A DNA stretch of 63,246 bases, taken from contig JACCWE010000001.1 in NCBI GenBank assembly GCA_013697785.1, forward strand, positions 1 to 63,246, given 5' to 3'. Position 1 is the first letter of the stretch; every line of letters begins with the position of its first letter. The stretch is from Gemmatimonadaceae bacterium (GTDB lineage: Bacteria; Gemmatimonadota; Gemmatimonadetes; Gemmatimonadales; Gemmatimonadaceae). The notes under the pieces are model-generated. The model was not told the DNA's origin. It saw only the letters and a program-made list of their open reading frames with translations, and searched no databases. Position numbers and translations under genes: made by a program. Positions 1-63,246 of this stretch are shown here, one piece after another.

Positions 1-2
1 GT

Positions 3-1007
3 GCGACTCTGCGCGACCTCTCGCTCTATCGCCCCAATCGCGTGCCCTGTGCGCTCGACCTCAGCGACAACACCAATCGCTGGGGCGTGCCGCCATTCGC
101 CGCGCTCGCGCTCGAGGAGCTGAGCGCGGATCGAATCACGCGATACCCGGAGGTCTACACGCCGGAGCTGAAGGAGGCGCTCGCGAGCTACGCAGGAGTG
201 CGCGCCGACGAAGTCGTCATCGGCTGCGGCTCCGATGACATTCTCGATTCGGCGATTCGCGCGTTCGCGGAGCCGGGCGATGTACTCGCCTATCCGGATC
301 CGACCTTCGGCATGCTTCCGATCTGGGCGCGGATGAATGATCTCGTCGCCGCTCCATCCGCGAGCATCGACGAGCTGCTCGCCGCGCGCGCGCGGGTCAC
401 CTATCTCTGCTCACCGAATAACCCGACAGGCATCGCGCTCACGCGCGGCGAGATCGAGCGTGTGCTCGAGCATGCGGCGGGGATCGTCGTCCTCGACGAG
501 GCGTACGCGGAGTTCGGCGAGGACAGCCTTTTCGGCGAGGCTCCGACGCATCCGCAGCTGATCGTCGCACGCACGATGTCGAAGGCGTTCGGGCTCGCGG
601 GAATGCGCATAGGCTACGCGACCGGTGCGGCGAACACGGTGCTCCAGGTCGAGAAGGCGCGCGGGCCGTACATGGTGAGCGCGGCTGCCGAGCGCGCGGC
701 GCTGGCCGCGCTGCGCGACGATCTCGAGTGGGTACGCATGCACATCGCTGCCGCGAAGGAAAATCGCGCGCGCTTCGCCGCGGAGCTCGGCGCACTCGGC
801 ATCGCATCAATTCCATCGTCCGCGAATTTCATCTTCGTGCCTGTGGCGAGTGCTGATGCGGTCGCGACGGCGATGCGGGCGGCGGGCGTCGCGGTGCGTC
901 CCTTTGCGGCAGTGCGCGGCCTCGGCGACGGCGTGCGTATCACCGTCGCGCCGTGGCCGATGATGGAAATGGCGCTGCGCGCGCTTCGCGACGCGGTGAA
1001 GAGATGA
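3..1007 (+). CDS. hisC: Histidinol-phosphate aminotransferase, 5' end cut by window edge
   Basis: PLP-dependent class I/II aminotransferase that converts imidazole-acetol phosphate to histidinol phosphate. The frame is open from base 3, and the residues before the first internal start codon (LRDLSLYRPNR) look like genuine HisC N-terminus, so the true start lies upstream of the window. Family signatures seen are the substrate motif SDNTNRWG, CSPNNPTG, VVLDEAYAEF and the PLP-lysine segment TMSKAFGLAGMRIGY. The stop overlaps hisH by 4 nt (ATGA), so it is the first visible gene of the histidine operon. Confidence 0.95.
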   Translation, partial: ATLRDLSLYRPNRVPCALDLSDNTNRWGVPPFAALALEELSADRITRYPEVYTPELKEALASYAGVRADEVVIGCGSDDILDSAIRAFAEPGDVLAYPDPTFGMLPIWARMNDLVAAPSASIDELLAARARVTYLCSPNNPTGIALTRGEIERVLEHAAGIVVLDEAYAEFGEDSLFGEAPTHPQLIVARTMSKAFGLAGMRIGYATGAANTVLQVEKARGPYMVSAAAERAALAALRDDLEWVRMHIAAAKENRARFAAELGALGIASIPSSANFIFVPVASADAVATAMRAAGVAVRPFAAVRGLGDGVRITVAPWPMMEMALRALRDAVKR

Positions 1008-1600
1008 GGGTCGGCGTTTTCGACTACGGGGCAGGGAATCTTCACTCGCTCATCAAGACGCTCGCTCGCGATGGCGCCACTGTCGAGATCGAGAGCGACC
1101 CGTCCGCCGCCGCGCGCGCCGACGTGCTCGTGCTTCCCGGCGTCGGCGCATTCGGGCACGCCGCATCGCGTCTCGCGCCCGGACTCGCCGACATGCGGAG
1201 CGCCATCGCCGACGGGCTCCCGTGTCTTGGCATCTGCCTCGGCATGCAGCTTCTCTTTGATTCAAGCGATGAAGGCGACGGCGACGGGCTGGGCATCTTT
1301 CCCGGACGCGTGAAGCGGCTCGAGGGCGGACGCGTGCCGCAGATCGGATGGAACACGATCGAGGATGGCGCCGACCCTTTGCTCGACGCGGCGCCGCTCG
1401 AAACCGCATACTATGCGAACAGCTATGTCTGTCACCCCGACGATCTCTCCTCCGTGCACGCGTGGAGCACGCACGGCACCACGCGCTTTCCCGCGCTCGT
1501 GCGCGCCGGCCGCACCGTAGGCGTGCAATTCCACCCCGAGAAGAGCTCGGCGCTCGGCGTCGAGTTCGTGCGCGCATTTCTGCGCGAGGCGGCGCGGTGA
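1004..1600 (+). CDS. hisH: Imidazole glycerol phosphate synthase, glutamine amidotransferase subunit
   Basis: Class I glutamine amidotransferase, 198 aa, that supplies ammonia to HisF for imidazole-glycerol phosphate formation. The N-terminus VGVFDYGAGNLHS, the oxyanion and nucleophile region GICLGMQLLF with the catalytic Cys, and the FHPEKSS segment with the His-Glu of the triad are all present. The ATG at 1004 overlaps the hisC stop, and the stop overlaps the GTG start of hisA, so translation is probably coupled along the operon. Its partner hisF is two genes downstream. Confidence 0.95.
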   Translation: MRVGVFDYGAGNLHSLIKTLARDGATVEIESDPSAAARADVLVLPGVGAFGHAASRLAPGLADMRSAIADGLPCLGICLGMQLLFDSSDEGDGDGLGIFPGRVKRLEGGRVPQIGWNTIEDGADPLLDAAPLETAYYANSYVCHPDDLSSVHAWSTHGTTRFPALVRAGRTVGVQFHPEKSSALGVEFVRAFLREAAR

Positions 1601-2310
1601 TCGTCATTCCCGCCGTGGATCTGCGCGAGGGCGCATGCGTGCAGCTCGTCGGCGGCTCGTACGCGAACGAGCAGGTACGACTCGAAAATCCGCTCGAGGT
1701 CGCGCGCGGGTGGGTGCGTGCGGGCTTCTCGCGCCTGCACGTCGTCGATCTCGACGCGGCCACCGGCCGCGGCAACAACGCCGCCATCGCGCGCGACATC
1801 CTGAGCGAGGTGCCTGCGAATATCCAGGTGGGCGGCGGTGTACGGAGCGGTGATACGATCGAGAAGCTGCTGGAGGAAGGCGCGACGTGGATCGTCCTGG
1901 GCACGCGCGCGCTCGAGGAACCCGAGTGGCTTGCCGGCACGGCATCGTCGTTCCCGGGACAGCTGATCGTGGCCGCCGATGTGCGCGAGCGGCAGATCGT
2001 CACGCGCGGCTGGGCTCGCACACTCTCGCGCACGATTCTCGACGCGATCGAGAAGCTCAACGACATCCCGCTCGGCGGCGTCCTCGTCACCGCCGTGCAT
2101 CGCGAGGGACAGCTCGCGGGCACCGATCTCTTTCTCATGGAGGATGTGGCCGAGCTCTCGGTACATCCGGTGATCGCATCCGGCGGCATCTCGAGTGTCG
2201 CCGATCTCCGCGAGCTCGCCGACCGTGGCATCGCCGCCGCCGTGGTCGGAATGGCACTTTATACCGGCGCGCTCGATGCGCGCGCGGTCGCCGAGGAATT
2301 CGCGGCATGA
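1597..2310 (+). CDS. hisA: ProFAR isomerase
   Basis: 1-(5-phosphoribosyl)-5-[(5-phosphoribosylamino)methylideneamino]imidazole-4-carboxamide isomerase, a TIM barrel of about 238 aa. The start IVIPAVDLREGACVQL carries the catalytic Asp of the first beta strand. Half-barrel phosphate motifs VGGGVRSGDTI and ASGGISSVADL are present. A GTG start at 1597 overlaps the hisH stop by 4 nt; a start further upstream would be out of register with the family. Confidence 0.95.
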   Translation: MIVIPAVDLREGACVQLVGGSYANEQVRLENPLEVARGWVRAGFSRLHVVDLDAATGRGNNAAIARDILSEVPANIQVGGGVRSGDTIEKLLEEGATWIVLGTRALEEPEWLAGTASSFPGQLIVAADVRERQIVTRGWARTLSRTILDAIEKLNDIPLGGVLVTAVHREGQLAGTDLFLMEDVAELSVHPVIASGGISSVADLRELADRGIAAAVVGMALYTGALDARAVAEEFAA

Positions 2311-2326
2311 CACAGGAGCAGAGCCG

Positions 2327-2869
2327 ATGACCGTCGTCGTCCGCAACACGCGCGAGACGCAGATTCGCGTCGAGGTAGTACCGGGCACTGGGGTGTCTGA
2401 GATCGACACGACGATTCAGTTTCTCGATCACATGCTCGTGACGCTCGCGCGCTACGGTTCGCTCGACCTGAAGATCACGGCGCGCGGCGATCTGCGTCAT
2501 CATCTCATCGAGGATGTTGCGATCGCACTCGGTGCCGCGATGGCGGCGCTCGTTCCGCCGCGCGCCGCGCGCTACGGCGATCGCTTTATTCCGATGGATG
2601 ATGCGCTCGTCCATGTCGCGATCGATCTCGGCGGACGGCCGTACTATGCCGGCCCCCTGCCCAGCGATCTGTACGAGCACTGGTTCCGCTCGTTCGCCGA
2701 CAACGCGATGGCGACGGTTCACGTGCGCGTGCTGCGCGGGCGCGATCGGCATCACATCGTCGAGGCGGCGTTCAAGGCGCTCGGTGCGTCGCTGCGACAG
2801 GCGCTCGTCGCCGATAGTGCGACCGGCGTGTTCAGCACCAAGGGCGCTGTCGGCATCGAGGTCACCTGA
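2327..2869 (+). CDS. hisB: Imidazoleglycerol-phosphate dehydratase
   Basis: Monofunctional 180-aa IGP dehydratase, Mn-dependent. The metal-binding His-rich motifs are visible: FLDHML, HHLIEDVAIALG and RHHIVEAAFKALG. It is not fused to a histidinol phosphatase; that activity probably comes from hisN downstream. The start at 2327 is preceded by AGGAG. The stop overlaps the hisF start (TGATG). Confidence 0.94.
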   Translation: MTVVVRNTRETQIRVEVVPGTGVSEIDTTIQFLDHMLVTLARYGSLDLKITARGDLRHHLIEDVAIALGAAMAALVPPRAARYGDRFIPMDDALVHVAIDLGGRPYYAGPLPSDLYEHWFRSFADNAMATVHVRVLRGRDRHHIVEAAFKALGASLRQALVADSATGVFSTKGAVGIEVT

Positions 2870-3630
2870 TGCTCTCGCGGCGAGTCGTCGTATGTCTCGA
2901 TGTGCAGGGCGGTCGTGTCGTGAAGGGCGAGCAGTTCATTCGCCTTCGCGATGTCGGCGACCCGGTCGAGCTCGCGTCGCGCTATGAGGAGGAGGGTGCG
3001 GACGAGATCGTTTTTCTCGACATCTCCGCCACGGCCGAGGAGCGCTCGACACTTCTCGATGTCGCGAGGAGAACGGCCGAGCGTCTCTTCATACCGCTCA
3101 CGCTGGGTGGAGGAATTCGCACGGCGGACGACGTGTCGCTCGCGCTGCGCGCGGGCGCGGACAAGGTGAGCCTCAACAGCGCGGCCGTCGATCGGCCTAC
3201 GGTGCTCGAGGAGAGTGCGGCGCGCTTCGGCTCGCAGTGTGTCGTCGCGAGCATCGATGCGAAGCGCGATGGGGATGGATGGCGAGTGTACACCCGCGGC
3301 GGCCGCACGCGAACGGAGCTCGATGCAGTGGAGTGGGCGCGCGCGTGCGTTGCGCACGGCGCGGGCGAAATTCTGTTGACGAGCATCGATCGCGATGGCT
3401 CGCGTGCGGGCTATGATCTCGAGCTCACGAGCGCGGTGGTCGCGGCCGTGGATGTTCCCGTGGTCGCGTCCGGCGGCGCAGGCTCGGCCGACGATGTACG
3501 CGAGGTCCTCGAGAGCGGCGGTGCGGATGCGGCGCTCGTTGCCGGGATGCTGCACGACGGATCGACGACGGTTCGCGCGATCAAGGAGCTGTTGCGTTCA
3601 TCCGGCCTTCGCGTGAGGGCCGTGGCATGA
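2869..3630 (+). CDS. hisF: Imidazole glycerol phosphate synthase cyclase subunit
   Basis: TIM-barrel cyclase of 253 aa that forms imidazole-glycerol phosphate and AICAR with ammonia from HisH. The start RRVVVCLDVQGGRVVKG matches the family (catalytic Asp in CLDV). LTLGGGIRT, LLTSIDRDG (second catalytic Asp) and VVASGGAGS are conserved. The start overlaps the hisB stop and the stop overlaps the hisN start. Confidence 0.95.
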   Translation: MLSRRVVVCLDVQGGRVVKGEQFIRLRDVGDPVELASRYEEEGADEIVFLDISATAEERSTLLDVARRTAERLFIPLTLGGGIRTADDVSLALRAGADKVSLNSAAVDRPTVLEESAARFGSQCVVASIDAKRDGDGWRVYTRGGRTRTELDAVEWARACVAHGAGEILLTSIDRDGSRAGYDLELTSAVVAAVDVPVVASGGAGSADDVREVLESGGADAALVAGMLHDGSTTVRAIKELLRSSGLRVRAVA

Positions 3631-4421
3631 GCGAATCCGCGAACGCGCTGCTCTTGGCCGTCGAGGAGGTAGCGCGTCTCGCCGGCGGCATCGCGCTCGG
3701 CTACTTCCGGCAGCAGCTCGAGGTCGAGGCGAAGGCGGATGGATCGCCAGTGACGATCGCGGATCGGACTGCCGAGCGATTGGCCAGGGAGTGGATCGAG
3801 AAGCGCTTTCCGTCGGATGGGATTTTGGGGGAAGAGTTGGGTGCGACCCGTCCGGAGGCTCGCCGCAGGTGGGTGCTCGATCCAATCGATGGTACGAAAT
3901 CGTTCATACGTGGCGTACCGCTCTGGGGCACGCTCGTCGGCATCTGTGAGGGCGACGAGGTCCTGGCCGGTGCGGCATATTTCCCCGCCGTCGGCGAGAT
4001 GCTGGTTGCGGCGGCGGGCGAGGGATGCTGGTGGAATGGGAGCTCGTGCCGGGTCTCCTCGCGTGCGACTCTGGCCGAGGCTACAGTACTGACCACCGAT
4101 GAGCGCTTCGCGAACGATTCGAGTCAGCGGGAAGGGTGGAACAGGCTCGCCGCCAAGGCAGCCGTGAGCAGAAGTTGGGGTGACTGCTACGGCTACCTGC
4201 TAGTCTCGACAGGGAGGGCGGAGGTCATGGTCGACGGGATCATGTCTCCGTGGGACGCTGCCGCACTCATGCCCATCATAGAAGAGGCCGGCGGGATATT
4301 TACAGATTGGAAGGGGACGCGCACTGCATTCGGAGGCAGTAGCGTGGCGACGAATCAGGGCGTTGCCGTCGAAGCGCGCTTGCTGCTCCAGACCGGCACC
4401 ACGAGGGAAGTACATGCTTGA
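3627..4421 (+). CDS. hisN: Inositol-monophosphatase-family histidinol phosphatase (candidate HisN)
   Basis: Mg-dependent phosphatase of the IMPase superfamily, 264 aa. The metal-site motifs are GEELG, LDPIDGTKSF and WDAAALMPIIEEAGG. The superfamily also includes inositol, CysQ and FBPase-like enzymes. Its place inside the his operon, with 4-nt and 8-nt overlaps to hisF and hisIE, and the lack of a phosphatase domain on hisB make histidinol-phosphate phosphatase the best reading, as known for actinobacterial HisN. The substrate is inferred from context. Confidence 0.82.
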   Translation: MSESANALLLAVEEVARLAGGIALGYFRQQLEVEAKADGSPVTIADRTAERLAREWIEKRFPSDGILGEELGATRPEARRRWVLDPIDGTKSFIRGVPLWGTLVGICEGDEVLAGAAYFPAVGEMLVAAAGEGCWWNGSSCRVSSRATLAEATVLTTDERFANDSSQREGWNRLAAKAAVSRSWGDCYGYLLVSTGRAEVMVDGIMSPWDAAALMPIIEEAGGIFTDWKGTRTAFGGSSVATNQGVAVEARLLLQTGTTREVHA

Positions 4422-5124
4422 TCTGTCCGAACTCGATTACGAAAAGAACGGCGGCCTCATCACCGTCGTGACGCAGGACGCGGGGAGCGGGATGGTTCTC
4501 ATGGTCGCGCATGCCGACCGGGAAGCCGTCGAGCGCACGCTGGTGTCCGGCGAGATGCACTACTTCTCGCGCACGCGCGGCCCCTGGCACAAGGGTGCGA
4601 CCAGCGGCAATACGCAGAAGGTCGTCTCGCTCGCCGCCGACTGTGATGGCGACGTGCTGCTCGCGCGCGTGGTCCCCCATGGTCCCGCGTGTCACACGGG
4701 CGCGGTCTCCTGCTTCGTAGGCGCCGAATCGATGGGCGATGCGCTCTTTGCGCTCGACGCGACGATCGCGGGGCGCGCGGTGGGCGCGGAGGTGGACAAT
4801 AAGCACGCGCCGCACCCGCCGAAGTCGAAGGGAAGCCGCGACACCGAGGAGAGCTACACGGTGCAGCTGCTCGAGGATCGCAATCTTCGCCTCAAGAAGC
4901 TCGGCGAGGAGGCGGCGGAGCTCATCGCCGCGTGCGCCGATGGCGACCTGCCGCGCGCGACCGAAGAGGTGGCCGACCTGCTCTACCATGCGCTGGTCGC
5001 GCTTCGCGCCGCGGGCGGATCGCTCTCCGACGTGCAGCGCGTGCTCGCCAAGCGGGCAACGCCGGCGATGCCGCGCCGGGAAGCGGAGACGCCAACCGAT
5101 CCCAAGTCGAAGAAGCGGCGCTAG
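4414..5124 (+). CDS. hisIE: Bifunctional phosphoribosyl-AMP cyclohydrolase / phosphoribosyl-ATP pyrophosphatase
   Basis: Fused HisI-HisE, 236 aa, catalysing steps 2 and 3 of histidine synthesis. The HisI part (about residues 1-115) has HYFSRTRGPWHKGATSGN and the metal-binding CDGDVLL/GPACHTG segments. The HisE part (from about residue 145) has LKKLGEEAAELIAAC and EEVADLLYHALV. The ATG at 4414 follows GAGGGA and overlaps hisN by 8 nt. The C-terminal tail is Lys/Arg-rich and extends a little beyond the usual domain end. Confidence 0.93.
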   Translation: MLDLSELDYEKNGGLITVVTQDAGSGMVLMVAHADREAVERTLVSGEMHYFSRTRGPWHKGATSGNTQKVVSLAADCDGDVLLARVVPHGPACHTGAVSCFVGAESMGDALFALDATIAGRAVGAEVDNKHAPHPPKSKGSRDTEESYTVQLLEDRNLRLKKLGEEAAELIAACADGDLPRATEEVADLLYHALVALRAAGGSLSDVQRVLAKRATPAMPRREAETPTDPKSKKRR

Positions 5125-5127
5125 ACG

Positions 5128-6063
5128 GTGACGTTCGCTCTTACATTGCTCGCCGACGAGCTTCAGTCGCTGAAGCCAAGGCGCGACGTTCCGCTCGCGC
5201 CGTACACGACGTTTCGAATTGGCGGGCCTGCGGATCTCTTCTGCGAGCCCTCATCGGCGGACGAGCTTGCACTCGCCGTGCTCGCCGCGCGCGCTCTCGA
5301 GGTGCCGTATTTCGTGCTCGGTCTCGGCGCCAACATCCTCATCGGCGACCTCGGCTTCCGTGGGCTCGTGATCCGGAATGTCGCGCACCACCAGCGATGG
5401 TCCGCCGACGGAGAGCTGTGGGTCGAGAGCGGCGCGGTGATGCGTGACCTGATCACCGAGAGCGCGCACCGCGGTTGGTCGGGACTCGAGCACTTCGTCG
5501 GCATTCCGAGCACCGTGGGCGGCGCGATCTGGCAGAATCTTCATTTCCTCTCGCCTGCCCCCGAGCGCGAGCGGACCGTGTTCATCTCCGAGGTCTTCGA
5601 GTCCTGCGAGATCCTGAGCGCGGAAGGAGTTCGAAAAACCGTCGACGCGAGCTACGTCGGCTTCGGCTACGATGACACGATCTTCCATCATCGCGACGAC
5701 ATCGCTCTCGCGGCCACCTTCGCGCTGACGAAGGGCGATCCGAACGTGATGTATCGCGTGATGCAGGAGAATCTGAGCTGGCGCGGCGCGCGCCATCCGT
5801 GGCTCGAGATCAATCCGAGCGCGGGCTCGATCTTCAAGAAGATCGAAGGCGTCGGCGCCGGCCGGCTGATCGATCAGCTCGGGATGAAGGGATTCCGCAT
5901 TGGTGACGCGCAGATCTCGCACATTCATGCGAACATCATGGTGAATCTCGGGCGGGCGAGCGCGCGCGAGGTTCGCGAGCTGATCTCGACGGCGCAGTCG
6001 CGAGTCGAGGAGAAGTTCGGGCATCGCCTCGAGCCCGAGATCTCTTTCATCGGCGACTTCTAG
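5128..6063 (+). CDS. murB: UDP-N-acetylenolpyruvoylglucosamine reductase
   Basis: FAD-dependent MurB, 311 aa, producing UDP-MurNAc for peptidoglycan in the cytoplasm. The FAD-binding region YTTFRIGGPADL, GLGANILI and the VGIPSTVGGAIWQN loop are seen, followed by NPSAGSIFKK carrying the catalytic Ser, and IGDAQISHIHANIMVNLG. The GTG start is 3 nt after the hisIE stop, so it is probably co-transcribed with the his operon although functionally unrelated. It converges on the ABC-F gene with only 3 nt between stops. Confidence 0.93.
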   Translation: MTFALTLLADELQSLKPRRDVPLAPYTTFRIGGPADLFCEPSSADELALAVLAARALEVPYFVLGLGANILIGDLGFRGLVIRNVAHHQRWSADGELWVESGAVMRDLITESAHRGWSGLEHFVGIPSTVGGAIWQNLHFLSPAPERERTVFISEVFESCEILSAEGVRKTVDASYVGFGYDDTIFHHRDDIALAATFALTKGDPNVMYRVMQENLSWRGARHPWLEINPSAGSIFKKIEGVGAGRLIDQLGMKGFRIGDAQISHIHANIMVNLGRASAREVRELISTAQSRVEEKFGHRLEPEISFIGDF

Positions 6064-6066
6064 CCG

Positions 6067-7998
6067 CTACTCGCTCGCGATCGCGCGCTCCCACGCCGCA
6101 AACGCGCGCTCGAGCTTTTCCTTTTCGCGCTCGAGCTCCGCGCCGAGCGACGCGGCCTTCTTCCCGCCGCTCCCGCTGTTGTAGAGCTCCGGATCCGCGA
6201 GCATCGTCGTGAGCTCCGCGACGCGGGCCTCGCGCTTCGCCACCTCCTGCTCCGCGGTCGCGATCTCCTCGCGCGAGCGCTTGCGCGGCGCCGTCTCCTT
6301 TTTCCCGTCCTTCGCTCCCGCGCGTGTCTTCTGCTTCTCGCGCACGCGCCGCGACTCCTGCTCCTCCTGCGCCGCAACGCTCGCCGCGTGTTCGCGCTCC
6401 GCGCTCACCGTCTCCCACTCCGCAAAGCTGCCGTCGAAGTCGGTGACGTGGCGATCGTGCAGAATCCACACGCGGTTCGCGAGTGCGCGAAGCAGCGCGC
6501 GATCGTGGCTCACGAGAAACACGGTCCCCTCGTAGCGCTCGACGGCATCTTCGAGCGCCTCGATCGACTCGACGTCGAGATGGTTCGTCGGCTCGTCGAG
6601 CAGCAGGAGATTCGCGCGCGACAGCATGATCATCGCCAGCGCCACACGAGCCCGCTCGCCGCCCGAGAGCGTCGCCGCCGATCGTTGCACCGCATCCCCG
6701 CTGAAGCCGAAGCGTCCGAGATGCCCCTGGATCGCCCCGCGCCCCCACATCGGCCGCAGGTCGTTGATCACATCGTAGAGCGACTGATTCGCCGGCACCT
6801 GCGTGAGATCCTGCCGGTAGTACGCCGGCGTGATCGACCCGCCGAGCCTGATCTCGCCGCCCTCGGTCGCGCGATCGCCCACCAGCGCGCGCAGCAGCGT
6901 CGACTTTCCGGCGCCATTCGGCCCGATGAACCCGATGACGTCGCCGCGTTGCACGATCGCGTTGAAGTTCTCGATGAGCACGCGATCACCAACCGCGAGC
7001 TTGAGCTTCTCCGCCACCGCAACCTGATCTCCCCCACGCTCGCCGATGTCGAGGCGCAGCGCCATCGAGTCTTCCTCTCCAGGCGGGGGCGTGAGCCGCG
7101 GCAGGCGAGAGAGAATTTTGCGTCGCCCTTTCGCCTGCTTGCTGTTCTGGCCGGCGAGGTGACGCCGGATGTAGTCCTCCTGCTTGTCGATCGTTTTCTT
7201 CTGCTGCACGAACGCGCGCTGTTGCTCGAGCTGCCGGTGTGCGCGCTGCTCGACGAACGCCGAGTAGCCGCCGATGTACGCGGTTCCGCTGTGCGCCTCT
7301 ACGTGCAGAATGTGGTCGCACACATTCTCGAGAAACGCGCGATCGTGGCTGATCAGCACCACGGTCTCGTCCGTTCCCTTCAGATATTCCTCGAGCCATC
7401 GCGTGGTCTCGAGATCGAGATGGTTCGTCGGCTCATCCAGCAACAGCACATCCGCCGGCGCGACCAGCTGCCGCGCGAGCCCCACGCGCCCGCGCTCGCC
7501 ACCGCTCAGCCTTTCCAGCGATCGCGTGCGCGCATCAACGGGATCGAAGCCGAGCCCGTGCAGCACGGCGTCGACGCGCGGCGCGATCGTGTAGCCGCCC
7601 TCGCGCTCAAAGCGTTCGAGGTCGTGCGAGTATCGCTCGAGCACCTGCTCACTCACCGATTCGCCGAGCTCGCCCATCCTCGTCGCCTGATCCGCCAGCG
7701 ACTGCTCGAGCGCGAGCAGCTCAGCGAACTGCCCCGCGGCGGCTTCCCACACGGTCTTCGCATCGCCGAAGTCGCGATGCTGCTCGAGGAGCGCGACGCG
7801 CAGCCCGGGCTGCCGCGCGATCACGCCCCTGGTCGGCTGCATGTCGCCGGTGATCAGCTTGAAGAGCGTCGTCTTCCCGGTGCCGTTCCGCCCGATGATC
7901 CCCCAGCGCTCACGCGCCGCGATCGTGAACGTGATGTCGGAGAACAGCTTCGTCGCGCCGAATTCGACCGACACGTTGGACAGTGAGAGCTGCGTCAT
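6067..7998 (-). CDS. ABC-F family ATPase
   Basis: Soluble tandem ATP-binding protein of 643 aa with no membrane segments. Two Walker A motifs (GRNGTGKTT, GPNGAGKST), two LSGGERxRV signatures and two LLLDEPTNHLD Walker B segments are present, with a charged interdomain linker and a Lys/Glu-rich coiled-coil C-terminal tail. This is the ABC-F architecture of ribosome-associated translation factors (Uup/YheS/EttA group). The sub-family, and any link to antibiotic resistance, cannot be assigned from sequence alone. The ATG at 7998 overlaps the stop of the upstream ArsC-like gene by 4 nt, so the two are probably co-translated. Confidence 0.9.
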   Translation of the reverse strand: MTQLSLSNVSVEFGATKLFSDITFTIAARERWGIIGRNGTGKTTLFKLITGDMQPTRGVIARQPGLRVALLEQHRDFGDAKTVWEAAAGQFAELLALEQSLADQATRMGELGESVSEQVLERYSHDLERFEREGGYTIAPRVDAVLHGLGFDPVDARTRSLERLSGGERGRVGLARQLVAPADVLLLDEPTNHLDLETTRWLEEYLKGTDETVVLISHDRAFLENVCDHILHVEAHSGTAYIGGYSAFVEQRAHRQLEQQRAFVQQKKTIDKQEDYIRRHLAGQNSKQAKGRRKILSRLPRLTPPPGEEDSMALRLDIGERGGDQVAVAEKLKLAVGDRVLIENFNAIVQRGDVIGFIGPNGAGKSTLLRALVGDRATEGGEIRLGGSITPAYYRQDLTQVPANQSLYDVINDLRPMWGRGAIQGHLGRFGFSGDAVQRSAATLSGGERARVALAMIMLSRANLLLLDEPTNHLDVESIEALEDAVERYEGTVFLVSHDRALLRALANRVWILHDRHVTDFDGSFAEWETVSAEREHAASVAAQEEQESRRVREKQKTRAGAKDGKKETAPRKRSREEIATAEQEVAKREARVAELTTMLADPELYNSGSGGKKAASLGAELEREKEKLERAFAAWERAIASE

Positions 7999-8345
7999 GC
8001 GGTGCTCACCCAGCCGCTCCACTCCGTTTCCGCGAGCCCGACGCTCAGCTTGTTCTGTTGCCGCACGAGTGGCATCCTGAGCATCAGCGGCTCCTCCGCG
8101 AGCAGCTCGAGCCACCGGTCGTCCGACATGCGTGCATTCCCGAGCCCGCGATCGAGAAAGCGCTTCGACCCGGAATCAACCAGCGCCGACACGCCGAATT
8201 TCTGCGCGAACCGGCGCAGCTCGCCAAGCGATGCGGCCTTCTCCGCGAGGTCGACGAAATGCGTCTTCACACGCCGCTCGGCGAAAAAGCGCAGCGCCTT
8301 GCGCGTCTCCGGATTCTTTTTCACTCCGAAAATCTGAACGTCCAT
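7995..8345 (-). CDS. ArsC/Spx-fold protein lacking the catalytic cysteine
   Basis: 116-aa thioredoxin-fold protein of the ArsC/Spx/YffB group. It starts VQIFGVKKNPETRKALRFF, where arsenate reductases have a catalytic Cys after a similar GIKNC segment. The conserved PLMLRMPLVR segment with the family Arg is retained. There is no Cys anywhere in the protein, so arsenate reduction by the usual chemistry is unlikely. It is coupled to the ABC-F gene. The functional role is unknown. Confidence 0.8.
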   Translation of the reverse strand: MDVQIFGVKKNPETRKALRFFAERRVKTHFVDLAEKAASLGELRRFAQKFGVSALVDSGSKRFLDRGLGNARMSDDRWLELLAEEPLMLRMPLVRQQNKLSVGLAETEWSGWVSTA

Positions 8346-8411
8346 GCCGAAATAAACGCTCTCGACGCCTCATTCCCAAGCGTTGCGAACGATCGGTTTG
8401 TAGTTTGGGTG

Positions 8412-9419
8412 ATGTCTGCTCGCGTTTACCGGCCCGCATGGTGGATTCCCGGCGCGCACCTTCGCACGCTCTGGGGAAAGTTCATGCGCCCACGCGTGCC
8501 CGTCCGGACACGCACCGAGCGCTGGACGACGGAAGACGACGACTTCCTCGATCTCCATCGCCTCGATGCGCCAGCTGGCGCTCCGCGGCTCCTGATCCTG
8601 CATGGTCTCGAAGGAACGGCGCGCTCCCACTACGCCGGTGGGCTGCTGCACGAGGCAGAGCGGCGCGGATGGGCCGCCGACCTCCTGATCTTTCGCTCCT
8701 GCGGTGATGAGCCGAATCGCGCGCTCCGCTTCTATCACTCCGGCGAGACCACGGATGTGGACGCGGTAGTGCGCCGTCTGGTGTCCGAAGATCCGACGCG
8801 GCCACTCATCGTGGCCGGCGTCTCGCTCGGCGGAAACGTTCTCCTCAAGTGGCTCGGCGAGCAGGGTGCGAGCGCACCCGAGCAGCTGCAGGGAGCGGCG
8901 GCGGTGTCGGTTCCATTCGATCTCGCGCGCGGTTCACGCTATCTCGATCGTGGCTTTTCGCGCTTCTACCAGGCGCACTTTCTCCGCTCGCTGCGAAGGA
9001 AGGCTATCGGCAAGAGCGCGCACTACCCGCGCTCGATCAGTCCCGAGGTGGTGCTGCGCGCGCGCACCCTCTACGAATTCGACGATCTCGTCACTGCGCC
9101 CGTGCACGGCTTTCGCGACGCTGACGACTATTACACGCGCTCGAGCTCTCTCCACTACCTCGCGCGTGTGCGCGTGCCGACGCTCCTGCTCAGCGCGCGC
9201 GACGATCCGTTTCTGCCGAACGTGGTGCTCGACGAGGTGCGCGAGATCGCGAACGGGAATCCGTCGCTGCATCTCGAATTCGTCGAGCGCGGAGGCCACG
9301 TCGGCTTTGTCTCCGGTACGATTCCGTGGCGCCCGTTCTATTACGCAGAATGGCGCGTCGCGGAATTTTTGAGCTCGCAAATCAGCTGCAGGTCGCGCTC
9401 ACCATCGACATCGCGGTGA
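8412..9419 (+). CDS. YheT-like alpha/beta hydrolase
   Basis: Alpha/beta-hydrolase of 335 aa resembling the YheT/ABHD1-3 family of putative esterases. It has an N-terminal PAWWIPGAHLRTLWGKF segment, the oxyanion region ILHGLEGT, nucleophile elbow GVSLGGN, and the likely acid and base in SARDDPFLP and RGGHVGF. The ATG at 8412 is chosen because homology begins there. Its last 38 nt overlap, on the opposite strand, the end of the Met-rich protein gene. Substrate unknown. Confidence 0.85.
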   Translation: MSARVYRPAWWIPGAHLRTLWGKFMRPRVPVRTRTERWTTEDDDFLDLHRLDAPAGAPRLLILHGLEGTARSHYAGGLLHEAERRGWAADLLIFRSCGDEPNRALRFYHSGETTDVDAVVRRLVSEDPTRPLIVAGVSLGGNVLLKWLGEQGASAPEQLQGAAAVSVPFDLARGSRYLDRGFSRFYQAHFLRSLRRKAIGKSAHYPRSISPEVVLRARTLYEFDDLVTAPVHGFRDADDYYTRSSSLHYLARVRVPTLLLSARDDPFLPNVVLDEVREIANGNPSLHLEFVERGGHVGFVSGTIPWRPFYYAEWRVAEFLSSQISCRSRSPSTSR

Positions 9420-9774
9420 CGTTCATCGAGCCGCTGGACATCTTCATGCCGGACATCTTGCTCGAATCGCCCATCTTCATGCCGGACATACTCGTGTCCT
9501 TCATCCCTGCCATACCACCCTTCGTCACGTCGCCCGTGAGCGTCACGGTGTGGCCGACGTGCCCCGCCAGCGACACCTTCTTGCTCCACACGTCCCAGGA
9601 TTTGCCGTCCTTCGAGACCAGCTTGAAGGAATCCGGCTTGTCGCCCTTCTGAAGGCAGCCAGTCGCGCTGTCGGCGGCCCGCGCGCTCGGAGCTGTTGCG
9701 GCTGAAGCGGTCAAAGAGCCGGCGAGCACGAGCATCGCGGCGAGCGAGAAGATAATGCGATAGTTTCTGTACAT
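9382..9774 (-). CDS. Secreted Met-rich small protein
   Basis: 130 aa with an N-terminal signal peptide (hydrophobic LAAMLVLAGSLTASAA, probable cleavage after ASA or ARA). The mature part has a DSATGCLQKGDKPDSFKLVSKDGKSW-type small beta domain and then a run of Met/Ser/Gly motifs (SGMKMGDSSKMSGMKM). The Met-rich stretch resembles copper- or silver-binding periplasmic tails, but that is inference. An AGAGG sits upstream of the ATG. It overlaps the YheT-like gene convergently. Confidence 0.7.
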   Translation of the reverse strand: MYRNYRIIFSLAAMLVLAGSLTASAATAPSARAADSATGCLQKGDKPDSFKLVSKDGKSWDVWSKKVSLAGHVGHTVTLTGDVTKGGMAGMKDTSMSGMKMGDSSKMSGMKMSSGSMNVTAMSMVSATCS

Positions 9775-9928
9775 CGTAAACCTCTAAGCAAAAGTGTAAA
9801 CGTGAGGCATGCCCCGCCTCGATGACAAAATGTTCGTTCAATGATGAAACTGTACTCGTGGGTACGCCCGAAGTGAACGGGCGGATTCATTTTCGAAGCA
9901 CCGCGCTCTCTTCAATCAGTCCGCATCC

Positions 9929-10462
9929 ATGCCTCTGTTCTTCGCGGTCTTTCTTCTCACCGGGCTCGTGGTTGGCGTCATCGCCATGCTTGGCGGCATC
10001 GATCGCAAGGCGCGGCACGGCGCGTGGGTCAAATATCTTAATCTGCCGACAGCGGGCGCGGCCGCTGCCCTGTTCGGCATCGTCGGCTATCCGCTCGCTA
10101 AGTACTCGACGCTCGGAATGCCCGCGATACTGGCCATAGCGGGCGCGTCGGCACTCGCGGCTGCCTCGGGAGTGGTCGCGCTGATCGCCGGCTGGGCGGT
10201 GCCGAGCGCGGCACTGCATGTCGAGGATCCCCGGTTTGCGTTGCAAGGGCATCCAGCGCGCGTGTCGCAGGCGATCTCCGCAGGTCATGCAGGAGAGATC
10301 TTCTTCGAGCACGATGGCGCGCGCCGCACTGTTCCCGCGATGGGGCTCGAGGGGGCGACGATCGCCGAGGGCGTAGAGGTCGTGATCGAGCGCATCGAAG
10401 ATGGTATTGCGTATGTCGAGCTTTGGAGCAATATCGAGCGAGAGCTGGAAAAGCTGAGCTGA
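9929..10462 (+). CDS. NfeD-like membrane protein
   Basis: 177 aa with about three hydrophobic segments in the first 95 residues (FFAVFLLTGLVVGVIAML, a middle pair, and ALAAASGVVALIAGWAV). A C-terminal soluble domain of about 75 residues follows (GHPARVSQAISAG through IAYVELW) that looks like the OB-fold of NfeD/YuaF proteins. NfeD proteins act with stomatin/SPFH proteins in membrane organisation; no SPFH partner is adjacent. The assignment rests on the general pattern. Confidence 0.55.
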   Translation: MPLFFAVFLLTGLVVGVIAMLGGIDRKARHGAWVKYLNLPTAGAAAALFGIVGYPLAKYSTLGMPAILAIAGASALAAASGVVALIAGWAVPSAALHVEDPRFALQGHPARVSQAISAGHAGEIFFEHDGARRTVPAMGLEGATIAEGVEVVIERIEDGIAYVELWSNIERELEKLS

Positions 10463-10467
10463 GAGAA

Positions 10468-10506
10468 GTGTCGCAGTATCCTGTCGCAGTGTCGTGTCGT
10501 AGTGTC
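10468..10506. repeat. Three imperfect 13-bp tandem repeats
   Basis: Three consecutive 13-mers fit the consensus GTGTCGCAGTGTC (10468-10480, 10481-10493, 10494-10506), each differing by one to three bases. They fill the short space between the NfeD-like gene and the zinc-ribbon gene and end just before the latter's GGTGAG ribosome-binding region. Confidence 0.75.
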
Positions 10507-10518
10507 GTGAGGTGAGTC

Positions 10519-10806
10519 ATGTCGGAAGGGCTGCTCTTCCTGGTCATCTTCAGCGCGATCTTCATCGCGCGAATCGTCTTCGCGACGATGTTTTTTCATG
10601 CGGTGCTCCCCGACACCGACCGCTGCCCGGAGTGCGACACTCCCACCCTGCGTGTGAAATCCCGAGGCTGGAATCTGCTTATGCCCTGGTTCCGCACGAG
10701 CTGGTGCTACGCGTGCGGGTGGCGCGGCCTTTTGAAACACGGACATCTCAGCGATCCCACCACCGTGCGTCCCAAGCGAGAGATCACGCGCGCGCCGAAG
10801 CGCTGA
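10519..10806 (+). CDS. Small membrane-anchored zinc-ribbon protein
   Basis: 95 aa with an N-terminal hydrophobic helix (GLLFLVIFSAIFIARIVFATM), then two CxxC pairs (CPEC and CYAC) about 30 residues apart forming a probable zinc ribbon, and a basic tail. The ATG follows GAGGTGAG. No known family is recognised. It is probably a housekeeping or envelope accessory protein facing the cytoplasm. Confidence 0.7.
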   Translation: MSEGLLFLVIFSAIFIARIVFATMFFHAVLPDTDRCPECDTPTLRVKSRGWNLLMPWFRTSWCYACGWRGLLKHGHLSDPTTVRPKREITRAPKR

Positions 10807-10809
10807 CCC

Positions 10810-11094
10810 TCAGCTTCCTCGCGCGAAGATCGTGAGCCACGACGGCCAGTTCCCGCTCAGCTCCGCAAAATCCTCGAAGTAGATGAGTCCCAGCGACTCG
10901 AGCTCCCCAGTGAGCGCGCCCAGGGCCTCCTCGTGGTAGAGCGGACCGATGACTATCATCTCCCCTTCCACGCGGAACTCGTCGGGGGTGAGGTTGTACT
11001 TCGCGTCGAAGCTGGCGCGCACGAGCCCAACTCGCTCGAAGGCCACTTTGCGGATCAGCATCGTGGGAGCGTCGGGATGTATTTCGAGTGGCAT
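10810..11094 (-). CDS. Hypothetical protein
   Basis: About 94 aa from the ATG at 11094 (MPLEIHPDAP); an in-frame ATG at 11130 would add 12 residues but would start only 18 nt before mnmG on the other strand. No signal peptide or membrane segment is visible. It has a mixed alpha/beta character (MIVIGPLYHEEALGALTGELESLG) and ends 3 nt after the convergent zinc-ribbon gene. No family recognised. Confidence 0.55.
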   Translation of the reverse strand: MPLEIHPDAPTMLIRKVAFERVGLVRASFDAKYNLTPDEFRVEGEMIVIGPLYHEEALGALTGELESLGLIYFEDFAELSGNWPSWLTIFARGS

Positions 11095-11148
11095 TCGACA
11101 AGTCTGCGCACACGTCCCGCTCTTGTCCATTCATCGTATCTTTGACAG

Positions 11149-13083
11149 ATGACCTCGCAGCCCAACGAGCTCGAGCTCGACGTCATTGTCGTCGGCGCCG
11201 GCCACGCCGGTACCGAAGCCGCGGTTGCCGCCGCGCGACTCGGCGCACGCGTCGGCCTGATCACGAGCGCGCTCGAAACGATCGGCCAGCTGTCGTGCAA
11301 TCCGGCGATCGGTGGCGTCGCGAAGGGCACCGTCGCGCGCGAGGTGGACGCGCTCGGCGGAGTCATGTCCCGCGCGACCGATCTCGCTACGCTGCAGTTC
11401 CGGATGCTGAATCGTGGCAAGGGGCCCGCGGTGTGGGCGCCGCGCGCGCAGTGTGATCGCGGCATGTACCGCCGGGCCGTGCGAACGCTGATCGAGCAGC
11501 AACAAATGCTGCACACCATTCAGGGTACCGTGGCCCGTCTGCTCATCGGCGAGAGCGGCGGCCGCGTCATCGGCATCGAGACGCTCGAGGGCCGACGCTT
11601 CGGCGCCCGCGCGGTGGTGATTACGGCCGGCACCTTCCTGCGCGGCCGACTGCACATAGGAACGGACACACGGATAGCAGGTGGACGCGCGGGTGATCCG
11701 CCAGCGATCCAGCTTGCAGAGCAACTCGACACCATCGGCCTCATCTCGGCGCGCTTCAAGACGGGGACGCCGCCGAGGATCGATGGACGCTCGGTGGACT
11801 ACTCGAAGCTCGAGCGGCAGGACAGCGAGATCGAGCAGTTCGACTACTCGTGGTCGCACTTCTGGGATTCGCCACGCACCGACGGCAGTACGACTCGGCA
11901 TCCGGCGCAGCTGCCGTGCTGGATCACCTTCGCGGGCGAAGAGACGAAGCGGATCGTCAGCGAGAACATCAACAAGTCGGCGATGTACGGCGGGGCGATC
12001 GGCTCGCGTGGGCCGCGGTACTGTCCGAGCGTCGAGGACAAGATCGTGCGCTTCCCGAACGTCGAGCGGCACCAGCTCTTTTTGGAGCCGGAGGGGCATG
12101 ATACGGCGGAGCTCTATGTGAATGGGCTTTCGACGTCGCTGCCGGCGGATGTGCAGCTCGAGATGCTGCACTCAGTGCCCGGCCTGGGGAACGTGCGCAT
12201 GACGCGCGCGGGATACGCGATCGAGTACGACTATTTTCCTCCAACGCAGCTCGATGCATCGCTGCAGGTGAAGGCGCTCGACGGCTTGTACTTCGCTGGA
12301 CAGATCAACGGGACCACGGGCTACGAAGAGGCGGCGGGCCAGGGCGTAATCGCGGGAATCAATGCGGCGCTGGCTGTGCGCGGCGATGCGCCAGCGATCT
12401 TTGGGCGCGAACGCTCGTACATCGGCGTGCTCGTCGATGACCTGGTGACGCGCGGCGTCGATGAGCCCTATCGGCTGTTCACGTCGCGTTCGGAGTTTCG
12501 ACTCACCGTGCGCCAGGACAATGCGCTGCGGCGACTCGCGCCGCTGGCGATCGAGCTCGGGATGCTGAGCGAGCGGGAGCAGCGCATCGTCGAGCGTCGA
12601 TTCGCGATGGAGGCGGAGGCGAGCACGCTCGCGGAGTCGACGAGCGTGCGTCCGGAGCAGGTGCGCGTGCTGCTGGAGGAAGCCGGGAGCGCGCAGCTGC
12701 CGCACGCGATGCGCGTGGCCGAAATCGCGAAGCGGCAGAATGTGTCGCTGGCGTCGCTCTTCGTTGCAACTGGCGTCGGCGAAGACATCGACCGCGACGC
12801 GCTGATCACTGCGGAGCTCGAGCTCAAGTACGCCGGATACTTCGCGCGTGAGCGCGTCCAGGCGGAGAAGATGAAGCGAATGGGAGATTTCCCGCTGCCG
12901 TCGGCGCTGCCCTACGACGAGCTGCGATCGCTGTCGACCGAGGCGCGGCAGAAGCTCGGGGCACTGCGCCCGCGGACTCTGGCGCAGGCATCGCGGGTTC
13001 CCGGCGTCAGCCCGAACGACCTTCAGAATCTCGTGCTTGAGATCGAGCGGCGCCGCCTCGCGTCGGCAGATGTCGTGCGGTAA
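11149..13083 (+). CDS. mnmG: tRNA uridine-5-carboxymethylaminomethyl modification enzyme, FAD subunit
   Basis: MnmG/GidA, 644 aa, full length. With MnmE it installs the cmnm5 group on wobble uridine 34. The FAD-binding VVGAGHAGTEAA, the catalytic-cysteine region IGQLSCNPAIGG, CPSVEDKIVRFP, GLYFAGQINGTTGYEEAA and the C-terminal KRMGDFPLP helical domain are all present. The partner mnmE is at 40249 rather than adjacent. In many genomes mnmG, parA/parB, rnpA and mnmE cluster near oriC, and that neighbourhood is seen here in an expanded form. Confidence 0.96.
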   Translation: MTSQPNELELDVIVVGAGHAGTEAAVAAARLGARVGLITSALETIGQLSCNPAIGGVAKGTVAREVDALGGVMSRATDLATLQFRMLNRGKGPAVWAPRAQCDRGMYRRAVRTLIEQQQMLHTIQGTVARLLIGESGGRVIGIETLEGRRFGARAVVITAGTFLRGRLHIGTDTRIAGGRAGDPPAIQLAEQLDTIGLISARFKTGTPPRIDGRSVDYSKLERQDSEIEQFDYSWSHFWDSPRTDGSTTRHPAQLPCWITFAGEETKRIVSENINKSAMYGGAIGSRGPRYCPSVEDKIVRFPNVERHQLFLEPEGHDTAELYVNGLSTSLPADVQLEMLHSVPGLGNVRMTRAGYAIEYDYFPPTQLDASLQVKALDGLYFAGQINGTTGYEEAAGQGVIAGINAALAVRGDAPAIFGRERSYIGVLVDDLVTRGVDEPYRLFTSRSEFRLTVRQDNALRRLAPLAIELGMLSEREQRIVERRFAMEAEASTLAESTSVRPEQVRVLLEEAGSAQLPHAMRVAEIAKRQNVSLASLFVATGVGEDIDRDALITAELELKYAGYFARERVQAEKMKRMGDFPLPSALPYDELRSLSTEARQKLGALRPRTLAQASRVPGVSPNDLQNLVLEIERRRLASADVVR

Positions 13084-13125
13084 ACGGGGTTTCCCGTACT
13101 TCTTTATTGCTGTTCGACGTCGACG

Positions 13126-13150
13126 AATTGGTATCGTTACGATACTAATT
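13126..13150. promoter_or_regulatory. Near-perfect palindrome, possible operator
   Basis: The core GTATCGT-T-ACGATAC is a perfect 7+1+7 inverted repeat flanked by AATT on both sides; only one pair between breaks the symmetry. It lies in the 130-nt gap 64 nt before the TupA-like gene. The shape suits a dimeric repressor. No T-tract follows, so it is not a terminator. The regulator is unknown. Confidence 0.45.
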
Positions 13151-13213
13151 CCCGCTCGAATGGTGCGTTTGGTCGTCGACAGGGGTTGAGATTGTGACTC
13201 ACCGGGGGACGAC

Positions 13214-14122
13214 TTGTATCACTCGTTGATCGCACGCGCGCTTCGCGTGCGTCGCGCGTACGCGCGGGTGCACGGCCGAGCGCCGCGCCTTCTCAGGCCG
13301 CGTCGCTTCACGGAGAAGATGCAGTGGCGGAAGATCTTCGACTTGAATCCGCTATTCCCGATCCTGTGCGACAAGATCGCCGTGAGGGAGTACATCGCGG
13401 AGCGGGTTGGCCGCGAGCATCTCGTGCCGCTGCTGTGGTCGGGCCGGCCGGCGGAGATCCCCTTCGACCGTGTCGCGCGTCCGCTCTTTCTCAAGAGCAC
13501 GCACGCGAGCGGCCAGGTCATCATGATTGGCTGCGATGAGATTTTGGACGAGGCCGCGATTCGAGCACGGACGGAGCAGTGGCTCGCGATCAATCATGGC
13601 GATGCGTACGACGAGCCCGGATACGGGCCGGTGCCGCCGCGCCTGATGATCGAGGAGACGATCACGACGGCGGATGGCGACAGGCCGAATGAGATTCGAC
13701 TGTTCGTCTTCGACGGAAAGGTCGCCGTCATCAACACGGTATTCGTGGAGGATGGCAAGATTCGCAACGGCGCCTTCCATACGCCGGACTGGAGGCTGCT
13801 CGACTGGCACTTCAAGCGGATCGTCGATCGTGTGTTCCCGAGGCCGAGTCGACTCCAAGACATGATCTCGATCGCGGAGCGGCTTGGCGACGGACTGGAT
13901 CACGTGCGGGTCGATTTCTATGACTGTGGTGATCGCATCTGGATCGGGGAGCTCACCATCTATTCGTGGTCCGGCTATTCGCGCTTCAATCCGGACGACG
14001 CGGATTTCCTCCTCGGCACGTATTGGCGGACACGAATGCCGGAGTGGCGGACCATTCTCGCGGGGCTGTTCCGCGGTCCGACTTTCCCTCGTCGCCGAGG
14101 CCCAGCGAAAGCCGGGCGCTGA
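13214..14122 (+). CDS. TupA-like ATP-grasp protein (polysaccharide/teichuronopeptide type)
   Basis: 302 aa. The RFTEKMQWRKIFDLNPLFPILCDK segment, the KSTHASGQVIMI lysine region, MIEETITTADGD, EIRLFVFDGKVAVI and DHVRVDFYDCGDRIWIGELT match the ATP-grasp TupA family, found in teichuronopeptide and capsule loci and sometimes annotated as glycosyltransferase. A TTG start at 13214 is preceded by GGGGA; no better start lies upstream. It stands alone after mnmG with no other surface-polysaccharide genes, so the acceptor cannot be inferred. Confidence 0.75.
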   Translation: MYHSLIARALRVRRAYARVHGRAPRLLRPRRFTEKMQWRKIFDLNPLFPILCDKIAVREYIAERVGREHLVPLLWSGRPAEIPFDRVARPLFLKSTHASGQVIMIGCDEILDEAAIRARTEQWLAINHGDAYDEPGYGPVPPRLMIEETITTADGDRPNEIRLFVFDGKVAVINTVFVEDGKIRNGAFHTPDWRLLDWHFKRIVDRVFPRPSRLQDMISIAERLGDGLDHVRVDFYDCGDRIWIGELTIYSWSGYSRFNPDDADFLLGTYWRTRMPEWRTILAGLFRGPTFPRRRGPAKAGR

Positions 14123-14279
14123 GTGACTGTGGGGAGTGATCGGGCGGCAGCGCGCTTTTTCGGGTGTATGTTACGTGTGCGGTGCGCTTCATCAATTCGT
14201 ACCAACGTCACACTAATTCCGTTTCGTGATCCGGCGTGACGTCGCGCCGGGTCGAGCACGCACATTACCGGAGGATTTT

Positions 14280-15014
14280 ATGTATCGCTCATTGATCGCC
14301 TGCACCGTGTTCGCAGTCTCGCTCGCGGCGCAGCATCCGGCGGGGGCCATGGCTGGACCGGGAGCGATGCGGCCGCCGTCGGTGATCAGCACGAGTGCGA
14401 CGGGAGAGGCGCGATACATTCCCGACCGTGCGACGATTTCGATGGGCGTGCAGACGCGTGCGTTGACGGCGGCGAGGGCGAGCGCGGACAACGCGGTGAA
14501 GCAGCGGGCGGTGATCGACGCGATCAGGGCGCAGGGGATCGCGGCGGAGCAGATCTCGACGGTGAACTACAGTCTGAACGCCGAGCAGGTCTACAATCCG
14601 CAGGCGGGTGACAAGGGGCCGAGGATCACGGGGTATGTGGCGACGAACACGGTGCGGGTGGAGGTAAAGAAGGTCGAGCAGGTGGGGGCATTGATCGATG
14701 CGGCGATAGCGAAGGGGGCGAACGACATCAGCTCGTTGGACTTTCACTCGTCGTCGCCTGACTCGCTGAGGCGGGTGGCGTTGGCGGATGCGTACAAGCA
14801 GGCGTTGGCGGATGCGACGGTGCTGGCGCAGGCGGCGGGCGGTTCACTGGGTGAGCTGATGGAGTTGACGACAGGAGGATCAAGCGACGCGGGTCCGCAG
14901 CCGATGTATCGAATGAGCGCGTCGGCGGCGAAATCAACGCCGGTGAGCGTGGGTGAGGCGACATTGAATGTCGGAGTTTCGGCGCGATGGTGTCTTAATA
15001 CTGTCGCTAAATAG
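14280..15014 (+). CDS. SIMPL (DUF541) domain secreted protein
   Basis: 244 aa with signal peptide (LIACTVFAVSLAAQHPAGAMA) and a DUF541/SIMPL domain: ISTSATGEARYIPDRATISMGVQT, ISTVNYSLNAEQVYN, ITGYVATNTVRVEVK, and a C-terminal GEATLNVGVSARW strand. Family members (for example BP26 of Brucella, YggE of E. coli) are periplasmic or outer-membrane oligomers of uncertain role. The ATG at 14280 has a strong GGAGG six nt upstream. Confidence 0.85.
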   Translation: MYRSLIACTVFAVSLAAQHPAGAMAGPGAMRPPSVISTSATGEARYIPDRATISMGVQTRALTAARASADNAVKQRAVIDAIRAQGIAAEQISTVNYSLNAEQVYNPQAGDKGPRITGYVATNTVRVEVKKVEQVGALIDAAIAKGANDISSLDFHSSSPDSLRRVALADAYKQALADATVLAQAAGGSLGELMELTTGGSSDAGPQPMYRMSASAAKSTPVSVGEATLNVGVSARWCLNTVAK

Positions 15015-15079
15015 CGCGATTTTTGCGGTAGAAACCGCACCATAGCGGAGGATGCGGCTCCTGCCGAGGATGACAGAAA

Positions 15080-15088
15080 TTATCCACA
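15080..15088 (+). promoter_or_regulatory. Perfect DnaA box
   Basis: TTATCCACA exact match to the consensus DnaA box, 31 nt before the parS site and 107 nt before parA. An isolated box could be chance, but its position in an intergenic segment with parS makes regulation of parAB, or DnaA titration, plausible. Confidence 0.5.
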
Positions 15089-15118
15089 ATTAGACCGTTA
15101 CTAATCCCAGCGTTTTGC

Positions 15119-15134
15119 CGTTCCACGTGAAACA
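15119..15134. promoter_or_regulatory. parS centromere-like site
   Basis: CGTTCCACGTGAAACA matches the chromosomal parS consensus TGTTTCACGTGAAACA at 14 of 16 positions; one of the two differences falls at a position that is degenerate in known parS sets. It lies directly upstream of parA-parB and is presumably bound by the ParB encoded 950 nt away. It is the only convincing parS seen in the window. Confidence 0.85.
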
Positions 15135-15194
15135 CAATAGCCCTGCCACCCGGAAGGGTCTATATTGCTCGCTTCACATGGACCCCGAGCGTGC

Positions 15195-16034
15195 GTGGCG
15201 AGAGTCATTGCTATAGCGAACCAAAAGGGTGGGGTTGGCAAAACCACCACCGCGGTGAATCTGGCTGCGAGTCTGGCGGTCGCCGAGCAGCGTACCCTGC
15301 TCATCGACGGGGATCCGCAGGGTAACGCGACCAGCGGCATCGGCTTGGGAGGCGAAGCGCTCGCGAGCACGGTCTACGACGCCCTCATTGGCCAACGCTC
15401 CCTCGACGACGTCATCCTCCGCGCAATCCAGTTCGCGCATCTGGACGTCGCGCCCACTACGCCGGACCTCGCCGGCGCCGAAGTCGAGCTGATCGACCGT
15501 CCGAATCGTGAGCTCGCGATGCGCGAAGCGCTTGCTCCAATCCGCGATCGCTACGACTACATCCTCATCGACTGCCCGCCATCCCTGGGCCTTCTCACGA
15601 TCAACATGCTCGCAGGCGCGGATGCGGTCCTTATCCCGGTGCAATGCGAGTACTACGCTCTTGAGGGGCTTTCGCAGCTCCTGAACACGGTGAACCGCAT
15701 CCAGCAGAGCGTAAACCCGGATCTGGCGATCGATGGCGTGCTCCTCACCATGTACGACGCCCGCCTCAACCTCTCCCGCCAAGTCGTCACCGACGCCCGC
15801 GAATACTTCGGCTCGAAAGTCTTCGAGACGATCATTCCACGCAACGTGCGCCTAGCGGAGGCCCCGAGCTTTGGGAAACCAATTGTGCTCTACGACATTG
15901 CTTCGGTTGGAGCCCAGGCCTATCTCAGTGTAGCGAGAGAGATGGTGCAGCGAGACGCCGGCGTTGTAACGGATCACTCCGCGGAAGGCATAACTGCATC
16001 GATTCCTCGATCCGAGCATCGCGTCACGCAGTGA
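15195..16034 (+). CDS. parA: Chromosome partitioning ATPase ParA/Soj
   Basis: Deviant Walker-A ATPase of 279 aa that dynamically positions ParB-parS complexes. The N-terminus is VIAIANQKGGVGKTTTAVNLA (KGGVGKT deviant P-loop), with GDPQGNATSG, YDYILIDCPPSLGLLT and IPVQCEYYALEGL. The GTG at 15195 gives the family-typical short N-terminus; no ATG is in frame nearby. It is followed by parB after 48 nt. The small chromosomal type lacks an N-terminal HTH. Confidence 0.95.
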   Translation: MARVIAIANQKGGVGKTTTAVNLAASLAVAEQRTLLIDGDPQGNATSGIGLGGEALASTVYDALIGQRSLDDVILRAIQFAHLDVAPTTPDLAGAEVELIDRPNRELAMREALAPIRDRYDYILIDCPPSLGLLTINMLAGADAVLIPVQCEYYALEGLSQLLNTVNRIQQSVNPDLAIDGVLLTMYDARLNLSRQVVTDAREYFGSKVFETIIPRNVRLAEAPSFGKPIVLYDIASVGAQAYLSVAREMVQRDAGVVTDHSAEGITASIPRSEHRVTQ

Positions 16035-16082
16035 TCACGCACTCGAGTGAACTCATCCCACCCTCACCGCCAACGCCAGCTC

Positions 16083-17003
16083 ATGTCCACTGAAAAGCCG
16101 AGGCGCTTGGGTCGGGGGCTTGATGCCCTCCTCGCCGCTCGCCCAGCGGCGGCGACGGCGATCGCGCGCGTGCCGGAGCCTGGCGACGCACTCCTCTCGC
16201 TCTCGATCGCTGAGATTCGGCCCAATCCCTTTCAGCCGCGAAAGGATTTCCGCCCGGAGGAGCTAGCCGAGCTGGAGACGAGCCTCCGAACGAACGGTTT
16301 GCTGCAGGCGGTGACGGTGCGAAAATCCCCAACCGGCATCGGTTACGAGCTCATCGCTGGCGAGCGACGACTTCGCGCAGCCACCAGAATCGGCTGGACC
16401 CGCATTCCAGCGGTGCTAAAGGAAATCGATGACCGTGCGCTCCTCACTATGGCACTCGTCGAGAACCTCCAGCGCGCCGATCTCAATCCGATCGAGGAAG
16501 GGGAAGGCTACCAGCGCCTCGTCGCGGACTTCTCCCTCACCCACCAGGAGGTCGCCGAGATCGTGGGGAAGGACCGGTCAACAGTAGCTAACATGTTGCG
16601 GCTCTTAAATTTACCGCCAACAATACGCACGATGGTGCGCGACGGAGAGCTCACCGTCGGTCACGCCCGCGCCCTCCTCGCGATCCCCAACGAGCGCGCT
16701 ATGCTCGAGCTCGCTCGCGAGATTCTCGCGAAGGGTCTCACCGTCCGCGATGTCGAGCAGCGCGCTCGCGCAACTACTCCACCATCGCCAGCACGCAGCT
16801 CCAAGCAAAAGCGCTCGCAAAGAGCTTCGGGACTCAATGCGGAGCTCAAGCGTCTACAGGACGAGCTTCGGCGTCATCTCCAAACCGACGTGACCATCTC
16901 CGTCGGCGAGCACGAGCGAGGCACAATCGAAATTGCCTTTTATTCGAGTGATGACCTCGAGCGCGTGCTCGACCTCGTGCTTGCATCTCGTGAGCGGATC
17001 TGA
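16083..17003 (+). CDS. parB: Chromosome partitioning protein ParB/Spo0J
   Basis: CTP-dependent DNA clamp that loads on parS, 306 aa. It begins RRLGRGLDALL (ParA-stimulating N-terminus), then the ParB/sulfiredoxin domain with IRPNPFQPRKDF, GYELIAGERRLRAA (CTP-binding GERRxRA) and ENLQRADLNPIEEG. The HTH follows (LTHQEVAEIVGKDRSTVANMLRLL). A C-terminal dimerisation domain comes after a basic linker. The stop overlaps the next gene by TGATG. Confidence 0.95.
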   Translation: MSTEKPRRLGRGLDALLAARPAAATAIARVPEPGDALLSLSIAEIRPNPFQPRKDFRPEELAELETSLRTNGLLQAVTVRKSPTGIGYELIAGERRLRAATRIGWTRIPAVLKEIDDRALLTMALVENLQRADLNPIEEGEGYQRLVADFSLTHQEVAEIVGKDRSTVANMLRLLNLPPTIRTMVRDGELTVGHARALLAIPNERAMLELAREILAKGLTVRDVEQRARATTPPSPARSSKQKRSQRASGLNAELKRLQDELRRHLQTDVTISVGEHERGTIEIAFYSSDDLERVLDLVLASRERI

Positions 17004-17866
17004 TGGCTGAGGAAAAAGAAAAAACCGGCGAACGCGGATACGGAAACATCTACACGCCCCACGCAGGCGCGATGATCATTCACGTGCAGCGCGAAAGCGG
17101 ACTCGCGAATCGCACGATCATCTTCACGCAGCGCCAAGTCAGACTCTTTCGCACCGGCGCCATCGTCCTCGGCTCCCTCATCATCTTCGGCGCCATCAGC
17201 TGGTTCTTTCTCGCCGCGCAAGCCGCACGCGTCCCACTCCTCACTCGCAAGGTCGCGCGCCTCCAGCTCGACGTCGCCCGCGTCGACACGCTGCAGCATT
17301 CATTGAACGAGCTCGCGTCCCGCTTTCAACAAGTGCAGCACATGATGGGCAGCTCCTCGATGACTCCACTCGGCGATTCATCAAAAGCCAGAATCGCGGC
17401 GGCTGCTCCCATCACCGCGACCACCCCCTCCACTCCCGCCACCCTCGCCGCGCCCGGGACCACCGCGCCCGTCGACACGGTCGTCGTACGCCCCGACGAA
17501 TGGCCCCTTCCGATGGCGGGAACGCTCCTCGCCTCCGACACCAAAGCGCTCGAGATCGCCGTTCCATCAGGCACCGAAATTCGTGCCGCAGGCGCCGGCT
17601 CAGTCGTCGAAGTCGCGGACGATTCGACGCTCGGAAAGGTGATTCGAATTTCTCACCGCTCCGGGTACGAAACCGTCTACGCCGGCGCGAACGAAGTGCG
17701 TGTCTCCAAAGGCCAGCGCGTTGCGGCCGGCACCGTGATCGCACTCTCCGGTAACACTCCAGGCACTCTCGAGCCGCATCTGCACTTCGAGATGCGACGT
17801 CATGGCGTCGCGATCGACGCCTCATCAGTCATCAAAAAGGGACCGGGTCATGGCGATCTTCAATAA
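17003..17866 (+). CDS. Membrane-anchored M23/LytM-like protein, zinc site degenerate
   Basis: 287 aa. A cytoplasmic N-terminus is followed by one membrane helix (TGAIVLGSLIIFGAISWFFLAA, residues about 52-73), a short coiled coil, a Thr/Ala/Pro-rich linker, and a C-terminal LytM fold (VPSGTEIRAAGAGSVVEVAD ... HLHFEMRRHG). The HLHFE motif is kept, but where active M23 enzymes have the zinc ligands HxxxD before the beta hairpin, this protein has DTKALEIAVPSG. It is therefore likely non-hydrolytic, like EnvC/NlpD-type regulators. It is translationally coupled to parB and overlaps the bactofilin by 17 nt. Confidence 0.82.
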   Translation: MAEEKEKTGERGYGNIYTPHAGAMIIHVQRESGLANRTIIFTQRQVRLFRTGAIVLGSLIIFGAISWFFLAAQAARVPLLTRKVARLQLDVARVDTLQHSLNELASRFQQVQHMMGSSSMTPLGDSSKARIAAAAPITATTPSTPATLAAPGTTAPVDTVVVRPDEWPLPMAGTLLASDTKALEIAVPSGTEIRAAGAGSVVEVADDSTLGKVIRISHRSGYETVYAGANEVRVSKGQRVAAGTVIALSGNTPGTLEPHLHFEMRRHGVAIDASSVIKKGPGHGDLQ

Positions 17867-18284
17867 GGACTCCAAGGGCATGGACGACAACAAGAATCTT
17901 CCCGCTAACAGCAACGCGCTCTCGATCATCGCCGCCGGCACCAAGATCCAGGGCGACATCGACACCGACGGCGTCGTCAAGATCGAAGGGCGCGTCGAAG
18001 GCGGCATCCGCGCCGCGCGACAAGTTCTCGTCGGCCGCCAAGGCGAAGTACTCGGCGACATCAACACTCGCGAAGCAGTCATCGGCGGACGCGTGCAAGG
18101 CACGATCAACGCGTCGGATCGCGTGGAAGTGCAGGGCACCTCAGTAATCATCGGCGACATCAACACCCGCGCCCTCGCCGTGATCGAAGGCGGTCGCATC
18201 AACGGCAGCGTCCGCATCGCTGACGCGAAGGAACCCGGCGCCGACGAACAAATCCACCCGTCGCCCGTCGCAGTGCTTCGATAA
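17850..18284 (+). CDS. Bactofilin
   Basis: 144-aa bactofilin (DUF583). The central right-handed beta-helix is visible as repeated G-x-hydrophobic rungs: TKIQGDIDTDGVVKIEGRVEGGI, VLVGRQGEVLGDINTREAVIGGRVQG, VEVQGTSVIIGDINTRALAVIEGGRINGSV. Disordered termini flank it. Bactofilins are polymerising cytoskeletal proteins that often sit beside M23 peptidases, and some bind ParA/ParB. The overlap here with the M23-like gene and parAB fits a cell-shape or chromosome-tethering unit. Confidence 0.92.
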   Translation: MAIFNKDSKGMDDNKNLPANSNALSIIAAGTKIQGDIDTDGVVKIEGRVEGGIRAARQVLVGRQGEVLGDINTREAVIGGRVQGTINASDRVEVQGTSVIIGDINTRALAVIEGGRINGSVRIADAKEPGADEQIHPSPVAVLR

Positions 18285-18428
18285 CAAGCCTGCCTCACCG
18301 AACGCCGATCACGACTTCGGGCTGCATGGCATCCCGCCACCCGGCCAGTTTCTGCACATCTCGGTAAGATGTTGATGTATATTACGTTAGCGTCAATATT
18401 CACATCGCGCCACGCACGTTCTCCACAG

Positions 18429-18437
18429 TTATCCACA
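18429..18437 (+). promoter_or_regulatory. Perfect DnaA box
   Basis: TTATCCACA in the 182-nt gap between the bactofilin gene and the Nif3-family gene, about 3.3 kb from the box next to parS and in the same orientation. No cluster of boxes is seen around it. Confidence 0.4.
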
Positions 18438-18466
18438 CGCCAGAATTTAGTTCCGGGCTCCCCCAT

Positions 18467-19240
18467 TTGACGACCCTCGCACGAATCGCCAACGAGCTCG
18501 ACTCGCTTCTCGATACCGCCCGCACCCCCGATTATCCGCAGGCGATCAATGGCATCCAGGTGGAGACCGAGGCCGAGATAGTGAAGGTGGCAGGAGCAGT
18601 CGACCTGCGCGAGCGCACGATTCGCCTAGCTTGCGACGCCGGCGCCAACCTCCTCATCGTGCACCACGGGCTCTTCTGGGGCGGGCTCCAGCCCCTCCGC
18701 GGCCCGTACTACCGCCGCATCCACTCGCTGTTCACATCGAGCATGGGGCTCTACTCCTCCCACCTCCCGCTCGACGCGCACCCGGTGATCGGCAACAGCG
18801 TACTCCTCGCCCGTGAGCTCGGCCTCACCCCCTCGGCGGGCTTCGCGCGCTATGAGTCGATCGACTGCGGCGTCCGCGGCGACGACGACATCCCCACGAG
18901 CGAGCTGCTCGCGCGCGCGGGAGCGATGGCCCAGCGTTGGGGAGGGAGCGCACGCTGCTCTCCATCCGAGGCTGGACGTACGACCAAGCGCTGGGCCGTC
19001 TGCACCGGCGCGGGGGCATCGGCCGACACGCTGCGCGAAGCGGTCGAGATGAACATCGACACGCTGATCGTCGGCGAAGGCCCGCACTGGACCGCCGTCG
19101 ATGCCGACGAGATGGGCATCGTCGTCATCTACGCCGGACACTATGCGACGGAAACGTTCGGCGTGCGCGCGCTCCTCGAGCACGTCGCTCGCACCTTCGA
19201 TCTTCCCACCGTCTTCATCGACGTTCCCACCGGGCTGTGA
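18467..19240 (+). CDS. Nif3-like dinuclear metal-centre protein
   Basis: 257 aa of the Nif3/YbgI/DUF34 family. Metal-site motifs are NLLIVHHGLFW (His pair), LPLDAHPVIGN near residue 105, and the C-terminal IVGEGPHWTA and VVIYAGHYATE segments. The family forms hexameric rings; proposed as GTP cyclohydrolase 1 type 2 or metal-handling proteins, with the biochemical role unsettled. TTG start at 18467. Confidence 0.88.
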   Translation: MTTLARIANELDSLLDTARTPDYPQAINGIQVETEAEIVKVAGAVDLRERTIRLACDAGANLLIVHHGLFWGGLQPLRGPYYRRIHSLFTSSMGLYSSHLPLDAHPVIGNSVLLARELGLTPSAGFARYESIDCGVRGDDDIPTSELLARAGAMAQRWGGSARCSPSEAGRTTKRWAVCTGAGASADTLREAVEMNIDTLIVGEGPHWTAVDADEMGIVVIYAGHYATETFGVRALLEHVARTFDLPTVFIDVPTGL

Positions 19241-19276
19241 GCGCGCCGCTTCCGCGCATTCCCTGAGCTCGACGTG

Positions 19277-20131
19277 ATGATCGCCGTCGCGCTCCCGGCC
19301 GCCGCGCTCGTGCTCCTCGCCGCCCTCGTGTACATCGTGCTCGTGACACCGATCGCGCTCCGCGTCACGCGCATCGAGGCGCCCGTCGCCGACCTGGCGA
19401 CAGCGCTCGAGGGGTACACGATCGCGGTGTTGAGCGATCTCCACTACGGTGGCACGATTGCACCCTCGCGCCTCATCGCACACGCAGTGCATCTCGCCAA
19501 CGATGCGTCGCCCGACCTCACCGTCATACTCGGCGACTACGCACTCTCGCACACGAAGCTGCGCGCGCTCTCGCATCGGCTGTACGAGTGGGCGCTTCCG
19601 CGAATGACCGCGGCGCTCCAGCAGCTGCGCGCGCGCGACGGAGTGATCGCCATCCTCGGCAATCACGACTACGACTACGATCCCGCGAAGGTCGTGGCGT
19701 GGCTCGAGTCGACCGGCGCGCGCGTGCTCGTGAACGACTGCATCGTCGTCGAGAGAGGAGATGCAAAGCTCGGCATCGGCGGCGTCGACGACTGGACGCA
19801 CGGACGCCTCGATCCCGATGGCGGATGCAGCGCGCTCGCGAGCGACATCCCGCGCGTCATTCTCTCTCACAATCCCGATGGAGCGCTCGAGCTCACACCG
19901 TCCGCGCGCGCGGATCTCGTGCTCGCGGGACACACGCACGGAGGACAGATCGTCCTTCCGTTCATCGGCGCACCCTCTCGTCACTGCACCGTGTGCGATG
20001 CGTCTTCCGCGAGCGGATGGATAACGCGATCGCCCGTGCCACTCTACGTCACGACGGGTGTCGGCGTCGTGCTCCCGCTGCGCATCAGCTGTCCGGCAGA
20101 AGTGCTCGTCGTTCGACTCGTGCGCGCGTAG
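19277..20131 (+). CDS. Membrane-anchored metallophosphoesterase
   Basis: 284 aa with an N-terminal membrane helix (VALPAAALVLLAALVYIVLVT) and a calcineurin-like phosphoesterase domain. Metal motifs: LSDLHYGG, ILGDYAL, ILGNHDYDYD, ILSHNPD and LAGHTHGGQI. This matches the YkuE/YaeI family, which includes UDP-2,3-diacylglucosamine-type and uncharacterised members. The GTG at 19274 is an alternative start one codon earlier. Confidence 0.85.
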   Translation: MIAVALPAAALVLLAALVYIVLVTPIALRVTRIEAPVADLATALEGYTIAVLSDLHYGGTIAPSRLIAHAVHLANDASPDLTVILGDYALSHTKLRALSHRLYEWALPRMTAALQQLRARDGVIAILGNHDYDYDPAKVVAWLESTGARVLVNDCIVVERGDAKLGIGGVDDWTHGRLDPDGGCSALASDIPRVILSHNPDGALELTPSARADLVLAGHTHGGQIVLPFIGAPSRHCTVCDASSASGWITRSPVPLYVTTGVGVVLPLRISCPAEVLVVRLVRA

Positions 20132-20172
20132 CGCGCTAGTTGTCGCTACCGCCGATACGGTTTGACATAGGC

Positions 20173-20968
20173 TTATTCGCGGAGCGCGGTCTGGATGAAG
20201 CGCTCCGCCTTGCCGTTGGTGCGCGGTGTATAGGGGCGCGTGCGGAGATGGCGCAGGCCGAGCGTGGTCATCGCCTCGGCATACTGCCGCCGTACATAGC
20301 AGAAGGCGTTGTCGGTCATCACCGCTTCGACCTGCACGCCGAGCGTCGCGAGCCAGGCGACCGCGTGCTGGAGAAACCGCACCGCGCTCGCGGCCGATTC
20401 GTCGGGCAGGAGCTCGGCATAGGCGACGCGCGACGCGTCGTCGATCGCAATGTGCAGACACTCCCAGCCGCCACCGCGCGTCGGGCCGCGCCGCGTGCGG
20501 TCGCCGGTGATGCGATGGCCGACGCCGCCGACAATCCGCCCGAGTTTCTTCGCATCGATGTGCAGCAGCTCGCCCGGGCGCTCGCGCTCGTAGCGTACGA
20601 TCGGCGGCCGTACCTCAAGCGACGGAAGCCGGCCGAGACCCAGACGCCGAAGTACATCGCCAACGGTGGAGAGCGGAAGCGTGAGCGCGTCAGCGATCTG
20701 CGGGCCGCTCTTGCGCTGCTGACGCAAGCGGGCGATCTGCCGCTCCACGCGCGGCGGCGACTGGCGAGGCGAGCACTGGGTCCGGGAGGTCCGGTCGCCC
20801 AGGCCGCTTACGCCGGCACGGCGATAGCGCCGCAGCCATTTGCGCACCGTCTGCACACTCACCGCGAAGGCGGCCGCCGCCTCGCACGTCTCCCAGCCGT
20901 CACGGGTCACTCGCTCCACGAGACACTCGCCCCGCGAAGCCCAGCCGTGCATTCTTGTGACTGTTCAC
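20173..20968 (-). pseudogene. IS481-family transposase remnant, frameshifted and truncated
   Basis: From 20968 the minus strand reads VNSHKNARLGFAGR, the usual IS481 start. After about 14 residues the homology continues only in another frame (GECLVERVTRDGWETCEAAAAFAVS), so an indel lies near 20925. The HTH (VQTVRKWLRRYRRAG) and DDE core (HIDAKKLGR, HIAIDDASRVAYAE, VMTDNAFCY, YTPRTNGKAERFIQTALRE) follow. A TAA comes right after ALRE, so the C-terminal catalytic tail is missing. No clear terminal inverted repeats survive; CTAGT occurs near both edges (about 20137 and 21076). Confidence 0.85.
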
Positions 20969-21083
20969 TCGGTCCTCTGGCAGTTGCTAGATGGTGGCCT
21001 AGACAACCCCAGCTTGTTGCCGCTACGACCGAGCGAACACCCCCAACCGCGAAACAACCTATCCGGTAATCACAGCTAGTCGC

Positions 21084-22034
21084 TCAGCATCCCGTGTGCG
21101 CACTGGTCCAGCGCAGCCGCCACCGTCCGTCGGCCTGCCGCTCGAGCATCGCATACGCGTTCGACTCGTACCCCTCGCGCGCGAGCACGAGGTAAATGTG
21201 CGCAGGCGCGCCGATCGACACGGCCGCGAGTACGTCCGAGCTCTCGAGCGATTCATCGGAGCCCGCTGTCACCTCGTTGTACGCGAGTCGATACGGCGCA
21301 TTCGAGCCTGCCGGACGCTCGCCGACGACGAGCGTATGCTCTTCGAGCGGATTGGCTTCCTGATTGAGCGTGCGCACGACATCGGCGACGACACCCTCGA
21401 TCCCGGCAACAGGCGTAAATCGATACGCAGTGCGAACGGAGAAGGGAATGCCGCGGAAAGTACGCGCCGTATCGTTCGGAGCCGTCGAGACGAGACGCGT
21501 GATGTCGGCCGCGAGCCGCGCGGAGTCCGCATGCGGCATCGACTCGACGGTGTCGAGCGCGAGCGACTTCGCGCGCCCCTTCAGAAAGGCGACGGTCCAT
21601 CCGGTGGTCCCATCGCCGCTCGCCGCGCTCTGTAATTTCGCCGCTGGCCACTCGATGCACTGATCAGCGTTCCACTCGCCACCAGCCATCGCGCTGACGC
21701 GTGCCGAGTCGCCGCCGCTTCCACGCTGGAAGAGTTCCACCGCGGTGTTTCGGGCGAGCGCGGAATCGAAGTGCACGGCATCCGACGGCGTGCTGTCCGT
21801 CACCTTCGGGAACACGACGAACGCTTCGGCAGCCGTATTCCCGCGCACGAACATTACCGGTCCCGCGCTCGTATCCCATGTCGACGGAATCGCCCGCAGT
21901 CGTACCGTTTGTGTATCCGGAGTCGAGGAGGGCTGCTGTGCAACCGAGTCCGCTGGCTTCGCAGGCGCCTTGCGCTCACACGCGCTGAGTGCAGCGAGAA
22001 TGATGACGCATGTAAAAATTCCGCGGACGGACAT
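21084..22034 (-). CDS. Lipoprotein of unknown function
   Basis: 316 aa. The ATG at 22034 gives a typical lipoprotein signal (MSVRGIFTCVIILAALSACERK, lipobox LSAC), followed by an Ala/Pro-rich spacer. The mature part contains a GEWNADQCIEWPAAKL segment and acidic, Asp/Thr-rich stretches. No catalytic motif or known family is recognised. It sits beside the IS481 remnant. Confidence 0.75.
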   Translation of the reverse strand: MSVRGIFTCVIILAALSACERKAPAKPADSVAQQPSSTPDTQTVRLRAIPSTWDTSAGPVMFVRGNTAAEAFVVFPKVTDSTPSDAVHFDSALARNTAVELFQRGSGGDSARVSAMAGGEWNADQCIEWPAAKLQSAASGDGTTGWTVAFLKGRAKSLALDTVESMPHADSARLAADITRLVSTAPNDTARTFRGIPFSVRTAYRFTPVAGIEGVVADVVRTLNQEANPLEEHTLVVGERPAGSNAPYRLAYNEVTAGSDESLESSDVLAAVSIGAPAHIYLVLAREGYESNAYAMLERQADGRWRLRWTSAHTGC

Positions 22035-22083
22035 GGGAATCAATCTTCTCCGACGCGAGGCATGCGTCAACGTGCGCAACAGG

Positions 22084-22311
22084 TCAACGTGGCGGAAGAA
22101 GCTCGCCCACCAGATCCCAGTGCCACGCTTCCCGGCGCTCGCCGGTGCGCGGATCCCTGAGCGGTTTTTCCTGGAGGCGGCGGCCGGGAAGCCCGACGGA
22201 GCGGCCGTACGTCAACAGGCGCTCTCGATCGGTAGACACCAGGTGCGCCATTGGGCGACCCTTCCACAGGTGCCGGTGAAGCCAGAGTCCGCCGTCCATT
22301 GCGAAGATCAT
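22084..22311 (-). CDS. DUF4031-like small protein
   Basis: 75 aa from the ATG at 22311, which is directly preceded by GAGAAGGG. The pattern MDGGLWLHRHLWKGRPMAHLVSTD ... LLTYGRSVGLPGRRLQ ... HWDL resembles the short DUF4031 family: an initial beta strand with an Asp, a WSHL-like segment, an alpha helix ending in G-L-P, and a final H-x-D. The function of that family is unknown. The match is by eye only. Confidence 0.5.
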   Translation of the reverse strand: MIFAMDGGLWLHRHLWKGRPMAHLVSTDRERLLTYGRSVGLPGRRLQEKPLRDPRTGERREAWHWDLVGELLPPR

Positions 22312-22410
22312 CCCTTCTCGCCGCAACGCGAACTCGCGATACGGACGATCACCGAGTGGGCTGTTTCGATTGATCGAGTCGCTGGTCACGCGCGAAAGAC
22401 CATGAGCGGA

Positions 22411-22797
22411 TCAGTTGCAGGTGATTCGCCCCTCGAGTGTCGAAGGCGCGACCGCCGCAGCAGTCCCGAAATATACCGTGCACTTCTCGGCGCCGAGCGA
22501 GATGTGCGTCGCCGAGCCGGACCAGCCGCCCGCCGTCGCTTCCGGCACGGTGACGGTAACGCCAGCCGAGGTCAGGAAATTGAGTTGCGACAGGTTGCTG
22601 CTGTAGGCGCTATTCGAGTAGTAATAGCCCTCCTCAGCCGTCGCGAGGTTGCGCAGGTCACTGCGCATGGCGGCAAGAAACGCCTGGCTTTTCGTCGACG
22701 CGAACTTTGGAATCGCGATCGAGGCGAGAATGCCGATGATCACGACGACGATGAGCAGCTCAATGAGGGTAAACCCCGACTTCCGACTATTGGTCAT
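22411..22797 (-). CDS. Type IV pilin-like / pseudopilin protein
   Basis: 128 aa with a class III signal: short basic leader NSRKSG, then FTLIELLIVVVIIGILASIAIPKF, the N-methylated Phe and Glu+5 hallmarks of type IV pilins and type II secretion pseudopilins. The globular part has SDLRNLATAEEGYYYSN and two Cys near the C-terminus (EKCTVYF and the final CN). The ATG at 22797 is preceded by GGTGGAG. It is a paralogue of the next gene upstream (about 190 nt away). Confidence 0.88.
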   Translation of the reverse strand: MTNSRKSGFTLIELLIVVVIIGILASIAIPKFASTKSQAFLAAMRSDLRNLATAEEGYYYSNSAYSSNLSQLNFLTSAGVTVTVPEATAGGWSGSATHISLGAEKCTVYFGTAAAVAPSTLEGRITCN

Positions 22798-22986
22798 GTG
22801 TTGCTCCACCGTGAGTTCGCGTTGTTGACCGCAGCGGGGTACAAGGCAAGGCAGGTGCCTTCTTGAGTACGCTTGCGCAACTGCATGGGAAGTAACGACT
22901 TACTTCTCAATAGCCGGCCTTAATCGGCAAATGTGACCGGTCGATTTGCCAGTGTTTCGGCAATCTGCAAGAATTCGGAGAAGCGT

Positions 22987-23373
22987 CTATTTGCTACAGC
23001 CGATGAAGTTCTTGACCGTCGCCGGAGGGAGCGGTGGGGCATTTCCGTAGTAAATCGCGCAATGGGAGGTGTCATCGTCGTGTGTGGCCGTGGCCGACCA
23101 TCCCGCACTGTCTGCCTGAACGAACGTGACCCAGACGCCTGGGGTCAGATTAAAACGCAGGGCGTTGAGATCCGACGAGTACGAATCAACCGAGCTCCAG
23201 TACCCTTCTTCGGTCGCGGCCAGATTTCGGAGGTCGGAAATCATGGTCGTGAGATAGAACTGATGCTTGAAGCCGTGCATTCGCGGGATGGCCAGGCCTA
23301 CGAGGATGCTGATGACGACCAGCACCACGAAAAGCTCGATCAGTGAGAACCCGCGGCGACGACGAGTGAGCAT
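22987..23373 (-). CDS. Type IV pilin-like / pseudopilin protein, paralogue
   Basis: 128 aa. Leader LTRRRRG, then FSLIELFVVLVVISILVGLAIP. It shares the SDLRNLAATEEGYWSSVDSYSSDL segment and paired Cys (SHCAIYYG, IGCSK) with its downstream neighbour, so the two come from a tandem duplication. Both genes are in the same orientation and could form one transcript; no assembly ATPase or prepilin peptidase is in the window. Confidence 0.88.
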   Translation of the reverse strand: MLTRRRRGFSLIELFVVLVVISILVGLAIPRMHGFKHQFYLTTMISDLRNLAATEEGYWSSVDSYSSDLNALRFNLTPGVWVTFVQADSAGWSATATHDDDTSHCAIYYGNAPPLPPATVKNFIGCSK

Positions 23374-23519
23374 TCGTTCGGTACGAGCCGAGTGAGGGTG
23401 CGCTAACGGAGTGTGGCGCGTCCATGCTACGCGTGGCGCGAGCCCAGCACAATGATGGAGCCCGTGACTACTGACGATCGGTCGTTTACAACGTCTCGCC
23501 CAACCCTGTCAGAGGCGCC

Positions 23520-26468
23520 TTACTGCTTCGTTTCGAGCCAATTGCTACCAATTCCGATGTCGACGACCAGCGGGACCGACAGCGTGGCGGCCTCCTGCAT
23601 TTCCTGCTGCACGAGCGAGGCGACGTATTCCACCTCCGACGGCGGCGCTTCGAACACGAGCTCATCGTGCACTTGCAGAATCATCCTCGATTCGATCTTC
23701 TCGCGAGCGAAGAGCGCGTGAATGTGGATCATCGCGATCTTGATCAGATCGGCCGCCGAGCCCTGAATCGGTGAGTTCGTCGCGGTGCGCTCGCCGAAGG
23801 CGCGTACGTTGAAGTTCCGGTCGCGCAGCTCCGGGATGTATCTGCGGCGCCCGAAGATCGTTTGCACGTAGCCGTGCTCGCGCGCGAACGCGACCATTGA
23901 GTCGAGATATTCGCGAATTCCCTTGAATCGCTCGAAATACTCATCGATGAAGCGGCGTGCTTCCGCATGATCGATGCTCAGCTGTCTCGAGAGTGCGTTC
24001 GCGCCCTGGCCGTAGATCGTCGCGAAGTTGATCGTTTTGGCGCGCCCGCGCATTTCGGAGGTGACCTCTTCGAGTGGAACACCGAAGATGATCGACGCCG
24101 TTTGCCGGTGAATGTCGCCGCCGGCGCGGAAGGCGCTGACGAACGCCGGATCGTTGGAGAGATGTGCGAGCAGGCGCAGCTCGATCTGTGAATAGTCGGC
24201 GGCGATCAGCGACCAGCCGTCGCGCGGCACGAAGCCGCGGCGAATGTCCCGGCCGAGCTCTCTCCGGATCGGAATATTCTGCAAATTCGGATCGCTCGAC
24301 GACAGACGACCCGTTGTCGCGACTGTCTGATTGAACGACGTGTGGATGCGCTGCGTGAGGGGATGCACGAGCGCGGGCAGCGCATCGATGTAGGTATTCT
24401 CGAGCTTCGAGAGCTCTCGATATTCCATCAGCTGCTCGGGGAGCACGTGTCCCATCTCGGCCAGCTCCTGGAGCACGCTCGCATCGGTAGACGGCCCGGT
24501 CGCGGTGCGCTTGAGCATCGGGAGCTCGAGCCGCTCGAAGAGAATCTGCCGGAGCTGGAGATTGGAGTTGATGTTGAACTCCGTTCCCGCGGAAACGTAG
24601 ATCTCTTGCTCGACGCGCTGTCGCTCGCGGGCGAAGCGCTCCTTGAGCGACGCGAACCACTCCCGGTTGATCGCGATCCCTGCCCACTCCATGTCGGCGA
24701 GGACATCGATGAGCGGAATCTCGATGTCGTTGAAGAGTGGGAGAAGCGCGTACGTCTCGAGCTGCGGCTCGAAGATGGCGCGCAGCTGGAAAGTCATGTC
24801 CGCATCTTCGCACGAATAGTCGCGTGCGGCTTCGACGGGACACTCATCGAACGGAACCGCGCCCTTCCCCTTGCCGCACAGATCCTCGTACGACGTCATC
24901 GTGTGCTCGAGGAATTCCATCGCGAGCACATCGAGCCCATGCGAGCGGCGCCCCGGATCGAGCACGTAGCTCGCGATCATCGTATCGAAGTCGAGTCCGC
25001 GCAGCGTCACCCCCGCTCGGCGAAGCGCGAGGAGATCGTACTTCGCATTCTGCGCAACCTTCCGCACCGAGGGATCTTCGAGCATCGCGCGGAGCGGCTC
25101 CATCTCGATGGACATGAGCGGCGGGAGATTCCGCACCTCGTGCTTTCTCTCCGAGAGCATGCGCGCGGCGATGCCGGTGCCCTCGCTCGAGGCCGACGAT
25201 TTCTTGCGCGCGGCTTTTTTCTTCGGCGGCGGGGGCTCGTCGCCGCCGAGTGTGAGGCCCCGATCCTCGGGGGCATCGGTGGGCGCACGATCGCCCGAGA
25301 CATCGACCATCAGCTCACCCTGCGCGTTCTGGCTCTCGCGATGCCTGAGCGGCAGATAGTACGCCTCGCCGGGTGCGACCGCGATCGAGATCGAGACCAT
25401 CGTCGAGCGAAGCGGGTCGACGATCTGCGGACTGCCTAGCTCAATTACGGTTTCCGTGTCTACCGCGATGTACGGCACCGAGCGAACGCGAGCGAGCAGC
25501 GCTTCGAGAGCGGGGAGCGTGTCGACCGTGACGTAGCTCGTCTCGCGAGCAACGACTGGCGCCACGACGGCGTGATCTTTCGCGAGCCCGTGGAACTCGA
25601 GCTGAACGAAGAGATCGCGCAGCTGCGCGTGATCGGGCTCCGCGATCGCGAGCGCCTCGAGCTCGAGCGGCATCGCGAGATCTTCACGAATCGTGACGAG
25701 GCTCTTGGAGAGTCGCGCATCCGATTCGTGCGCGAGCAGTGCTTCGCGCGGGCGCTTCTTGGTGATCTCGCCCACGTGCTCGAGGATGTTTTCGAGCGAG
25801 CCATAGGTGGCGACGAGCTCGCACGCCGTCTTGTCGCCGATCCCTTTGACACCCGGCACATTGTCGGACGAGTCACCGACCATCGCGAGATAATCGGTTA
25901 CATGATGTGGTGGAACGCCAAGTCGTTCGCTGGCGTTTTCCATTCCGACCCACTGCTCTTCGACGCTCGCCGGACCACCGCGTCCGGGGTTGAGCAGCCA
26001 TACTCCCGGACGAACGAGCTGATAGAAATCCTTGTCGCCGGAGACGATCACGACGTTCACGCCGGCATCGACGCCCTGTCGCGCGAGTGTGCCGATGACG
26101 TCGTCCGCTTCATAGCCTTCGAGCGCGAGCACGCGAACGTTGAACGCAGCGAGAAGCTCCTCGATGCGCTCCATGCCCCGATCGAAGTCCGCCTGGAGCT
26201 CCTCGCCGAGCTTCTCGCGAGTGGCCTTGTATGCCGGATACTGCTCGTGTCGGAAGGAAAGTCCGGAGTCGTGCACCCACGCCACGTACTCGGGCTTGTG
26301 GGTGTCGATGAGGCGCTGCAGAAAGTTGACGACGCCCCACGCCGCGGAGGTGTTTTCGCCGCGGCTCGTGGTGAGGGGGCGCGAGATCAGAGCGAAGAAC
26401 GCGCGATAGATGAGCGCGTAGCCATCGACAAGAAAGAGTCGAGGCGATGTCGGAAGGCGGGGCTGCAT
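23520..26468 (-). CDS. polA: DNA polymerase I
   Basis: 982 aa with three domains. The 5'-3' exonuclease is residues about 1-300 (LFLVDGYALIYRAFFA, YEADDVIGT, GDSSDNVPGVKGIGDKTA). The 3'-5' proofreading exonuclease begins near 330 with DTET (D337, E339) intact. The polymerase domain carries DYSQIELRLLAHLS, RGRAKTINFATIYG and QVHDELVFE. Residues about 381-447 form a Pro/Lys-rich insertion (PPPPKKKAARKK) inside the proofreading domain that is not usual for the family. The start at 26468 is set by homology; the GTG-rich leader before it is not conserved-looking. Confidence 0.95.
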   Translation of the reverse strand: MQPRLPTSPRLFLVDGYALIYRAFFALISRPLTTSRGENTSAAWGVVNFLQRLIDTHKPEYVAWVHDSGLSFRHEQYPAYKATREKLGEELQADFDRGMERIEELLAAFNVRVLALEGYEADDVIGTLARQGVDAGVNVVIVSGDKDFYQLVRPGVWLLNPGRGGPASVEEQWVGMENASERLGVPPHHVTDYLAMVGDSSDNVPGVKGIGDKTACELVATYGSLENILEHVGEITKKRPREALLAHESDARLSKSLVTIREDLAMPLELEALAIAEPDHAQLRDLFVQLEFHGLAKDHAVVAPVVARETSYVTVDTLPALEALLARVRSVPYIAVDTETVIELGSPQIVDPLRSTMVSISIAVAPGEAYYLPLRHRESQNAQGELMVDVSGDRAPTDAPEDRGLTLGGDEPPPPKKKAARKKSSASSEGTGIAARMLSERKHEVRNLPPLMSIEMEPLRAMLEDPSVRKVAQNAKYDLLALRRAGVTLRGLDFDTMIASYVLDPGRRSHGLDVLAMEFLEHTMTSYEDLCGKGKGAVPFDECPVEAARDYSCEDADMTFQLRAIFEPQLETYALLPLFNDIEIPLIDVLADMEWAGIAINREWFASLKERFARERQRVEQEIYVSAGTEFNINSNLQLRQILFERLELPMLKRTATGPSTDASVLQELAEMGHVLPEQLMEYRELSKLENTYIDALPALVHPLTQRIHTSFNQTVATTGRLSSSDPNLQNIPIRRELGRDIRRGFVPRDGWSLIAADYSQIELRLLAHLSNDPAFVSAFRAGGDIHRQTASIIFGVPLEEVTSEMRGRAKTINFATIYGQGANALSRQLSIDHAEARRFIDEYFERFKGIREYLDSMVAFAREHGYVQTIFGRRRYIPELRDRNFNVRAFGERTATNSPIQGSAADLIKIAMIHIHALFAREKIESRMILQVHDELVFEAPPSEVEYVASLVQQEMQEAATLSVPLVVDIGIGSNWLETKQ

Positions 26469-26519
26469 GAACGAAAGCTCACCCCGCATTCCATTGAATG
26501 CCAGCCCGCTGACTACGAC

Positions 26520-26720
26520 TTACACGCGCTGAACATTCGACGCGTGAAGTCCCTTTTCGCCGGACTGAATTTCGAACTCGACTTCCTGTCCTTCGGCGAG
26601 CGTCTTGAAGCCGTCCATCGTGATGGAGGAAAAATGCACGAAGACATCTTCGCCTCCTTCCTGTTCGATGAAGCCGAAGCCTTTGGCATCATTGAACCAC
26701 TTCACCTTTCCCTTCGCCAT
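26520..26720 (-). CDS. Cold shock protein
   Basis: 66-aa single cold-shock domain with both RNA-binding motifs: KGFGFIEQ (RNP1) and DVFVHFSSI (RNP2). CspA-type RNA chaperone. It is transcribed from the promoter at 26792-26820 with a structured leader of about 65 nt, and is separated from polA by about 50 nt. Confidence 0.95.
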
Positions 26721-26745
26721 TGCCGGTCTCCTGCTCGGAATCGTT

Positions 26746-26784
26746 CCCCTCGTGCTGCCCGAGGGGCAAGCCGGAGCCGGCTTG
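26746..26784 (-). promoter_or_regulatory. Two tandem hairpins in the cold-shock mRNA leader
   Basis: In the transcript orientation, CAAGCCGG-CT-CCGGCTTG (26784-26767) is immediately followed by CCCCTCG-GGCAGCA-CGAGGGG (26766-26746). They occupy most of the leader between the promoter and the start codon. No U-run follows, so attenuation by simple termination is not suggested; a temperature-sensitive leader is possible. Confidence 0.5.
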
Positions 26785-26791
26785 CGGCGCT

Positions 26792-26820
26792 TATATAGGA
26801 GCGAAGTGATTTTTTGTCAA
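26792..26820 (-). promoter_or_regulatory. Sigma-70-type promoter for the cold-shock gene
   Basis: On the minus strand TTGACA (26820-26815), a 17-nt spacer and TATATA (26797-26792) give a near-consensus promoter. The expected transcription start is near 26785, leaving a leader of about 65 nt before the ATG at 26720. Confidence 0.8.
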
Positions 26821-26862
26821 GTTGATACCATGCGCATCATCACGTCAGCTCGCCGCCTTGCC

Positions 26863-28278
26863 TCACTGCGTTTGCAGCCGACGAACAAGCTTCTCGAAAT
26901 CCGACTGGCTCGAGGGCGATAGACGCAGGCGCGGAGGGCCACTGCCGTTCTGGCTCAGGTAGATGAGACGCAGATTGTATTGCGTGTACAGCCAGACCTC
27001 TGCGCGGGAGCGAGCCGCTGAGCTCTGCCCGAACTGCTGGCCGGCCTGATCGGGCTCACCGAGCGTGACGAAGACCTTGCCTCGATCAGTGAGCCATCCG
27101 GCGACTTCTCCTTCGCGGTAGCGCTGGTTCGCTGTCGCGATGCGCTTGAAGTAGTCGCGCAATGCCTCGTTTTCCGACGTCGACGGATTCGTGTCGGTCT
27201 GCTTCCAGAACGCCGCCCACGCAGCTGCTCGCTGTTCGGGGGGCGTGTCGCGAAGCGCCTGCACGCGCGCAGGGGAGACGAAGTAGCGCAGGTAGCTCAA
27301 CAGCTCATCGAAGCTGGTGATGCCGAACTCGTCGCCGAAGCTCAGGAAGAGCGGGGCCTGCACGCTGTCTGGCGCACCTGCGAGTGACGCGACTACGGTC
27401 ACCGGTCCGACTCCGATACTGGAGACGGGAAAGTCGAGAAGCGCCGAGGACAGATCGCCTTGCCGCACGAGATTCACCGTGTCACGTAGAATCACGACGT
27501 GCGCATCGTTGAGCACCTGCACGCCGACTCGCGCGGTTTCCGGCAGCCCGTATCCTTCGATATAGAGGCCGGCCAGGGTGTCACGCCCGAGCACGATCGT
27601 CGATCGAGGATTCGCGATGATCGCAGGAACCGTATCCGTTCGCGCACGAGGCTTCACCTGATACACGCTGATCGGCGTGGAGAGCGTGCCCTTGCCGAGT
27701 CGCGGCACCGTGATCGGCAGCTGCTGTGATGCGGCATTGCTTCCACCCTCATCGCGCACGAGGAGCGACAGCGAGTACGTGCCCGGGGTGAGCGCGAGAA
27801 ACTGCTGAAAGATTACGCTCTCGTCCTCGCGCTGTGTCTCCTTGAACGACTCGACCCGAATCTGCTTGTGCGTGTCGACGTGTCGCACCGACGTCGCTCC
27901 CTGCGTGACGTCGACTGTTACGGTGTACGTCGCGCGTTGTCCGCCGCCGTCGCCGTTGAACGTCAGCGAGTGATTCGCGAACGAAAGAGTGACGAGAGCG
28001 AGCGTGCTGTCGGCTGTGTTGCCGGCGAGATAGCGAATCTGCCCGACGACCGGAAAGGTTCCGTTCTGCGCGATCATCCCAAGCTGCCGATAGAAGCCGC
28101 TCGGGTCCGGGACTCCAGGAGTGCCCGCGGGAGACGCACTCCGCTTGTCGCCTCGCCCCGGCCCACCGGGCCCGCCTCCTCCAGGATCACCGCCGTTGTG
28201 TGTGCGCGGCGAGCAGCCGATAGCCGCCAACCCCGAAAGCCCCAGTACCAAACCACGCCGACGAAGTGATACGGCCAT
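26863..28278 (-). CDS. GWxTD-domain lipoprotein
   Basis: 471 aa. Lipoprotein signal (LVLGLSGLAAIGCSPR), then a Gly/Pro-rich disordered stretch, beta-rich middle domains (TYTVTVDVTQG, PGTYSLSLLVRDEGG), and a C-terminal GWxTD domain with VAGWLTDRGKVFVTLGEPDQ and RAEVWLYTQYN. GWxTD proteins are common in Acidobacteriota, Gemmatimonadota and related phyla; their role is unknown. It is divergent from the kinase gene that follows. Confidence 0.88.
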   Translation of the reverse strand: MAVSLRRRGLVLGLSGLAAIGCSPRTHNGGDPGGGGPGGPGRGDKRSASPAGTPGVPDPSGFYRQLGMIAQNGTFPVVGQIRYLAGNTADSTLALVTLSFANHSLTFNGDGGGQRATYTVTVDVTQGATSVRHVDTHKQIRVESFKETQREDESVIFQQFLALTPGTYSLSLLVRDEGGSNAASQQLPITVPRLGKGTLSTPISVYQVKPRARTDTVPAIIANPRSTIVLGRDTLAGLYIEGYGLPETARVGVQVLNDAHVVILRDTVNLVRQGDLSSALLDFPVSSIGVGPVTVVASLAGAPDSVQAPLFLSFGDEFGITSFDELLSYLRYFVSPARVQALRDTPPEQRAAAWAAFWKQTDTNPSTSENEALRDYFKRIATANQRYREGEVAGWLTDRGKVFVTLGEPDQAGQQFGQSSAARSRAEVWLYTQYNLRLIYLSQNGSGPPRLRLSPSSQSDFEKLVRRLQTQ

Positions 28279-28379
28279 ATATCCCCTTGCTCTCTACGAT
28301 TGGATTGTACCGACGGCATACACCGCCGACTGCGTAATGCTCGCTTGCTCCCTTCGAGTGGTGCGATTAGCTTCGGCCC

Positions 28380-29300
28380 GTGAGCCGCGAAAATCTTACC
28401 GGTACGACACTAGCCGGATACAAACTGCAGGATATGGTCGGGGAAGGTGGCACGGCAGTGGTTTACCGCGCCGAACACGCGACCCATGGCATCGCTGCCG
28501 TCAAAGTACTGAAGGAAAAGCTGCGAACGGATAAAACCGCAGTGGCCAGATTTCTTCGGGAAGCGACGTACGGCACTCGTGTCACCCATCCCAACGTCGT
28601 TCGAACGATCGAAATCGGTGAAGCCGGCCCCGGCGTGCACTTCCTCGCCATCGAATGGGCCCCCGGCGAGCTCCTCGAAAAATATGCTAAACAGCATGTC
28701 CCGCTCCCGCCCGAGGAAGTCGGCGAGATCATCGGGCAGATCGCTGATGCCGTCTACGCCGTACACTCCGCGGGGATCATCCATCGCGATCTCAAGCCGG
28801 ACAACATCATGTACGATCCGGCATCGAAGAAAGCGAAGCTGCTGGACTTCGGAATCGCGGCACAATCCGACCAGGCTCCGGAAGAACGACTCACGCGCGC
28901 GGGCTTTTTCGTCGGCACGCTCATGTACGTCGCGCCAGAAGCGCTCTCCGGCCAACTCGTCACATCGGCCGCGGATCAGTACAGCCTTGCAACCATTGCG
29001 TACTATCTCTTTTCCGGCTGTCTTCCCTACGCGGGAAAGTCGCAGCGCGAAATGTTCTCACAGCTCCTCTCGCAGCCACCCATTCCGCTCAACAGTGCGA
29101 AGAAGGGATGTTCAGTACCGCTATCCGTCGAAAGCGTGGTCATGAAGGCGCTGTCGCGTAATCCTTCCGACCGTTATCCCGACGTGGTGTCGTTCGCGAA
29201 CGCCCTCAACAGCGGCATCCATACGCCAGTCCCAGAAGCTGCAAAGGGATCGATTTTCTCTCGCATGAAGTCGCTCATCAAGCGCGGCGACCAGAGCTGA
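28380..29300 (+). CDS. Serine/threonine protein kinase
   Basis: 306-aa Hanks-type kinase without an obvious membrane segment or sensor domain. The Gly-rich loop is VGEGGTAVVYRAE, the lysine is in AAVKVLKEKL, the catalytic loop IIHRDLKPDNIM, DFGIAAQ at the Mg site, and a MYVAPEALSG P+1 loop. GTG start at 28380. A basic C-terminal tail (SRMKSLIKRGDQS) might associate with membrane or DNA. Confidence 0.92.
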   Translation: MSRENLTGTTLAGYKLQDMVGEGGTAVVYRAEHATHGIAAVKVLKEKLRTDKTAVARFLREATYGTRVTHPNVVRTIEIGEAGPGVHFLAIEWAPGELLEKYAKQHVPLPPEEVGEIIGQIADAVYAVHSAGIIHRDLKPDNIMYDPASKKAKLLDFGIAAQSDQAPEERLTRAGFFVGTLMYVAPEALSGQLVTSAADQYSLATIAYYLFSGCLPYAGKSQREMFSQLLSQPPIPLNSAKKGCSVPLSVESVVMKALSRNPSDRYPDVVSFANALNSGIHTPVPEAAKGSIFSRMKSLIKRGDQS

Positions 29301-29312
29301 CTGCTGGCCATT

Positions 29313-31055
29313 TTACAGCTGGCCCGCCTGCATTTCCGCCGTGTTCCGTCCCGCTCTCTCGGCGCTGAATACACCAGAGCCCTTCGGTTGTCCCGGGAGC
29401 GGAAGCCAGACCGTGAAGGTCGCACCCTTCCCAAGGTCGCTTACCACCGTGAGCTCGCCTCCGAGGAGCCGCGCAAGGCGGCGTGAGATCGGCAGCCCGA
29501 GCCCCGTCCCTCTTTGCATCGAATCCGTGCGCGGTCCGGCATTCACCTGCTCGAATTCCTCGAAAATTCGCTCCTGATCGTTGCGTGCGATTCCCACACC
29601 TGTGTCCGCCACCTCGAGCGCGATCCATGTGCCAGACAGCGGTGTGTGGGCAGCAGAAGCATTTACTCCTCCTCCGCCGCTCTCGTTTGCGACATCCACC
29701 ATGCGGGCCCGCACTGCAATACCTCCAATTGGCGTGAATTTGAGCGCGTTTCCAAGCAGGTTGAGAACGATCTGACGGAGGTGCATGGGGTCGGTTCGAA
29801 CACGAGGTAGCGAAGTGCTTATTGAGATCGAAAGTGTGAGCCCACACTCGGCACGCAGTGCCTCGATCTCGCTCGTGAGATCGACTATGAACGCCTTGAG
29901 CTCGATGACCTCCCACTGCACGTCGAGACGCCCTGCCGCTATCTTCGCCAAGTCGAGAATCTGGTCGACGAGCTGACGGAGATGATTCGCTGATGAAGCG
30001 ATGCGCTCGACTGGCCCGGATTGCCGAGTGTTGAGCTCACCGTAGACGCCGTCACGAAGCAGCTCGACGAAGCCGACGATTGCGTTCAGCGGAGTTCGCA
30101 GCTCGTGTGAGACGTTAGCCAGGAACTCACTCTTTACGCGGTTCGCGCGGAGAAGCTCCGTCGACAATCGTTCGAGCTCGGCACTTCGTTCGGCAAGCCG
30201 TAGCCCCTGGCGACGCTCATGCAGCAACCCGATGAGCAGGGTACCTAGCGTTGCGAGGCCGACGCCCCAGAGGAGGAAGCGGACGCTCTGATCGGTGACT
30301 TGTTGCACCGCGAGCAAACGCCAACTTCCACCGCCCGGAATACGAATACTTGTCGATGCCGAATCGACTGGGAGCCGGCGATGCGTCATCGGAGACGAAG
30401 TTCCCGTCACGGTGTCGGATGCAGCGATGATAACCAGTTGACCGTGCAGCTGGGGCTCTTGCTGCTCCACGAACTCGAGGATGCTTTTGCTCGTGAGCGT
30501 GCCGCCGGCAAAACCGATGAACCGCTCGCCAATGAAGAGCGGCTGCACCATCAGGATGCCACGTTCACCACTTCCAAGGCGGCCCACTGCGGAGATCTGA
30601 GTCTTCTTGGTGGCAACCGCTCGCTGAATCACGTCATGAAATGGTTGCTGACGAACGGTGTCGACGTTCGTCCCGGGCGGTAGTGGAGCGCCCTCGAGTC
30701 CCAACAAATCCTGAAATCGTATTCTCCCCGTCGAGTCCGTGATCCACACGCGGCGAAACGACGGCGCATATTGCTGAAGCGAGCGAAGAAGCGATTCGAA
30801 CTGCTCCTCGGTAACTTCATGAGTCGGATCCAGATAAAGCCCGCGCACGGACTGTAGCGCCTGCGCATGCATCGCGAGAAAGCTCTCGACGCGGGCGGCC
30901 GATTCGACGGCCTGGATCTGTACACGCGACCGATTGGCCTCGGCGAGGGCTCGATCGATCGCGAAGATCCCGCCAAGCGCGAAGAGCAGTGACACTGCAA
31001 GTGCGATGGATGATGGACGCAGTCTCCCAATCAACATCCGTGATCTGCTCCACAC
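29313..31055 (-). CDS. CHASE-domain sensor histidine kinase
   Basis: 580 aa. The first membrane helix (SIALAVSLLFALGGIFAI) is followed by a periplasmic CHASE domain of about 200 residues (EEQFESLLRSLQQYAPSFRRVWITD) and a second helix (FLLWGVGLATLGTLLIGLL). Then HisKA with FLANVSHELRTPLNAI (phospho-His) and a HATPase with NLLGNALKFT, DTGVGI and GTGLGLPISRRL. No response regulator is adjacent. CHASE sensors bind small extracellular ligands such as cytokinins or peptides, but the ligand is unknown here. Confidence 0.92.
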   Translation of the reverse strand: MWSRSRMLIGRLRPSSIALAVSLLFALGGIFAIDRALAEANRSRVQIQAVESAARVESFLAMHAQALQSVRGLYLDPTHEVTEEQFESLLRSLQQYAPSFRRVWITDSTGRIRFQDLLGLEGAPLPPGTNVDTVRQQPFHDVIQRAVATKKTQISAVGRLGSGERGILMVQPLFIGERFIGFAGGTLTSKSILEFVEQQEPQLHGQLVIIAASDTVTGTSSPMTHRRLPVDSASTSIRIPGGGSWRLLAVQQVTDQSVRFLLWGVGLATLGTLLIGLLHERRQGLRLAERSAELERLSTELLRANRVKSEFLANVSHELRTPLNAIVGFVELLRDGVYGELNTRQSGPVERIASSANHLRQLVDQILDLAKIAAGRLDVQWEVIELKAFIVDLTSEIEALRAECGLTLSISISTSLPRVRTDPMHLRQIVLNLLGNALKFTPIGGIAVRARMVDVANESGGGGVNASAAHTPLSGTWIALEVADTGVGIARNDQERIFEEFEQVNAGPRTDSMQRGTGLGLPISRRLARLLGGELTVVSDLGKGATFTVWLPLPGQPKGSGVFSAERAGRNTAEMQAGQL

Positions 31056-31113
31056 GCTCGGCGAACTACCCGCGTCATCAAGTTGGCTCGCATTCTCCCT
31101 AACCTACGCTCGA

Positions 31114-31668
31114 ATGACGGAACATGTGCAGCTCGTTCACCTGCTGGCTTCGCGATCCGCAAAGCGTGGACAGTTCACGCTCGCCTCTGGCAGGCAATCC
31201 ACACTGTATATCGATGCCCGATTAACGACAATGAGCCCGGAAGGGCTGCTCGTGATCGGATCGCTTGGACTTCGAACCATCCGGGACAGCTGGACGGTCG
31301 ATTCCGTTGGAGGACTAACGCTGGGCGCAGATCCGATCTCCTACGCGATCAGCTACGCTAGCGGACTCACGGATCAGCCACTGAGGGCATTCACGGTGCG
31401 CAAGGAAGCAAAGGCACATGGCACCGGGAAGCTGATCGAAGGACCATTTCGGGCCGGTGATCGCGTCGTGGTGATCGAAGACGTGATCACCACTGGGAAA
31501 TCGGCGCTCAAAGCCGTAGCTGCTGTACGGTCGGCGGGTGGAACGGTCGCCGGCGTACTTGCCTTGGTCGACCGCGAGGAGGGGGGACGCGAGGCTATCG
31601 AAGCAGCTGGCATTACTGTGGTGGCGCTCGTGACGGCACAGGAGCTAATGCCGCTGATCGCTCCGTAG
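31114..31668 (+). CDS. pyrE: Orotate phosphoribosyltransferase
   Basis: 184-aa type I phosphoribosyltransferase that makes OMP from orotate and PRPP. The substrate loop RGQFTLASGRQSTLYIDAR, FTVRKEAKAHGTGKLIEG and the PRPP motif VVVIEDVITTGKSALKA are conserved. The ATG at 31114 is chosen because the preceding in-frame residues are complementary to the kinase gene and do not look like PyrE. The 3' end overlaps the AraC-type gene convergently by 24 nt. Confidence 0.93.
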   Translation: MTEHVQLVHLLASRSAKRGQFTLASGRQSTLYIDARLTTMSPEGLLVIGSLGLRTIRDSWTVDSVGGLTLGADPISYAISYASGLTDQPLRAFTVRKEAKAHGTGKLIEGPFRAGDRVVVIEDVITTGKSALKAVAAVRSAGGTVAGVLALVDREEGGREAIEAAGITVVALVTAQELMPLIAP

Positions 31669-32589
31669 CTCCGAGTTACCGGAAGTGCCGGCAAGCCATC
31701 GCAATCCTTCAGTGAGAGGGCTGAACGAGCGGAGTGTTGCGATGTACGGAATGATCAGTTCCTCGCGAAACCGATGAAGCATTCCCTCGCCGTCATAACG
31801 TTGCCGGAATTCCAGTGCGGTAATCGACAGGAGTGTTCGAACATGCCGTCCGAAGCTCTGCGGTGAGGAGTATTCGAGATGATTGGCGACATTTGCCACC
31901 GAGAGTCCTGGATTCTCAAATACCCGAGCCGCATGCGTCAAGCGAGCCATCGCGAGATAGCGCTTCGGCGCTGGCAGATGCGCACGAAAGAAACGACTCA
32001 TCAAGGTACTGGGCACAACTCGTAATTCGGTCGAGAGCGTCCGAATCGTATTGGTGCGCAGCCCCGGCTGGAATATTGTTTCGAAGAAGCGCCAGCAATC
32101 ATCGGGAGCACCAGCCAAATCAAGCGAGAGCTGTGCAAGTGCAATTTTTTCGATGTCTCGAGTCCGGTCGTGCATTAGTACCTCGCGAAGCTCCCTCCAC
32201 CCTCCAGGCTGACGCACATCAACGAGGGCCCGTACTCCGGATTGACCGAGTGATAAGACTGCTCGAGGTGTTCCAGCTTCGAATTGCATAAGAAGAGCAA
32301 CTGCAGGGATACGCGGGAATTCACGCACAATGCGACCGAATCGTGATGCGTCGTCTTCACCACCGCATCGTGTAACGGACACAACGATTGCACTCACACG
32401 CTGCGCACGAAGATCGACGATGAGATCATCGATCGAATCTCGATGTACTGTTCGATAGAAGCCTTCACCTGCCGCGTCAACTCGTGAGCGTTCGGCCGGC
32501 ATCAACATCGTAGCGACCGGGGTCAGCGCGCGAGATAGAGTCGTCGAGAAAGACCGCATGCGATGCCGTAGTGAGAGGATTACCTCCAA
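31645..32589 (-). CDS. AraC-family transcriptional regulator
   Basis: 314 aa. The N-terminal 190 residues resemble a response or ligand domain without recognisable motifs (SAIVVSVTRCGGEDD, IPAVALLMQFEAG). The C-terminal part carries an AraC-type double HTH (LRVVPSTLMSRFFRAHLPAPKRYLAMARLTHAARVFEN, SVANVANHLEYSSPQSFGRHVRTLL). An internal ATG at 32559 is an alternative start. It is located upstream of rnpB and divergent from it; the target is unknown. Confidence 0.8.
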   Translation of the reverse strand: MEVILSLRHRMRSFSTTLSRALTPVATMLMPAERSRVDAAGEGFYRTVHRDSIDDLIVDLRAQRVSAIVVSVTRCGGEDDASRFGRIVREFPRIPAVALLMQFEAGTPRAVLSLGQSGVRALVDVRQPGGWRELREVLMHDRTRDIEKIALAQLSLDLAGAPDDCWRFFETIFQPGLRTNTIRTLSTELRVVPSTLMSRFFRAHLPAPKRYLAMARLTHAARVFENPGLSVANVANHLEYSSPQSFGRHVRTLLSITALEFRQRYDGEGMLHRFREELIIPYIATLRSFSPLTEGLRWLAGTSGNSELRSDQRH

Positions 32590-32627
32590 GGGAAGTAACA
32601 GAAGGTACTACGAGCATAAAAACATGC

Positions 32628-32661
32628 GTCAGCGTATCGTCAGCGTACTTTTCGTTATACT
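32628..32661 (+). promoter_or_regulatory. rnpB promoter region with 11-bp-spaced direct repeat
   Basis: GTCAGCGTA occurs twice (32628-32636 is read as GTCAGCGTA from 32628, and again at 32639-32647), exactly one helical turn apart. A TATACT -10 element follows at 32656-32661, about 17 nt before the predicted RNA 5' end. A consensus -35 is not visible, so the repeat may replace or overlap it as an activator site. Confidence 0.5.
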
Positions 32662-32677
32662 TCAGCTACATGATTTC

Positions 32678-33058
32678 GGATGATCGGACGGTCGCGACGG
32701 CATTTAATGTCATCGAGGAAAGTCCGGGCTCCAAAGGGCAAACCGCCAGGTAACACCTGGGCGCCGTGCATCCACTCGTGGATGCACGGCGACGGACAGT
32801 GCCACAGAAAACAAACCGCCGGCATTGAATCGCCGGTAAGGGTGAAAAGGTGAGGTAAGAGCTCACCGCACAATCAGCAATGATTGTGGCAGGGTAAACC
32901 CCGGCCGGAGCAAGGCCAAATAGGCGGCGAGGGATGGCCCATCCCGCTCAAGACGCCGCGGGTAGGCTGCTAGAGTGTGCGAGTGATCGTATACCGAGAG
33001 AAATGACCGTCCGACTGGGAAACCAATCGACAAAACCCGGCTTATAGATCATCCAACT
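32678..33058 (+). ncRNA. rnpB: RNase P RNA, bacterial type A
   Basis: Catalytic RNA for tRNA 5' maturation, about 380 nt. P1 is formed by GGATGATC (32678) with GATCATCC (33047). The universally conserved blocks GAGGAAAGTCCGGGCTCC (CR I), ACAGTGCCACAGAAA, AGGGTAAACCCC, and AGANNAATG-type GAGAAATGACCGTCC, are present; the 3' end has ACAAAACCCGGCTTATAG. P12 is an unusually perfect long hairpin (CGCCGTGCATCCAC with its complement, 32762-32791). A hairpin terminator follows. The protein partner rnpA is 4 kb away. Confidence 0.95.
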
Positions 33059-33067
33059 CATGTTTTC

Positions 33068-33102
33068 CGATCTCCGGAAATTCTTCTGATTTCCGGAGAT
33101 CG
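33068..33102 (+). terminator. Hairpin terminator after rnpB
   Basis: CGATCTCCGGAAAT pairs perfectly with ATTTCCGGAGATCG across a 7-nt loop (14-bp stem), followed by a short TTT. It is placed immediately after the 3' end of RNase P RNA. Confidence 0.75.
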
Positions 33103-33187
33103 TTTGCATCGATCGGCAGCAGCCCAGCTATAGCAGTTGCAGGCACGAGTCTCGCGAGAATTACGCGCTATTTCAAAGGAGTTTGCG

Positions 33188-34072
33188 ATGCGCCTATCAG
33201 GACTAATCCGACCTTCGACTTTGGTCATGAACTCCTTCTTTTTCATTTGCAGCTGCTCGCCACAGCAGACTTTCGGGACGCCCAACACTGTTCCTGAACC
33301 AAAACGCGACGTTCTTACAAAGAACACATCCGCGAATGGATGGGCACCGACGAGGAGCAGAAGCAACGGACGTTATGTTATTCGAGACAGCTCGGAGATC
33401 TCGATCAGTAACGACACACTACATTCATCACTCATTCAAACGATAACCATTTTGGCGATGACAGTCGCTACCATGGGGGATTCTTTCACGCTCGATGCAA
33501 AAGTCGAGTCGTTATCAACACTACCTGTAACCAATTCACAAATAGTAAAGAATTCCACAGCTCTGTTTAGCCCACTTGAGTTTTACGGAGTGTACCAAAA
33601 AAGCGGACAGCTATCCACACTTACTCAATCGAGTGCAACGGGGTGCTTGGGTGGGTTGGATCCGGTAGCAGCACGGATCCAGGAAGTTTCCATTACTAAT
33701 CCGGCAAAACGGATTAGGGTGGGCGACAAGTGGACCGATACTGTTTCAGTAACGACTTGTCGAGGAAGAACTCCACTTTTTCAGCAAACTATTCGCGACT
33801 ATGAGCTACTCGAGCTCCTGAATTCCCAAGGTCGAGAGTTCGCAAAGATCAGAAGAACAGGAGCTACGACTCTCACCAGCCCACCTAGAGAGTCAAAGAA
33901 CGAAATGAATGCGAGTGGCTCCGGAACCAGCAGTGCGATGCTACTCATAGAGCGTGGCTCCAGCTCTTTAATTTCAAGCGATGGAAAGTCCTACAGTACG
34001 CTGACTGTGAATACGAGTCGAGGGAGCTATCCGTTTACACAAAATGTAATAACACATATTGAGCTCAAATAA
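33188..34072 (+). CDS. Putative lipoprotein of unknown function, AT-rich codon use
   Basis: 294 aa from the ATG at 33188, which follows AAAGGAG. The N-terminus MRLSGLIRPSTLVMNSFFFICSC looks like a lipoprotein signal with a lipobox ending ICSC. The mature part is Ser/Thr-rich with a IRVGDKWTDTVSVTTCRG segment and repeated beta-strand patterns. No family recognised. Its codons are clearly more AT-rich than those of the his or XoxF regions, like dnaN and dnaA beside it. It converges on dnaN with a 7-nt gap. Confidence 0.7.
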   Translation: MRLSGLIRPSTLVMNSFFFICSCSPQQTFGTPNTVPEPKRDVLTKNTSANGWAPTRSRSNGRYVIRDSSEISISNDTLHSSLIQTITILAMTVATMGDSFTLDAKVESLSTLPVTNSQIVKNSTALFSPLEFYGVYQKSGQLSTLTQSSATGCLGGLDPVAARIQEVSITNPAKRIRVGDKWTDTVSVTTCRGRTPLFQQTIRDYELLELLNSQGREFAKIRRTGATTLTSPPRESKNEMNASGSGTSSAMLLIERGSSSLISSDGKSYSTLTVNTSRGSYPFTQNVITHIELK

Positions 34073-34079
34073 TGGAAAC

Positions 34080-35192
34080 TCAATCGACTAATCGAAGTGG
34101 CATAATTAGACACAGGTATTTTGCAGTATCATCCCAGCCTACGGGCTCAATTGTCGCAGCGCGTTCAGGAGCTTTGAAGGTCAGCCTTACTTCATCCGTC
34201 GGAAGGTTGCGAAGAATCTCAAGGAGATAACTAGCGTTGAATCCGATATCGAGAGAATCACCTTCAAAGTTGATCGGCAGCTCATCTTGTGCCTCACCGA
34301 GATCCGGAGTTTGAACACTGAATTTGAGCATCCCGGAGTTGAAAGACATCCGAATACGATGCGTCTGATCTGAAGCGATGACTGACATTCGCTTCAAGGC
34401 CTGGATGAGTGCATTTCGATCAGCGAGTGCGATACGATCATTGTCCTTCGGAATTACTTGTTCGTAATTCGGATAAGGGCCCTCTATGAGCCGCGTATAA
34501 ACCGCCGTAAACGGCGACCGGAAACCCAAATGGTTATCGCCCCGTGCAACCTCCAGTTCCTCCTCAGCGGGAAAGAGCCGACGAATCTGCTCGAGAGCCT
34601 TTGGAGGAATGATCAAATCACTTGAAGGAACCTCAGTAGCGTTTATTGGAATTTCCATCTTCGCCAGACGATGACCATTCGTCGCAACCATTCGCATTTG
34701 ATCCGGACGCAATTCCCAAAGTACACCATTGAGAATCGGCCGACTTTCTTCCGTCGATGATGCAAAAGCAGTATGACTGATCAATTTCTGCAAATCACCT
34801 GACCTGATCCTCCAGCTTTCCCCGAAACGAATAGACGGAAAGCTCGGAAACTCATCCTTCGGTAAACCAAGAAGCTTAAACTTCGATCGGCTACACTCGA
34901 GGGTGATTTTTTGTTCCCCACTCGCACTTACTTTGACGGGAGCTGACGGAAGTTCGCGAACAATTTCAACTAGCTTCTTCGCCGGAATAGTTATCGCTCC
35001 CTGAACGTCCACATCAGCCATGAGTTCAGTACTCACCGCCATATCCAGGTCGGTTCCCGACAGCCGGATTCCTCGATCAGTAGTCTCGACAAGGAGATTC
35101 GCAAGCACCGGCAACGTGGTTTTTGCAGGGACGCTCGCCGCTACTGCACTCAACCCCTCCTGTAGCTTCTCGCGAGCGATCGTAAAACGCAT
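34080..35192 (-). CDS. dnaN: DNA polymerase III sliding clamp
   Basis: Beta clamp, 370 aa, three repeated clamp folds. N-terminus MRFTIAREKLQEGLSAVAASVPAKTTLPVLANLLVE, middle FKLLGLPKDEFPSFP and RPILNGVLWEL, C-terminus ending in PVGWDDTAKYLCLIMPLRL, the usual VMPMRL peptide-binding pocket edge. It lies directly downstream of dnaA in the conserved dnaA-dnaN order, separated by the candidate origin. Confidence 0.96.
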   Translation of the reverse strand: MRFTIAREKLQEGLSAVAASVPAKTTLPVLANLLVETTDRGIRLSGTDLDMAVSTELMADVDVQGAITIPAKKLVEIVRELPSAPVKVSASGEQKITLECSRSKFKLLGLPKDEFPSFPSIRFGESWRIRSGDLQKLISHTAFASSTEESRPILNGVLWELRPDQMRMVATNGHRLAKMEIPINATEVPSSDLIIPPKALEQIRRLFPAEEELEVARGDNHLGFRSPFTAVYTRLIEGPYPNYEQVIPKDNDRIALADRNALIQALKRMSVIASDQTHRIRMSFNSGMLKFSVQTPDLGEAQDELPINFEGDSLDIGFNASYLLEILRNLPTDEVRLTFKAPERAATIEPVGWDDTAKYLCLIMPLRLVD

Positions 35193-35411
35193 TCCAGCTC
35201 CTTAGTCCGTGGATTACCTGGGTGAAGCACTACTGCTTTTATATAAGTAATTAAAAGTAGTAGTAGCAGTAGCTACTGCTCATATGTCGAGAGTTCTTTA
35301 AATGCTTCGTTGATAATGAGATACAGCCTAGCTGAATATGTGGAAAAGTCCTGATAATAGACAGGGTTTAACAGTGAGCTCGGGAGCTTTTTACTATTGT
35401 GGAGAGGTTGC
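35193..35411. other. Candidate replication origin between dnaA and dnaN
   Basis: 219-nt AT-rich intergenic segment. It has TAG triplets TAG-TAG-TAG-CAG-TAG at 35258-35272 that resemble the DnaA-trio element and a perfect 16-bp palindrome AGCAGTAGCTACTGCT at 35265-35280. A hairpin with 12 paired bases, counting one G-T, joins 35229-35240 with 35253-35264. A degenerate DnaA box TGTGGAAAA (complement TTTTCCACA) lies at 35339-35347. Only one box is evident, so the segment may be an origin unwinding element or a dnaN leader rather than a full oriC. Confidence 0.45.
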
Positions 35412-36803
35412 CTACCTAGGCAGCTGCCTGAGATTTTCTCGTAAGGTAGTAAACCGCCGTTTGTATTCAGGATCTTCCTGTAGCTCGAGAACTCTCTCCA
35501 GACTGTGAATCACAGTTGAATGGTCTCTTCTCCCGAAAACGTTGCCAATTTCAACCAGTTGTAACCCGAGGAGCTCTCGAATGAGGTACATGGCAGTTTG
35601 TCGGGGCACGGTGAGATGCTTCGTGCGGCTTTTCGACCTTAGTCCCTCGATCGTAACGCCCCATTCTTGGGCTGTGGCTGCTTGAATGGACTCCAGAGTA
35701 AGTCGGGCAGTAATATCGGGTGGCTCGTCGACACCAAGCTTGAGCTTGTCACGTAGAGCTTCGTGTGCGAGGCCAATGGTGACTGGTTGGTGCTTGAGTG
35801 ATGCATAAGCCAGAAGGCGAATGATAGACCCTTCTAATTCGCGCACGCTTGACCATACATGGTGGGCTATGAAGTGGATAACGTCATCTGGAATTGTCAG
35901 CTCGAGATGATCCAGGTGCGCTTTGTTCTTAAGAATGGCGATTCTATGCTCAAGATCTGGTGGCTCTATATCGGCGACCATGCCCCACTGAAATCTGCTT
36001 ACAAGTCTGTTTTCCAAACCTGGGATCTCACTAGGCGGGCGATCACTAGTCAATACGATTTGACGGCCGGCTTCATACAGTGCGTTAAAAGTGTGAAAAA
36101 ACTCTTCCTGTGTTGCTTCAGTCCGCTTTAGAAAATGGACATCGTCGACGAGAAGTAGATCAACTTCGCGATATTTGCGTCGAAAAGATGCTGTTGACTT
36201 TGTCTGGATCGCTGTGACGAGTTCATTTGTAAACTGTTCAGTTGCGACGAAACATAGACGTAATACCGGTGACTTTTTGAGAATTTCATGCGCAATTGCT
36301 TGCATTAGATGTGTTTTGCCAAGTCCAGTTTGCCCGTATAAAAAAAGCGGATTGTAGACTTTTCCAGGAGCAGCCGCTGCAGCCTGCGCCGCAGCTGCTG
36401 CAAGCTCGTTAGACTTGCCGATTACGAAATTTTCGAATGTATATCGAACATTGAGCTGCGTGTTGGATGATTTATTGGCTGCAAGCGCGGCAGCTTCTTT
36501 TGGCTCGGGTAGCGGAGCGACGAACAAGTCCATTTGGGGCCGGCCTCGACGCTCTTCATCCACTTTAAAGATGATACTTACTGGATATCCGAGTGCTACT
36601 GGCGCGTAACTGGCTAGTAACTGTGCGTGTTTTGTCTCGTTCCAGTCAGCTGTGAACTGATCCGGGTTGCCAATTGTGAGCGTGGTGCCTTCGAGCGATA
36701 GCGCACTCGTCGGCTCCAGCCAGGTCTTATATGTCTGGGGAGGTAACTCATTTCGTGCCCGGTCTAAAAGGCGTGTCCAGATCTCAATTGCGGTCAAAGC
36801 CAT
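35412..36803 (-). CDS. dnaA: Chromosomal replication initiator
   Basis: DnaA, 463 aa from the ATG at 36803. Domain I is EIWTRLLDRARNELPPQTYKTWLEP. Domain III is the AAA+ module with Walker A GQTGLGKTHL and Walker B LLLVDDVHFLK, SDRPPSEIPGLENRLVSRFQWG. Domain IV has SKSRTKHLTVPRQTAMYLIRELL and RRDHSTVIHSLERV, the DnaA-box binding signature. An in-frame TTG 63 nt upstream gives a non-conserved extension and is rejected. A degenerate DnaA box lies 9 nt before the start, suggesting autoregulation. Confidence 0.97.
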   Translation of the reverse strand: MALTAIEIWTRLLDRARNELPPQTYKTWLEPTSALSLEGTTLTIGNPDQFTADWNETKHAQLLASYAPVALGYPVSIIFKVDEERRGRPQMDLFVAPLPEPKEAAALAANKSSNTQLNVRYTFENFVIGKSNELAAAAAQAAAAAPGKVYNPLFLYGQTGLGKTHLMQAIAHEILKKSPVLRLCFVATEQFTNELVTAIQTKSTASFRRKYREVDLLLVDDVHFLKRTEATQEEFFHTFNALYEAGRQIVLTSDRPPSEIPGLENRLVSRFQWGMVADIEPPDLEHRIAILKNKAHLDHLELTIPDDVIHFIAHHVWSSVRELEGSIIRLLAYASLKHQPVTIGLAHEALRDKLKLGVDEPPDITARLTLESIQAATAQEWGVTIEGLRSKSRTKHLTVPRQTAMYLIRELLGLQLVEIGNVFGRRDHSTVIHSLERVLELQEDPEYKRRFTTLRENLRQLPR

Positions 36804-36811
36804 TATTTCGA

Positions 36812-36820
36812 TGTGGAAAA
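36812..36820 (-). promoter_or_regulatory. Degenerate DnaA box before dnaA
   Basis: TGTGGAAAA on the plus strand (TTTTCCACA on the dnaA strand), identical to the box at 35339-35347 in the dnaA-dnaN gap, so the dnaA gene is flanked by the same box. It is suited to autorepression, or to be part of a bipartite origin. Confidence 0.5.
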
Positions 36821-36914
36821 GTCGAGGGGACGCGAAAGTAGATCGGGTCGAGTGTGAAGTCAACAAGTGCGGTTCGGTGCAACGTGTTCCTCGTAATCAG
36901 CACCGTCGGATCAG

Positions 36915-36943
36915 TTGACGTATGTCCCTGCGGTCACTATCTT
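36915..36943 (+). promoter_or_regulatory. Promoter for the rpmH-rnpA-yidD-yidC operon
   Basis: TTGACG (36915-36920), a 17-nt spacer and TATCTT (36938-36943) make a good sigma-70-type promoter. Expected transcription start near 36950, about 45 nt before rpmH. Confidence 0.65.
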
Positions 36944-36993
36944 TAGCGTTCTGCATTCACCGATTTTTTTCTGTATTGCATGTTGGAGTTGTC

Positions 36994-37158
36994 ATGGGCA
37001 AGCCCACTTACCGACCCCGCAACAAGCGCCGCATCCGCACTCACGGCTTTCGCGAACGCATGGCCACTCGCTGGGGACGGGATGTACTCAACAGGCGTCG
37101 CAAGAAAGGCCGCAAGCAACTGACTGTGCAACTTCCCTCGAAGTACGCAGGCGCCTGA
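36994..37158 (+). CDS. rpmH: Ribosomal protein bL34
   Basis: 54-aa L34: [21 protein letters not shown] followed by [20 protein letters not shown], the highly basic signature of the family. GGAG lies 9 nt before the ATG. It is the first gene of the conserved rpmH-rnpA-yidD-yidC cluster, divergent from dnaA. Confidence 0.97.
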
Positions 37159-37523
37159 CGGACTCTGTCGATAATCGCTTCCCCCGGAGCCATCGACTTA
37201 CGCGGGGAGTTGAATTGCGACTTGTTTTACGTGAAGGGAAGCGCATTCGGACCGAGCATCTCGAGCTCCGAGTCGTCGCTTCCCTTCTTCATCATCCCCG
37301 CATAGGCTTCGTCGTTCCCAAGCATGGTCACTCTATCGTGCAGCGGAATCTGCTGAAGCGCCGACTCCGGGAGATCGTCCGCCTGAACATCCTGAAGCGG
37401 ATTCCACCCGTCGACCTAATCATTCGCGCTCGGCCCGAAGCCTATGCTGCATCCTTCGCGTCCCTCGAGCGCGAACTCGACTCTGGAAGAGAACGTACGG
37501 TCCGGCTCTTCACGCCGACGTGA
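37155..37523 (+). CDS. rnpA: RNase P protein component, start uncertain
   Basis: RnpA, about 122 aa, the protein cofactor of RNase P. The conserved [11 protein letters not shown] start region, the central cleft strand HLELRVVAS and the RNR-like signature [28 protein letters not shown] are present. The conserved N-terminus lies upstream of the first ordinary start codon (TTG at 37215, after GGGGAG). The only upstream candidates are CTG at 37155, overlapping the rpmH stop, or a TTG at 36915, which is inside the promoter -35. CTG is chosen here. The stop overlaps yidD (TGATG). Confidence 0.85.
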
Positions 37524-37732
37524 TGCGCTGGCTTCTGGTATTTTTAGTGAGAGGCTATCAGGTAATATTATCGCCTCTCCTCCCCGCGTCGTGCCGATTT
37601 TTCCCGAGCTGCTCTGCGTATGCGGTCGAAGCGCTCGAACGGCATGGTGCACTGAAAGGCGCAGCCCTTGCCATTCGTCGACTAGCTCGATGCCAACCAT
37701 TCTGTACGGGTGGCTACGACCCCGTGCCGTAA
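37523..37732 (+). CDS. yidD: Membrane protein insertion efficiency factor
   Basis: 69-aa YidD/DUF37. [35 protein letters not shown] with the three conserved Cys, [16 protein letters not shown] at the C-terminus, and an amphipathic N-terminal helix. The ATG overlaps the rnpA stop; a GTG one codon earlier is the alternative. It assists YidC-dependent membrane protein insertion. Confidence 0.95.
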
Positions 37733-37746
37733 TCCTTTTGTAATTC

Positions 37747-39426
37747 ATGGAAAAGCGACTTCTTATTGCCTTAGCACTGGCAGCGATTGTCATTCTCGTT
37801 TCCCAGAAGCTATTTCCCGCCCCGCTGGTACCGATAAAGTCGAGCGCCGATAGTACTGCGCTCGCGACAGCTATTGATTCGGTAGCTGGGCTGCGTGTGA
37901 CCGATTCCACACGCGCAAACACCACGTCGGTGAACGCTGTAAGAGTCGGCGACCGGTCGGGCATGGATACAATTGCCGCAAAAGCGGAAACGCTGAGTGT
38001 GGTCACGCCCAAGGCGACGTATCACTTCTCGTCGGTCGGCGCGGTTCCGCTCGGTGTGGTGCTCAACGACTACCACATCATGCCGAAGGCAAGCAATAGA
38101 AACGTTGACCTTGGCAGGCCACACGTCCCTCTCCTGAGCTATGCGCTTCTTCGCGGGCGTGATACGCTGCAGCTCAGCAACCAGCGTTTCACCGTCGATA
38201 CCAACGTGACTGCGGGCAAAACGGGGATCGCCTTTGCTACCGACGTTCAGGGCGCACACGTCTCGATCGTCTACACGTTCAACAGTGATGGATATCTCGC
38301 GAACGTGCATGGAACCCTGAAAGGCGTTGACTCGACTGCAGTAATGCTCATCAAAATGCACAAAGGGCTGCCGTTCGTCGAAGCCGATTCCACCGACGAC
38401 TTCAGGAGCCTTGCTTACGTCGCCAAACCTCTTCACGAGGATGCGCACAGCATCCCGTTCTCCAAGCTCGATTCGCTGGCGCCGAGTGTGGAGAGGGATT
38501 CCCTGGCATGGGTGGCGAGCAAGAACAAGTATTTTCTTTTTGCGCTCATTGCGACAGCGCCGGGTAAACCGTTCGGCGCCGCGGTGTTCACGCGCGGGCT
38601 CCACGAACCGAAGACGGTCGGCTCCGCCGATGCGCTGATCCTCCAGCCGCTCACGCAGAACGGTGAATTCGCGTTCGACATGTATGCAGGCCCGCAGGAA
38701 TGGCGACGCCTCCACGCGATGGGGCGGAATCTCGAGCACGTGAATCCATACGGTTCTTTCCTGCGTCCGATCGTCCAGCCCTTTGCGACCATCGTCATGC
38801 AGGTAGTGCTCTGGATTCACGACCGGCTCAAGATCAACTATGGATGGGTGCTGATCATCTTCGGCATCACGATCCGGATCCTGCTCTGGCCATTGAACCA
38901 GGGTGCAATGCGCAACAGTCTCAAGCTCCAGCGCATTCAGCCACAGCTCCAGGAGATCCAGAAGAAATACAAATCCAATCCGGAGAAGCTGCAATCGGAG
39001 ATGAGCAAGCTGTATAAAGACCACGGCATGAGTCCTTTCACGCCGCTTGCCGGATGTCTGCCGATGCTGATCCCGATGCCGGTACTCTTCGCGCTGTATT
39101 TTGTGTTTCAGAACACGATCGAATTTCGCGGCGTGTCGTTTCTCTGGCTTCCCGATCTCTCGCAGCGCGATCCAATATTCATTCTGCCAGCGATCATGGG
39201 CATCTCGATGTACGTCCTTTCCTGGATCAGCATGCGCTCGGCCCCGCCCAATCCACAGGCGAAGACGCTGCAGTACATCTTTCCCGTGATGATGGTCGCG
39301 TTCTTCTGGAGGCTGGCGTCGGGGCTCAACCTGTACTACGCCGTGCAGAACCTTGCGACACTTCCGCAGCAGTGGCTGATAGCGCGCGAGCGCGCGAAGC
39401 TCGCCGATACGCCACCTGGCGGATGA
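37747..39426 (+). CDS. yidC: Membrane protein insertase YidC
   Basis: 559 aa with the proteobacterial-type arrangement: N-terminal membrane helix (LLIALALAAIVILVSQKLF), a large periplasmic beta-sandwich domain (residues about 75-340), and a C-terminal insertase core of five helices. The core has YGWVLIIFGITIRILLWPLNQ with its hydrophilic-groove Arg, KSNPEKLQSEMSKLYKDHG, PLAGCLPMLIPMPVLFALYFVF and SGLNLYYAVQNLATLPQQWLI. It acts with YidD and Sec in the inner membrane. Confidence 0.96.
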   Translation: MEKRLLIALALAAIVILVSQKLFPAPLVPIKSSADSTALATAIDSVAGLRVTDSTRANTTSVNAVRVGDRSGMDTIAAKAETLSVVTPKATYHFSSVGAVPLGVVLNDYHIMPKASNRNVDLGRPHVPLLSYALLRGRDTLQLSNQRFTVDTNVTAGKTGIAFATDVQGAHVSIVYTFNSDGYLANVHGTLKGVDSTAVMLIKMHKGLPFVEADSTDDFRSLAYVAKPLHEDAHSIPFSKLDSLAPSVERDSLAWVASKNKYFLFALIATAPGKPFGAAVFTRGLHEPKTVGSADALILQPLTQNGEFAFDMYAGPQEWRRLHAMGRNLEHVNPYGSFLRPIVQPFATIVMQVVLWIHDRLKINYGWVLIIFGITIRILLWPLNQGAMRNSLKLQRIQPQLQEIQKKYKSNPEKLQSEMSKLYKDHGMSPFTPLAGCLPMLIPMPVLFALYFVFQNTIEFRGVSFLWLPDLSQRDPIFILPAIMGISMYVLSWISMRSAPPNPQAKTLQYIFPVMMVAFFWRLASGLNLYYAVQNLATLPQQWLIARERAKLADTPPGG

Positions 39427-39436
39427 CCTTCGCGCT

Positions 39437-40252
39437 GTGACATCGACGACGGAGCAGACGGGCGGCTCGCCGCTTCGCATCACGTACGTCGGACACGCGA
39501 CGCTGCTGCTGTTCTTCGGCGATCTCTGCGTTATGACTGACCCGAATTTCGACGATAAGCTCGGCTTTTTTCTGCCGCGGGTATCACCCCCTGGCGTGAA
39601 GATGGCCGAGCTGCCTCGTATCGATGCTATCCTGCTGACGCATGCCCATGCGGATCATCTCTCCTTTCGGTCGCTACGCGCATTGCCTCCGGACATTCCG
39701 GTCTTTGCGCCGCCCGTCATCGCGCGGTGGCTGCAGCAGAAAGGAATTACATCGGCTCGCGCGATTCGCTCGGGCGAGCAGGCCCAGGTGGGTTCACTTG
39801 CGATTACCGCCGCGAGTGCTCGCCATGTCGGTGCACGCTATGGCTTCGACAGATGGCGCGGTGCGGCACACATGTATCTGCTCGATGATGGCAGGTCGTC
39901 CGTGCTCTTTACAGGGGATACGGCGCTCACACCGGCTGCCGTCGAGCTTGTGCGGCGGATCGCGCCGAGGCGGGTGGACGTGGCGCTACTGCCCATCGGT
40001 CACGCGCCATGGTGGAAGGAGTATCTCTTTCGACGCGGGCACCTCACCCCTGCCGATGCGCTCGAGCTTTTCTCGCGCGTCGATGCGCGGATGCTGATCC
40101 CGTTTCACTGGGGCACATTCCGTCACGTGACCTCGGGCGCGTACGACGCGATCAACGTCTTTCGCTCGCTGCTCCCGGGATTTGCGCGGAAGGCGGATGT
40201 GAAAATCCTGGAGCCCGGCGAAACGCTAAGCCTCGGGGCCCACGATACATGA
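39437..40252 (+). CDS. Metallo-beta-lactamase-fold hydrolase (NAPE-PLD/UlaG-like)
   Basis: 271 aa MBL fold: YVGHATLLLFFGDLCVMTDPNF, metal motif LLTHAHADHLS, ASARHVGARYG, VLFTGDTAL, LPIGHAPWW and IPFHWGTF. The order matches the NAPE-PLD/UlaG/YtnP-like group of zinc hydrolases. GTG start at 39437, 10 nt after yidC. The ATGA overlap with mnmE shows they share a transcript. Substrate unknown. Confidence 0.85.
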   Translation: MTSTTEQTGGSPLRITYVGHATLLLFFGDLCVMTDPNFDDKLGFFLPRVSPPGVKMAELPRIDAILLTHAHADHLSFRSLRALPPDIPVFAPPVIARWLQQKGITSARAIRSGEQAQVGSLAITAASARHVGARYGFDRWRGAAHMYLLDDGRSSVLFTGDTALTPAAVELVRRIAPRRVDVALLPIGHAPWWKEYLFRRGHLTPADALELFSRVDARMLIPFHWGTFRHVTSGAYDAINVFRSLLPGFARKADVKILEPGETLSLGAHDT

Positions 40253-41661
40253 CTCGAGGCACATTGATACTGCCCGGGGCATTGGACACGATCGTCGCGC
40301 AGGCGACCGCTGGGGCGAGAAGTGCGCTTGCAGTGATCAGGCTGTCGGGTCCCGCCGCGCATCGGATCGGCGAATCGCTCCTCTCGCCATGGCGCGCCAC
40401 TCCGCGCACCGTGTACCTCTCGATGCTTCGTGATCCGGACAGCGGACGAGACATCGACCGCGGCATCGTGACCGTCTATGCGGCTCCCGCATCCTACACG
40501 GGAGAGGATATGGTCGAGCTGTCGCTGCACGGCGGCGAGATATGTCCCGCGCTCGCGATCAACGCGCTGCTTGCCTGCGGTGCCAGATCCGCACTCCCCG
40601 GCGAGCTGACTCGTCGCGCACTACTCAACGGGAAGCTCGACTTGCTGCAGGCAGAGGCGATCGGGGATCTCATCGACGCGCGGTCGCGCGCGATGCACGA
40701 CGTCGCGCTCGGACAGCTCGCGGGACACCTCTCGGCGCGGCTCGGCACGCTCCGCGAAGAGATCATCGAGATGGAAGCGCTGCTGGCGTACGATGTGGAT
40801 TTTCCCGAGGAGGATGACGGCCCGATTGCGGCGAACCGCATCGAGCTCGCAACCCGGAACATCATCGCGAGCATCGATGCACTTCTCGCGACCGCATCGA
40901 CGGGCGAGATGATTCGTGGAGGAGCCGCAGTCGTCATCGCGGGCGCGCCGAACGCGGGGAAGTCGTCGTTGTTCAACGCACTCGTCGGCACACAGCGCGC
41001 GATCGTGACGGACATTCCGGGAACCACGCGCGATGCACTCGAGGCGATGATCGACATCGAGCAATGGCCCGTGCGCCTCGTCGATACGGCAGGTTTGCGC
41101 GCCAGCGAGGATGTAGTCGAGCGACTCGGGATCGAGGTCGCGGAGCGATACGTGAAGGATGCAACGGTCGTGATGGTATGCGGCGAGAACGTGGACTCCC
41201 TCTCGATGGCGATCGCGAGCGTCCGTCGACTCACCGATGCGCCGCTCATTGCCGTCGGCACGAAAAGCGATGCGGAAGAAATCTCGAGCGATGCGATCAC
41301 GGCCCTGCTCTCACTTCATCGCGCGTCGGGGAATCTCGCCTATATCGCTGTGAGTGCGCACACGGGCGATGGTCTCGCCCCGCTCGCCCATGCGATCGCC
41401 ACGCTGATTCAGCGGAATCGAGAGCCGCTCTCTGGAGACGATCCCGTGCTGACGCGCGAGCGGCATCGGGTAGCCCTCACGAGCGCACGATCGGAGGTCG
41501 CTGCCTTTCTCGAGATATGGACGGGCTCGAGCGGATTGCCGGCAACCGTCGCCGCCGTGCATCTACACAGTGCGCGCGGCTCTCTCGAGGAGCTCGTTGG
41601 CATTCTCGACGTCGACGATGTTCTCGATCGAGTGTTCAGCTCGTTCTGCGTCGGGAAGTAG
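40249..41661 (+). CDS. mnmE: tRNA modification GTPase
   Basis: MnmE/TrmE, 470 aa, partner of MnmG. The folate-binding N-terminal domain (DTIVAQATAGARSALAVIRLSG, PASYTGEDMVELSLHGG) is followed by a helical domain and an inserted G domain: GAPNAGKSSLFNAL, IPGTTRD, DTAGLR, GTKSD. The C-terminus ends in FCVGK, matching the family FCIGK with its required Cys. Confidence 0.96.
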   Translation: MTRGTLILPGALDTIVAQATAGARSALAVIRLSGPAAHRIGESLLSPWRATPRTVYLSMLRDPDSGRDIDRGIVTVYAAPASYTGEDMVELSLHGGEICPALAINALLACGARSALPGELTRRALLNGKLDLLQAEAIGDLIDARSRAMHDVALGQLAGHLSARLGTLREEIIEMEALLAYDVDFPEEDDGPIAANRIELATRNIIASIDALLATASTGEMIRGGAAVVIAGAPNAGKSSLFNALVGTQRAIVTDIPGTTRDALEAMIDIEQWPVRLVDTAGLRASEDVVERLGIEVAERYVKDATVVMVCGENVDSLSMAIASVRRLTDAPLIAVGTKSDAEEISSDAITALLSLHRASGNLAYIAVSAHTGDGLAPLAHAIATLIQRNREPLSGDDPVLTRERHRVALTSARSEVAAFLEIWTGSSGLPATVAAVHLHSARGSLEELVGILDVDDVLDRVFSSFCVGK

Positions 41662-41664
41662 CGA

Positions 41665-42603
41665 CTACGCCGACGCAGCTGTGAGGCTCGAGATCGCGGA
41701 GATCTCGTCCGCGCTCGCGCGCACCGTCCACGCCATTCCACGCTCAGCGATCGCGCGTTCGACCATGCGGCTGCCGAGGTAGTAGCCGGCACGCTCGGGG
41801 AGAACGTACTGATCGATGGTGCGTGACTCGTCGCTCAAGCCGCCGGACAGGTAGCGCAGGCGAAGGCCCAGCCCTGCCCGCTCGAGGTCCGGCGCAACGG
41901 AGCGTGCGAGCACGCCCTCGAGCTCGCGTATGCGCGCGTACTGACGGCGCGAATAACCGTAGTACTCCCACTCGGCGTGTCCCGGACTCACCACGCGCGC
42001 GACTTCCACCGCGACCCCTTCGTTGATCACGTGCTCGCGAAGCGTCGCTCGGCGTCCGGTATCCCAGTAGCTATAGTACCCGTCCGACTCGGTGATGAGC
42101 TGACGCAACGCGCTGCGGCTCGAAGGCGACGTATAGCGCACGGCATGTGCAATTTCGTGTGCCAGCCAGAGGGGAATGAGCGCCGGGTCGAGGCCGAGCC
42201 CCTGTGTATCGGGGTTTGCCACTCCGGTGAAATGCTCGAGGCACACAAAGGCGATTCCACGACCATCGGTGACGAGCTCGCCTGCGTTCGCCGCACCGAC
42301 GCCGACCATCAGCACGACATCGATGTCGGAATCGAGCTCGAGCAGCGTGCCGCATCGGTATTCCGTTTCACGTGCGAGCGAAACGACATCAGTTCTTTCC
42401 AGCATCGCGCGAAGATCCTGCCGATCGGCCCCCATGACCGAGCGCGCTACGTCATCAAAGTGGGATGTGTCGGGATCGAGGACGTAGTTGCGCCAGTATG
42501 GCTCGAGAATGCGCAGGTGGGACGTGTAGTATCGCCGGTAGGCGGCGACTGGGTCTGAGCTGTCGAGCAGTGCAAAAAAATCAGGTATCAGATTTATCAG
42601 CAT
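41665..42603 (-). CDS. Putative DUF2268-like zinc metalloprotease
   Basis: 312 aa, no signal peptide. The HEIAH motif (LAHEIAHAVRY), a downstream VINEGVAVEVARVV segment with a third probable ligand Glu, and a C-terminal helical region match gluzincin-type proteases such as DUF2268. The neighbourhood gives no substrate. It converges on mnmE with a 3-nt gap. Confidence 0.65.
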   Translation of the reverse strand: MLINLIPDFFALLDSSDPVAAYRRYYTSHLRILEPYWRNYVLDPDTSHFDDVARSVMGADRQDLRAMLERTDVVSLARETEYRCGTLLELDSDIDVVLMVGVGAANAGELVTDGRGIAFVCLEHFTGVANPDTQGLGLDPALIPLWLAHEIAHAVRYTSPSSRSALRQLITESDGYYSYWDTGRRATLREHVINEGVAVEVARVVSPGHAEWEYYGYSRRQYARIRELEGVLARSVAPDLERAGLGLRLRYLSGGLSDESRTIDQYVLPERAGYYLGSRMVERAIAERGMAWTVRASADEISAISSLTAASA

Positions 42604-42748
42604 TCAGACCGGGTGCGCGTGAGGATGGCGCGACGTCCGTCCGGCGGACGGGTGAAGATAGTCTCGGCCTTACAGTGCAACAAGGGCGATGCGATGTGCT
42701 GGCACGCAAATTCCCTCTGTCGTGCGCATGAACGTGCCGGAGCCGAGC

Positions 42749-43402
42749 ATGACGACGTTGAAGCACATTGAGCTCACTTGCCCCATCTGTCACCACTGCT
42801 TCGATTCGCAAGCGGTGCTGTCGACGAATTCGTTCGGTGGAAAGCGTACCGACTTTCACGAACGCGCGGCGGGAGCGCAGCCGCTGCCTTATTTAATACA
42901 TCTCTGCTCGCGGTGTGGCTACGCCGGAAGCGAAAGAGATTTCGGCGACGAGGCTGATGTCAGCCCGATGTTGAAGGAACACGTGTGGGATGAGCTCGCG
43001 CCGCGTTTGAGCGAAGGTGCGCTCAGCGGCTCGGAGAAGTACGAGTTCGCGGCGAAGGTCGCGCTCTGGCAGGGAGCGGAGCCCCGTCGCGTCGCGGATC
43101 TTCTGCTTCGAGCGGCGTGGTGCTGTGTCGATGAAGGAGACGTCGAGGCAGAGCGATATTTCCGTCGCCAGTCGGCGTGGATGTTCGAGCGCTCGCTCGA
43201 AGCGTATGATGGTGTGGAGCGCGATGAGCGCGCGGTGCTCACCTATCTCGTTGGCGAGCTTTGGCGCCGCATCGGCGACGTCGACATCGCGGCGGAGTGG
43301 TTCGATCGCGTCTCCGACGAGGTGCTCGATCCCAAGGCCCAGGAGTGGCTCATCGCGGCGGCGAACCAGCAGCGCAATTGTCCTCGCGAGTGGTTCGGCT
43401 GA
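42749..43402 (+). CDS. DUF2225 protein
   Basis: 217 aa. Two zinc-binding Cys pairs (LTCPICHHCF and HLCSRCGYAG) enclose an insertion, then TPR-like helices (RVADLLLRAAWCCVDEG, VLTYLVGELWRRIGD). This is the DUF2225 family, of unknown function. The ATG at 42749 follows GGAG; 42728 is an alternative ATG. Confidence 0.8.
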   Translation: MTTLKHIELTCPICHHCFDSQAVLSTNSFGGKRTDFHERAAGAQPLPYLIHLCSRCGYAGSERDFGDEADVSPMLKEHVWDELAPRLSEGALSGSEKYEFAAKVALWQGAEPRRVADLLLRAAWCCVDEGDVEAERYFRRQSAWMFERSLEAYDGVERDERAVLTYLVGELWRRIGDVDIAAEWFDRVSDEVLDPKAQEWLIAAANQQRNCPREWFG

Positions 43403-43407
43403 TTCAG

Positions 43408-44064
43408 CTACGCGTCCGGACGAGTTCCAAAAATCCGATCGCCTGCGTCGCCGAGTCCGGGGAGGATGTATCCCTGGGCATTAAGCTCGCGATCGAGTGA
43501 TGCAGCGTAGATGCGCACATCGGGATGAGCGGCGAGCATCCGCTGCACTCCTGCCGGCGCGGCGACCAGACAGAGAAATCGAATCCGCGTCGCTCCCGCG
43601 CGCTTGAGCGAGTCCACCGCCGCTACCGCGCTTCCTCCCGTCGCCAGCATTGGGTCGAGCACGAAGAACTGGCGCTCGGCCGCGTCGCCCGGTACGCGGA
43701 AGTAGTAGTCGACGGGCTCCAGCGTTTGATGATCGCGGTAGAGCCCAATGTGCCCGACGCGCGCGGATGGGACGAGTCGAAGGACGCCGTCGACCATGCC
43801 GAGTCCGGCACGGAGGATCGGGACGAGCGTGAGCTTCTTGCCGCTGACGCGCTGGGCAGTCATCCGCTCGAGCGGCGTGTCTACGGAAACCGGCTCGAGC
43901 GACAGATCGGCGGTGGCTTCGTACGCCATCAGCATCGCGATTTCCTCGACCAGCTCCTTGAAGATCTTCGTCGGCGTAGCGCGGTCGCGAAGGATCGAGA
44001 GCTTGTGCTGGACCAGAGGGTGTCCGGTCACCGACAGGTTGGCGAGCACGGGGGTGGTCAGCAT
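43408..44064 (-). CDS. upp: Uracil phosphoribosyltransferase
   Basis: 218 aa pyrimidine salvage enzyme, UMP from uracil and [51 protein letters not shown], the PRPP loop [16 protein letters not shown], and the C-terminal uracil-binding segment [18 protein letters not shown]. The ATG at 44064 is the family start. Confidence 0.95.
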
Positions 44065-44091
44065 GCGGCTGAAGGTACTAACTTCGCAATC

Positions 44092-44277
44092 ATGAAAGAA
44101 TACCAGGCGGTCGTGCTGAAGCTGTCCCGCCGTGCGCACGACGACGAGGACGCGCTTACGGATCTGCTGAACGAGCGCAGTCGCGGCGGATGGGAGCCCG
44201 CGCTCCTTTCGCAGGATGGGGCGCGGATGACGGTCGTCTTTCAGCGTGCGTCGCCGACTTCTCGCAAAGAGAAGTGA
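44092..44277 (+). CDS. Small hypothetical protein
   Basis: 61 aa: [42 protein letters not shown], then [12 protein letters not shown]. The Y-x-x-V/L start, a helix ending in GGWE and a strand resemble the short DUF4177-type pattern, unconfirmed. Its stop overlaps the GTG start of the TetR gene (GTGA), so the two are coupled. It is divergent from upp, with only 27 nt between starts. Confidence 0.65.
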
Positions 44278-44864
44278 CCGAGCGAGCCGCAGCGGTTCCG
44301 CGTCCGCGTGCCGATGCCGCGGAGCGCATCCTGCGCGCCGCGATTCGTCGCATCGTGACGTCTGGCGCGGCCGCGCTGACGATGCACGAGGTGTCCGAGG
44401 AAGCGGGAGTGAGCAAGGGGCTGATCCACTATCACTTCCACGATAAGGAGACGCTGCTCGCGCGGATGGTCGAGTGGATGACACGGCATCTCGTTGGCAG
44501 GGAACGCGCTGCACTCGCCGAATCGATTCCGCGTCATGCGATCGACGATCTGTGGAAGTGGCTCGAGTCGGAGCTCGAGCGCGGACAAATCCGCGTGTTG
44601 CTCGAGCTTGCGGAGTGGCGCGGGCCGCTCGTGCAGAGCGCGATCCGCGACTCCGCGATCGCCAGGCGCGATACGTCGGCGGCATCGATCGAGCATCTGT
44701 TCTCGCTGCTCGGGCTCCGTGCACGGATCCCTGCGCCGCTCCTCGCGGACGTCGTCGTGGCCTTCATCGATGGCTTGGCGATCGCGATCGGCATCGATCG
44801 CGAGAAGAACGCGCGGGCGGCCTTCGATGTGTTCTGGCTCTCGTTGCTGAGCCTCACCGAGTAG
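44274..44864 (+). CDS. TetR-family transcriptional regulator
   Basis: 196 aa. The N-terminal HTH reads [45 protein letters not shown], typical of TetR/AcrR. The ligand-binding domain is helical. GTG start at 44274 overlaps the small upstream gene. Target genes are not evident; it is 23 nt before the YdcF-like gene and about 1.1 kb upstream of the PQQ dehydrogenase. Confidence 0.9.
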
Positions 44865-44887
44865 CAGGCTACGTCGCGGCAGCTGCT

Positions 44888-45490
44888 GTGAGCGCGCGCC
44901 GCTCGCCGTTCGCGCGTATCGTCGCGGCGCTCCTCGTGTTCGCGCTGGCGTTCTGGCTGTCGTTCATCGTCGCGATCGTGGATTCCGGGCGTCGCGACGA
45001 CGCGGCCCACGCCGATGCCATCGTCGTCCTCGGCGCTGCCCAGTACGAGGGGCATCCCTCGCCGGTGCTGAAGGCTCGGCTCGACCACGCGGCAGAGCTG
45101 TGGGCGCGAGGGCTGGCGCCGCGGATGATCGTCACCGGCGGGCGCGGGGTCGGGGATACCACCAGCGAGGCCGCCGTTGGGATGCGCTACCTGGTTCAGC
45201 GCGGGGTGCCTGCCGACTCCATTTCCATGGATACGGAAGGGCTCACGACCAGCCAGTCTATGGTAGCGGTGCGCCGTTTCCTCGGTAAAAGGCAGTCTCC
45301 AGCGGTGATTCTGGTGAGCGATCCCTTTCACATGCTGAGGCTGTCCATTCTCGCCCGCCGACTTCGCATGAGTCCGATGCTTTCGCCGACACGGACAAGC
45401 CCGATATCCACACGAGCTGGACAGCAGCTTCGGTACGTCCTGGCGGAATCAATCAAGGCCCCGTACGCGCTCCTAATTGGTGTCCGCTAA
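44888..45490 (+). CDS. YdcF-like (DUF218) membrane protein
   Basis: 200 aa. One membrane helix (IVAALLVFALAFWLSFIVAIV) is followed by the DUF218 domain: ADAIVVLGAAQYEG, RLDHAAELWARGLAPRMIVTGG, TSEAAVGMRYLVQRGVP, VILVSDPFHMLR. The family includes SanA/ElyC/YdcF envelope proteins. GTG start at 44888. Confidence 0.88.
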   Translation: MSARRSPFARIVAALLVFALAFWLSFIVAIVDSGRRDDAAHADAIVVLGAAQYEGHPSPVLKARLDHAAELWARGLAPRMIVTGGRGVGDTTSEAAVGMRYLVQRGVPADSISMDTEGLTTSQSMVAVRRFLGKRQSPAVILVSDPFHMLRLSILARRLRMSPMLSPTRTSPISTRAGQQLRYVLAESIKAPYALLIGVR

Positions 45491-46001
45491 TCGTCGCGAG
45501 AACGCCATTTCAGCCGATCGTGCAGGTGCTTCCATGGCCAATGTCACAGGTTCCCTCTTGCGCTAAAGCCAATGGAATAGTCACATTGGAGCCGCGAAGT
45601 GTCACATTACGTTAACGTTTGAAACGAAAGGGCTCGAGCAAGTCGGCGGGCTCCACCATCGTATGTCGTTCTCAACGCGGGTAGCTACCATGCCCCACGT
45701 CGTAGCTGTTCCCGAATACTCTGCCGAATCCTGCTGCTCGGTCGGCGAGATCAATCGAAAGAGACTGTTGATCGCCCGCGAGCTGCGCCACCGAGCGCTC
45801 GCGTGCGACGGAAAAGGTCATCGCCATCCTGCCCGCAGCATCCCCTTCCCACTATCCGGCCTCACCTCGCCTCCCGAATTCAGGGACTCGATCGGTGCGC
45901 CCCGGCAATTCGCCGGCAACCAAAGAAGTGCGTAGCAGCGTCATGTTGGCTCATTGCAGGAAGGGAGCAATTCCCCCCACGTGTTTTCCGGAGGTTCTTG
46001 A
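45491..46001 (+). other. 511-nt leader of the PQQ dehydrogenase gene, no clear gene
   Basis: Contains CCAATGT (45538) and ACATTGG (45583) as inverted copies, GTCACA motifs at about 45544, 45580 and 45601, and a palindrome ACGTTAACGT (45609-45618). A 90-codon frame at 45663-45935 has no recognisable homology and a poor start context. A strong GGAGG lies before the ATG at 46002. No promoter of consensus type was found. Confidence 0.4.
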
Positions 46002-47741
46002 ATGCGTATGACTCGTACTGTGGCGTTCGTCGTCGGCGGGCTGGTGCTCGCGACCACGTTGCGCGCACAGGAGCAGGTGGAAACGATCACGAAGAAGACC
46101 GCCACGCGTGAGCCGACGTTCACGAACGTCACAGATGACATGCTCAAGAACGCACGGTCCGATGGAAAGAACTGGGCGATCTATGGTCGTGACTACACCA
46201 ACCAGCGCTATTCGCCTCTCGCGCAGGTCACGAGCGCGAACGTCGGCTCGCTCAAGCTGTCGTGGATGTTCCAGACCGGCATCTCGCGCCTCGGATCATT
46301 CGAAACGAGTCCTGCGGTCGTGGACGGCGTCATGTATCTCACGACTCCGTACAACACGGCAATGGCGGTGAATGCGCGCACGGGCCAGCAAATCTGGCGC
46401 TACGAGCACAAGCCGAGCATCACCGCTCCGATCTATTGCTGCGGTCCGAACAATCGCGGCGTCGCGATCTCGGGCGGCACGGTGTACATGGGCACGCTTG
46501 ATGCGCGACTCGTTGCGCTGGACGCGAAGACGGGCGCAGTGAAATGGGACGTCGAAGTCGCGGATCCAGAGGCGGGCTACAGCCTCACGATCACGCCGCT
46601 CATCGTCGACAACTCAGTCATCGTCGGCAGCTCGGGCGCCGAGTACGGCATTCGCGGATTCGTTCGCGCGTACAACAAGGACGATGGCAAGCCGATGTGG
46701 ACGTTCTACACGCTGCCGGACAAGGGATGGGAAGGCAACTTCGCCGAGAAGACGGGCGAGGGCGAAGACCTCAAGCGGAACATCCCCGCGGAAAAGGCGG
46801 CGATGGCGCAGTACGGTGATGCATGGAAGCGCGGCGGCGGCTCGGTCTGGATGACGCCGGCGTACGATCCCGCGTCGCACAACATCTTCTTCGCAGTGGG
46901 CAATCCGTCGCCCGATCTCGATGGCACGGTGCGTCCCGGCGACAACCTGTACACGGAGTCGATCGTCGCGATCGATGCGCGCACGGGTGAGTACAAGTGG
47001 CATTACCAGGAGGTTCCGCACGATGTGTGGGACTTCGATGCCGTGAGCCCGCCGGTCATTGTGAAGCTGAAAAACGGCAAAACGGCGGTCGCGGAAGCCG
47101 GCAAAACGGCGTTCGTCTACGTGCTCGATGCGGAGACGGGCAAGCTGATCCGCAAGTCGGATGAGTTTAACAAGCACGAGAACTACTTCGTGCAGCCAAC
47201 GGCCGACGGCGTGCGCATGCTGCCTGGCGCGAACGGCGGATCGGAGTGGTCGCCGACGGCGGTGAATCCGAAGCTCGGATACATGTACGTGCTCGGACTC
47301 GAGCAGCCGATGAACTACATCACGCATTCGGCGCCGCTCGAGAAGGGAAAGCTCTGGCTCGGCTCTGCGTTCAAGGCCGTCCCGGGCGAGAAGCAGTGGG
47401 GAACGTTCACGGCAATCAACCTGAACACGGGCAAGCGGGCGTGGCAGGTGAAGACTGATCAGCCGATGATCGGTGGCGCGCTGGCGACGGCCGGAAATCT
47501 GGTCTTCACGGGCGAAGGCAACGGTCACTTCAATGCGTACAACGCGACCACAGGGAAGACGCTGTGGACGTTCAACGGCGGCGCCGGCTGCAATGCACCG
47601 CCGGTGACGTACTCACTCGACGGCAAGCAGTACATCGCGGTCGCGTGTGGTGGCAACTACCAGCTCGGCTATCCGCTCGGCGATGCCGTGCTGGTGTTCG
47701 CGCTTCCCGGCGGAGCGCCGGCGGCGAAGAAGGGGCAATAA
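46002..47741 (+). CDS. PQQ-dependent alcohol dehydrogenase with lanthanide-type Asp pair
   Basis: 579-aa periplasmic quinoprotein with signal peptide (VAFVVGGLVLATTLRAQ) and the eight-bladed propeller repeats (NVGSLKLSW, GQQIWRY, GKTLWTF). Adjacent Cys C146-C147 form the ring near PQQ. The catalytic Asp is D344 in HDVWDFD, and D346, two residues on, is the extra Asp that coordinates lanthanides in XoxF/PedH. It lacks the Trp-Asn-Pro GNP segment of XoxF, with GNPSPDLDG instead, so it belongs to another PQQ alcohol dehydrogenase clade; methanol, ethanol or other alcohols are possible substrates. Confidence 0.9.
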   Translation: MRMTRTVAFVVGGLVLATTLRAQEQVETITKKTATREPTFTNVTDDMLKNARSDGKNWAIYGRDYTNQRYSPLAQVTSANVGSLKLSWMFQTGISRLGSFETSPAVVDGVMYLTTPYNTAMAVNARTGQQIWRYEHKPSITAPIYCCGPNNRGVAISGGTVYMGTLDARLVALDAKTGAVKWDVEVADPEAGYSLTITPLIVDNSVIVGSSGAEYGIRGFVRAYNKDDGKPMWTFYTLPDKGWEGNFAEKTGEGEDLKRNIPAEKAAMAQYGDAWKRGGGSVWMTPAYDPASHNIFFAVGNPSPDLDGTVRPGDNLYTESIVAIDARTGEYKWHYQEVPHDVWDFDAVSPPVIVKLKNGKTAVAEAGKTAFVYVLDAETGKLIRKSDEFNKHENYFVQPTADGVRMLPGANGGSEWSPTAVNPKLGYMYVLGLEQPMNYITHSAPLEKGKLWLGSAFKAVPGEKQWGTFTAINLNTGKRAWQVKTDQPMIGGALATAGNLVFTGEGNGHFNAYNATTGKTLWTFNGGAGCNAPPVTYSLDGKQYIAVACGGNYQLGYPLGDAVLVFALPGGAPAAKKGQ

Positions 47742-47799
47742 TCGCAGTGGCACTGGGCGGGCTCGCACAGAGCTCGTCCAGTGTTTATGCGTGGAGGAT

Positions 47800-48189
47800 A
47801 TGGTGGGCAGTCAGAAAAGATTGTTGATGCTTGGAACGCTGGGGCTCGGACTTGTGTTGGGTAGCGGAGTTGCGAGGGCGGGCGAACAGCAGAGCTCGCC
47901 ACAGCTCGCTGGACGTGACTGGCAGGGGTTCGGTCCGAAGGAGAAGGACGCGTACGTCGCTGGCTTCATCGCGGGTGCGGCGGTACGTGGCACGGCGGCG
48001 GCGTCGGGGATCGACACGACGCCGAGCAAGGCGATAGATGCGATGCGGGCAGCGAAGCAGATGCCATTTCCGTTTTCGGTTTCCGTTTACGCATCACAGA
48101 TCGACGATTACTACTGGTGGGAAAATCATTTGGACATTCCAATCGTCGATGTTATGGTCAGAACCAATTTTCAGCTGCACTCACATTGA
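47800..48189 (+). CDS. Small periplasmic protein of unknown function
   Basis: 129 aa. The ATG at 47800 after GTGGAGG gives a signal peptide (KRLLMLGTLGLGLVLGSGVARA, cut before GEQQ). The mature part has DWQGFGPKEKDAYVAGFIAGAAV, an amphipathic helix, and a YYWWENHLDIPIVDVMVRTNF tail rich in aromatics. Starts upstream in frame would run into non-secretory sequence. It lies between the PQQ dehydrogenase and the porin; no family recognised. Confidence 0.7.
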   Translation: MVGSQKRLLMLGTLGLGLVLGSGVARAGEQQSSPQLAGRDWQGFGPKEKDAYVAGFIAGAAVRGTAAASGIDTTPSKAIDAMRAAKQMPFPFSVSVYASQIDDYYWWENHLDIPIVDVMVRTNFQLHSH

Positions 48190-48369
48190 AATCGAATCGC
48201 GCTCTATGCGGCGCACACCCGTTCACGCGGAGGTGGCACTCGAAACTCGGGTGAAGGAAGCTCGTATGATGGTGTTGTTCCGATCTCTTCGAGATCAAAG
48301 GATTCGTTGGCGCTCGAGTTTTTTCGCGGTCCTTGTCTCTCGTTTTTCACTAGTCTTGGAGAAGCAAGC

Positions 48370-49662
48370 ATGAAAAGAATTGCAATCGTCACATGTGCAC
48401 TTGCGTTGGCGGCAGGGACTGCCAATGCGCAGGGGCTCACGATGCAGATGAGCAATGGTTGGAATTTCTCGTTCTCGGGTAACGTGAACGCGTTCCTCGT
48501 TTATACGGATGGGAAGTGCAACACGACGGCTCTCGCCGGCGCCGGCAGCACTGGCGGATGCGGATTCCCCGGTGGGCTCGTTTCGACGGGTGAGGGATCG
48601 AAGGCGTCCGCGATTCGCACGGGTCTCCTTCCCGCGTTCGCGACGTTCGAAGCGAAGGGCAAGGAAGGCGGCGTCGATCTCGGCGTGCACTTCGGCTTTG
48701 CTCCGCAGATCCAAAACGCCAACGGCGTGCACGACAATTTCGGAAACGGCACGCAAGCGGGCGCGCAGATCGACATGCGCCAGGTGTACCTGACGGCTGG
48801 TGGTACCTGGGGACAAATCCTCGCCGGTCGTGAGATCGGTCTCTATCAGCGCGGCAACATTCTCAACGACATGACGCTCTTCGGCGTCGGCCCCGCGGGC
48901 GGAACCGGCTTCGGTGCCGGCGGCGGGACAACGCTCGGCCGCATCGGCTACGGCTACGTCTATCCGAACTTCGTTGCGCAGATGACGTACAGCAGCCCGG
49001 CCACGAGCCCCGCGCAGATTTCGATCGGTCTTTTCGATCCGAGCGCGATCGGCGGCTCTGGTGGCTACACGCAGACCAAGATTCCGCGCGTCGAGTCCGA
49101 GGTCACGTACACGAGTCACTTCGGCGCGACGACGGCCGAAGCTCCGAATGGCGCTGACAAGTTCATGGTGTTCGCGAGCGGTGAGTGGCAGCATGCGTCC
49201 ACTCCGTCGACGAGCTCGGATTCCAAGAATTCGTACGGCGGCGCCGGTGGCGTTCGCGCGGACTTCGGCGGGCTGTCGCTCGTCGGTTCCGGCTTCTGGG
49301 GCAAGGGCATCGGCTCCGTACTGATGTTCGACTCCGGCAACGAGGTCGATGGCAACGGCGACCTCCGCACCAGCTACGGTTTCATCGGTCAGGCCGAGTT
49401 CCAGCCGATGGGCACGAAGTGGAAATTCGGAGCCAGCTATGGCGAGAACGACCTGAAGCAGTCCACCGATGACAATGATATTTACGGCAATGACAACGCC
49501 CCGTTCCTCAAGAAGAACTCGGCGATCGTCGGTTCCGTGACGTACCTTTGGACGAAGTCGCTGCGTTGGGTTGCCGAGTACACGTATTCGAAAGCGACGT
49601 CGCATGACGGTGCGAAGGCGACGGCGAATCAGGGCGCGGTCGGCATGATGCTGTTCTTCTAG
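48370..49662 (+). CDS. Outer-membrane porin
   Basis: 430 aa. Signal peptide IAIVTCALALAAGTANAQ, then alternating beta strands with Gly/aromatic girdles (GWNFSFSGNVNAFLVY, RIGYGYVYPNFVAQMTYSS, KFGASYGENDL) and a terminal Phe (GMMLFF), the BAM signal of outer-membrane beta barrels. GGAGAAG precedes the ATG at 48370. Its place in the methanol-oxidation block suggests a role in substrate or metal passage, which is inference. Confidence 0.85.
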   Translation: MKRIAIVTCALALAAGTANAQGLTMQMSNGWNFSFSGNVNAFLVYTDGKCNTTALAGAGSTGGCGFPGGLVSTGEGSKASAIRTGLLPAFATFEAKGKEGGVDLGVHFGFAPQIQNANGVHDNFGNGTQAGAQIDMRQVYLTAGGTWGQILAGREIGLYQRGNILNDMTLFGVGPAGGTGFGAGGGTTLGRIGYGYVYPNFVAQMTYSSPATSPAQISIGLFDPSAIGGSGGYTQTKIPRVESEVTYTSHFGATTAEAPNGADKFMVFASGEWQHASTPSTSSDSKNSYGGAGGVRADFGGLSLVGSGFWGKGIGSVLMFDSGNEVDGNGDLRTSYGFIGQAEFQPMGTKWKFGASYGENDLKQSTDDNDIYGNDNAPFLKKNSAIVGSVTYLWTKSLRWVAEYTYSKATSHDGAKATANQGAVGMMLFF

Positions 49663-49687
49663 GCTTCACCGCTCCACTGTCTCACAC

Positions 49688-49720
49688 GCGGGCGGTCTCC
49701 CTTCGGAGAGGCCGCCCGTG
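49688..49720. terminator. GC-rich hairpin between convergent genes
   Basis: CGCGGGCGGTCTCC faces GGAGAGGCCGCCCGTG around a CTTC loop, with a small bulge. It sits between the porin stop and the convergent lysyl-oxidase-like stop. There is no U-tract on either side, so termination efficiency is uncertain. Confidence 0.4.
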
Positions 49721-49725
49721 GCGCA

Positions 49726-50535
49726 TCAAGGATCAGGAAGCGTGATGCGCAGCGTCGCGACGTTGTCCGTGTAACTGCTCTCGCGGAGCACGCGGCAGAA
49801 GTTCTGCTCGTCGCGCACCGGACACGCGTCGGTCGAATCCGGGAGATAGGGCGGATTGACGGTGATGCGGATGAGGTACTCCCCTGGTGGCGTTGGCTGC
49901 GCCGGATCATCGAGCACGAAGTACTGCCCCGGAAGCGTGCGCACGTAGAGATCGGTCCAGCCTGCGTGAACACCCTGATTCCCGTGCTCCGTGAGTGTGC
50001 CGCAGCTGCGATAGACCCAGCTTTGCGCATCGACACCGGGGAGAAATGGCTCGCTGTCGTCGAGGCAGAAGCCGCGCTTGCGCGCAAAGTTCGGCGTGCC
50101 GAGTGCGCCGCCCTCGAGGAGTGGAAGAAGCTCGTACGTCGCGTAGTGCTTGTAGTGGAAATGATTGTGGCAGGGCGCGTATTCGAAGAGCCCGTCCGTG
50201 TCGGAGAAGTTGCCGTCGTGATTCGGATCGATGTGCGCGAGCGGATCGCCGACGTACGCATCGGCGTCGCCTATGTTGGGCGTGCTCACGGAGAAGCGGA
50301 GCACTCTGTGGAAGCCCGGCGTAACTCCGTATTCGATGGACGTGCACGATCCGGCTTCGACCTGGTCGCTGCCGATCGTCCACGAGCTCGCGAGTCTCGC
50401 GGAGTCGACGACGAAGTTCGCGAGGCCATCGAGATCGGGAATGCCGTGATCACCGCCGGTGGACGAATCGGAACAGGCGGCGAGCAGCGTTGCCACGAGG
50501 AGTGGTGAGCATCGAACGAAACGAATCAGTCGCAT
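49726..50535 (-). CDS. Lysyl-oxidase-like lipoprotein
   Basis: 269 aa with a lipobox LLAACS (C21). Homology to the lysyl oxidase catalytic domain is clear: copper-binding PCHNHFHYKHYATYEL (H123, H125, H127), the ARKRGFCLDD segment matching the HKASFCLED that holds the LTQ lysine (K153), and GWTDLYVRTLPGQY with the probable LTQ Tyr Y197. Such copper amine oxidases deaminate lysine side chains; in bacteria the substrates are unknown. It sits opposite in strand between the porin and xoxF. Confidence 0.82.
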   Translation of the reverse strand: MRLIRFVRCSPLLVATLLAACSDSSTGGDHGIPDLDGLANFVVDSARLASSWTIGSDQVEAGSCTSIEYGVTPGFHRVLRFSVSTPNIGDADAYVGDPLAHIDPNHDGNFSDTDGLFEYAPCHNHFHYKHYATYELLPLLEGGALGTPNFARKRGFCLDDSEPFLPGVDAQSWVYRSCGTLTEHGNQGVHAGWTDLYVRTLPGQYFVLDDPAQPTPPGEYLIRITVNPPYLPDSTDACPVRDEQNFCRVLRESSYTDNVATLRITLPDP

Positions 50536-51202
50536 TCATGTGGGGTCAAGGATTGGACGAGAAAAATGTGGTTGCAGACATTAATCATCGTGCGATGAAG
50601 CGGAATGGTGTTCAGCAGCGGCGCGGAGTGCATGTAAAGAGGCGTTTGTGTGCGGAGAAATTGCGAAGGCGAAATCGTGGTGGCGCGGCGGCTTTCGGAG
50701 GAGGGAGGGGGAGCGCGCCGGAAATAGTGCTCTGGGCAGATGCAGGCGATGAAAGGGTGTCACGGCTCCTGGCGGGGTTGAGGGGGCCCAGACTGGACTC
50801 GAGCGTGGAGGACGCCTCTCACTATAGAGAGAATAGCGCTTTTGGGAGCTCGAGCGAAGCGGACGGGGCTGCGCCATGAGACAGAGTGAGTTCTGTGCGC
50901 TGGGTCACCCCCTCTCGCGGCGGGACCCAAGAGGTCGCATCTCTGTGTGGGTGGCCAGCTTGACACGCGGACCAAAGGGGTGCACTTTCTTCTCCCTATC
51001 CGGATGGATTGGGAGCATCCTAATTCCACGCTTCCTGTTTCCTATACGGTTGAGGGGGCCGGATGTCACATGAAGATTTGTGAGCGAAGTCCCCCGCGTA
51101 TGAAATAGTGCAGCAGGAACTCATTCGCGCTGCAGTGTCGTACCTGAGTATCCCCGTAGTACCGCTCCATCCTCACTCTTCATTTCTCAAGAGGCAGCAT
51201 TT
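50536..51202 (+). other. 667-nt region upstream of xoxF with a 13-bp direct repeat
   Basis: GGTTGAGGGGGCC occurs at 50776-50788 and again, exact, at 51048-51060. A lone TTGACA at 50960 has no matching -10. Frames at 50490-50879 and 50876-51073 have no protein-like features. No promoter of consensus type is seen next to xoxF. It probably serves as the control region of xoxF and of the lysyl-oxidase gene. Confidence 0.4.
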
Positions 51203-53005
51203 ATGAACCGTGTCACACGTTTCACCTCTTGGGCGGTCGTTGCTGGTCTCGCCGTGGGCGCCGCAAGCGCCAATGCGCAGGATCTGACAACGATGTCCAA
51301 GGATACCAAGCAGTGGGTCATGACCGGGCGGACGTACGATCTCCAGCGCTACAGCCCCCTCGATCAGGTCACCACGTCGAATGTGCATCATCTACAAGTG
51401 TCGTGGACGATGTCCACAGGCACGCTGCGCGGACACGAGGGCAATCCTCTCGTCATCGGCAGCACGATGTATCTCCACAGCTCGTTCCCGAACAAGGTCT
51501 ACGCGCTCGATCTCGCGAAGCCGGGCGCACCACAGATCTGGCAGTTCACGCCTGAGCAGTCGTCCGACGCGATCGCGATTGCGTGCTGCGACGTCGTCAA
51601 CCGTGGTCTTGCGTTCGATCCGAAGACCAACCGCCTCGTCATCGAGCTCCTCGCCGGTGATGTGCTCGCGCTCGATGCGAAGACGGGCAAACAGGCGTGG
51701 CGTGTGAAGTCGGTCGACTTCAAGAAGGGCGAGACCATGACCAACGCCCCGCTGATCGTCGACGACCTCGTTCTCACCGGTATCTCCGGCGGAGAGTTCG
51801 GCGTCCGCGGCCGTATCACCGCCTTCAACATGGCGGACGGCAAGGAAGTGTGGCGCACGTATTCCACCGGTCCCGACAAGGATGTCGGCATCACGGAGAA
51901 CACGCTCAAGTCCCCCTATGCGTCCGCGCAGGGCAAGGACCTCGGCGTTTCGACGTGGCAGGGTGACGAGTGGATGCGCGGCGGCGGCACGACGTGGGGC
52001 TGGTATTCCTACGATCCTGACCTCAAGCTGTTCTATCACGGCTCAGGAAATCCGGGCTCATGGAACCCCGACCAGCGTCCTGGCGACAACAAGTGGTCGA
52101 TGTCCCTTTGGGCGCAGAACCCGAAGAACGGCGAAGTGAAGTGGGTCTACCAGATGACGCCGCACGATGCATGGGATTATGATGGCGTCAACGAGAACGT
52201 GCTGTTCGACAAGGGCAGCCAGAAGCTTCTCGCGCACTTCGATCGTAACGGCTTCGGCTACACGCTCGACCGCACGACCGGCAAGGTGATCGTCGCCAAG
52301 CCGTTCGGCCCGACGAACTGGGCCAAGAGCGTCGACCTCACGACGGGCCGTCCTGTCGAGGATCCGACCAAGCGCACGAGCGCCAAGGGCAACACCGAGG
52401 GCATCTGCCCGGCCGCCATTGGCTTCAAGGATCAGCAGCCGTCGGCATACTCGCCGCAGACTGGCCTGTTCTACGTGCCGACCAACAACATTTGCATGGA
52501 CTACGAAGGCGTCGAGGTGAAGTATGCCGCGGGCCAGCCGTATGTTGGTGCAATCGTTCGCATGTTCCCGGGCCCCGGTGGAAACCGCGGTGCATTCATC
52601 GCCTGGGATCCGATGTCCGGCACGATCAAGTGGAGCATCAAGGAGAACCTCGCCGCGTACGGCGGCGCTATGACCACCGGCGGCGGCCTGGTTTTCTATG
52701 GAACGATGGAAGGTTGGCTGAAGGCGGCAGATGCGAAGACGGGCAAGGTGCTCTGGCAGTTCAAGACGCCGTCCGGCATCATCGGCAACCCGATGACGTA
52801 CGTCGGTCCTGATGGCAAGCAGTACATCGCCATTCTCTCCGGTATCGGAGGCTGGGCCGGAATCGGCGTCGCCGCCGGCATCGGTGCTGAAGATCCGACC
52901 GCCGGTCTCGGCGCGCTCGGCGCCTTCGGTGACGCGGGCAGCTACACGAACCAGGGTGGTGTGCTCACCGTGTTCGCGCTCGATGACCCGATGAAGAAGA
53001 AGTAA
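51203..53005 (+). CDS. xoxF: Lanthanide-dependent methanol dehydrogenase XoxF
   Basis: 600 aa, periplasmic, signal peptide ending ANA before Q. XoxF hallmarks: C128-C129 adjacent Cys, GNPGSWNPDQRPGDNKWSMSLWA, and the catalytic Asp D325 with lanthanide Asp D327 in HDAWDYDGVNE; calcium MxaF enzymes have Ala at the second position. The propeller repeats are complete and length fits the family (about 600). It oxidises methanol to formaldehyde or formate using PQQ, and passes electrons to XoxG cytochrome. xoxJ and xoxG follow on the same strand; the hairpin at 53034 separates it from them. Confidence 0.95.
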   Translation: MNRVTRFTSWAVVAGLAVGAASANAQDLTTMSKDTKQWVMTGRTYDLQRYSPLDQVTTSNVHHLQVSWTMSTGTLRGHEGNPLVIGSTMYLHSSFPNKVYALDLAKPGAPQIWQFTPEQSSDAIAIACCDVVNRGLAFDPKTNRLVIELLAGDVLALDAKTGKQAWRVKSVDFKKGETMTNAPLIVDDLVLTGISGGEFGVRGRITAFNMADGKEVWRTYSTGPDKDVGITENTLKSPYASAQGKDLGVSTWQGDEWMRGGGTTWGWYSYDPDLKLFYHGSGNPGSWNPDQRPGDNKWSMSLWAQNPKNGEVKWVYQMTPHDAWDYDGVNENVLFDKGSQKLLAHFDRNGFGYTLDRTTGKVIVAKPFGPTNWAKSVDLTTGRPVEDPTKRTSAKGNTEGICPAAIGFKDQQPSAYSPQTGLFYVPTNNICMDYEGVEVKYAAGQPYVGAIVRMFPGPGGNRGAFIAWDPMSGTIKWSIKENLAAYGGAMTTGGGLVFYGTMEGWLKAADAKTGKVLWQFKTPSGIIGNPMTYVGPDGKQYIAILSGIGGWAGIGVAAGIGAEDPTAGLGALGAFGDAGSYTNQGGVLTVFALDDPMKKK

Positions 53006-53033
53006 GACTGCCTGGCTGGGTTACATGTACAAA

Positions 53034-53069
53034 AAACCCGGTGTCGAAGCTTGCTTCGGCACCGGGTTT
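53034..53069 (+). terminator. Strong hairpin terminator after xoxF
   Basis: AAACCCGGTGTCGAAG pairs with CTTCGGCACCGGGTTT across a CTTG loop (16-bp stem with one G-U), followed by GTTC. It lies 28 nt after the xoxF stop and 72 nt before xoxJ, so transcripts of xoxF would partly end here. Confidence 0.85.
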
Positions 53070-53140
53070 GTTCGTACCCTCAGGGAACTCGAATCAGTAG
53101 CAACCGTATGAAGTACATGCAGACGAAACGCGGAGTACAC

Positions 53141-53986
53141 ATGAAGGGAACGGCCATTGCGCTCGCATTGCTCGTCACGCTCGCCGGACGAGGCGCAGCG
53201 CAAGGAAATGAGCCGGTGATCCTTCTGAGCCCGGACAGCATGTGGAAGCAGAAGCGCAATCTGCGCGTCTGCGCTGATCCGCAGAACATGCCGTTTACGA
53301 GCCAAAAGCGTGAAGGGTTCGATAACAAGATCGCGGACGTGATCGCCCGCGAGCTCGGGGACACCGTGTCCTATGCGTGGTGGCCGAGCAGGCGTGGCTA
53401 TCTACGCAACACGCTGAGCGCAGGGACGTGTGATCTCGTGATCGGCGTGCCGATCGGGTTCGATCCCGTCGCAACCTCGAAGCCGTACTACCGCTCCACG
53501 TATTACATCGTGACCCGCACCGACAAGAAGCTCGACATCACTTCGCTCGATGATCCGCGCCTCAAAAAGCTTCGAGTCGGCGTCAATCTGCTGGATGGAG
53601 ACTACACCAACACCCCTCCCGCACACGCGCTCGGCGCACACGGCATCATCGGGCCAGGCGTCGTTGGGTTCGCGGGCTTTTACGACGACGTGCACCACCC
53701 GGGCGAGATCATCGACTCACTCGCCAAGGGCAATATCGACGTCGCGCTGGTGTGGGGCCCGATCGCAGGGTGGTTCGCGAAGCAGTCCGGGGTGCCGATG
53801 ACTCTGACGGCGCTGCCGGATTCGGACAGTGTGGATCTGCCGTTCGCGTATTCGGTGGCTATCGGAACTCGTCGCTCGGACCGCGAGCTGCGAACGCTGA
53901 TTGATGAGATACTCGTTAGAAAGAAGTCTGAGATCGACAAAATTCTCATGGAATACAACGTGCCTACAATAGGCACCACGCGCTGA
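53141..53986 (+). CDS. xoxJ: XoxJ-like periplasmic binding protein
   Basis: 281 aa, signal peptide IALALLVTLAGRGAA. The mature part has LRVCADPQNMPFTSQKREGFDNKIADVIARELG, CDLVIGVPIGFD, TSKPYYRSTYYIVTR and VALVWGPIAGWFA, typical of the XoxJ/MxaJ solute-binding fold found beside xoxF. XoxJ is thought to help activate or assemble XoxF. The ATG at 53141 is chosen because GGAG (53132) is well placed; two upstream in-frame ATGs would add a poor extension. Confidence 0.9.
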   Translation: MKGTAIALALLVTLAGRGAAQGNEPVILLSPDSMWKQKRNLRVCADPQNMPFTSQKREGFDNKIADVIARELGDTVSYAWWPSRRGYLRNTLSAGTCDLVIGVPIGFDPVATSKPYYRSTYYIVTRTDKKLDITSLDDPRLKKLRVGVNLLDGDYTNTPPAHALGAHGIIGPGVVGFAGFYDDVHHPGEIIDSLAKGNIDVALVWGPIAGWFAKQSGVPMTLTALPDSDSVDLPFAYSVAIGTRRSDRELRTLIDEILVRKKSEIDKILMEYNVPTIGTTR

Positions 53987-54025
53987 GCGACCATCCGTTA
54001 TGGCATTGTACAGGAGCGTACCAGC

Positions 54026-54862
54026 ATGTCGATGAAGCGTCGTTTCGAGCTCTCCGTTTCTCCTTCCTTCGCACTCGTCGGGCGAGTGATTCTCCTGGGA
54101 AGCGCTCTTGGCTTCGCTGCGGGCTGCTCGCACAAGGACGCGGCGAAGACCGACACAACCGTCGTCGCCTCGGCTGACTCCGCAACCACGTCGACCACCA
54201 CGGTCACTGCCGGTCAGCCGTCGACGCCTGTCGAGAGCGTGTCGACAGGTGAGACGACGATCTCGGCCGATTCGAAGGCGAATCCGACGGTGGCAGCGAC
54301 GAACGTAACCACCGGAGTCGCGAAGGTCACTGAAAAACCGGCGCCTGCCGCGACGACGATGCCACACAAGGTGCACACGAAGGCGGTCACGCCTCCGGCT
54401 GCGAAAGCAACTCCGCCGGCAGCAGCGGCGATGCCGGCGGCGAAGGCGGACACTGGGCAGAAGGCCGCCACCGCAGATACGTCGAAGAAGGCTGCCGCCG
54501 CAACGGACACCTCGAAGAAGGCCACGACGGTTGCCGCCAGCGGAGATCATCTCCTCGTGTCTCCGCAGGAGTACGAGGGATGGAAGATGTTCTCCGTATA
54601 CTGCTACCGCTGTCACGGTGTCGACGCGATGGGAGGCGGCATCGCGCCGAATCTGCGTCACTCCGTGAGCTCGGAAGGAAGCGTCACGCACGACGTCTTC
54701 ATCACGACCGTCACGTACGGGCGCGTTGCGCTCGGAATGCCGACGTGGAAGGCGCTGCTGTCGCCCGAGCAGATGGAAGATCTCTGGCTCTACGTCAACG
54801 CACGCAGCTCGGGCCGTCTGGCCCCGGGCCGTCCGCACATGGGCAAGGGCGCGAACCCGTAA
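54026..54862 (+). CDS. XoxG-type c cytochrome with lipid anchor and long linker
   Basis: 278 aa. A lipobox-like GFAAGC (C34) ends an N-terminal signal. About 135 residues of Ala/Thr/Pro/Lys-rich low-complexity linker follow, then a single class I cytochrome c domain: CYRCH (C193, C196, H197) and probable Met ligand M238 in LGMPTW. The small single-heme domain fits the XoxG electron acceptor for XoxF; the anchor and linker are not usual for soluble XoxG. It follows xoxJ directly. Confidence 0.85.
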   Translation: MSMKRRFELSVSPSFALVGRVILLGSALGFAAGCSHKDAAKTDTTVVASADSATTSTTTVTAGQPSTPVESVSTGETTISADSKANPTVAATNVTTGVAKVTEKPAPAATTMPHKVHTKAVTPPAAKATPPAAAAMPAAKADTGQKAATADTSKKAAAATDTSKKATTVAASGDHLLVSPQEYEGWKMFSVYCYRCHGVDAMGGGIAPNLRHSVSSEGSVTHDVFITTVTYGRVALGMPTWKALLSPEQMEDLWLYVNARSSGRLAPGRPHMGKGANP

Positions 54863-54894
54863 GGGCCGCGAACGATCCTGCTACGTGCATTGAG

Positions 54895-55422
54895 CTACGT
54901 GAGCAGCTGCACCAGCTTCGAGCTCGGGTAGCGCTCCCGCAGCTTCGCATCGACGCCCCATTCTCTTCCTGCGCGCGTGAAGAGGAAGGTCAGCATCATC
55001 GTGGCGAGCATGATGTGGAAGCCCTGCTGGCCAGTGCTCTGCTGCTGCACGGCCATTCCATAGAAGATCACCTGGAGAAGGCCGAAGAAGGCGCCGAGCG
55101 GCGTGAGCAGGCCGAAGAGAAGCGAGATGCCGACGGCGACTTCGCCGATCGCGGTGAGCGTCGCGAAGATGTGTGAGTTCGGGACGACGGTGTCGAGCAA
55201 AAAGCTCTTGTACCACGGGAACGGGTTATCGGCCGCGTACTTCGCAATAAGCTTGGGCATGACGCCCTGCCAGCGCACCGTTGCCGCCGGCACGGGGAAG
55301 AAGCCGCCTGCGAGGACGATGGTAATCTTCGTGAGGATGCTCTTGGCGAACCACACGCCGACGACCATGCGCTGTGCGGCGATCCATCGCTGTGGCGCAC
55401 GCATCATTCTGAAATCGTTCAT
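54895..55422 (-). CDS. DoxX-family membrane protein
   Basis: 175 aa. A hydrophobic helical set (VVGVWFAKSILTKITIVLAGGFF, IFATLTAIGEVAVGISLLFGLLTPLGAFFGLLQVIFYGMAV, IMLATMMLTFLFT) matches DoxX/DoxD-like proteins of unknown or redox-linked function. GAGGATT precedes the ATG. It lies downstream of the beta-RFAP synthase gene in the same orientation, separated by a GC hairpin, and converges on xoxG. Confidence 0.8.
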   Translation of the reverse strand: MNDFRMMRAPQRWIAAQRMVVGVWFAKSILTKITIVLAGGFFPVPAATVRWQGVMPKLIAKYAADNPFPWYKSFLLDTVVPNSHIFATLTAIGEVAVGISLLFGLLTPLGAFFGLLQVIFYGMAVQQQSTGQQGFHIMLATMMLTFLFTRAGREWGVDAKLRERYPSSKLVQLLT

Positions 55423-55444
55423 CGTAATCCTCGAGAGATGAATT

Positions 55445-55465
55445 CGCCGCCGAGTGCGGGCGGCG
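55445..55465 (-). terminator. GC hairpin at the end of the H4MPT cofactor operon
   Basis: CGCCGCC pairs with GGCGGCG across a 7-nt loop in the 53-nt gap between the beta-RFAP synthase and DoxX genes. It has no U-tract, so it may be a weak terminator or an mRNA-end stabiliser. Confidence 0.35.
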
Positions 55466-55475
55466 AGTGGCGCGG

Positions 55476-56465
55476 TCAGGCGCGCGCGGTTGATGGATCG
55501 AGCACGGTCACGCGAGCGCCGGTGGCTGCGAACTCATTGACGTACACCGCTCCGCTTCCGTTGAGCACTCCGCGCGCATTCGACGCCAGCCGTTCCGCTG
55601 CATCCGCGCCGTCGACGATGCCGTACACCGTCGGACCCCACGAGCTCTGACCAACGCCAGCCGCTCCCCACTCGACGAAGTTGCTGATCAGCTCGGACGT
55701 CGCTCCCGGAGCAAACGGCCCACCCTGGGCCGGAGCGAACCAGCTTCCGTTTATCTGCTGGATCTCTGTAAGGGCGCTCCCGAAGGCATTCAGATCGCCG
55801 TCTACGAGCGCCGGCAGCAGCGACATGACGAGCAGGTGGGACAGATGCTCCACCGACTGCAGCGAAGGCGCTGGAAGCTCGCGAAAAGCCTGGACCTCCG
55901 AGTCGCCGCTGACTCCCTCGCTGGCGCGAGGGAGCGCGACCACACAGCGCCACGAGTCGGGGATCGCAACGCGCGCGAGCAGCGGTGCGATGCGCTCGTC
56001 GTTGTCGAGGCGGCCGCCTTCGAGTATGAATCCGCCGCCGTCGAAGAGCCACGTTCCGATCGCCGATCGCCGCGCGCGACCTACGGCGGCGGCGAGCGCG
56101 CCGGCACCGGTGTCGAGATCGTACAGCTCCGCGATGCCGCGCGCGACGGACAGCGCGAGCTGCGTTCCGGAGCCGAGCCCGGAATGGCCGGGGATCGCAC
56201 GACGGATGACGATGCGTGCGCCGCCCCGGATTCCCTGAGACGCGAGATAGCGCGCGGCGAATTCCGCAGCGCGCTTCGATTCCGCGCCCTCGGCCTCGAC
56301 CGCATCCGCGCGCTCGACCTCGAGCAGCAGCGACGGATCGAAGACGCCGGCGCCGATACCGCCGAAGCGCCGGCCGAGTGAGCCGCCGAGGTCGAGCATG
56401 CCGAAGTGGAGGCGCGCGGGCGCTTCGATGCGGACGATGCCGTCAACCACCTGTGCCCTGCGCAT
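55476..56465 (-). CDS. Beta-ribofuranosylaminobenzene 5'-phosphate synthase
   Basis: 329-aa GHMP-kinase-fold enzyme. It condenses p-aminobenzoate with PRPP, releasing CO2 and PPi, the first committed step of tetrahydromethanopterin synthesis. The N-terminus VRIEAPARLHFGMLDLGG, GHMP motif PGHSGLGSGTQLALSVARGIAELY and the family-diagnostic RARRSAIGTWLFDGGGFILEGG are all clear. The ATG at 56465 overlaps DUF447 by 23 nt; a GTG at 56450 is possible. Its substrate is made by pabB-pabA-pabC in the same operon. Confidence 0.94.
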   Translation of the reverse strand: MRRAQVVDGIVRIEAPARLHFGMLDLGGSLGRRFGGIGAGVFDPSLLLEVERADAVEAEGAESKRAAEFAARYLASQGIRGGARIVIRRAIPGHSGLGSGTQLALSVARGIAELYDLDTGAGALAAAVGRARRSAIGTWLFDGGGFILEGGRLDNDERIAPLLARVAIPDSWRCVVALPRASEGVSGDSEVQAFRELPAPSLQSVEHLSHLLVMSLLPALVDGDLNAFGSALTEIQQINGSWFAPAQGGPFAPGATSELISNFVEWGAAGVGQSSWGPTVYGIVDGADAAERLASNARGVLNGSGAVYVNEFAATGARVTVLDPSTARA

Positions 56466-57024
56466 TCGCGATGGCGGCGAGCTTGCCCTCGATGTGATCG
56501 GTGAGCAGCGCCATCGCCTCGTGCTCGCGATCGCCGGCGGTCTTGTCGACGATGATCTGCAGCCGCGCGACGTCGGCGCGAATCTCGGCGGCCGGGATGA
56601 GATGCGTGCGCGTGGCGACGATCGCGGTCTCGAGCACGGCATTGCGAGCGCGATTGAAGCCGATGAACTCGCGGCGCGCGCCGGAGTGCACGACGGCGGT
56701 GTCGATGCGCGAGCGCGGCGGCGTCGCGTCGATGTGGCGCACCTCGAGCTCGCGCCACGAGCATGCGGCTTCGAGCACCACGCCGCGCACGCGCACGGCG
56801 GGGATCGCCGGATACTGAGGGCTCGAGATCGCAGCGCGTGCGAAAAGCATGATGTCGTCGGTGAGATTGATGACGGCGACGCCGGTGTCGCGGAGATTCC
56901 GGAAGGTCGTCGTCTCGAGAAACGGTTTGACGACGATGCGATCGTCGCCCCATTCGACGCCCATCGGTGCGAAGTTCACGACGCCTGCCTCATCCATCGT
57001 CGTGATGATCGCTTCGATGATCAT
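56443..57024 (-). CDS. DUF447 protein of the tetrahydromethanopterin gene cluster
   Basis: 193 aa. MIIEAIITTMDEAGVVNFAPMGVEW, KPFLETTTFRNLRDTGVAVINLTDD and an IGFNRARNAVLETAIVATR helix match DUF447, a flavin-reductase-like split-barrel fold seen in methanogens and in H4MPT-using bacteria. Its step is not established. ATG at 57024 overlaps the pabC stop (ATGA) after GAGGAG. The C-terminal 90 residues are helical, with ADVARLQIIVDKTAGDREHEAM. Confidence 0.88.
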   Translation of the reverse strand: MIIEAIITTMDEAGVVNFAPMGVEWGDDRIVVKPFLETTTFRNLRDTGVAVINLTDDIMLFARAAISSPQYPAIPAVRVRGVVLEAACSWRELEVRHIDATPPRSRIDTAVVHSGARREFIGFNRARNAVLETAIVATRTHLIPAAEIRADVARLQIIVDKTAGDREHEAMALLTDHIEGKLAAIANAQGTGG

Positions 57025-57872
57025 GCTCCGCACTCCTCACGCACGAGTGCAGCGTATGCGTCGATGAGTTTCTGCGTGAGCGGGCCGCAGCGCCCGCTGC
57101 CGATCGCGGTGGTCGAAATGCGAACGACCGGCGCGATCTCGCGGATGGAGCTGGTGAGAAAGATCTCGGTCGCGAGCGCGATCTCCGCTTCGGGGATCTC
57201 GCGCTCGGAGGTGTTGACGCCGAGCGTTTGCGCGAGGTCGAGCACGACCGCGCGCGTGATTCCCGGGAGCACACCACAGCTCAGTGCGGGAGTCACGAGC
57301 GTATCGCCGATGAATGCGAAGAGGTTGCTCGCGGTCGCATCGGCGATGTGCCCGGATGTGTCGAGGAAAATCGCGTCATCGGCGCCGGCGAGCTTCGCCT
57401 GTGCGAGGGCGAGCACGGACTCCGTGTACGACAGCGTCTTGATGCCGGAGGTGAGCGCGTACTCGTTGCGGCGGGCGCTCGCCATCGCGGCGACGATCGG
57501 GCGCGGGCTCTGAGGCGGCGACAGCGGCGAGATGGCGAGGGCGATCGTCGGCGCAGAATGCGGCGGTGGCGCGAGCCCCGGCGGCGCGGGGCCGCGGGTG
57601 ACGGTGAGGCGCACACTCGCGTGAACGTAGCCTGCTGCAAACGCCGCGCGAGCCGACGCGGCGACGTGATCGCGAAGGGTAGGCGGAATCGGGATGCCGA
57701 GGATGCGCGCGCCGATGCAGAGGCGATCGAGATGCGCGTCGAGGCGGAAGATCACGCCGTTGGTCGCGCGCATCGTCTCGAAGAGTCCGTCCGCCAGCGT
57801 AAAGCCGCGGTCGAGCGGAGAGAGCTGCGGATCGTCGACGGAGCGCTCGACGCCGTTCAGCCAGAACATCAT
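57021..57872 (-). CDS. pabC: Aminodeoxychorismate lyase
   Basis: 283-aa fold-type IV PLP enzyme that eliminates pyruvate from 4-amino-4-deoxychorismate to give p-aminobenzoate. NGVERSVDDPQLSPLDRGFTLADGLFETMR matches the family, the PLP Lys is K145 (SGIKTLSYTESVLA), and EIFLTSSIREIAPVV is conserved. It resembles branched-chain and D-amino acid transaminases, but the pabB-pabA neighbours settle the role. The stop of pabA overlaps its start (ATGATG, 57872/57869). Confidence 0.93.
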   Translation of the reverse strand: MMFWLNGVERSVDDPQLSPLDRGFTLADGLFETMRATNGVIFRLDAHLDRLCIGARILGIPIPPTLRDHVAASARAAFAAGYVHASVRLTVTRGPAPPGLAPPPHSAPTIALAISPLSPPQSPRPIVAAMASARRNEYALTSGIKTLSYTESVLALAQAKLAGADDAIFLDTSGHIADATASNLFAFIGDTLVTPALSCGVLPGITRAVVLDLAQTLGVNTSEREIPEAEIALATEIFLTSSIREIAPVVRISTTAIGSGRCGPLTQKLIDAYAALVREECGA

Positions 57873-58531
57873 CGGACGAGCTCGACGGGTGGAACCGTGG
57901 ACTGGTGTGAGTCTGTGGGCGCAAAGGCGAGATCGGCACGATCGGGGAGCGGCGTCTCGTGCACGCGATTGCCGTGCAGGAAGTGATCGATCAGCCAGTA
58001 GCCATTCTCGGTGAGCGCGGACTCCGGATGAAACTGCACGCCGACGACGGGATCGATGCGATGGGCGACGGCCATGATCTCGCCGTCCTCGGAGGTCGCG
58101 GTCACTCTGAGCGAGGGCGGCAGCGAGTCGGGAGCAATGACGAGCGAGTGATAGCGTGTCGCAGTGAATGGCGAGGGAACACCAGCGAAGAGATCGCTGC
58201 CGTCGTGATGGATGCGCGACGTCTTTCCGTGCATCGGCTTGCGCGCGCGCACCACCTCGGCCCCGTACGCGGCGCCGATCGCCTGATGCCCGAGGCAGAC
58301 GCCGAGGATGGGGATGGTGGGACCGAGCTCGCGGATGACGCCCACGGAGATGCCGGCCTCGTTGGGTGAGCATGGGCCCGGCGAGACGATGATGTGCGAG
58401 GGGGCAAGCTCGCGGATTTCCTCGATCGAGATGGCGTCGTTGCGGATGACGACCGGATGCTCGCCGAGCTCGCGCACGTAGCGCGCGAGGTTGTAGACGA
58501 ACGAGTCGTAGTTGTCGAGAAGGAGAATCAC
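57869..58531 (-). CDS. pabA: Aminodeoxychorismate synthase component II / anthranilate synthase glutaminase
   Basis: 220-aa class I glutaminase. LLLDNYDSFVYNLARYV, SPGPCSPNEAG, nucleophile GVCLGHQAIG (C79), and VQFHPES with the His-Glu dyad. TrpG and PabA are hard to tell apart; placement between pabB and pabC makes PabA likely. A 17-residue C-terminal tail is Pro/Asp-rich. Confidence 0.92.
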   Translation of the reverse strand: MILLLDNYDSFVYNLARYVRELGEHPVVIRNDAISIEEIRELAPSHIIVSPGPCSPNEAGISVGVIRELGPTIPILGVCLGHQAIGAAYGAEVVRARKPMHGKTSRIHHDGSDLFAGVPSPFTATRYHSLVIAPDSLPPSLRVTATSEDGEIMAVAHRIDPVVGVQFHPESALTENGYWLIDHFLHGNRVHETPLPDRADLAFAPTDSHQSTVPPVELVR

Positions 58532-58575
58532 GCCGTCCGTATTCCGCGTGCGAGTCGAGTGTCGACCCGAGCGGC

Positions 58576-60045
58576 TCAGGGCGTGAGGGCCCGTATGAGC
58601 GCGCGAGCCTTGTCGAAGGTCTCGCGATATTCCTGCTCGGGATCGGAGTCGGCGACGATGCCGCCGCCTGCGGAAAAGTATACGCGTCCATGGACAGCCT
58701 GATAAGTGCGGATGACGATACTCGTGTCCATGACGCCGGTGACGGAGATGTAGCCGATCGATCCGCAGTAGACGCCGCGCCTGGAGGGCTCGAGCTCGGC
58801 TATTATCTCCATTGCGCGCACCTTGGGCGCGCCGGTGATCGAGCCGCCGGGGAAGGTGGCAGCGAGCAGGTCGACGGCATCGCGACCGGACTCGAGGGTC
58901 CCGGTGACGGTCGAGACGAGATGGTGGACGGTGGCGTAGTGCTCGAGCGCGAAGAGCTCGGGGACGCGGACGCTGCCGGGGAGCGACACGCGCGAGAGGT
59001 CGTTCCGCATCAGGTCGACGATCATCAGATTCTCGGCGCGATCCTTCACGCTCTCCTGGAGGGCGCGGCCGAGGGCGGCGTCGTGGGCAGGGTAGACTCC
59101 GCGGGGGCGGGTGCCCTTGACCGGGCGGGCCTCGATATGGCGTGCGGCGCTAAGGCTCAGGAAGCGCTCGGGCGACGCGCTGGCGACGGTGACGGCGCCG
59201 AAGTCGAGGAAGGCGGCGAAGGGCGCGGGGTTGATCGCGCGGAGGCGCTGGTAGAGCGCCCACGGAGACTCGGTGAGCGGCGCTTCGAAGCGCTGCGAAA
59301 GATTGGCCTGGAAGATGTCGCCGGCGATGATGTACTCGCGCACCCGCGTGAGGGCGTCGAGGTAGCCCCGGTGCGTGAACGAGGATCGGAGATCGAGGGA
59401 GGCGGGGAGATCGGTGTCGGAGACGGGGTACGACGGGGCGTGCTCGTGCTTTGCGTCCGACTCTTCGCGAAGAGGTCGAGGTATCTCAGTACTAAGAGAA
59501 TACGAGGCCAATCGAGCGAGAATGCCTCTGAGGCGATTCTCACAGCGCTGAGATTTCTCTTCGCCAATATCCGGCAACCCGGTGGAGATCAGCCACGCGC
59601 GATGCTCGAGATGATCCCACGCGATCACCCAGTCGTAGATCGGGAAGATCACGTCCGGGATCGCGAGGTCGTCGTAGCGCGGGGAGGGGAGGCGCTCGAG
59701 CACAGCGCCCCAGTCGTACGCGATGTAGCCGGCCGCGCCGCCCTGGAATGGGGGGAGATCGGGGATCGGATTAGTGTGGTGCGGCGCGAGGAGCTCCCGC
59801 ACGGCGGCGAGCGCGTGCGTCGCGAGTGGGGCTTCCGTGCTCGTGCGCGTATCGAGCAGCGACGCGTGTGCGCCCTTGCCGCGCACGACGAGCGCCGGAT
59901 CGGCGGAGAGAAAGGAGTAGCGGCCCAGCCGTCCCGGATCGCGCGCGCTGTCGAGGAAGATCAGATACGGCAGCCCTCGCAGGCGAGCGCAGCTTTCGAC
60001 CGGATCCGGAACGGGGATCAGCTCCTCGACGAGGGGCGCACTCAT
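58576..60045 (-). CDS. pabB: Aminodeoxychorismate synthase component I
   Basis: 489 aa. The PabB/TrpE C-terminal half has GDIFQANLSQRFEAP, ARPVKGTRPRG, VPELFALEHYATVHHLVSTV and PGGSITGAPKVRAMEIIAELEPSRRG. The Lys in PVKGT (K310) is the ADC-synthase feature (TrpE has Ala), so it is PabB and not an anthranilate synthase. It makes ADC from chorismate with ammonia from PabA. Start ATGA-overlaps the DHPS-like gene's stop. Confidence 0.94.
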   Translation of the reverse strand: MSAPLVEELIPVPDPVESCARLRGLPYLIFLDSARDPGRLGRYSFLSADPALVVRGKGAHASLLDTRTSTEAPLATHALAAVRELLAPHHTNPIPDLPPFQGGAAGYIAYDWGAVLERLPSPRYDDLAIPDVIFPIYDWVIAWDHLEHRAWLISTGLPDIGEEKSQRCENRLRGILARLASYSLSTEIPRPLREESDAKHEHAPSYPVSDTDLPASLDLRSSFTHRGYLDALTRVREYIIAGDIFQANLSQRFEAPLTESPWALYQRLRAINPAPFAAFLDFGAVTVASASPERFLSLSAARHIEARPVKGTRPRGVYPAHDAALGRALQESVKDRAENLMIVDLMRNDLSRVSLPGSVRVPELFALEHYATVHHLVSTVTGTLESGRDAVDLLAATFPGGSITGAPKVRAMEIIAELEPSRRGVYCGSIGYISVTGVMDTSIVIRTYQAVHGRVYFSAGGGIVADSDPEQEYRETFDKARALIRALTP

Positions 60046-61472
60046 ATCGCGGGTGGCTCACCTTTGGGCGTCGCGCTGCGACGTGAGTGCTGCGTCAGCT
60101 TCACGTGCTCGGACTTCAAGTCATCCGGCGGCGTGAGATAGCCCCAGGAGAGCGAGCCTTCCTGGCGGTACGTCTTGCCCAGCGTAATCGCGAGCTTCGC
60201 CTTTGCGAGCTCCTTCCCCAGGTAAAATGCGTGGGTCGGCTCGTCGACGCCGAGCTGAGCGAAGATCTCCTGGATGTCGGTGCCGCGCACGAAGAGGTCG
60301 CGGTTGAGCACCGTGATCGTGTCGCGATCGGTGAAGATGCGGAAGTTCGGATCCGTGATCCGGCTCTGCAGCTCGCGCAGCTCCGCCTCGCCGTACTCGA
60401 GAATTCTCGAATCCTTGATCGTCACGAGGCGCGTGTCGACGCGCTTCGGCGGGATCTTCTTCGTAATCGAGTGATGCATGAGGCGGCGGGCGATGTCGAT
60501 CTCGCGCACCGAGCCGTGCGCCCACGGGATCACCTCCGTCGTCAGCACGGCACGAACGCCGAGCTCCTGACAGATCGCTATCAAGATCGCATTGATTCCC
60601 GTCGAGTCGGCGGCCGTGAGCTCCGTGATGTTTCCAATACCCATCATCATCTCGGCGTCCGGCCACCTCCGCCGCGCCTCGGCGTAGCGCTCGAGCGAGG
60701 CCATGAAGCCGAAGCCGATCGGCTCGATGATCGGGTCGATGAGATAGGGGATCTTCAGCTCGTCGAGTCGTTCGAGCGTGGGCGTGATCGTCTCGAGTGG
60801 CGCGCCGAAATCCGGAAGGGCGACGACGCGCACGTTACGCCCCGCGAGCTCGGGCGCGAGCTCGAGATTGCTGCCATTGATGCTGAGCACGAGTGTGGCG
60901 CCCGCGTCGACCGCCGTGCGGATCTCATCGGCGTTGAAGGTATCGATGCTCACCTTGATGCCGGCCGCCACGAGCTCGCGTACGACGTCGCCGAGCTCGG
61001 GGAAGGCGAGGCCGGGGGTGCAGCCGATGTCGATGTAGTCGGCGCCCGAATCGCGGAAGCGAAGTGCCTCGCGCACGATGTCGGCGCGCGCGAGCCGAGG
61101 AGCGTTGTTGATCTCGGCTATGATCTCGATGTCACACGCGCCGTAGTCCTCGCGCGCGGCGGCCTGCCCGAAGAACTCGGGGATCTCGCGCAGGTCCTTT
61201 GGGCCCTTCTCGACACGCACCGTGAAGCGATCGGAGATCGACGCGGTCGCTCCCTCGCACAGCCCCGGGATGAGCACGAGATCGGTGCCCTCGGGAACCT
61301 CGAGATGCTTCGCGATCCACTCGGTGGTCATGAGCGCCGCGACCGTGATCGGCAGCATCGCGACATCGGTCGCGAACGGCGCCTTCAGTTGCGCGAGTGT
61401 GCTGCGCAGCGCCGGCTCGGCGAGCTTTCCCGTGACGAAGAGGACGCGCGACGGCGCTGCGACTGCAGTCAC
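60042..61472 (-). CDS. Dihydropteroate-synthase-like protein of H4MPT biosynthesis (DUF6513-type)
   Basis: 476 aa. N-terminal domain FVTGKLAEPALRSTLAQL and LVLIPGLCEGATASI is the non-DHPS part. The middle TIM-barrel reads DIEIIAEINNAPRLARADIVREALRFRDSGADYIDIGCTPGL and MMMGIGNITELTAADSTGINAILIAICQELG, as in the DHPS-related protein of methanogens and methylotrophs. It probably couples the 7,8-dihydropterin to beta-RFA-P. The GTG start abuts the carbinolamine-dehydratase stop. Confidence 0.92.
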   Translation of the reverse strand: MTAVAAPSRVLFVTGKLAEPALRSTLAQLKAPFATDVAMLPITVAALMTTEWIAKHLEVPEGTDLVLIPGLCEGATASISDRFTVRVEKGPKDLREIPEFFGQAAAREDYGACDIEIIAEINNAPRLARADIVREALRFRDSGADYIDIGCTPGLAFPELGDVVRELVAAGIKVSIDTFNADEIRTAVDAGATLVLSINGSNLELAPELAGRNVRVVALPDFGAPLETITPTLERLDELKIPYLIDPIIEPIGFGFMASLERYAEARRRWPDAEMMMGIGNITELTAADSTGINAILIAICQELGVRAVLTTEVIPWAHGSVREIDIARRLMHHSITKKIPPKRVDTRLVTIKDSRILEYGEAELRELQSRITDPNFRIFTDRDTITVLNRDLFVRGTDIQEIFAQLGVDEPTHAFYLGKELAKAKLAITLGKTYRQEGSLSWGYLTPPDDLKSEHVKLTQHSRRSATPKGEPPAI

Positions 61473-61841
61473 TTACTTCGGATCGCCGCCCCGAACGAAC
61501 TTGTTCGGCGTCCCCTCGAGTCCCGTCGTGCGGCCGGCTTCGGGACGCCAGAGCACCGCGTCCTCGATCTTTCGAGCAAGCTCGAAGTCCTTGTCGGTGA
61601 TGCCGCCCGCGGAGTGCGTCTGCAGCTTCACGCCGACCTTTGCCCACGTGACGCTGAGATCGGGGTGGTGATACGCGGCCTCGGCGAAGTACGCGATGGT
61701 ATTGACGAGCATCAGCGTCGTCGGCCAGCCGTCGGTCTTGTACTGGCGGCGGATCCACTTGTCTTCGTAGTACCACCCCGGGAGCGCCTTCAGCTGCTCG
61801 GCGATCTGCTCGTCTGTGTACGTCGGATCCTTTCTGACCAT
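61473..61841 (-). CDS. Pterin-4a-carbinolamine dehydratase-like protein
   Basis: 122 aa: AEQLKALPGWYYEDKWIRRQYKTDGW, then FAEAAYHHPDLSVTWAKVGVKLQTHSAGGITDKDFELARKIE, carrying the [EH]HHPD catalytic motif. It matches the PCD/DCoH family. The C-terminal GLEGTPNKFVRGGDPK is extra. In this operon it probably acts on pterin intermediates; the classic role in aromatic amino acid hydroxylation has no support here. Confidence 0.9.
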   Translation of the reverse strand: MVRKDPTYTDEQIAEQLKALPGWYYEDKWIRRQYKTDGWPTTLMLVNTIAYFAEAAYHHPDLSVTWAKVGVKLQTHSAGGITDKDFELARKIEDAVLWRPEAGRTTGLEGTPNKFVRGGDPK

Positions 61842-61868
61842 TGTGTTCGACTCCTCACGGGTGGTGCT

Positions 61869-62642
61869 TCACATTACAACGCCGCCGCCGATCATCAGCA
61901 TCTGCCCCGTCAAAAACGCGGAGTCCGGCGACGCGAGAAAAACTGCGGAGCGGGCGACATCTTCCGGGGTGCCCCAGCGCCTGAGCGGCGTCGACTCGAC
62001 GACGTTGCGATAGTACTCCGGATCCATCGTCGTCGCGGCGAACTCGGTCTCGATCCATCCGGGCGCGAGGATGTTGACGCGTACCTTCGGCGCAACGGAG
62101 CGCGCGAGCGACTTGCTGAAGCTCATGATCCCGCCCTTCACGGCCGAGAACATTTGGGGGTTGGTGCCTTCGAAGCCGAAGAGAACGTGATCCCAGCTCA
62201 TGTTGATGATCACGCCGCCGTCCGGCTGCTCCTTCATGATTCGTGCGGATTCCCACGATGCGAGGATGGTGCCTCGCAAATCTACCATGAGCAGCTGGTC
62301 GAGCTTCTCGAGCCGCGACTTCTTCGCGTCGTCGCCGGTGAGGATATCGGCGCCTGCACTATTGATCCAGATGTCGACGCGCTCGAACTGGTCCGTGAGG
62401 TCGCGCGCGAGTGTAGATATCGAGGCGGGGTCGGCGAGCTCGAGCTGAAAGACAGCGGCGCGGCGACCCATGCGCTCGATCTCGGTCGCGACCTCGGTGG
62501 CGTCGCGCATGCCGGTGCGATAGGTGACGGCGACATCGGCGCCCGCACGGGCGAGGGCGAGCGCGATTGCGCGTCCGATTCCCGTGGATGCACCGGTCAC
62601 GAGCGCGACCTTGCCGGCGAGAGGAAACAGTGCATCGGGCAA
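61869..62642 (-). CDS. Short-chain dehydrogenase/reductase with catalytic Tyr replaced by Phe
   Basis: 257 aa Rossmann SDR. The cofactor loop is VTGASTGIGRA, the AG motif is NSAGA, and the catalytic Ser is S149 in INMSW. At the YxxxK position it reads F165-S-A-V-K169. FGFEGTNPQMFSAVKGG otherwise aligns with the SDR active site. First gene of the H4MPT operon, so a pterin reductase role is expected, but the missing Tyr questions normal catalysis. Confidence 0.85.
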   Translation of the reverse strand: MPDALFPLAGKVALVTGASTGIGRAIALALARAGADVAVTYRTGMRDATEVATEIERMGRRAAVFQLELADPASISTLARDLTDQFERVDIWINSAGADILTGDDAKKSRLEKLDQLLMVDLRGTILASWESARIMKEQPDGGVIINMSWDHVLFGFEGTNPQMFSAVKGGIMSFSKSLARSVAPKVRVNILAPGWIETEFAATTMDPEYYRNVVESTPLRRWGTPEDVARSAVFLASPDSAFLTGQMLMIGGGVVM

Positions 62643-62729
62643 CTGGTGGCGCTCCCGAAAATGATGCTAGCTTACCGGCGACTGAGCACTAATTAGCGCG
62701 GGATGCATGGACGGAACAAGGGGGAGTGC

Positions 62730-63246
62730 ATGCGTCTGCTGGTGAGTGTTCGCAATGCGGATGAAGCGCGGGCTGCGCTTGCCGGCGGCGCCGAGATCAT
62801 CGATGCGAAGGAGCCGACGCTCGGCGCGCTCGGGCCCGTGAGCGTGGAGGAGTTGCGCTCGATCATCGAGGCCGTGGGTGGAATGCGGCCCGTGAGTGCC
62901 GCGCTGGGCGACTCGGGAGATGCAGACGTGCTGGCGAGCGCGGCGCGGGCGGCGGCCGAGGCGGGTGCGATGTTCGTGAAGGTCGGGTTTGCGGATGTGC
63001 GCGAGATCCGGGCGGTGCGCGAGCGACTCGCGCGAGTGATGGATGGTGCGCTGCTGCCATCGTCGCCGTGCGCCGTGGTCGCGGTGGCGTACGCGGATTG
63101 GGATGAGGTTGGCGGAGCAGCGCCATCGACGGTGCTCGCGGCGGCGGCGACCGAGGGTGCGATGGGAGTGCTCGTCGACACGGTGCGGAAGGATGGCGCG
63201 GGGCTCTTCCGTTGCCTGGGCCGCGCGGCGCTGGGGTCGCTCGTAC
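62730..63246 (+). CDS. mfnB: (5-formylfuran-3-yl)methyl phosphate synthase, 3' end cut by window edge
   Basis: DUF556/MfnB, methanofuran precursor synthase: it joins two glyceraldehyde-3-phosphate molecules. The ATG at 62730 follows AAGGGGGAG. K27 in IIDAKEPTLGALGPV, K84 in MFVKVGF, and D150/K154 in LVDTVRKDG match the Lys27, Lys85, Asp151, Lys155 active-site set I recall from the M. jannaschii enzyme. 172 codons are visible without a stop. It is divergent from the SDR-led H4MPT operon. Confidence 0.93.
   Translation, partial: MRLLVSVRNADEARAALAGGAEIIDAKEPTLGALGPVSVEELRSIIEAVGGMRPVSAALGDSGDADVLASAARAAAEAGAMFVKVGFADVREIRAVRERLARVMDGALLPSSPCAVVAVAYADWDEVGGAAPSTVLAAAATEGAMGVLVDTVRKDGAGLFRCLGRAALGSLV

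Follow-up and report, generated by a model that had tools for sequence, protein, structure and literature searches.

A clade of PQQ-dependent alcohol dehydrogenases distinct from XoxF and PedH/ExaF, with a lanthanide-type aspartate pair and a linked small secreted protein

Described lanthanide enzymes and the new locus

Among the PQQ-dependent alcohol dehydrogenases (PQQ-ADHs), the enzymes whose lanthanide (Ln) dependence has been confirmed biochemically are XoxF and the type 2b ADHs PedH and ExaF only (PMC11996626). The latter two are the Ln-type enzymes characterised so far outside XoxF, and further Ln-type clades have been predicted earlier (PMC11996626, PMC8561711). In the classification of Keltjens et al. 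2014, several of the PQQ-ADH types 1-9 are putatively Ln-dependent (PMC8561711, PMC6028718). Under the published rule, a D-x-D motif at the metal site indicates Ln and D-x-A/S/T indicates Ca (PMC11996626); PedH was singled out by the D-x-D rule and later proven to be Ln-dependent (PMC5487730). In the Gemmatimonadetes, XoxF3 systems comprising XoxG, XoxJ and small hypothetical proteins have been described, and a second PQQ-ADH goes unmentioned in the available part of that account (PMC10875860).

The window analysed here is a stretch of 63,246 nucleotides from a soil bacterium of the Gemmatimonadaceae (GCA_013697785.1, contig JACCWE010000001.1, forward strand), whose nearest named relatives are Gemmatimonadaceae MAGs. 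Its genome gives six PQQ dehydrogenase (PQQ-DH) matches in total, one of which is an intact open reading frame with a product of 579 aa:

45990..45994, + strand: Shine-Dalgarno-like GGAGG, 7 nt 5' of the PQQ-ADH ATG (from the sequence)
46002..47741, + strand: PQQ-dependent alcohol dehydrogenase of the GNPSPDLxG clade (profile match, tree, AF2 model)

The product reaches 507 bits against the TIGR03075 profile, over the cut-off of 480, and has a Sec-type signal peptide at about residues 1-22, followed by an eight-bladed propeller devoid of a haem c motif. The C-terminal tail beyond the propeller is at most 14 residues long in the clade, and a CxxCH motif is absent from all 105 clade ORF records, a count that includes duplicates. 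We consider it reasonably probable that the enzyme is a soluble periplasmic quinoprotein ADH of a distinct clade, which uses PQQ and a lanthanide and whose substrate is probably other than methanol chiefly.

The region upstream of the gene (45400-46100) gave no riboswitch or structured RNA match in an Rfam search. A genus-conserved block with repeated GTCACATT lies in the leader at 45550-45620, likewise without an Rfam match. The motif TGTCACAT was considered as a regulatory box common to both dehydrogenases, and was rejected because, taken alone, it is not above chance (two sites found versus 1.3 expected).

Clade placement and distribution

In a careful tree (72 sequences, IQ-TREE, LG+C20, with ExaA represented by its N-terminal part only), the enzyme lies within a 39-row clade with support of 100/99 and outside the separate clade of XoxF and MxaF (100/100). 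PedH and ExaA form a separate pair (100/99) with which the enzyme is not grouped, and the quinohaemoprotein ADHs are also separate (100/99). A quick tree of 99 rows, in which the enzyme is represented by orthologues of 91-94% identity, agrees. The clade is distinct from XoxF, from PedH/ExaF and from the quinohaemoproteins. An earlier note, made from the sequence alone, had taken this gene for a non-XoxF dehydrogenase, which is borne out by the tree placement, by the residue differences detailed below and by the existence of an orthologous group across genera. The same note had regarded placement in a known Ca-dependent clade as speaking against a lanthanide enzyme, and the tree puts the enzyme outside every Ca-dependent reference clade.

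Identity to the enzyme amounts to 91-94% within the genus and 57-76% in other Gemmatimonadota. A contig scan returned at least 590 relatives, and the best 80 of these, examined for taxonomy, belong to Gemmatimonadota, Rokubacteria/Methylomirabilota, ANGP1, Burkholderiales and other Beta-, Alpha- and Gammaproteobacteria, the clade being common in Betaproteobacteria among these best 80. Cupriavidus, Paraburkholderia and Caballeronia are among the genera with close relatives. A scan of viral contigs returned no relative, and on named plasmid records close relatives are annotated generically or not at all. The branch is widespread and apparently uncharacterised.

It may already carry a type number in the scheme of Keltjens et al., types 1-9 of which form the broad class where the enzyme would be filed. 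We give about an even chance to its being one of these named, uncharacterised types (e.g. type 5, or 3, 4, 9), which would be a matter of naming and not a mechanistic rival. Such an assignment would be consistent with the putative Ln dependence of several types (PMC8561711) and, given the frequency of the clade in Betaproteobacteria, with the occurrence of type 5 in the betaproteobacterium Methyloversatilis (PMC6028718).

Metal site, fold and pocket

The residues on which the metal assignment is based were located by alignment with reference sequences:

46437..46442, + strand: Cys146-Cys147, the vicinal pair of PQQ-ADHs, in the context CCGPNNRG in the clade
46641..46643, + strand: Glu214, predicted metal ligand
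46902..46904, + strand: Asn301, predicted metal ligand, within GNPSPDLDG
47031..47033, + strand: Asp344, predicted catalytic base
47037..47039, + strand: Asp346, the additional Asp marking lanthanide-dependent PQQ-ADHs
47103..47105, + strand: Lys368, in a column that is Arg in XoxF/MxaF/PedH and Lys in the quinohaemoprotein ADHs
47244..47246, + strand: Glu415, in a column that is Asn (PedH, ADH-IIB) or Asp (most XoxF)

In comparison with 11 reference sequences, Cys146-Cys147, Glu214, Asn301 and Asp344 are all kept. Asp occupies the column of residue 346 in each of the 4 Ln-dependent references (three XoxF and PedH); in each of the 7 Ca-dependent ones (ExaA, ADH-IIB, ADH-IIG, qhEDH, AdhA and two MxaF) the residue is Ala, Ser or Thr. 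Each of the more than 85 close clade members inspected retains Glu214, Asn301, Asp344 and Asp346. The pair Asp344/Asp346 is no chance match, as the column tracks the metal in the references and both Asp are invariant in the clade. It is not rare either: most of the PQQ-DHs sampled have Asp here (64 of 72 tree rows). The earlier note was accurate in matching D344-F-D346 of PHDVWDFD to D325-Y-D327 of the neighbouring XoxF, with correct residue numbers, and in its remark that the segment after GNP differs (GNPSPDLDG, starting at residue 300). Its lanthanide-type reading is supported by the D+2 Asp together with the full ligand set and by PedH as the closest fold, although it stays at the level of prediction.

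Membrane glucose dehydrogenase is known as a Ca/Mg enzyme. Since characterised membrane glucose dehydrogenases also have D-x-D (PMC11996626), the motif is insufficient proof of Ln use, and it can be hypothesised that the clade uses Ca2+ or is promiscuous for its metal, the second Asp being ancestral and not decisive. A Ca-type PedE retains 60-80% of its activity with 10 mM Ln (PMC10409515), from which it follows that metal use can be broad, and the residues near PQQ (Lys368, Glu415 and the Gly past the Cys pair) are unlike those of all Ln references. We nevertheless judge this alternative unlikely, in view of the Ca/Ln split at the D346 column within the methanol and ethanol families and of the strict conservation of Asp346 among close clade members. 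Lanthanide use by the clade enzyme is well predicted from the complete ligands, the invariant D+2 Asp and PedH as the closest fold.

The AF2 model of the enzyme (pLDDT 79, pTM 0.85) finds its best fold match in PedH, with Z 46.7 and 37% identity at an rmsd of 2.0 over 500 residues; quinohaemoprotein ADHs and XoxF5 come next, about 2 Z below. Solved PQQ-ADHs in general match the model with Z 39-47 over about 450-510 residues. Several Ca enzymes come within 2-3 Z of PedH. The predicted fold supports membership of the family and, taken alone, is not decisive for the metal.

Within the pocket, the clade has CCGPNNRG in place of CCDxVNRG, its GNPSPDLxG segment is without the Trp that follows GNP or GNG in every reference, and GGN stands where the C-terminal Gly-Trp would be. 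The Trp that follows GNP, like the positions of Arg/Lys and of Asn, lies next to PQQ and the substrate cavity; a different substrate therefore appears likely. An equivalence between the missing C-terminal Gly-Trp and the engineered W561 of PedH was also considered and not established.

Of the known enzymes, PedH of Pseudomonas putida KT2440 (6ZCV/6ZCW), which together with ExaF of M. extorquens AM1 makes up type 2b, is both the closest sequence match and the best fold match; it is likewise soluble, periplasmic and haem-free, with DxD and the Glu and Asn ligands. It differs in belonging to a separate clade at about 34-37% identity, and in having Arg, Asn and GNPAPWN where the clade has Lys368, Glu415 and GNPSPDLDG. 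XoxF (4MAE, 6OC5, 6DAM and the neighbour at 51203) shares DxD, the Cys pair, the fold and the adjacent locus, but forms its own 100/100 clade with MxaF and has GNPxxWN, DRNGF, KDQQ and GGW in place of GNPSPDLDG, GKTAF, GGSEW and GGNYQ. The quinohaemoprotein ADHs (1KV9, 1YIQ, 1KB0, 8GY2; about 32-38% identity) have Lys at 368 as in this enzyme and, in most of them, the same Trp past the 415 column; they differ by a C-terminal cytochrome c domain and by Thr at D+2, where this enzyme has no CxxCH and an Asp.

Conserved neighbours and proposed function

Downstream of the dehydrogenase, the window contains the following genes:

47800..48189, + strand: small orphan protein, secreted, of 129 aa; its gene is a conserved neighbour of the clade gene in Gemmatimonadota and occurs in Rokubacteria and ANGP1 as well
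48370..49662, + strand: outer-membrane beta-barrel-like protein (signal peptide, C-terminal Phe)
51203..53005, + strand: xoxF, lanthanide-type methanol dehydrogenase with D325 and D327 (profile, tree)
53051..53986, + strand: xoxJ-like solute-binding protein (TIGR03871, over cut-off)
54026..54862, + strand: c-type cytochrome, xoxG-like by position, candidate electron acceptor (profile search, gene order)

The order PQQ-ADH, small secreted protein, barrel-like protein recurs in Gemmatimonadota. The barrel frame opens at 48307, with the ATG at 48370 as its likely start; the protein has no match in Pfam or NCBIfam, and its homologues are found at L047, L049, L051, L052, L055-L057 and L059-L061. 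A lysyl-oxidase-like secreted protein (PF01186) is encoded at 49726-50535 (- strand), between this unit and xoxF, and is conserved in the genus.

The least expected element is the linked small-protein family. It is present in 9 of 60 relatives, where by coordinates every strong match stands beside a clade gene, and in 17 of 298 genomes of a phylum sample, 14 of which have a clade gene at most 1.5 kb upstream, one lying at a contig edge and two being exceptions. With homologues 3' of the clade gene in Rokubacteria (L063, L064) and ANGP1 (L065) as well, the small-protein gene is almost always directly 3' of a clade PQQ-ADH gene in three phyla (L047, L049, L051, L052, L057-L061, L063-L065, L150-L164). 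The family is marked by the motifs YxxGFxAGA and VYxxQxDDFYWW, and searches of Pfam, NCBIfam and the PDB sequences gave it no convincing match. Its AF2 model predicts, at fair confidence, four helices in the core, and Foldseek gave no match with E < 0.001 for this only fair query.

The proximity of xoxF, put at some 5 kb in the earlier note, corresponds to 5.2 kb from start to start, with an intergenic gap of about 3.5 kb, and is conserved in related genera; clade members also exist with no xoxF nearby. At L051, L052/L057, L059 and L061, xoxF and xoxJ come after the unit, and so does xoxG where the contig extends that far. This order, kept in several genera, would fit an enzyme that serves as a reserve methanol dehydrogenase beside XoxF, with XoxJ and XoxG common to both. 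We regard such a role as quite improbable, since no xoxF homologue was detected near the unit at L047 and L049, and since the pocket segments are unlike those of XoxF, with the Trp after GNP and the C-terminal Gly-Trp both missing. It is further opposed by a genome that is 93% complete (G059), whose sole recognisable PQQ-DH is a clade member and which nonetheless keeps a strong pqqE. PqqE is over cut-off in the genome studied here. Of 10 genomes tested that bear the clade, 8 also have it over cut-off, the exceptions being G044 and G003 (68% complete); of 11 genomes with no close PQQ-DH, none does. From G059 and this co-occurrence, and with MAG incompleteness as a caveat, we conclude that the clade enzyme is not a mere appendage of XoxF. 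A degenerate quinoprotein devoid of PQQ catalysis, similar to the acido-empty-quinoprotein group A (TIGR04528), is highly improbable, as the enzyme's score of 371 bits for that family is far under the cut-off of 650 while the cut-off of the catalytic family is exceeded, and the base, the Cys pair and all metal ligands are present.

From the sequence, clade, ligand residues, fold prediction and gene order, all observed or computed here, we propose the following scheme for a lanthanide-dependent alcohol dehydrogenase. The enzyme would hold PQQ and a lanthanide ion, coordinated most likely by Glu214, Asn301, Asp344 and Asp346, and Asp344 would act as the base in the oxidation of an alcohol to an aldehyde. 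Because there is no haem domain or CxxCH motif, the electrons must leave to a separate cytochrome, presumably one at a time and of c-type; the cytochrome encoded 6 kb downstream is a candidate acceptor here, and in Proteobacteria the gene of a diheme c4-like cytochrome adjoins that of the clade member. Methanol is probably not the chief substrate, since XoxF has other residues around PQQ and the cavity; the neighbourhood and these residue differences make a longer or bulkier alcohol likelier. The alcohol may enter via the barrel protein encoded two genes downstream, and the small secreted protein probably serves the enzyme as a dedicated accessory protein or as a subunit.

More tentatively, the clade may represent an Ln-dependent lineage outside XoxF and PedH/ExaF with a pocket and substrates of its own, a new small periplasmic partner in Gemmatimonadota and Rokubacteria, and a matching barrel in Gemmatimonadota. 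As its members occur in soil Gemmatimonadota, in Rokubacteria and in many cultivable Burkholderiales, Ln use, if true, would extend lanthanide biology to substrates other than methanol and ethanol and to organisms that are not known to be methylotrophic. The relatives in Cupriavidus, Paraburkholderia and Caballeronia make the metal question testable now, and the partner gene is a second concrete target.

The proteobacterial loci (L068-L136; for example L088:11661-12263 and L119:9124-9843) have different neighbours from the Gemmatimonadota unit. A diheme c-type cytochrome (c4-like) stands beside the clade member at 29 of them and an ankyrin-repeat protein at 42. A PQQ dehydrogenase, a cytochrome c4 and an ankyrin protein have been reported in the variable region of an insect-symbiosis island of Burkholderiaceae (PMC9088363), the same combination as at the proteobacterial clade loci, the likeness being one of gene content alone.

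Other observations concern the remaining quinoproteins and the window at large. The sixth PQQ-DH homologue of the genome (L006, C48) is divergent: it lacks the Cys pair, has Asp for the Glu ligand and is possibly a non-canonical quinoprotein. Another homologue of the same genome (L004, C82) belongs with L033 and L054 to an odd XoxF-like subgroup in which Lys replaces Arg and the segment at KDQQP of XoxF is altered, to GGKSPASP in L004. An RNase P RNA of class A (RF00010) lies at 32676-33060.
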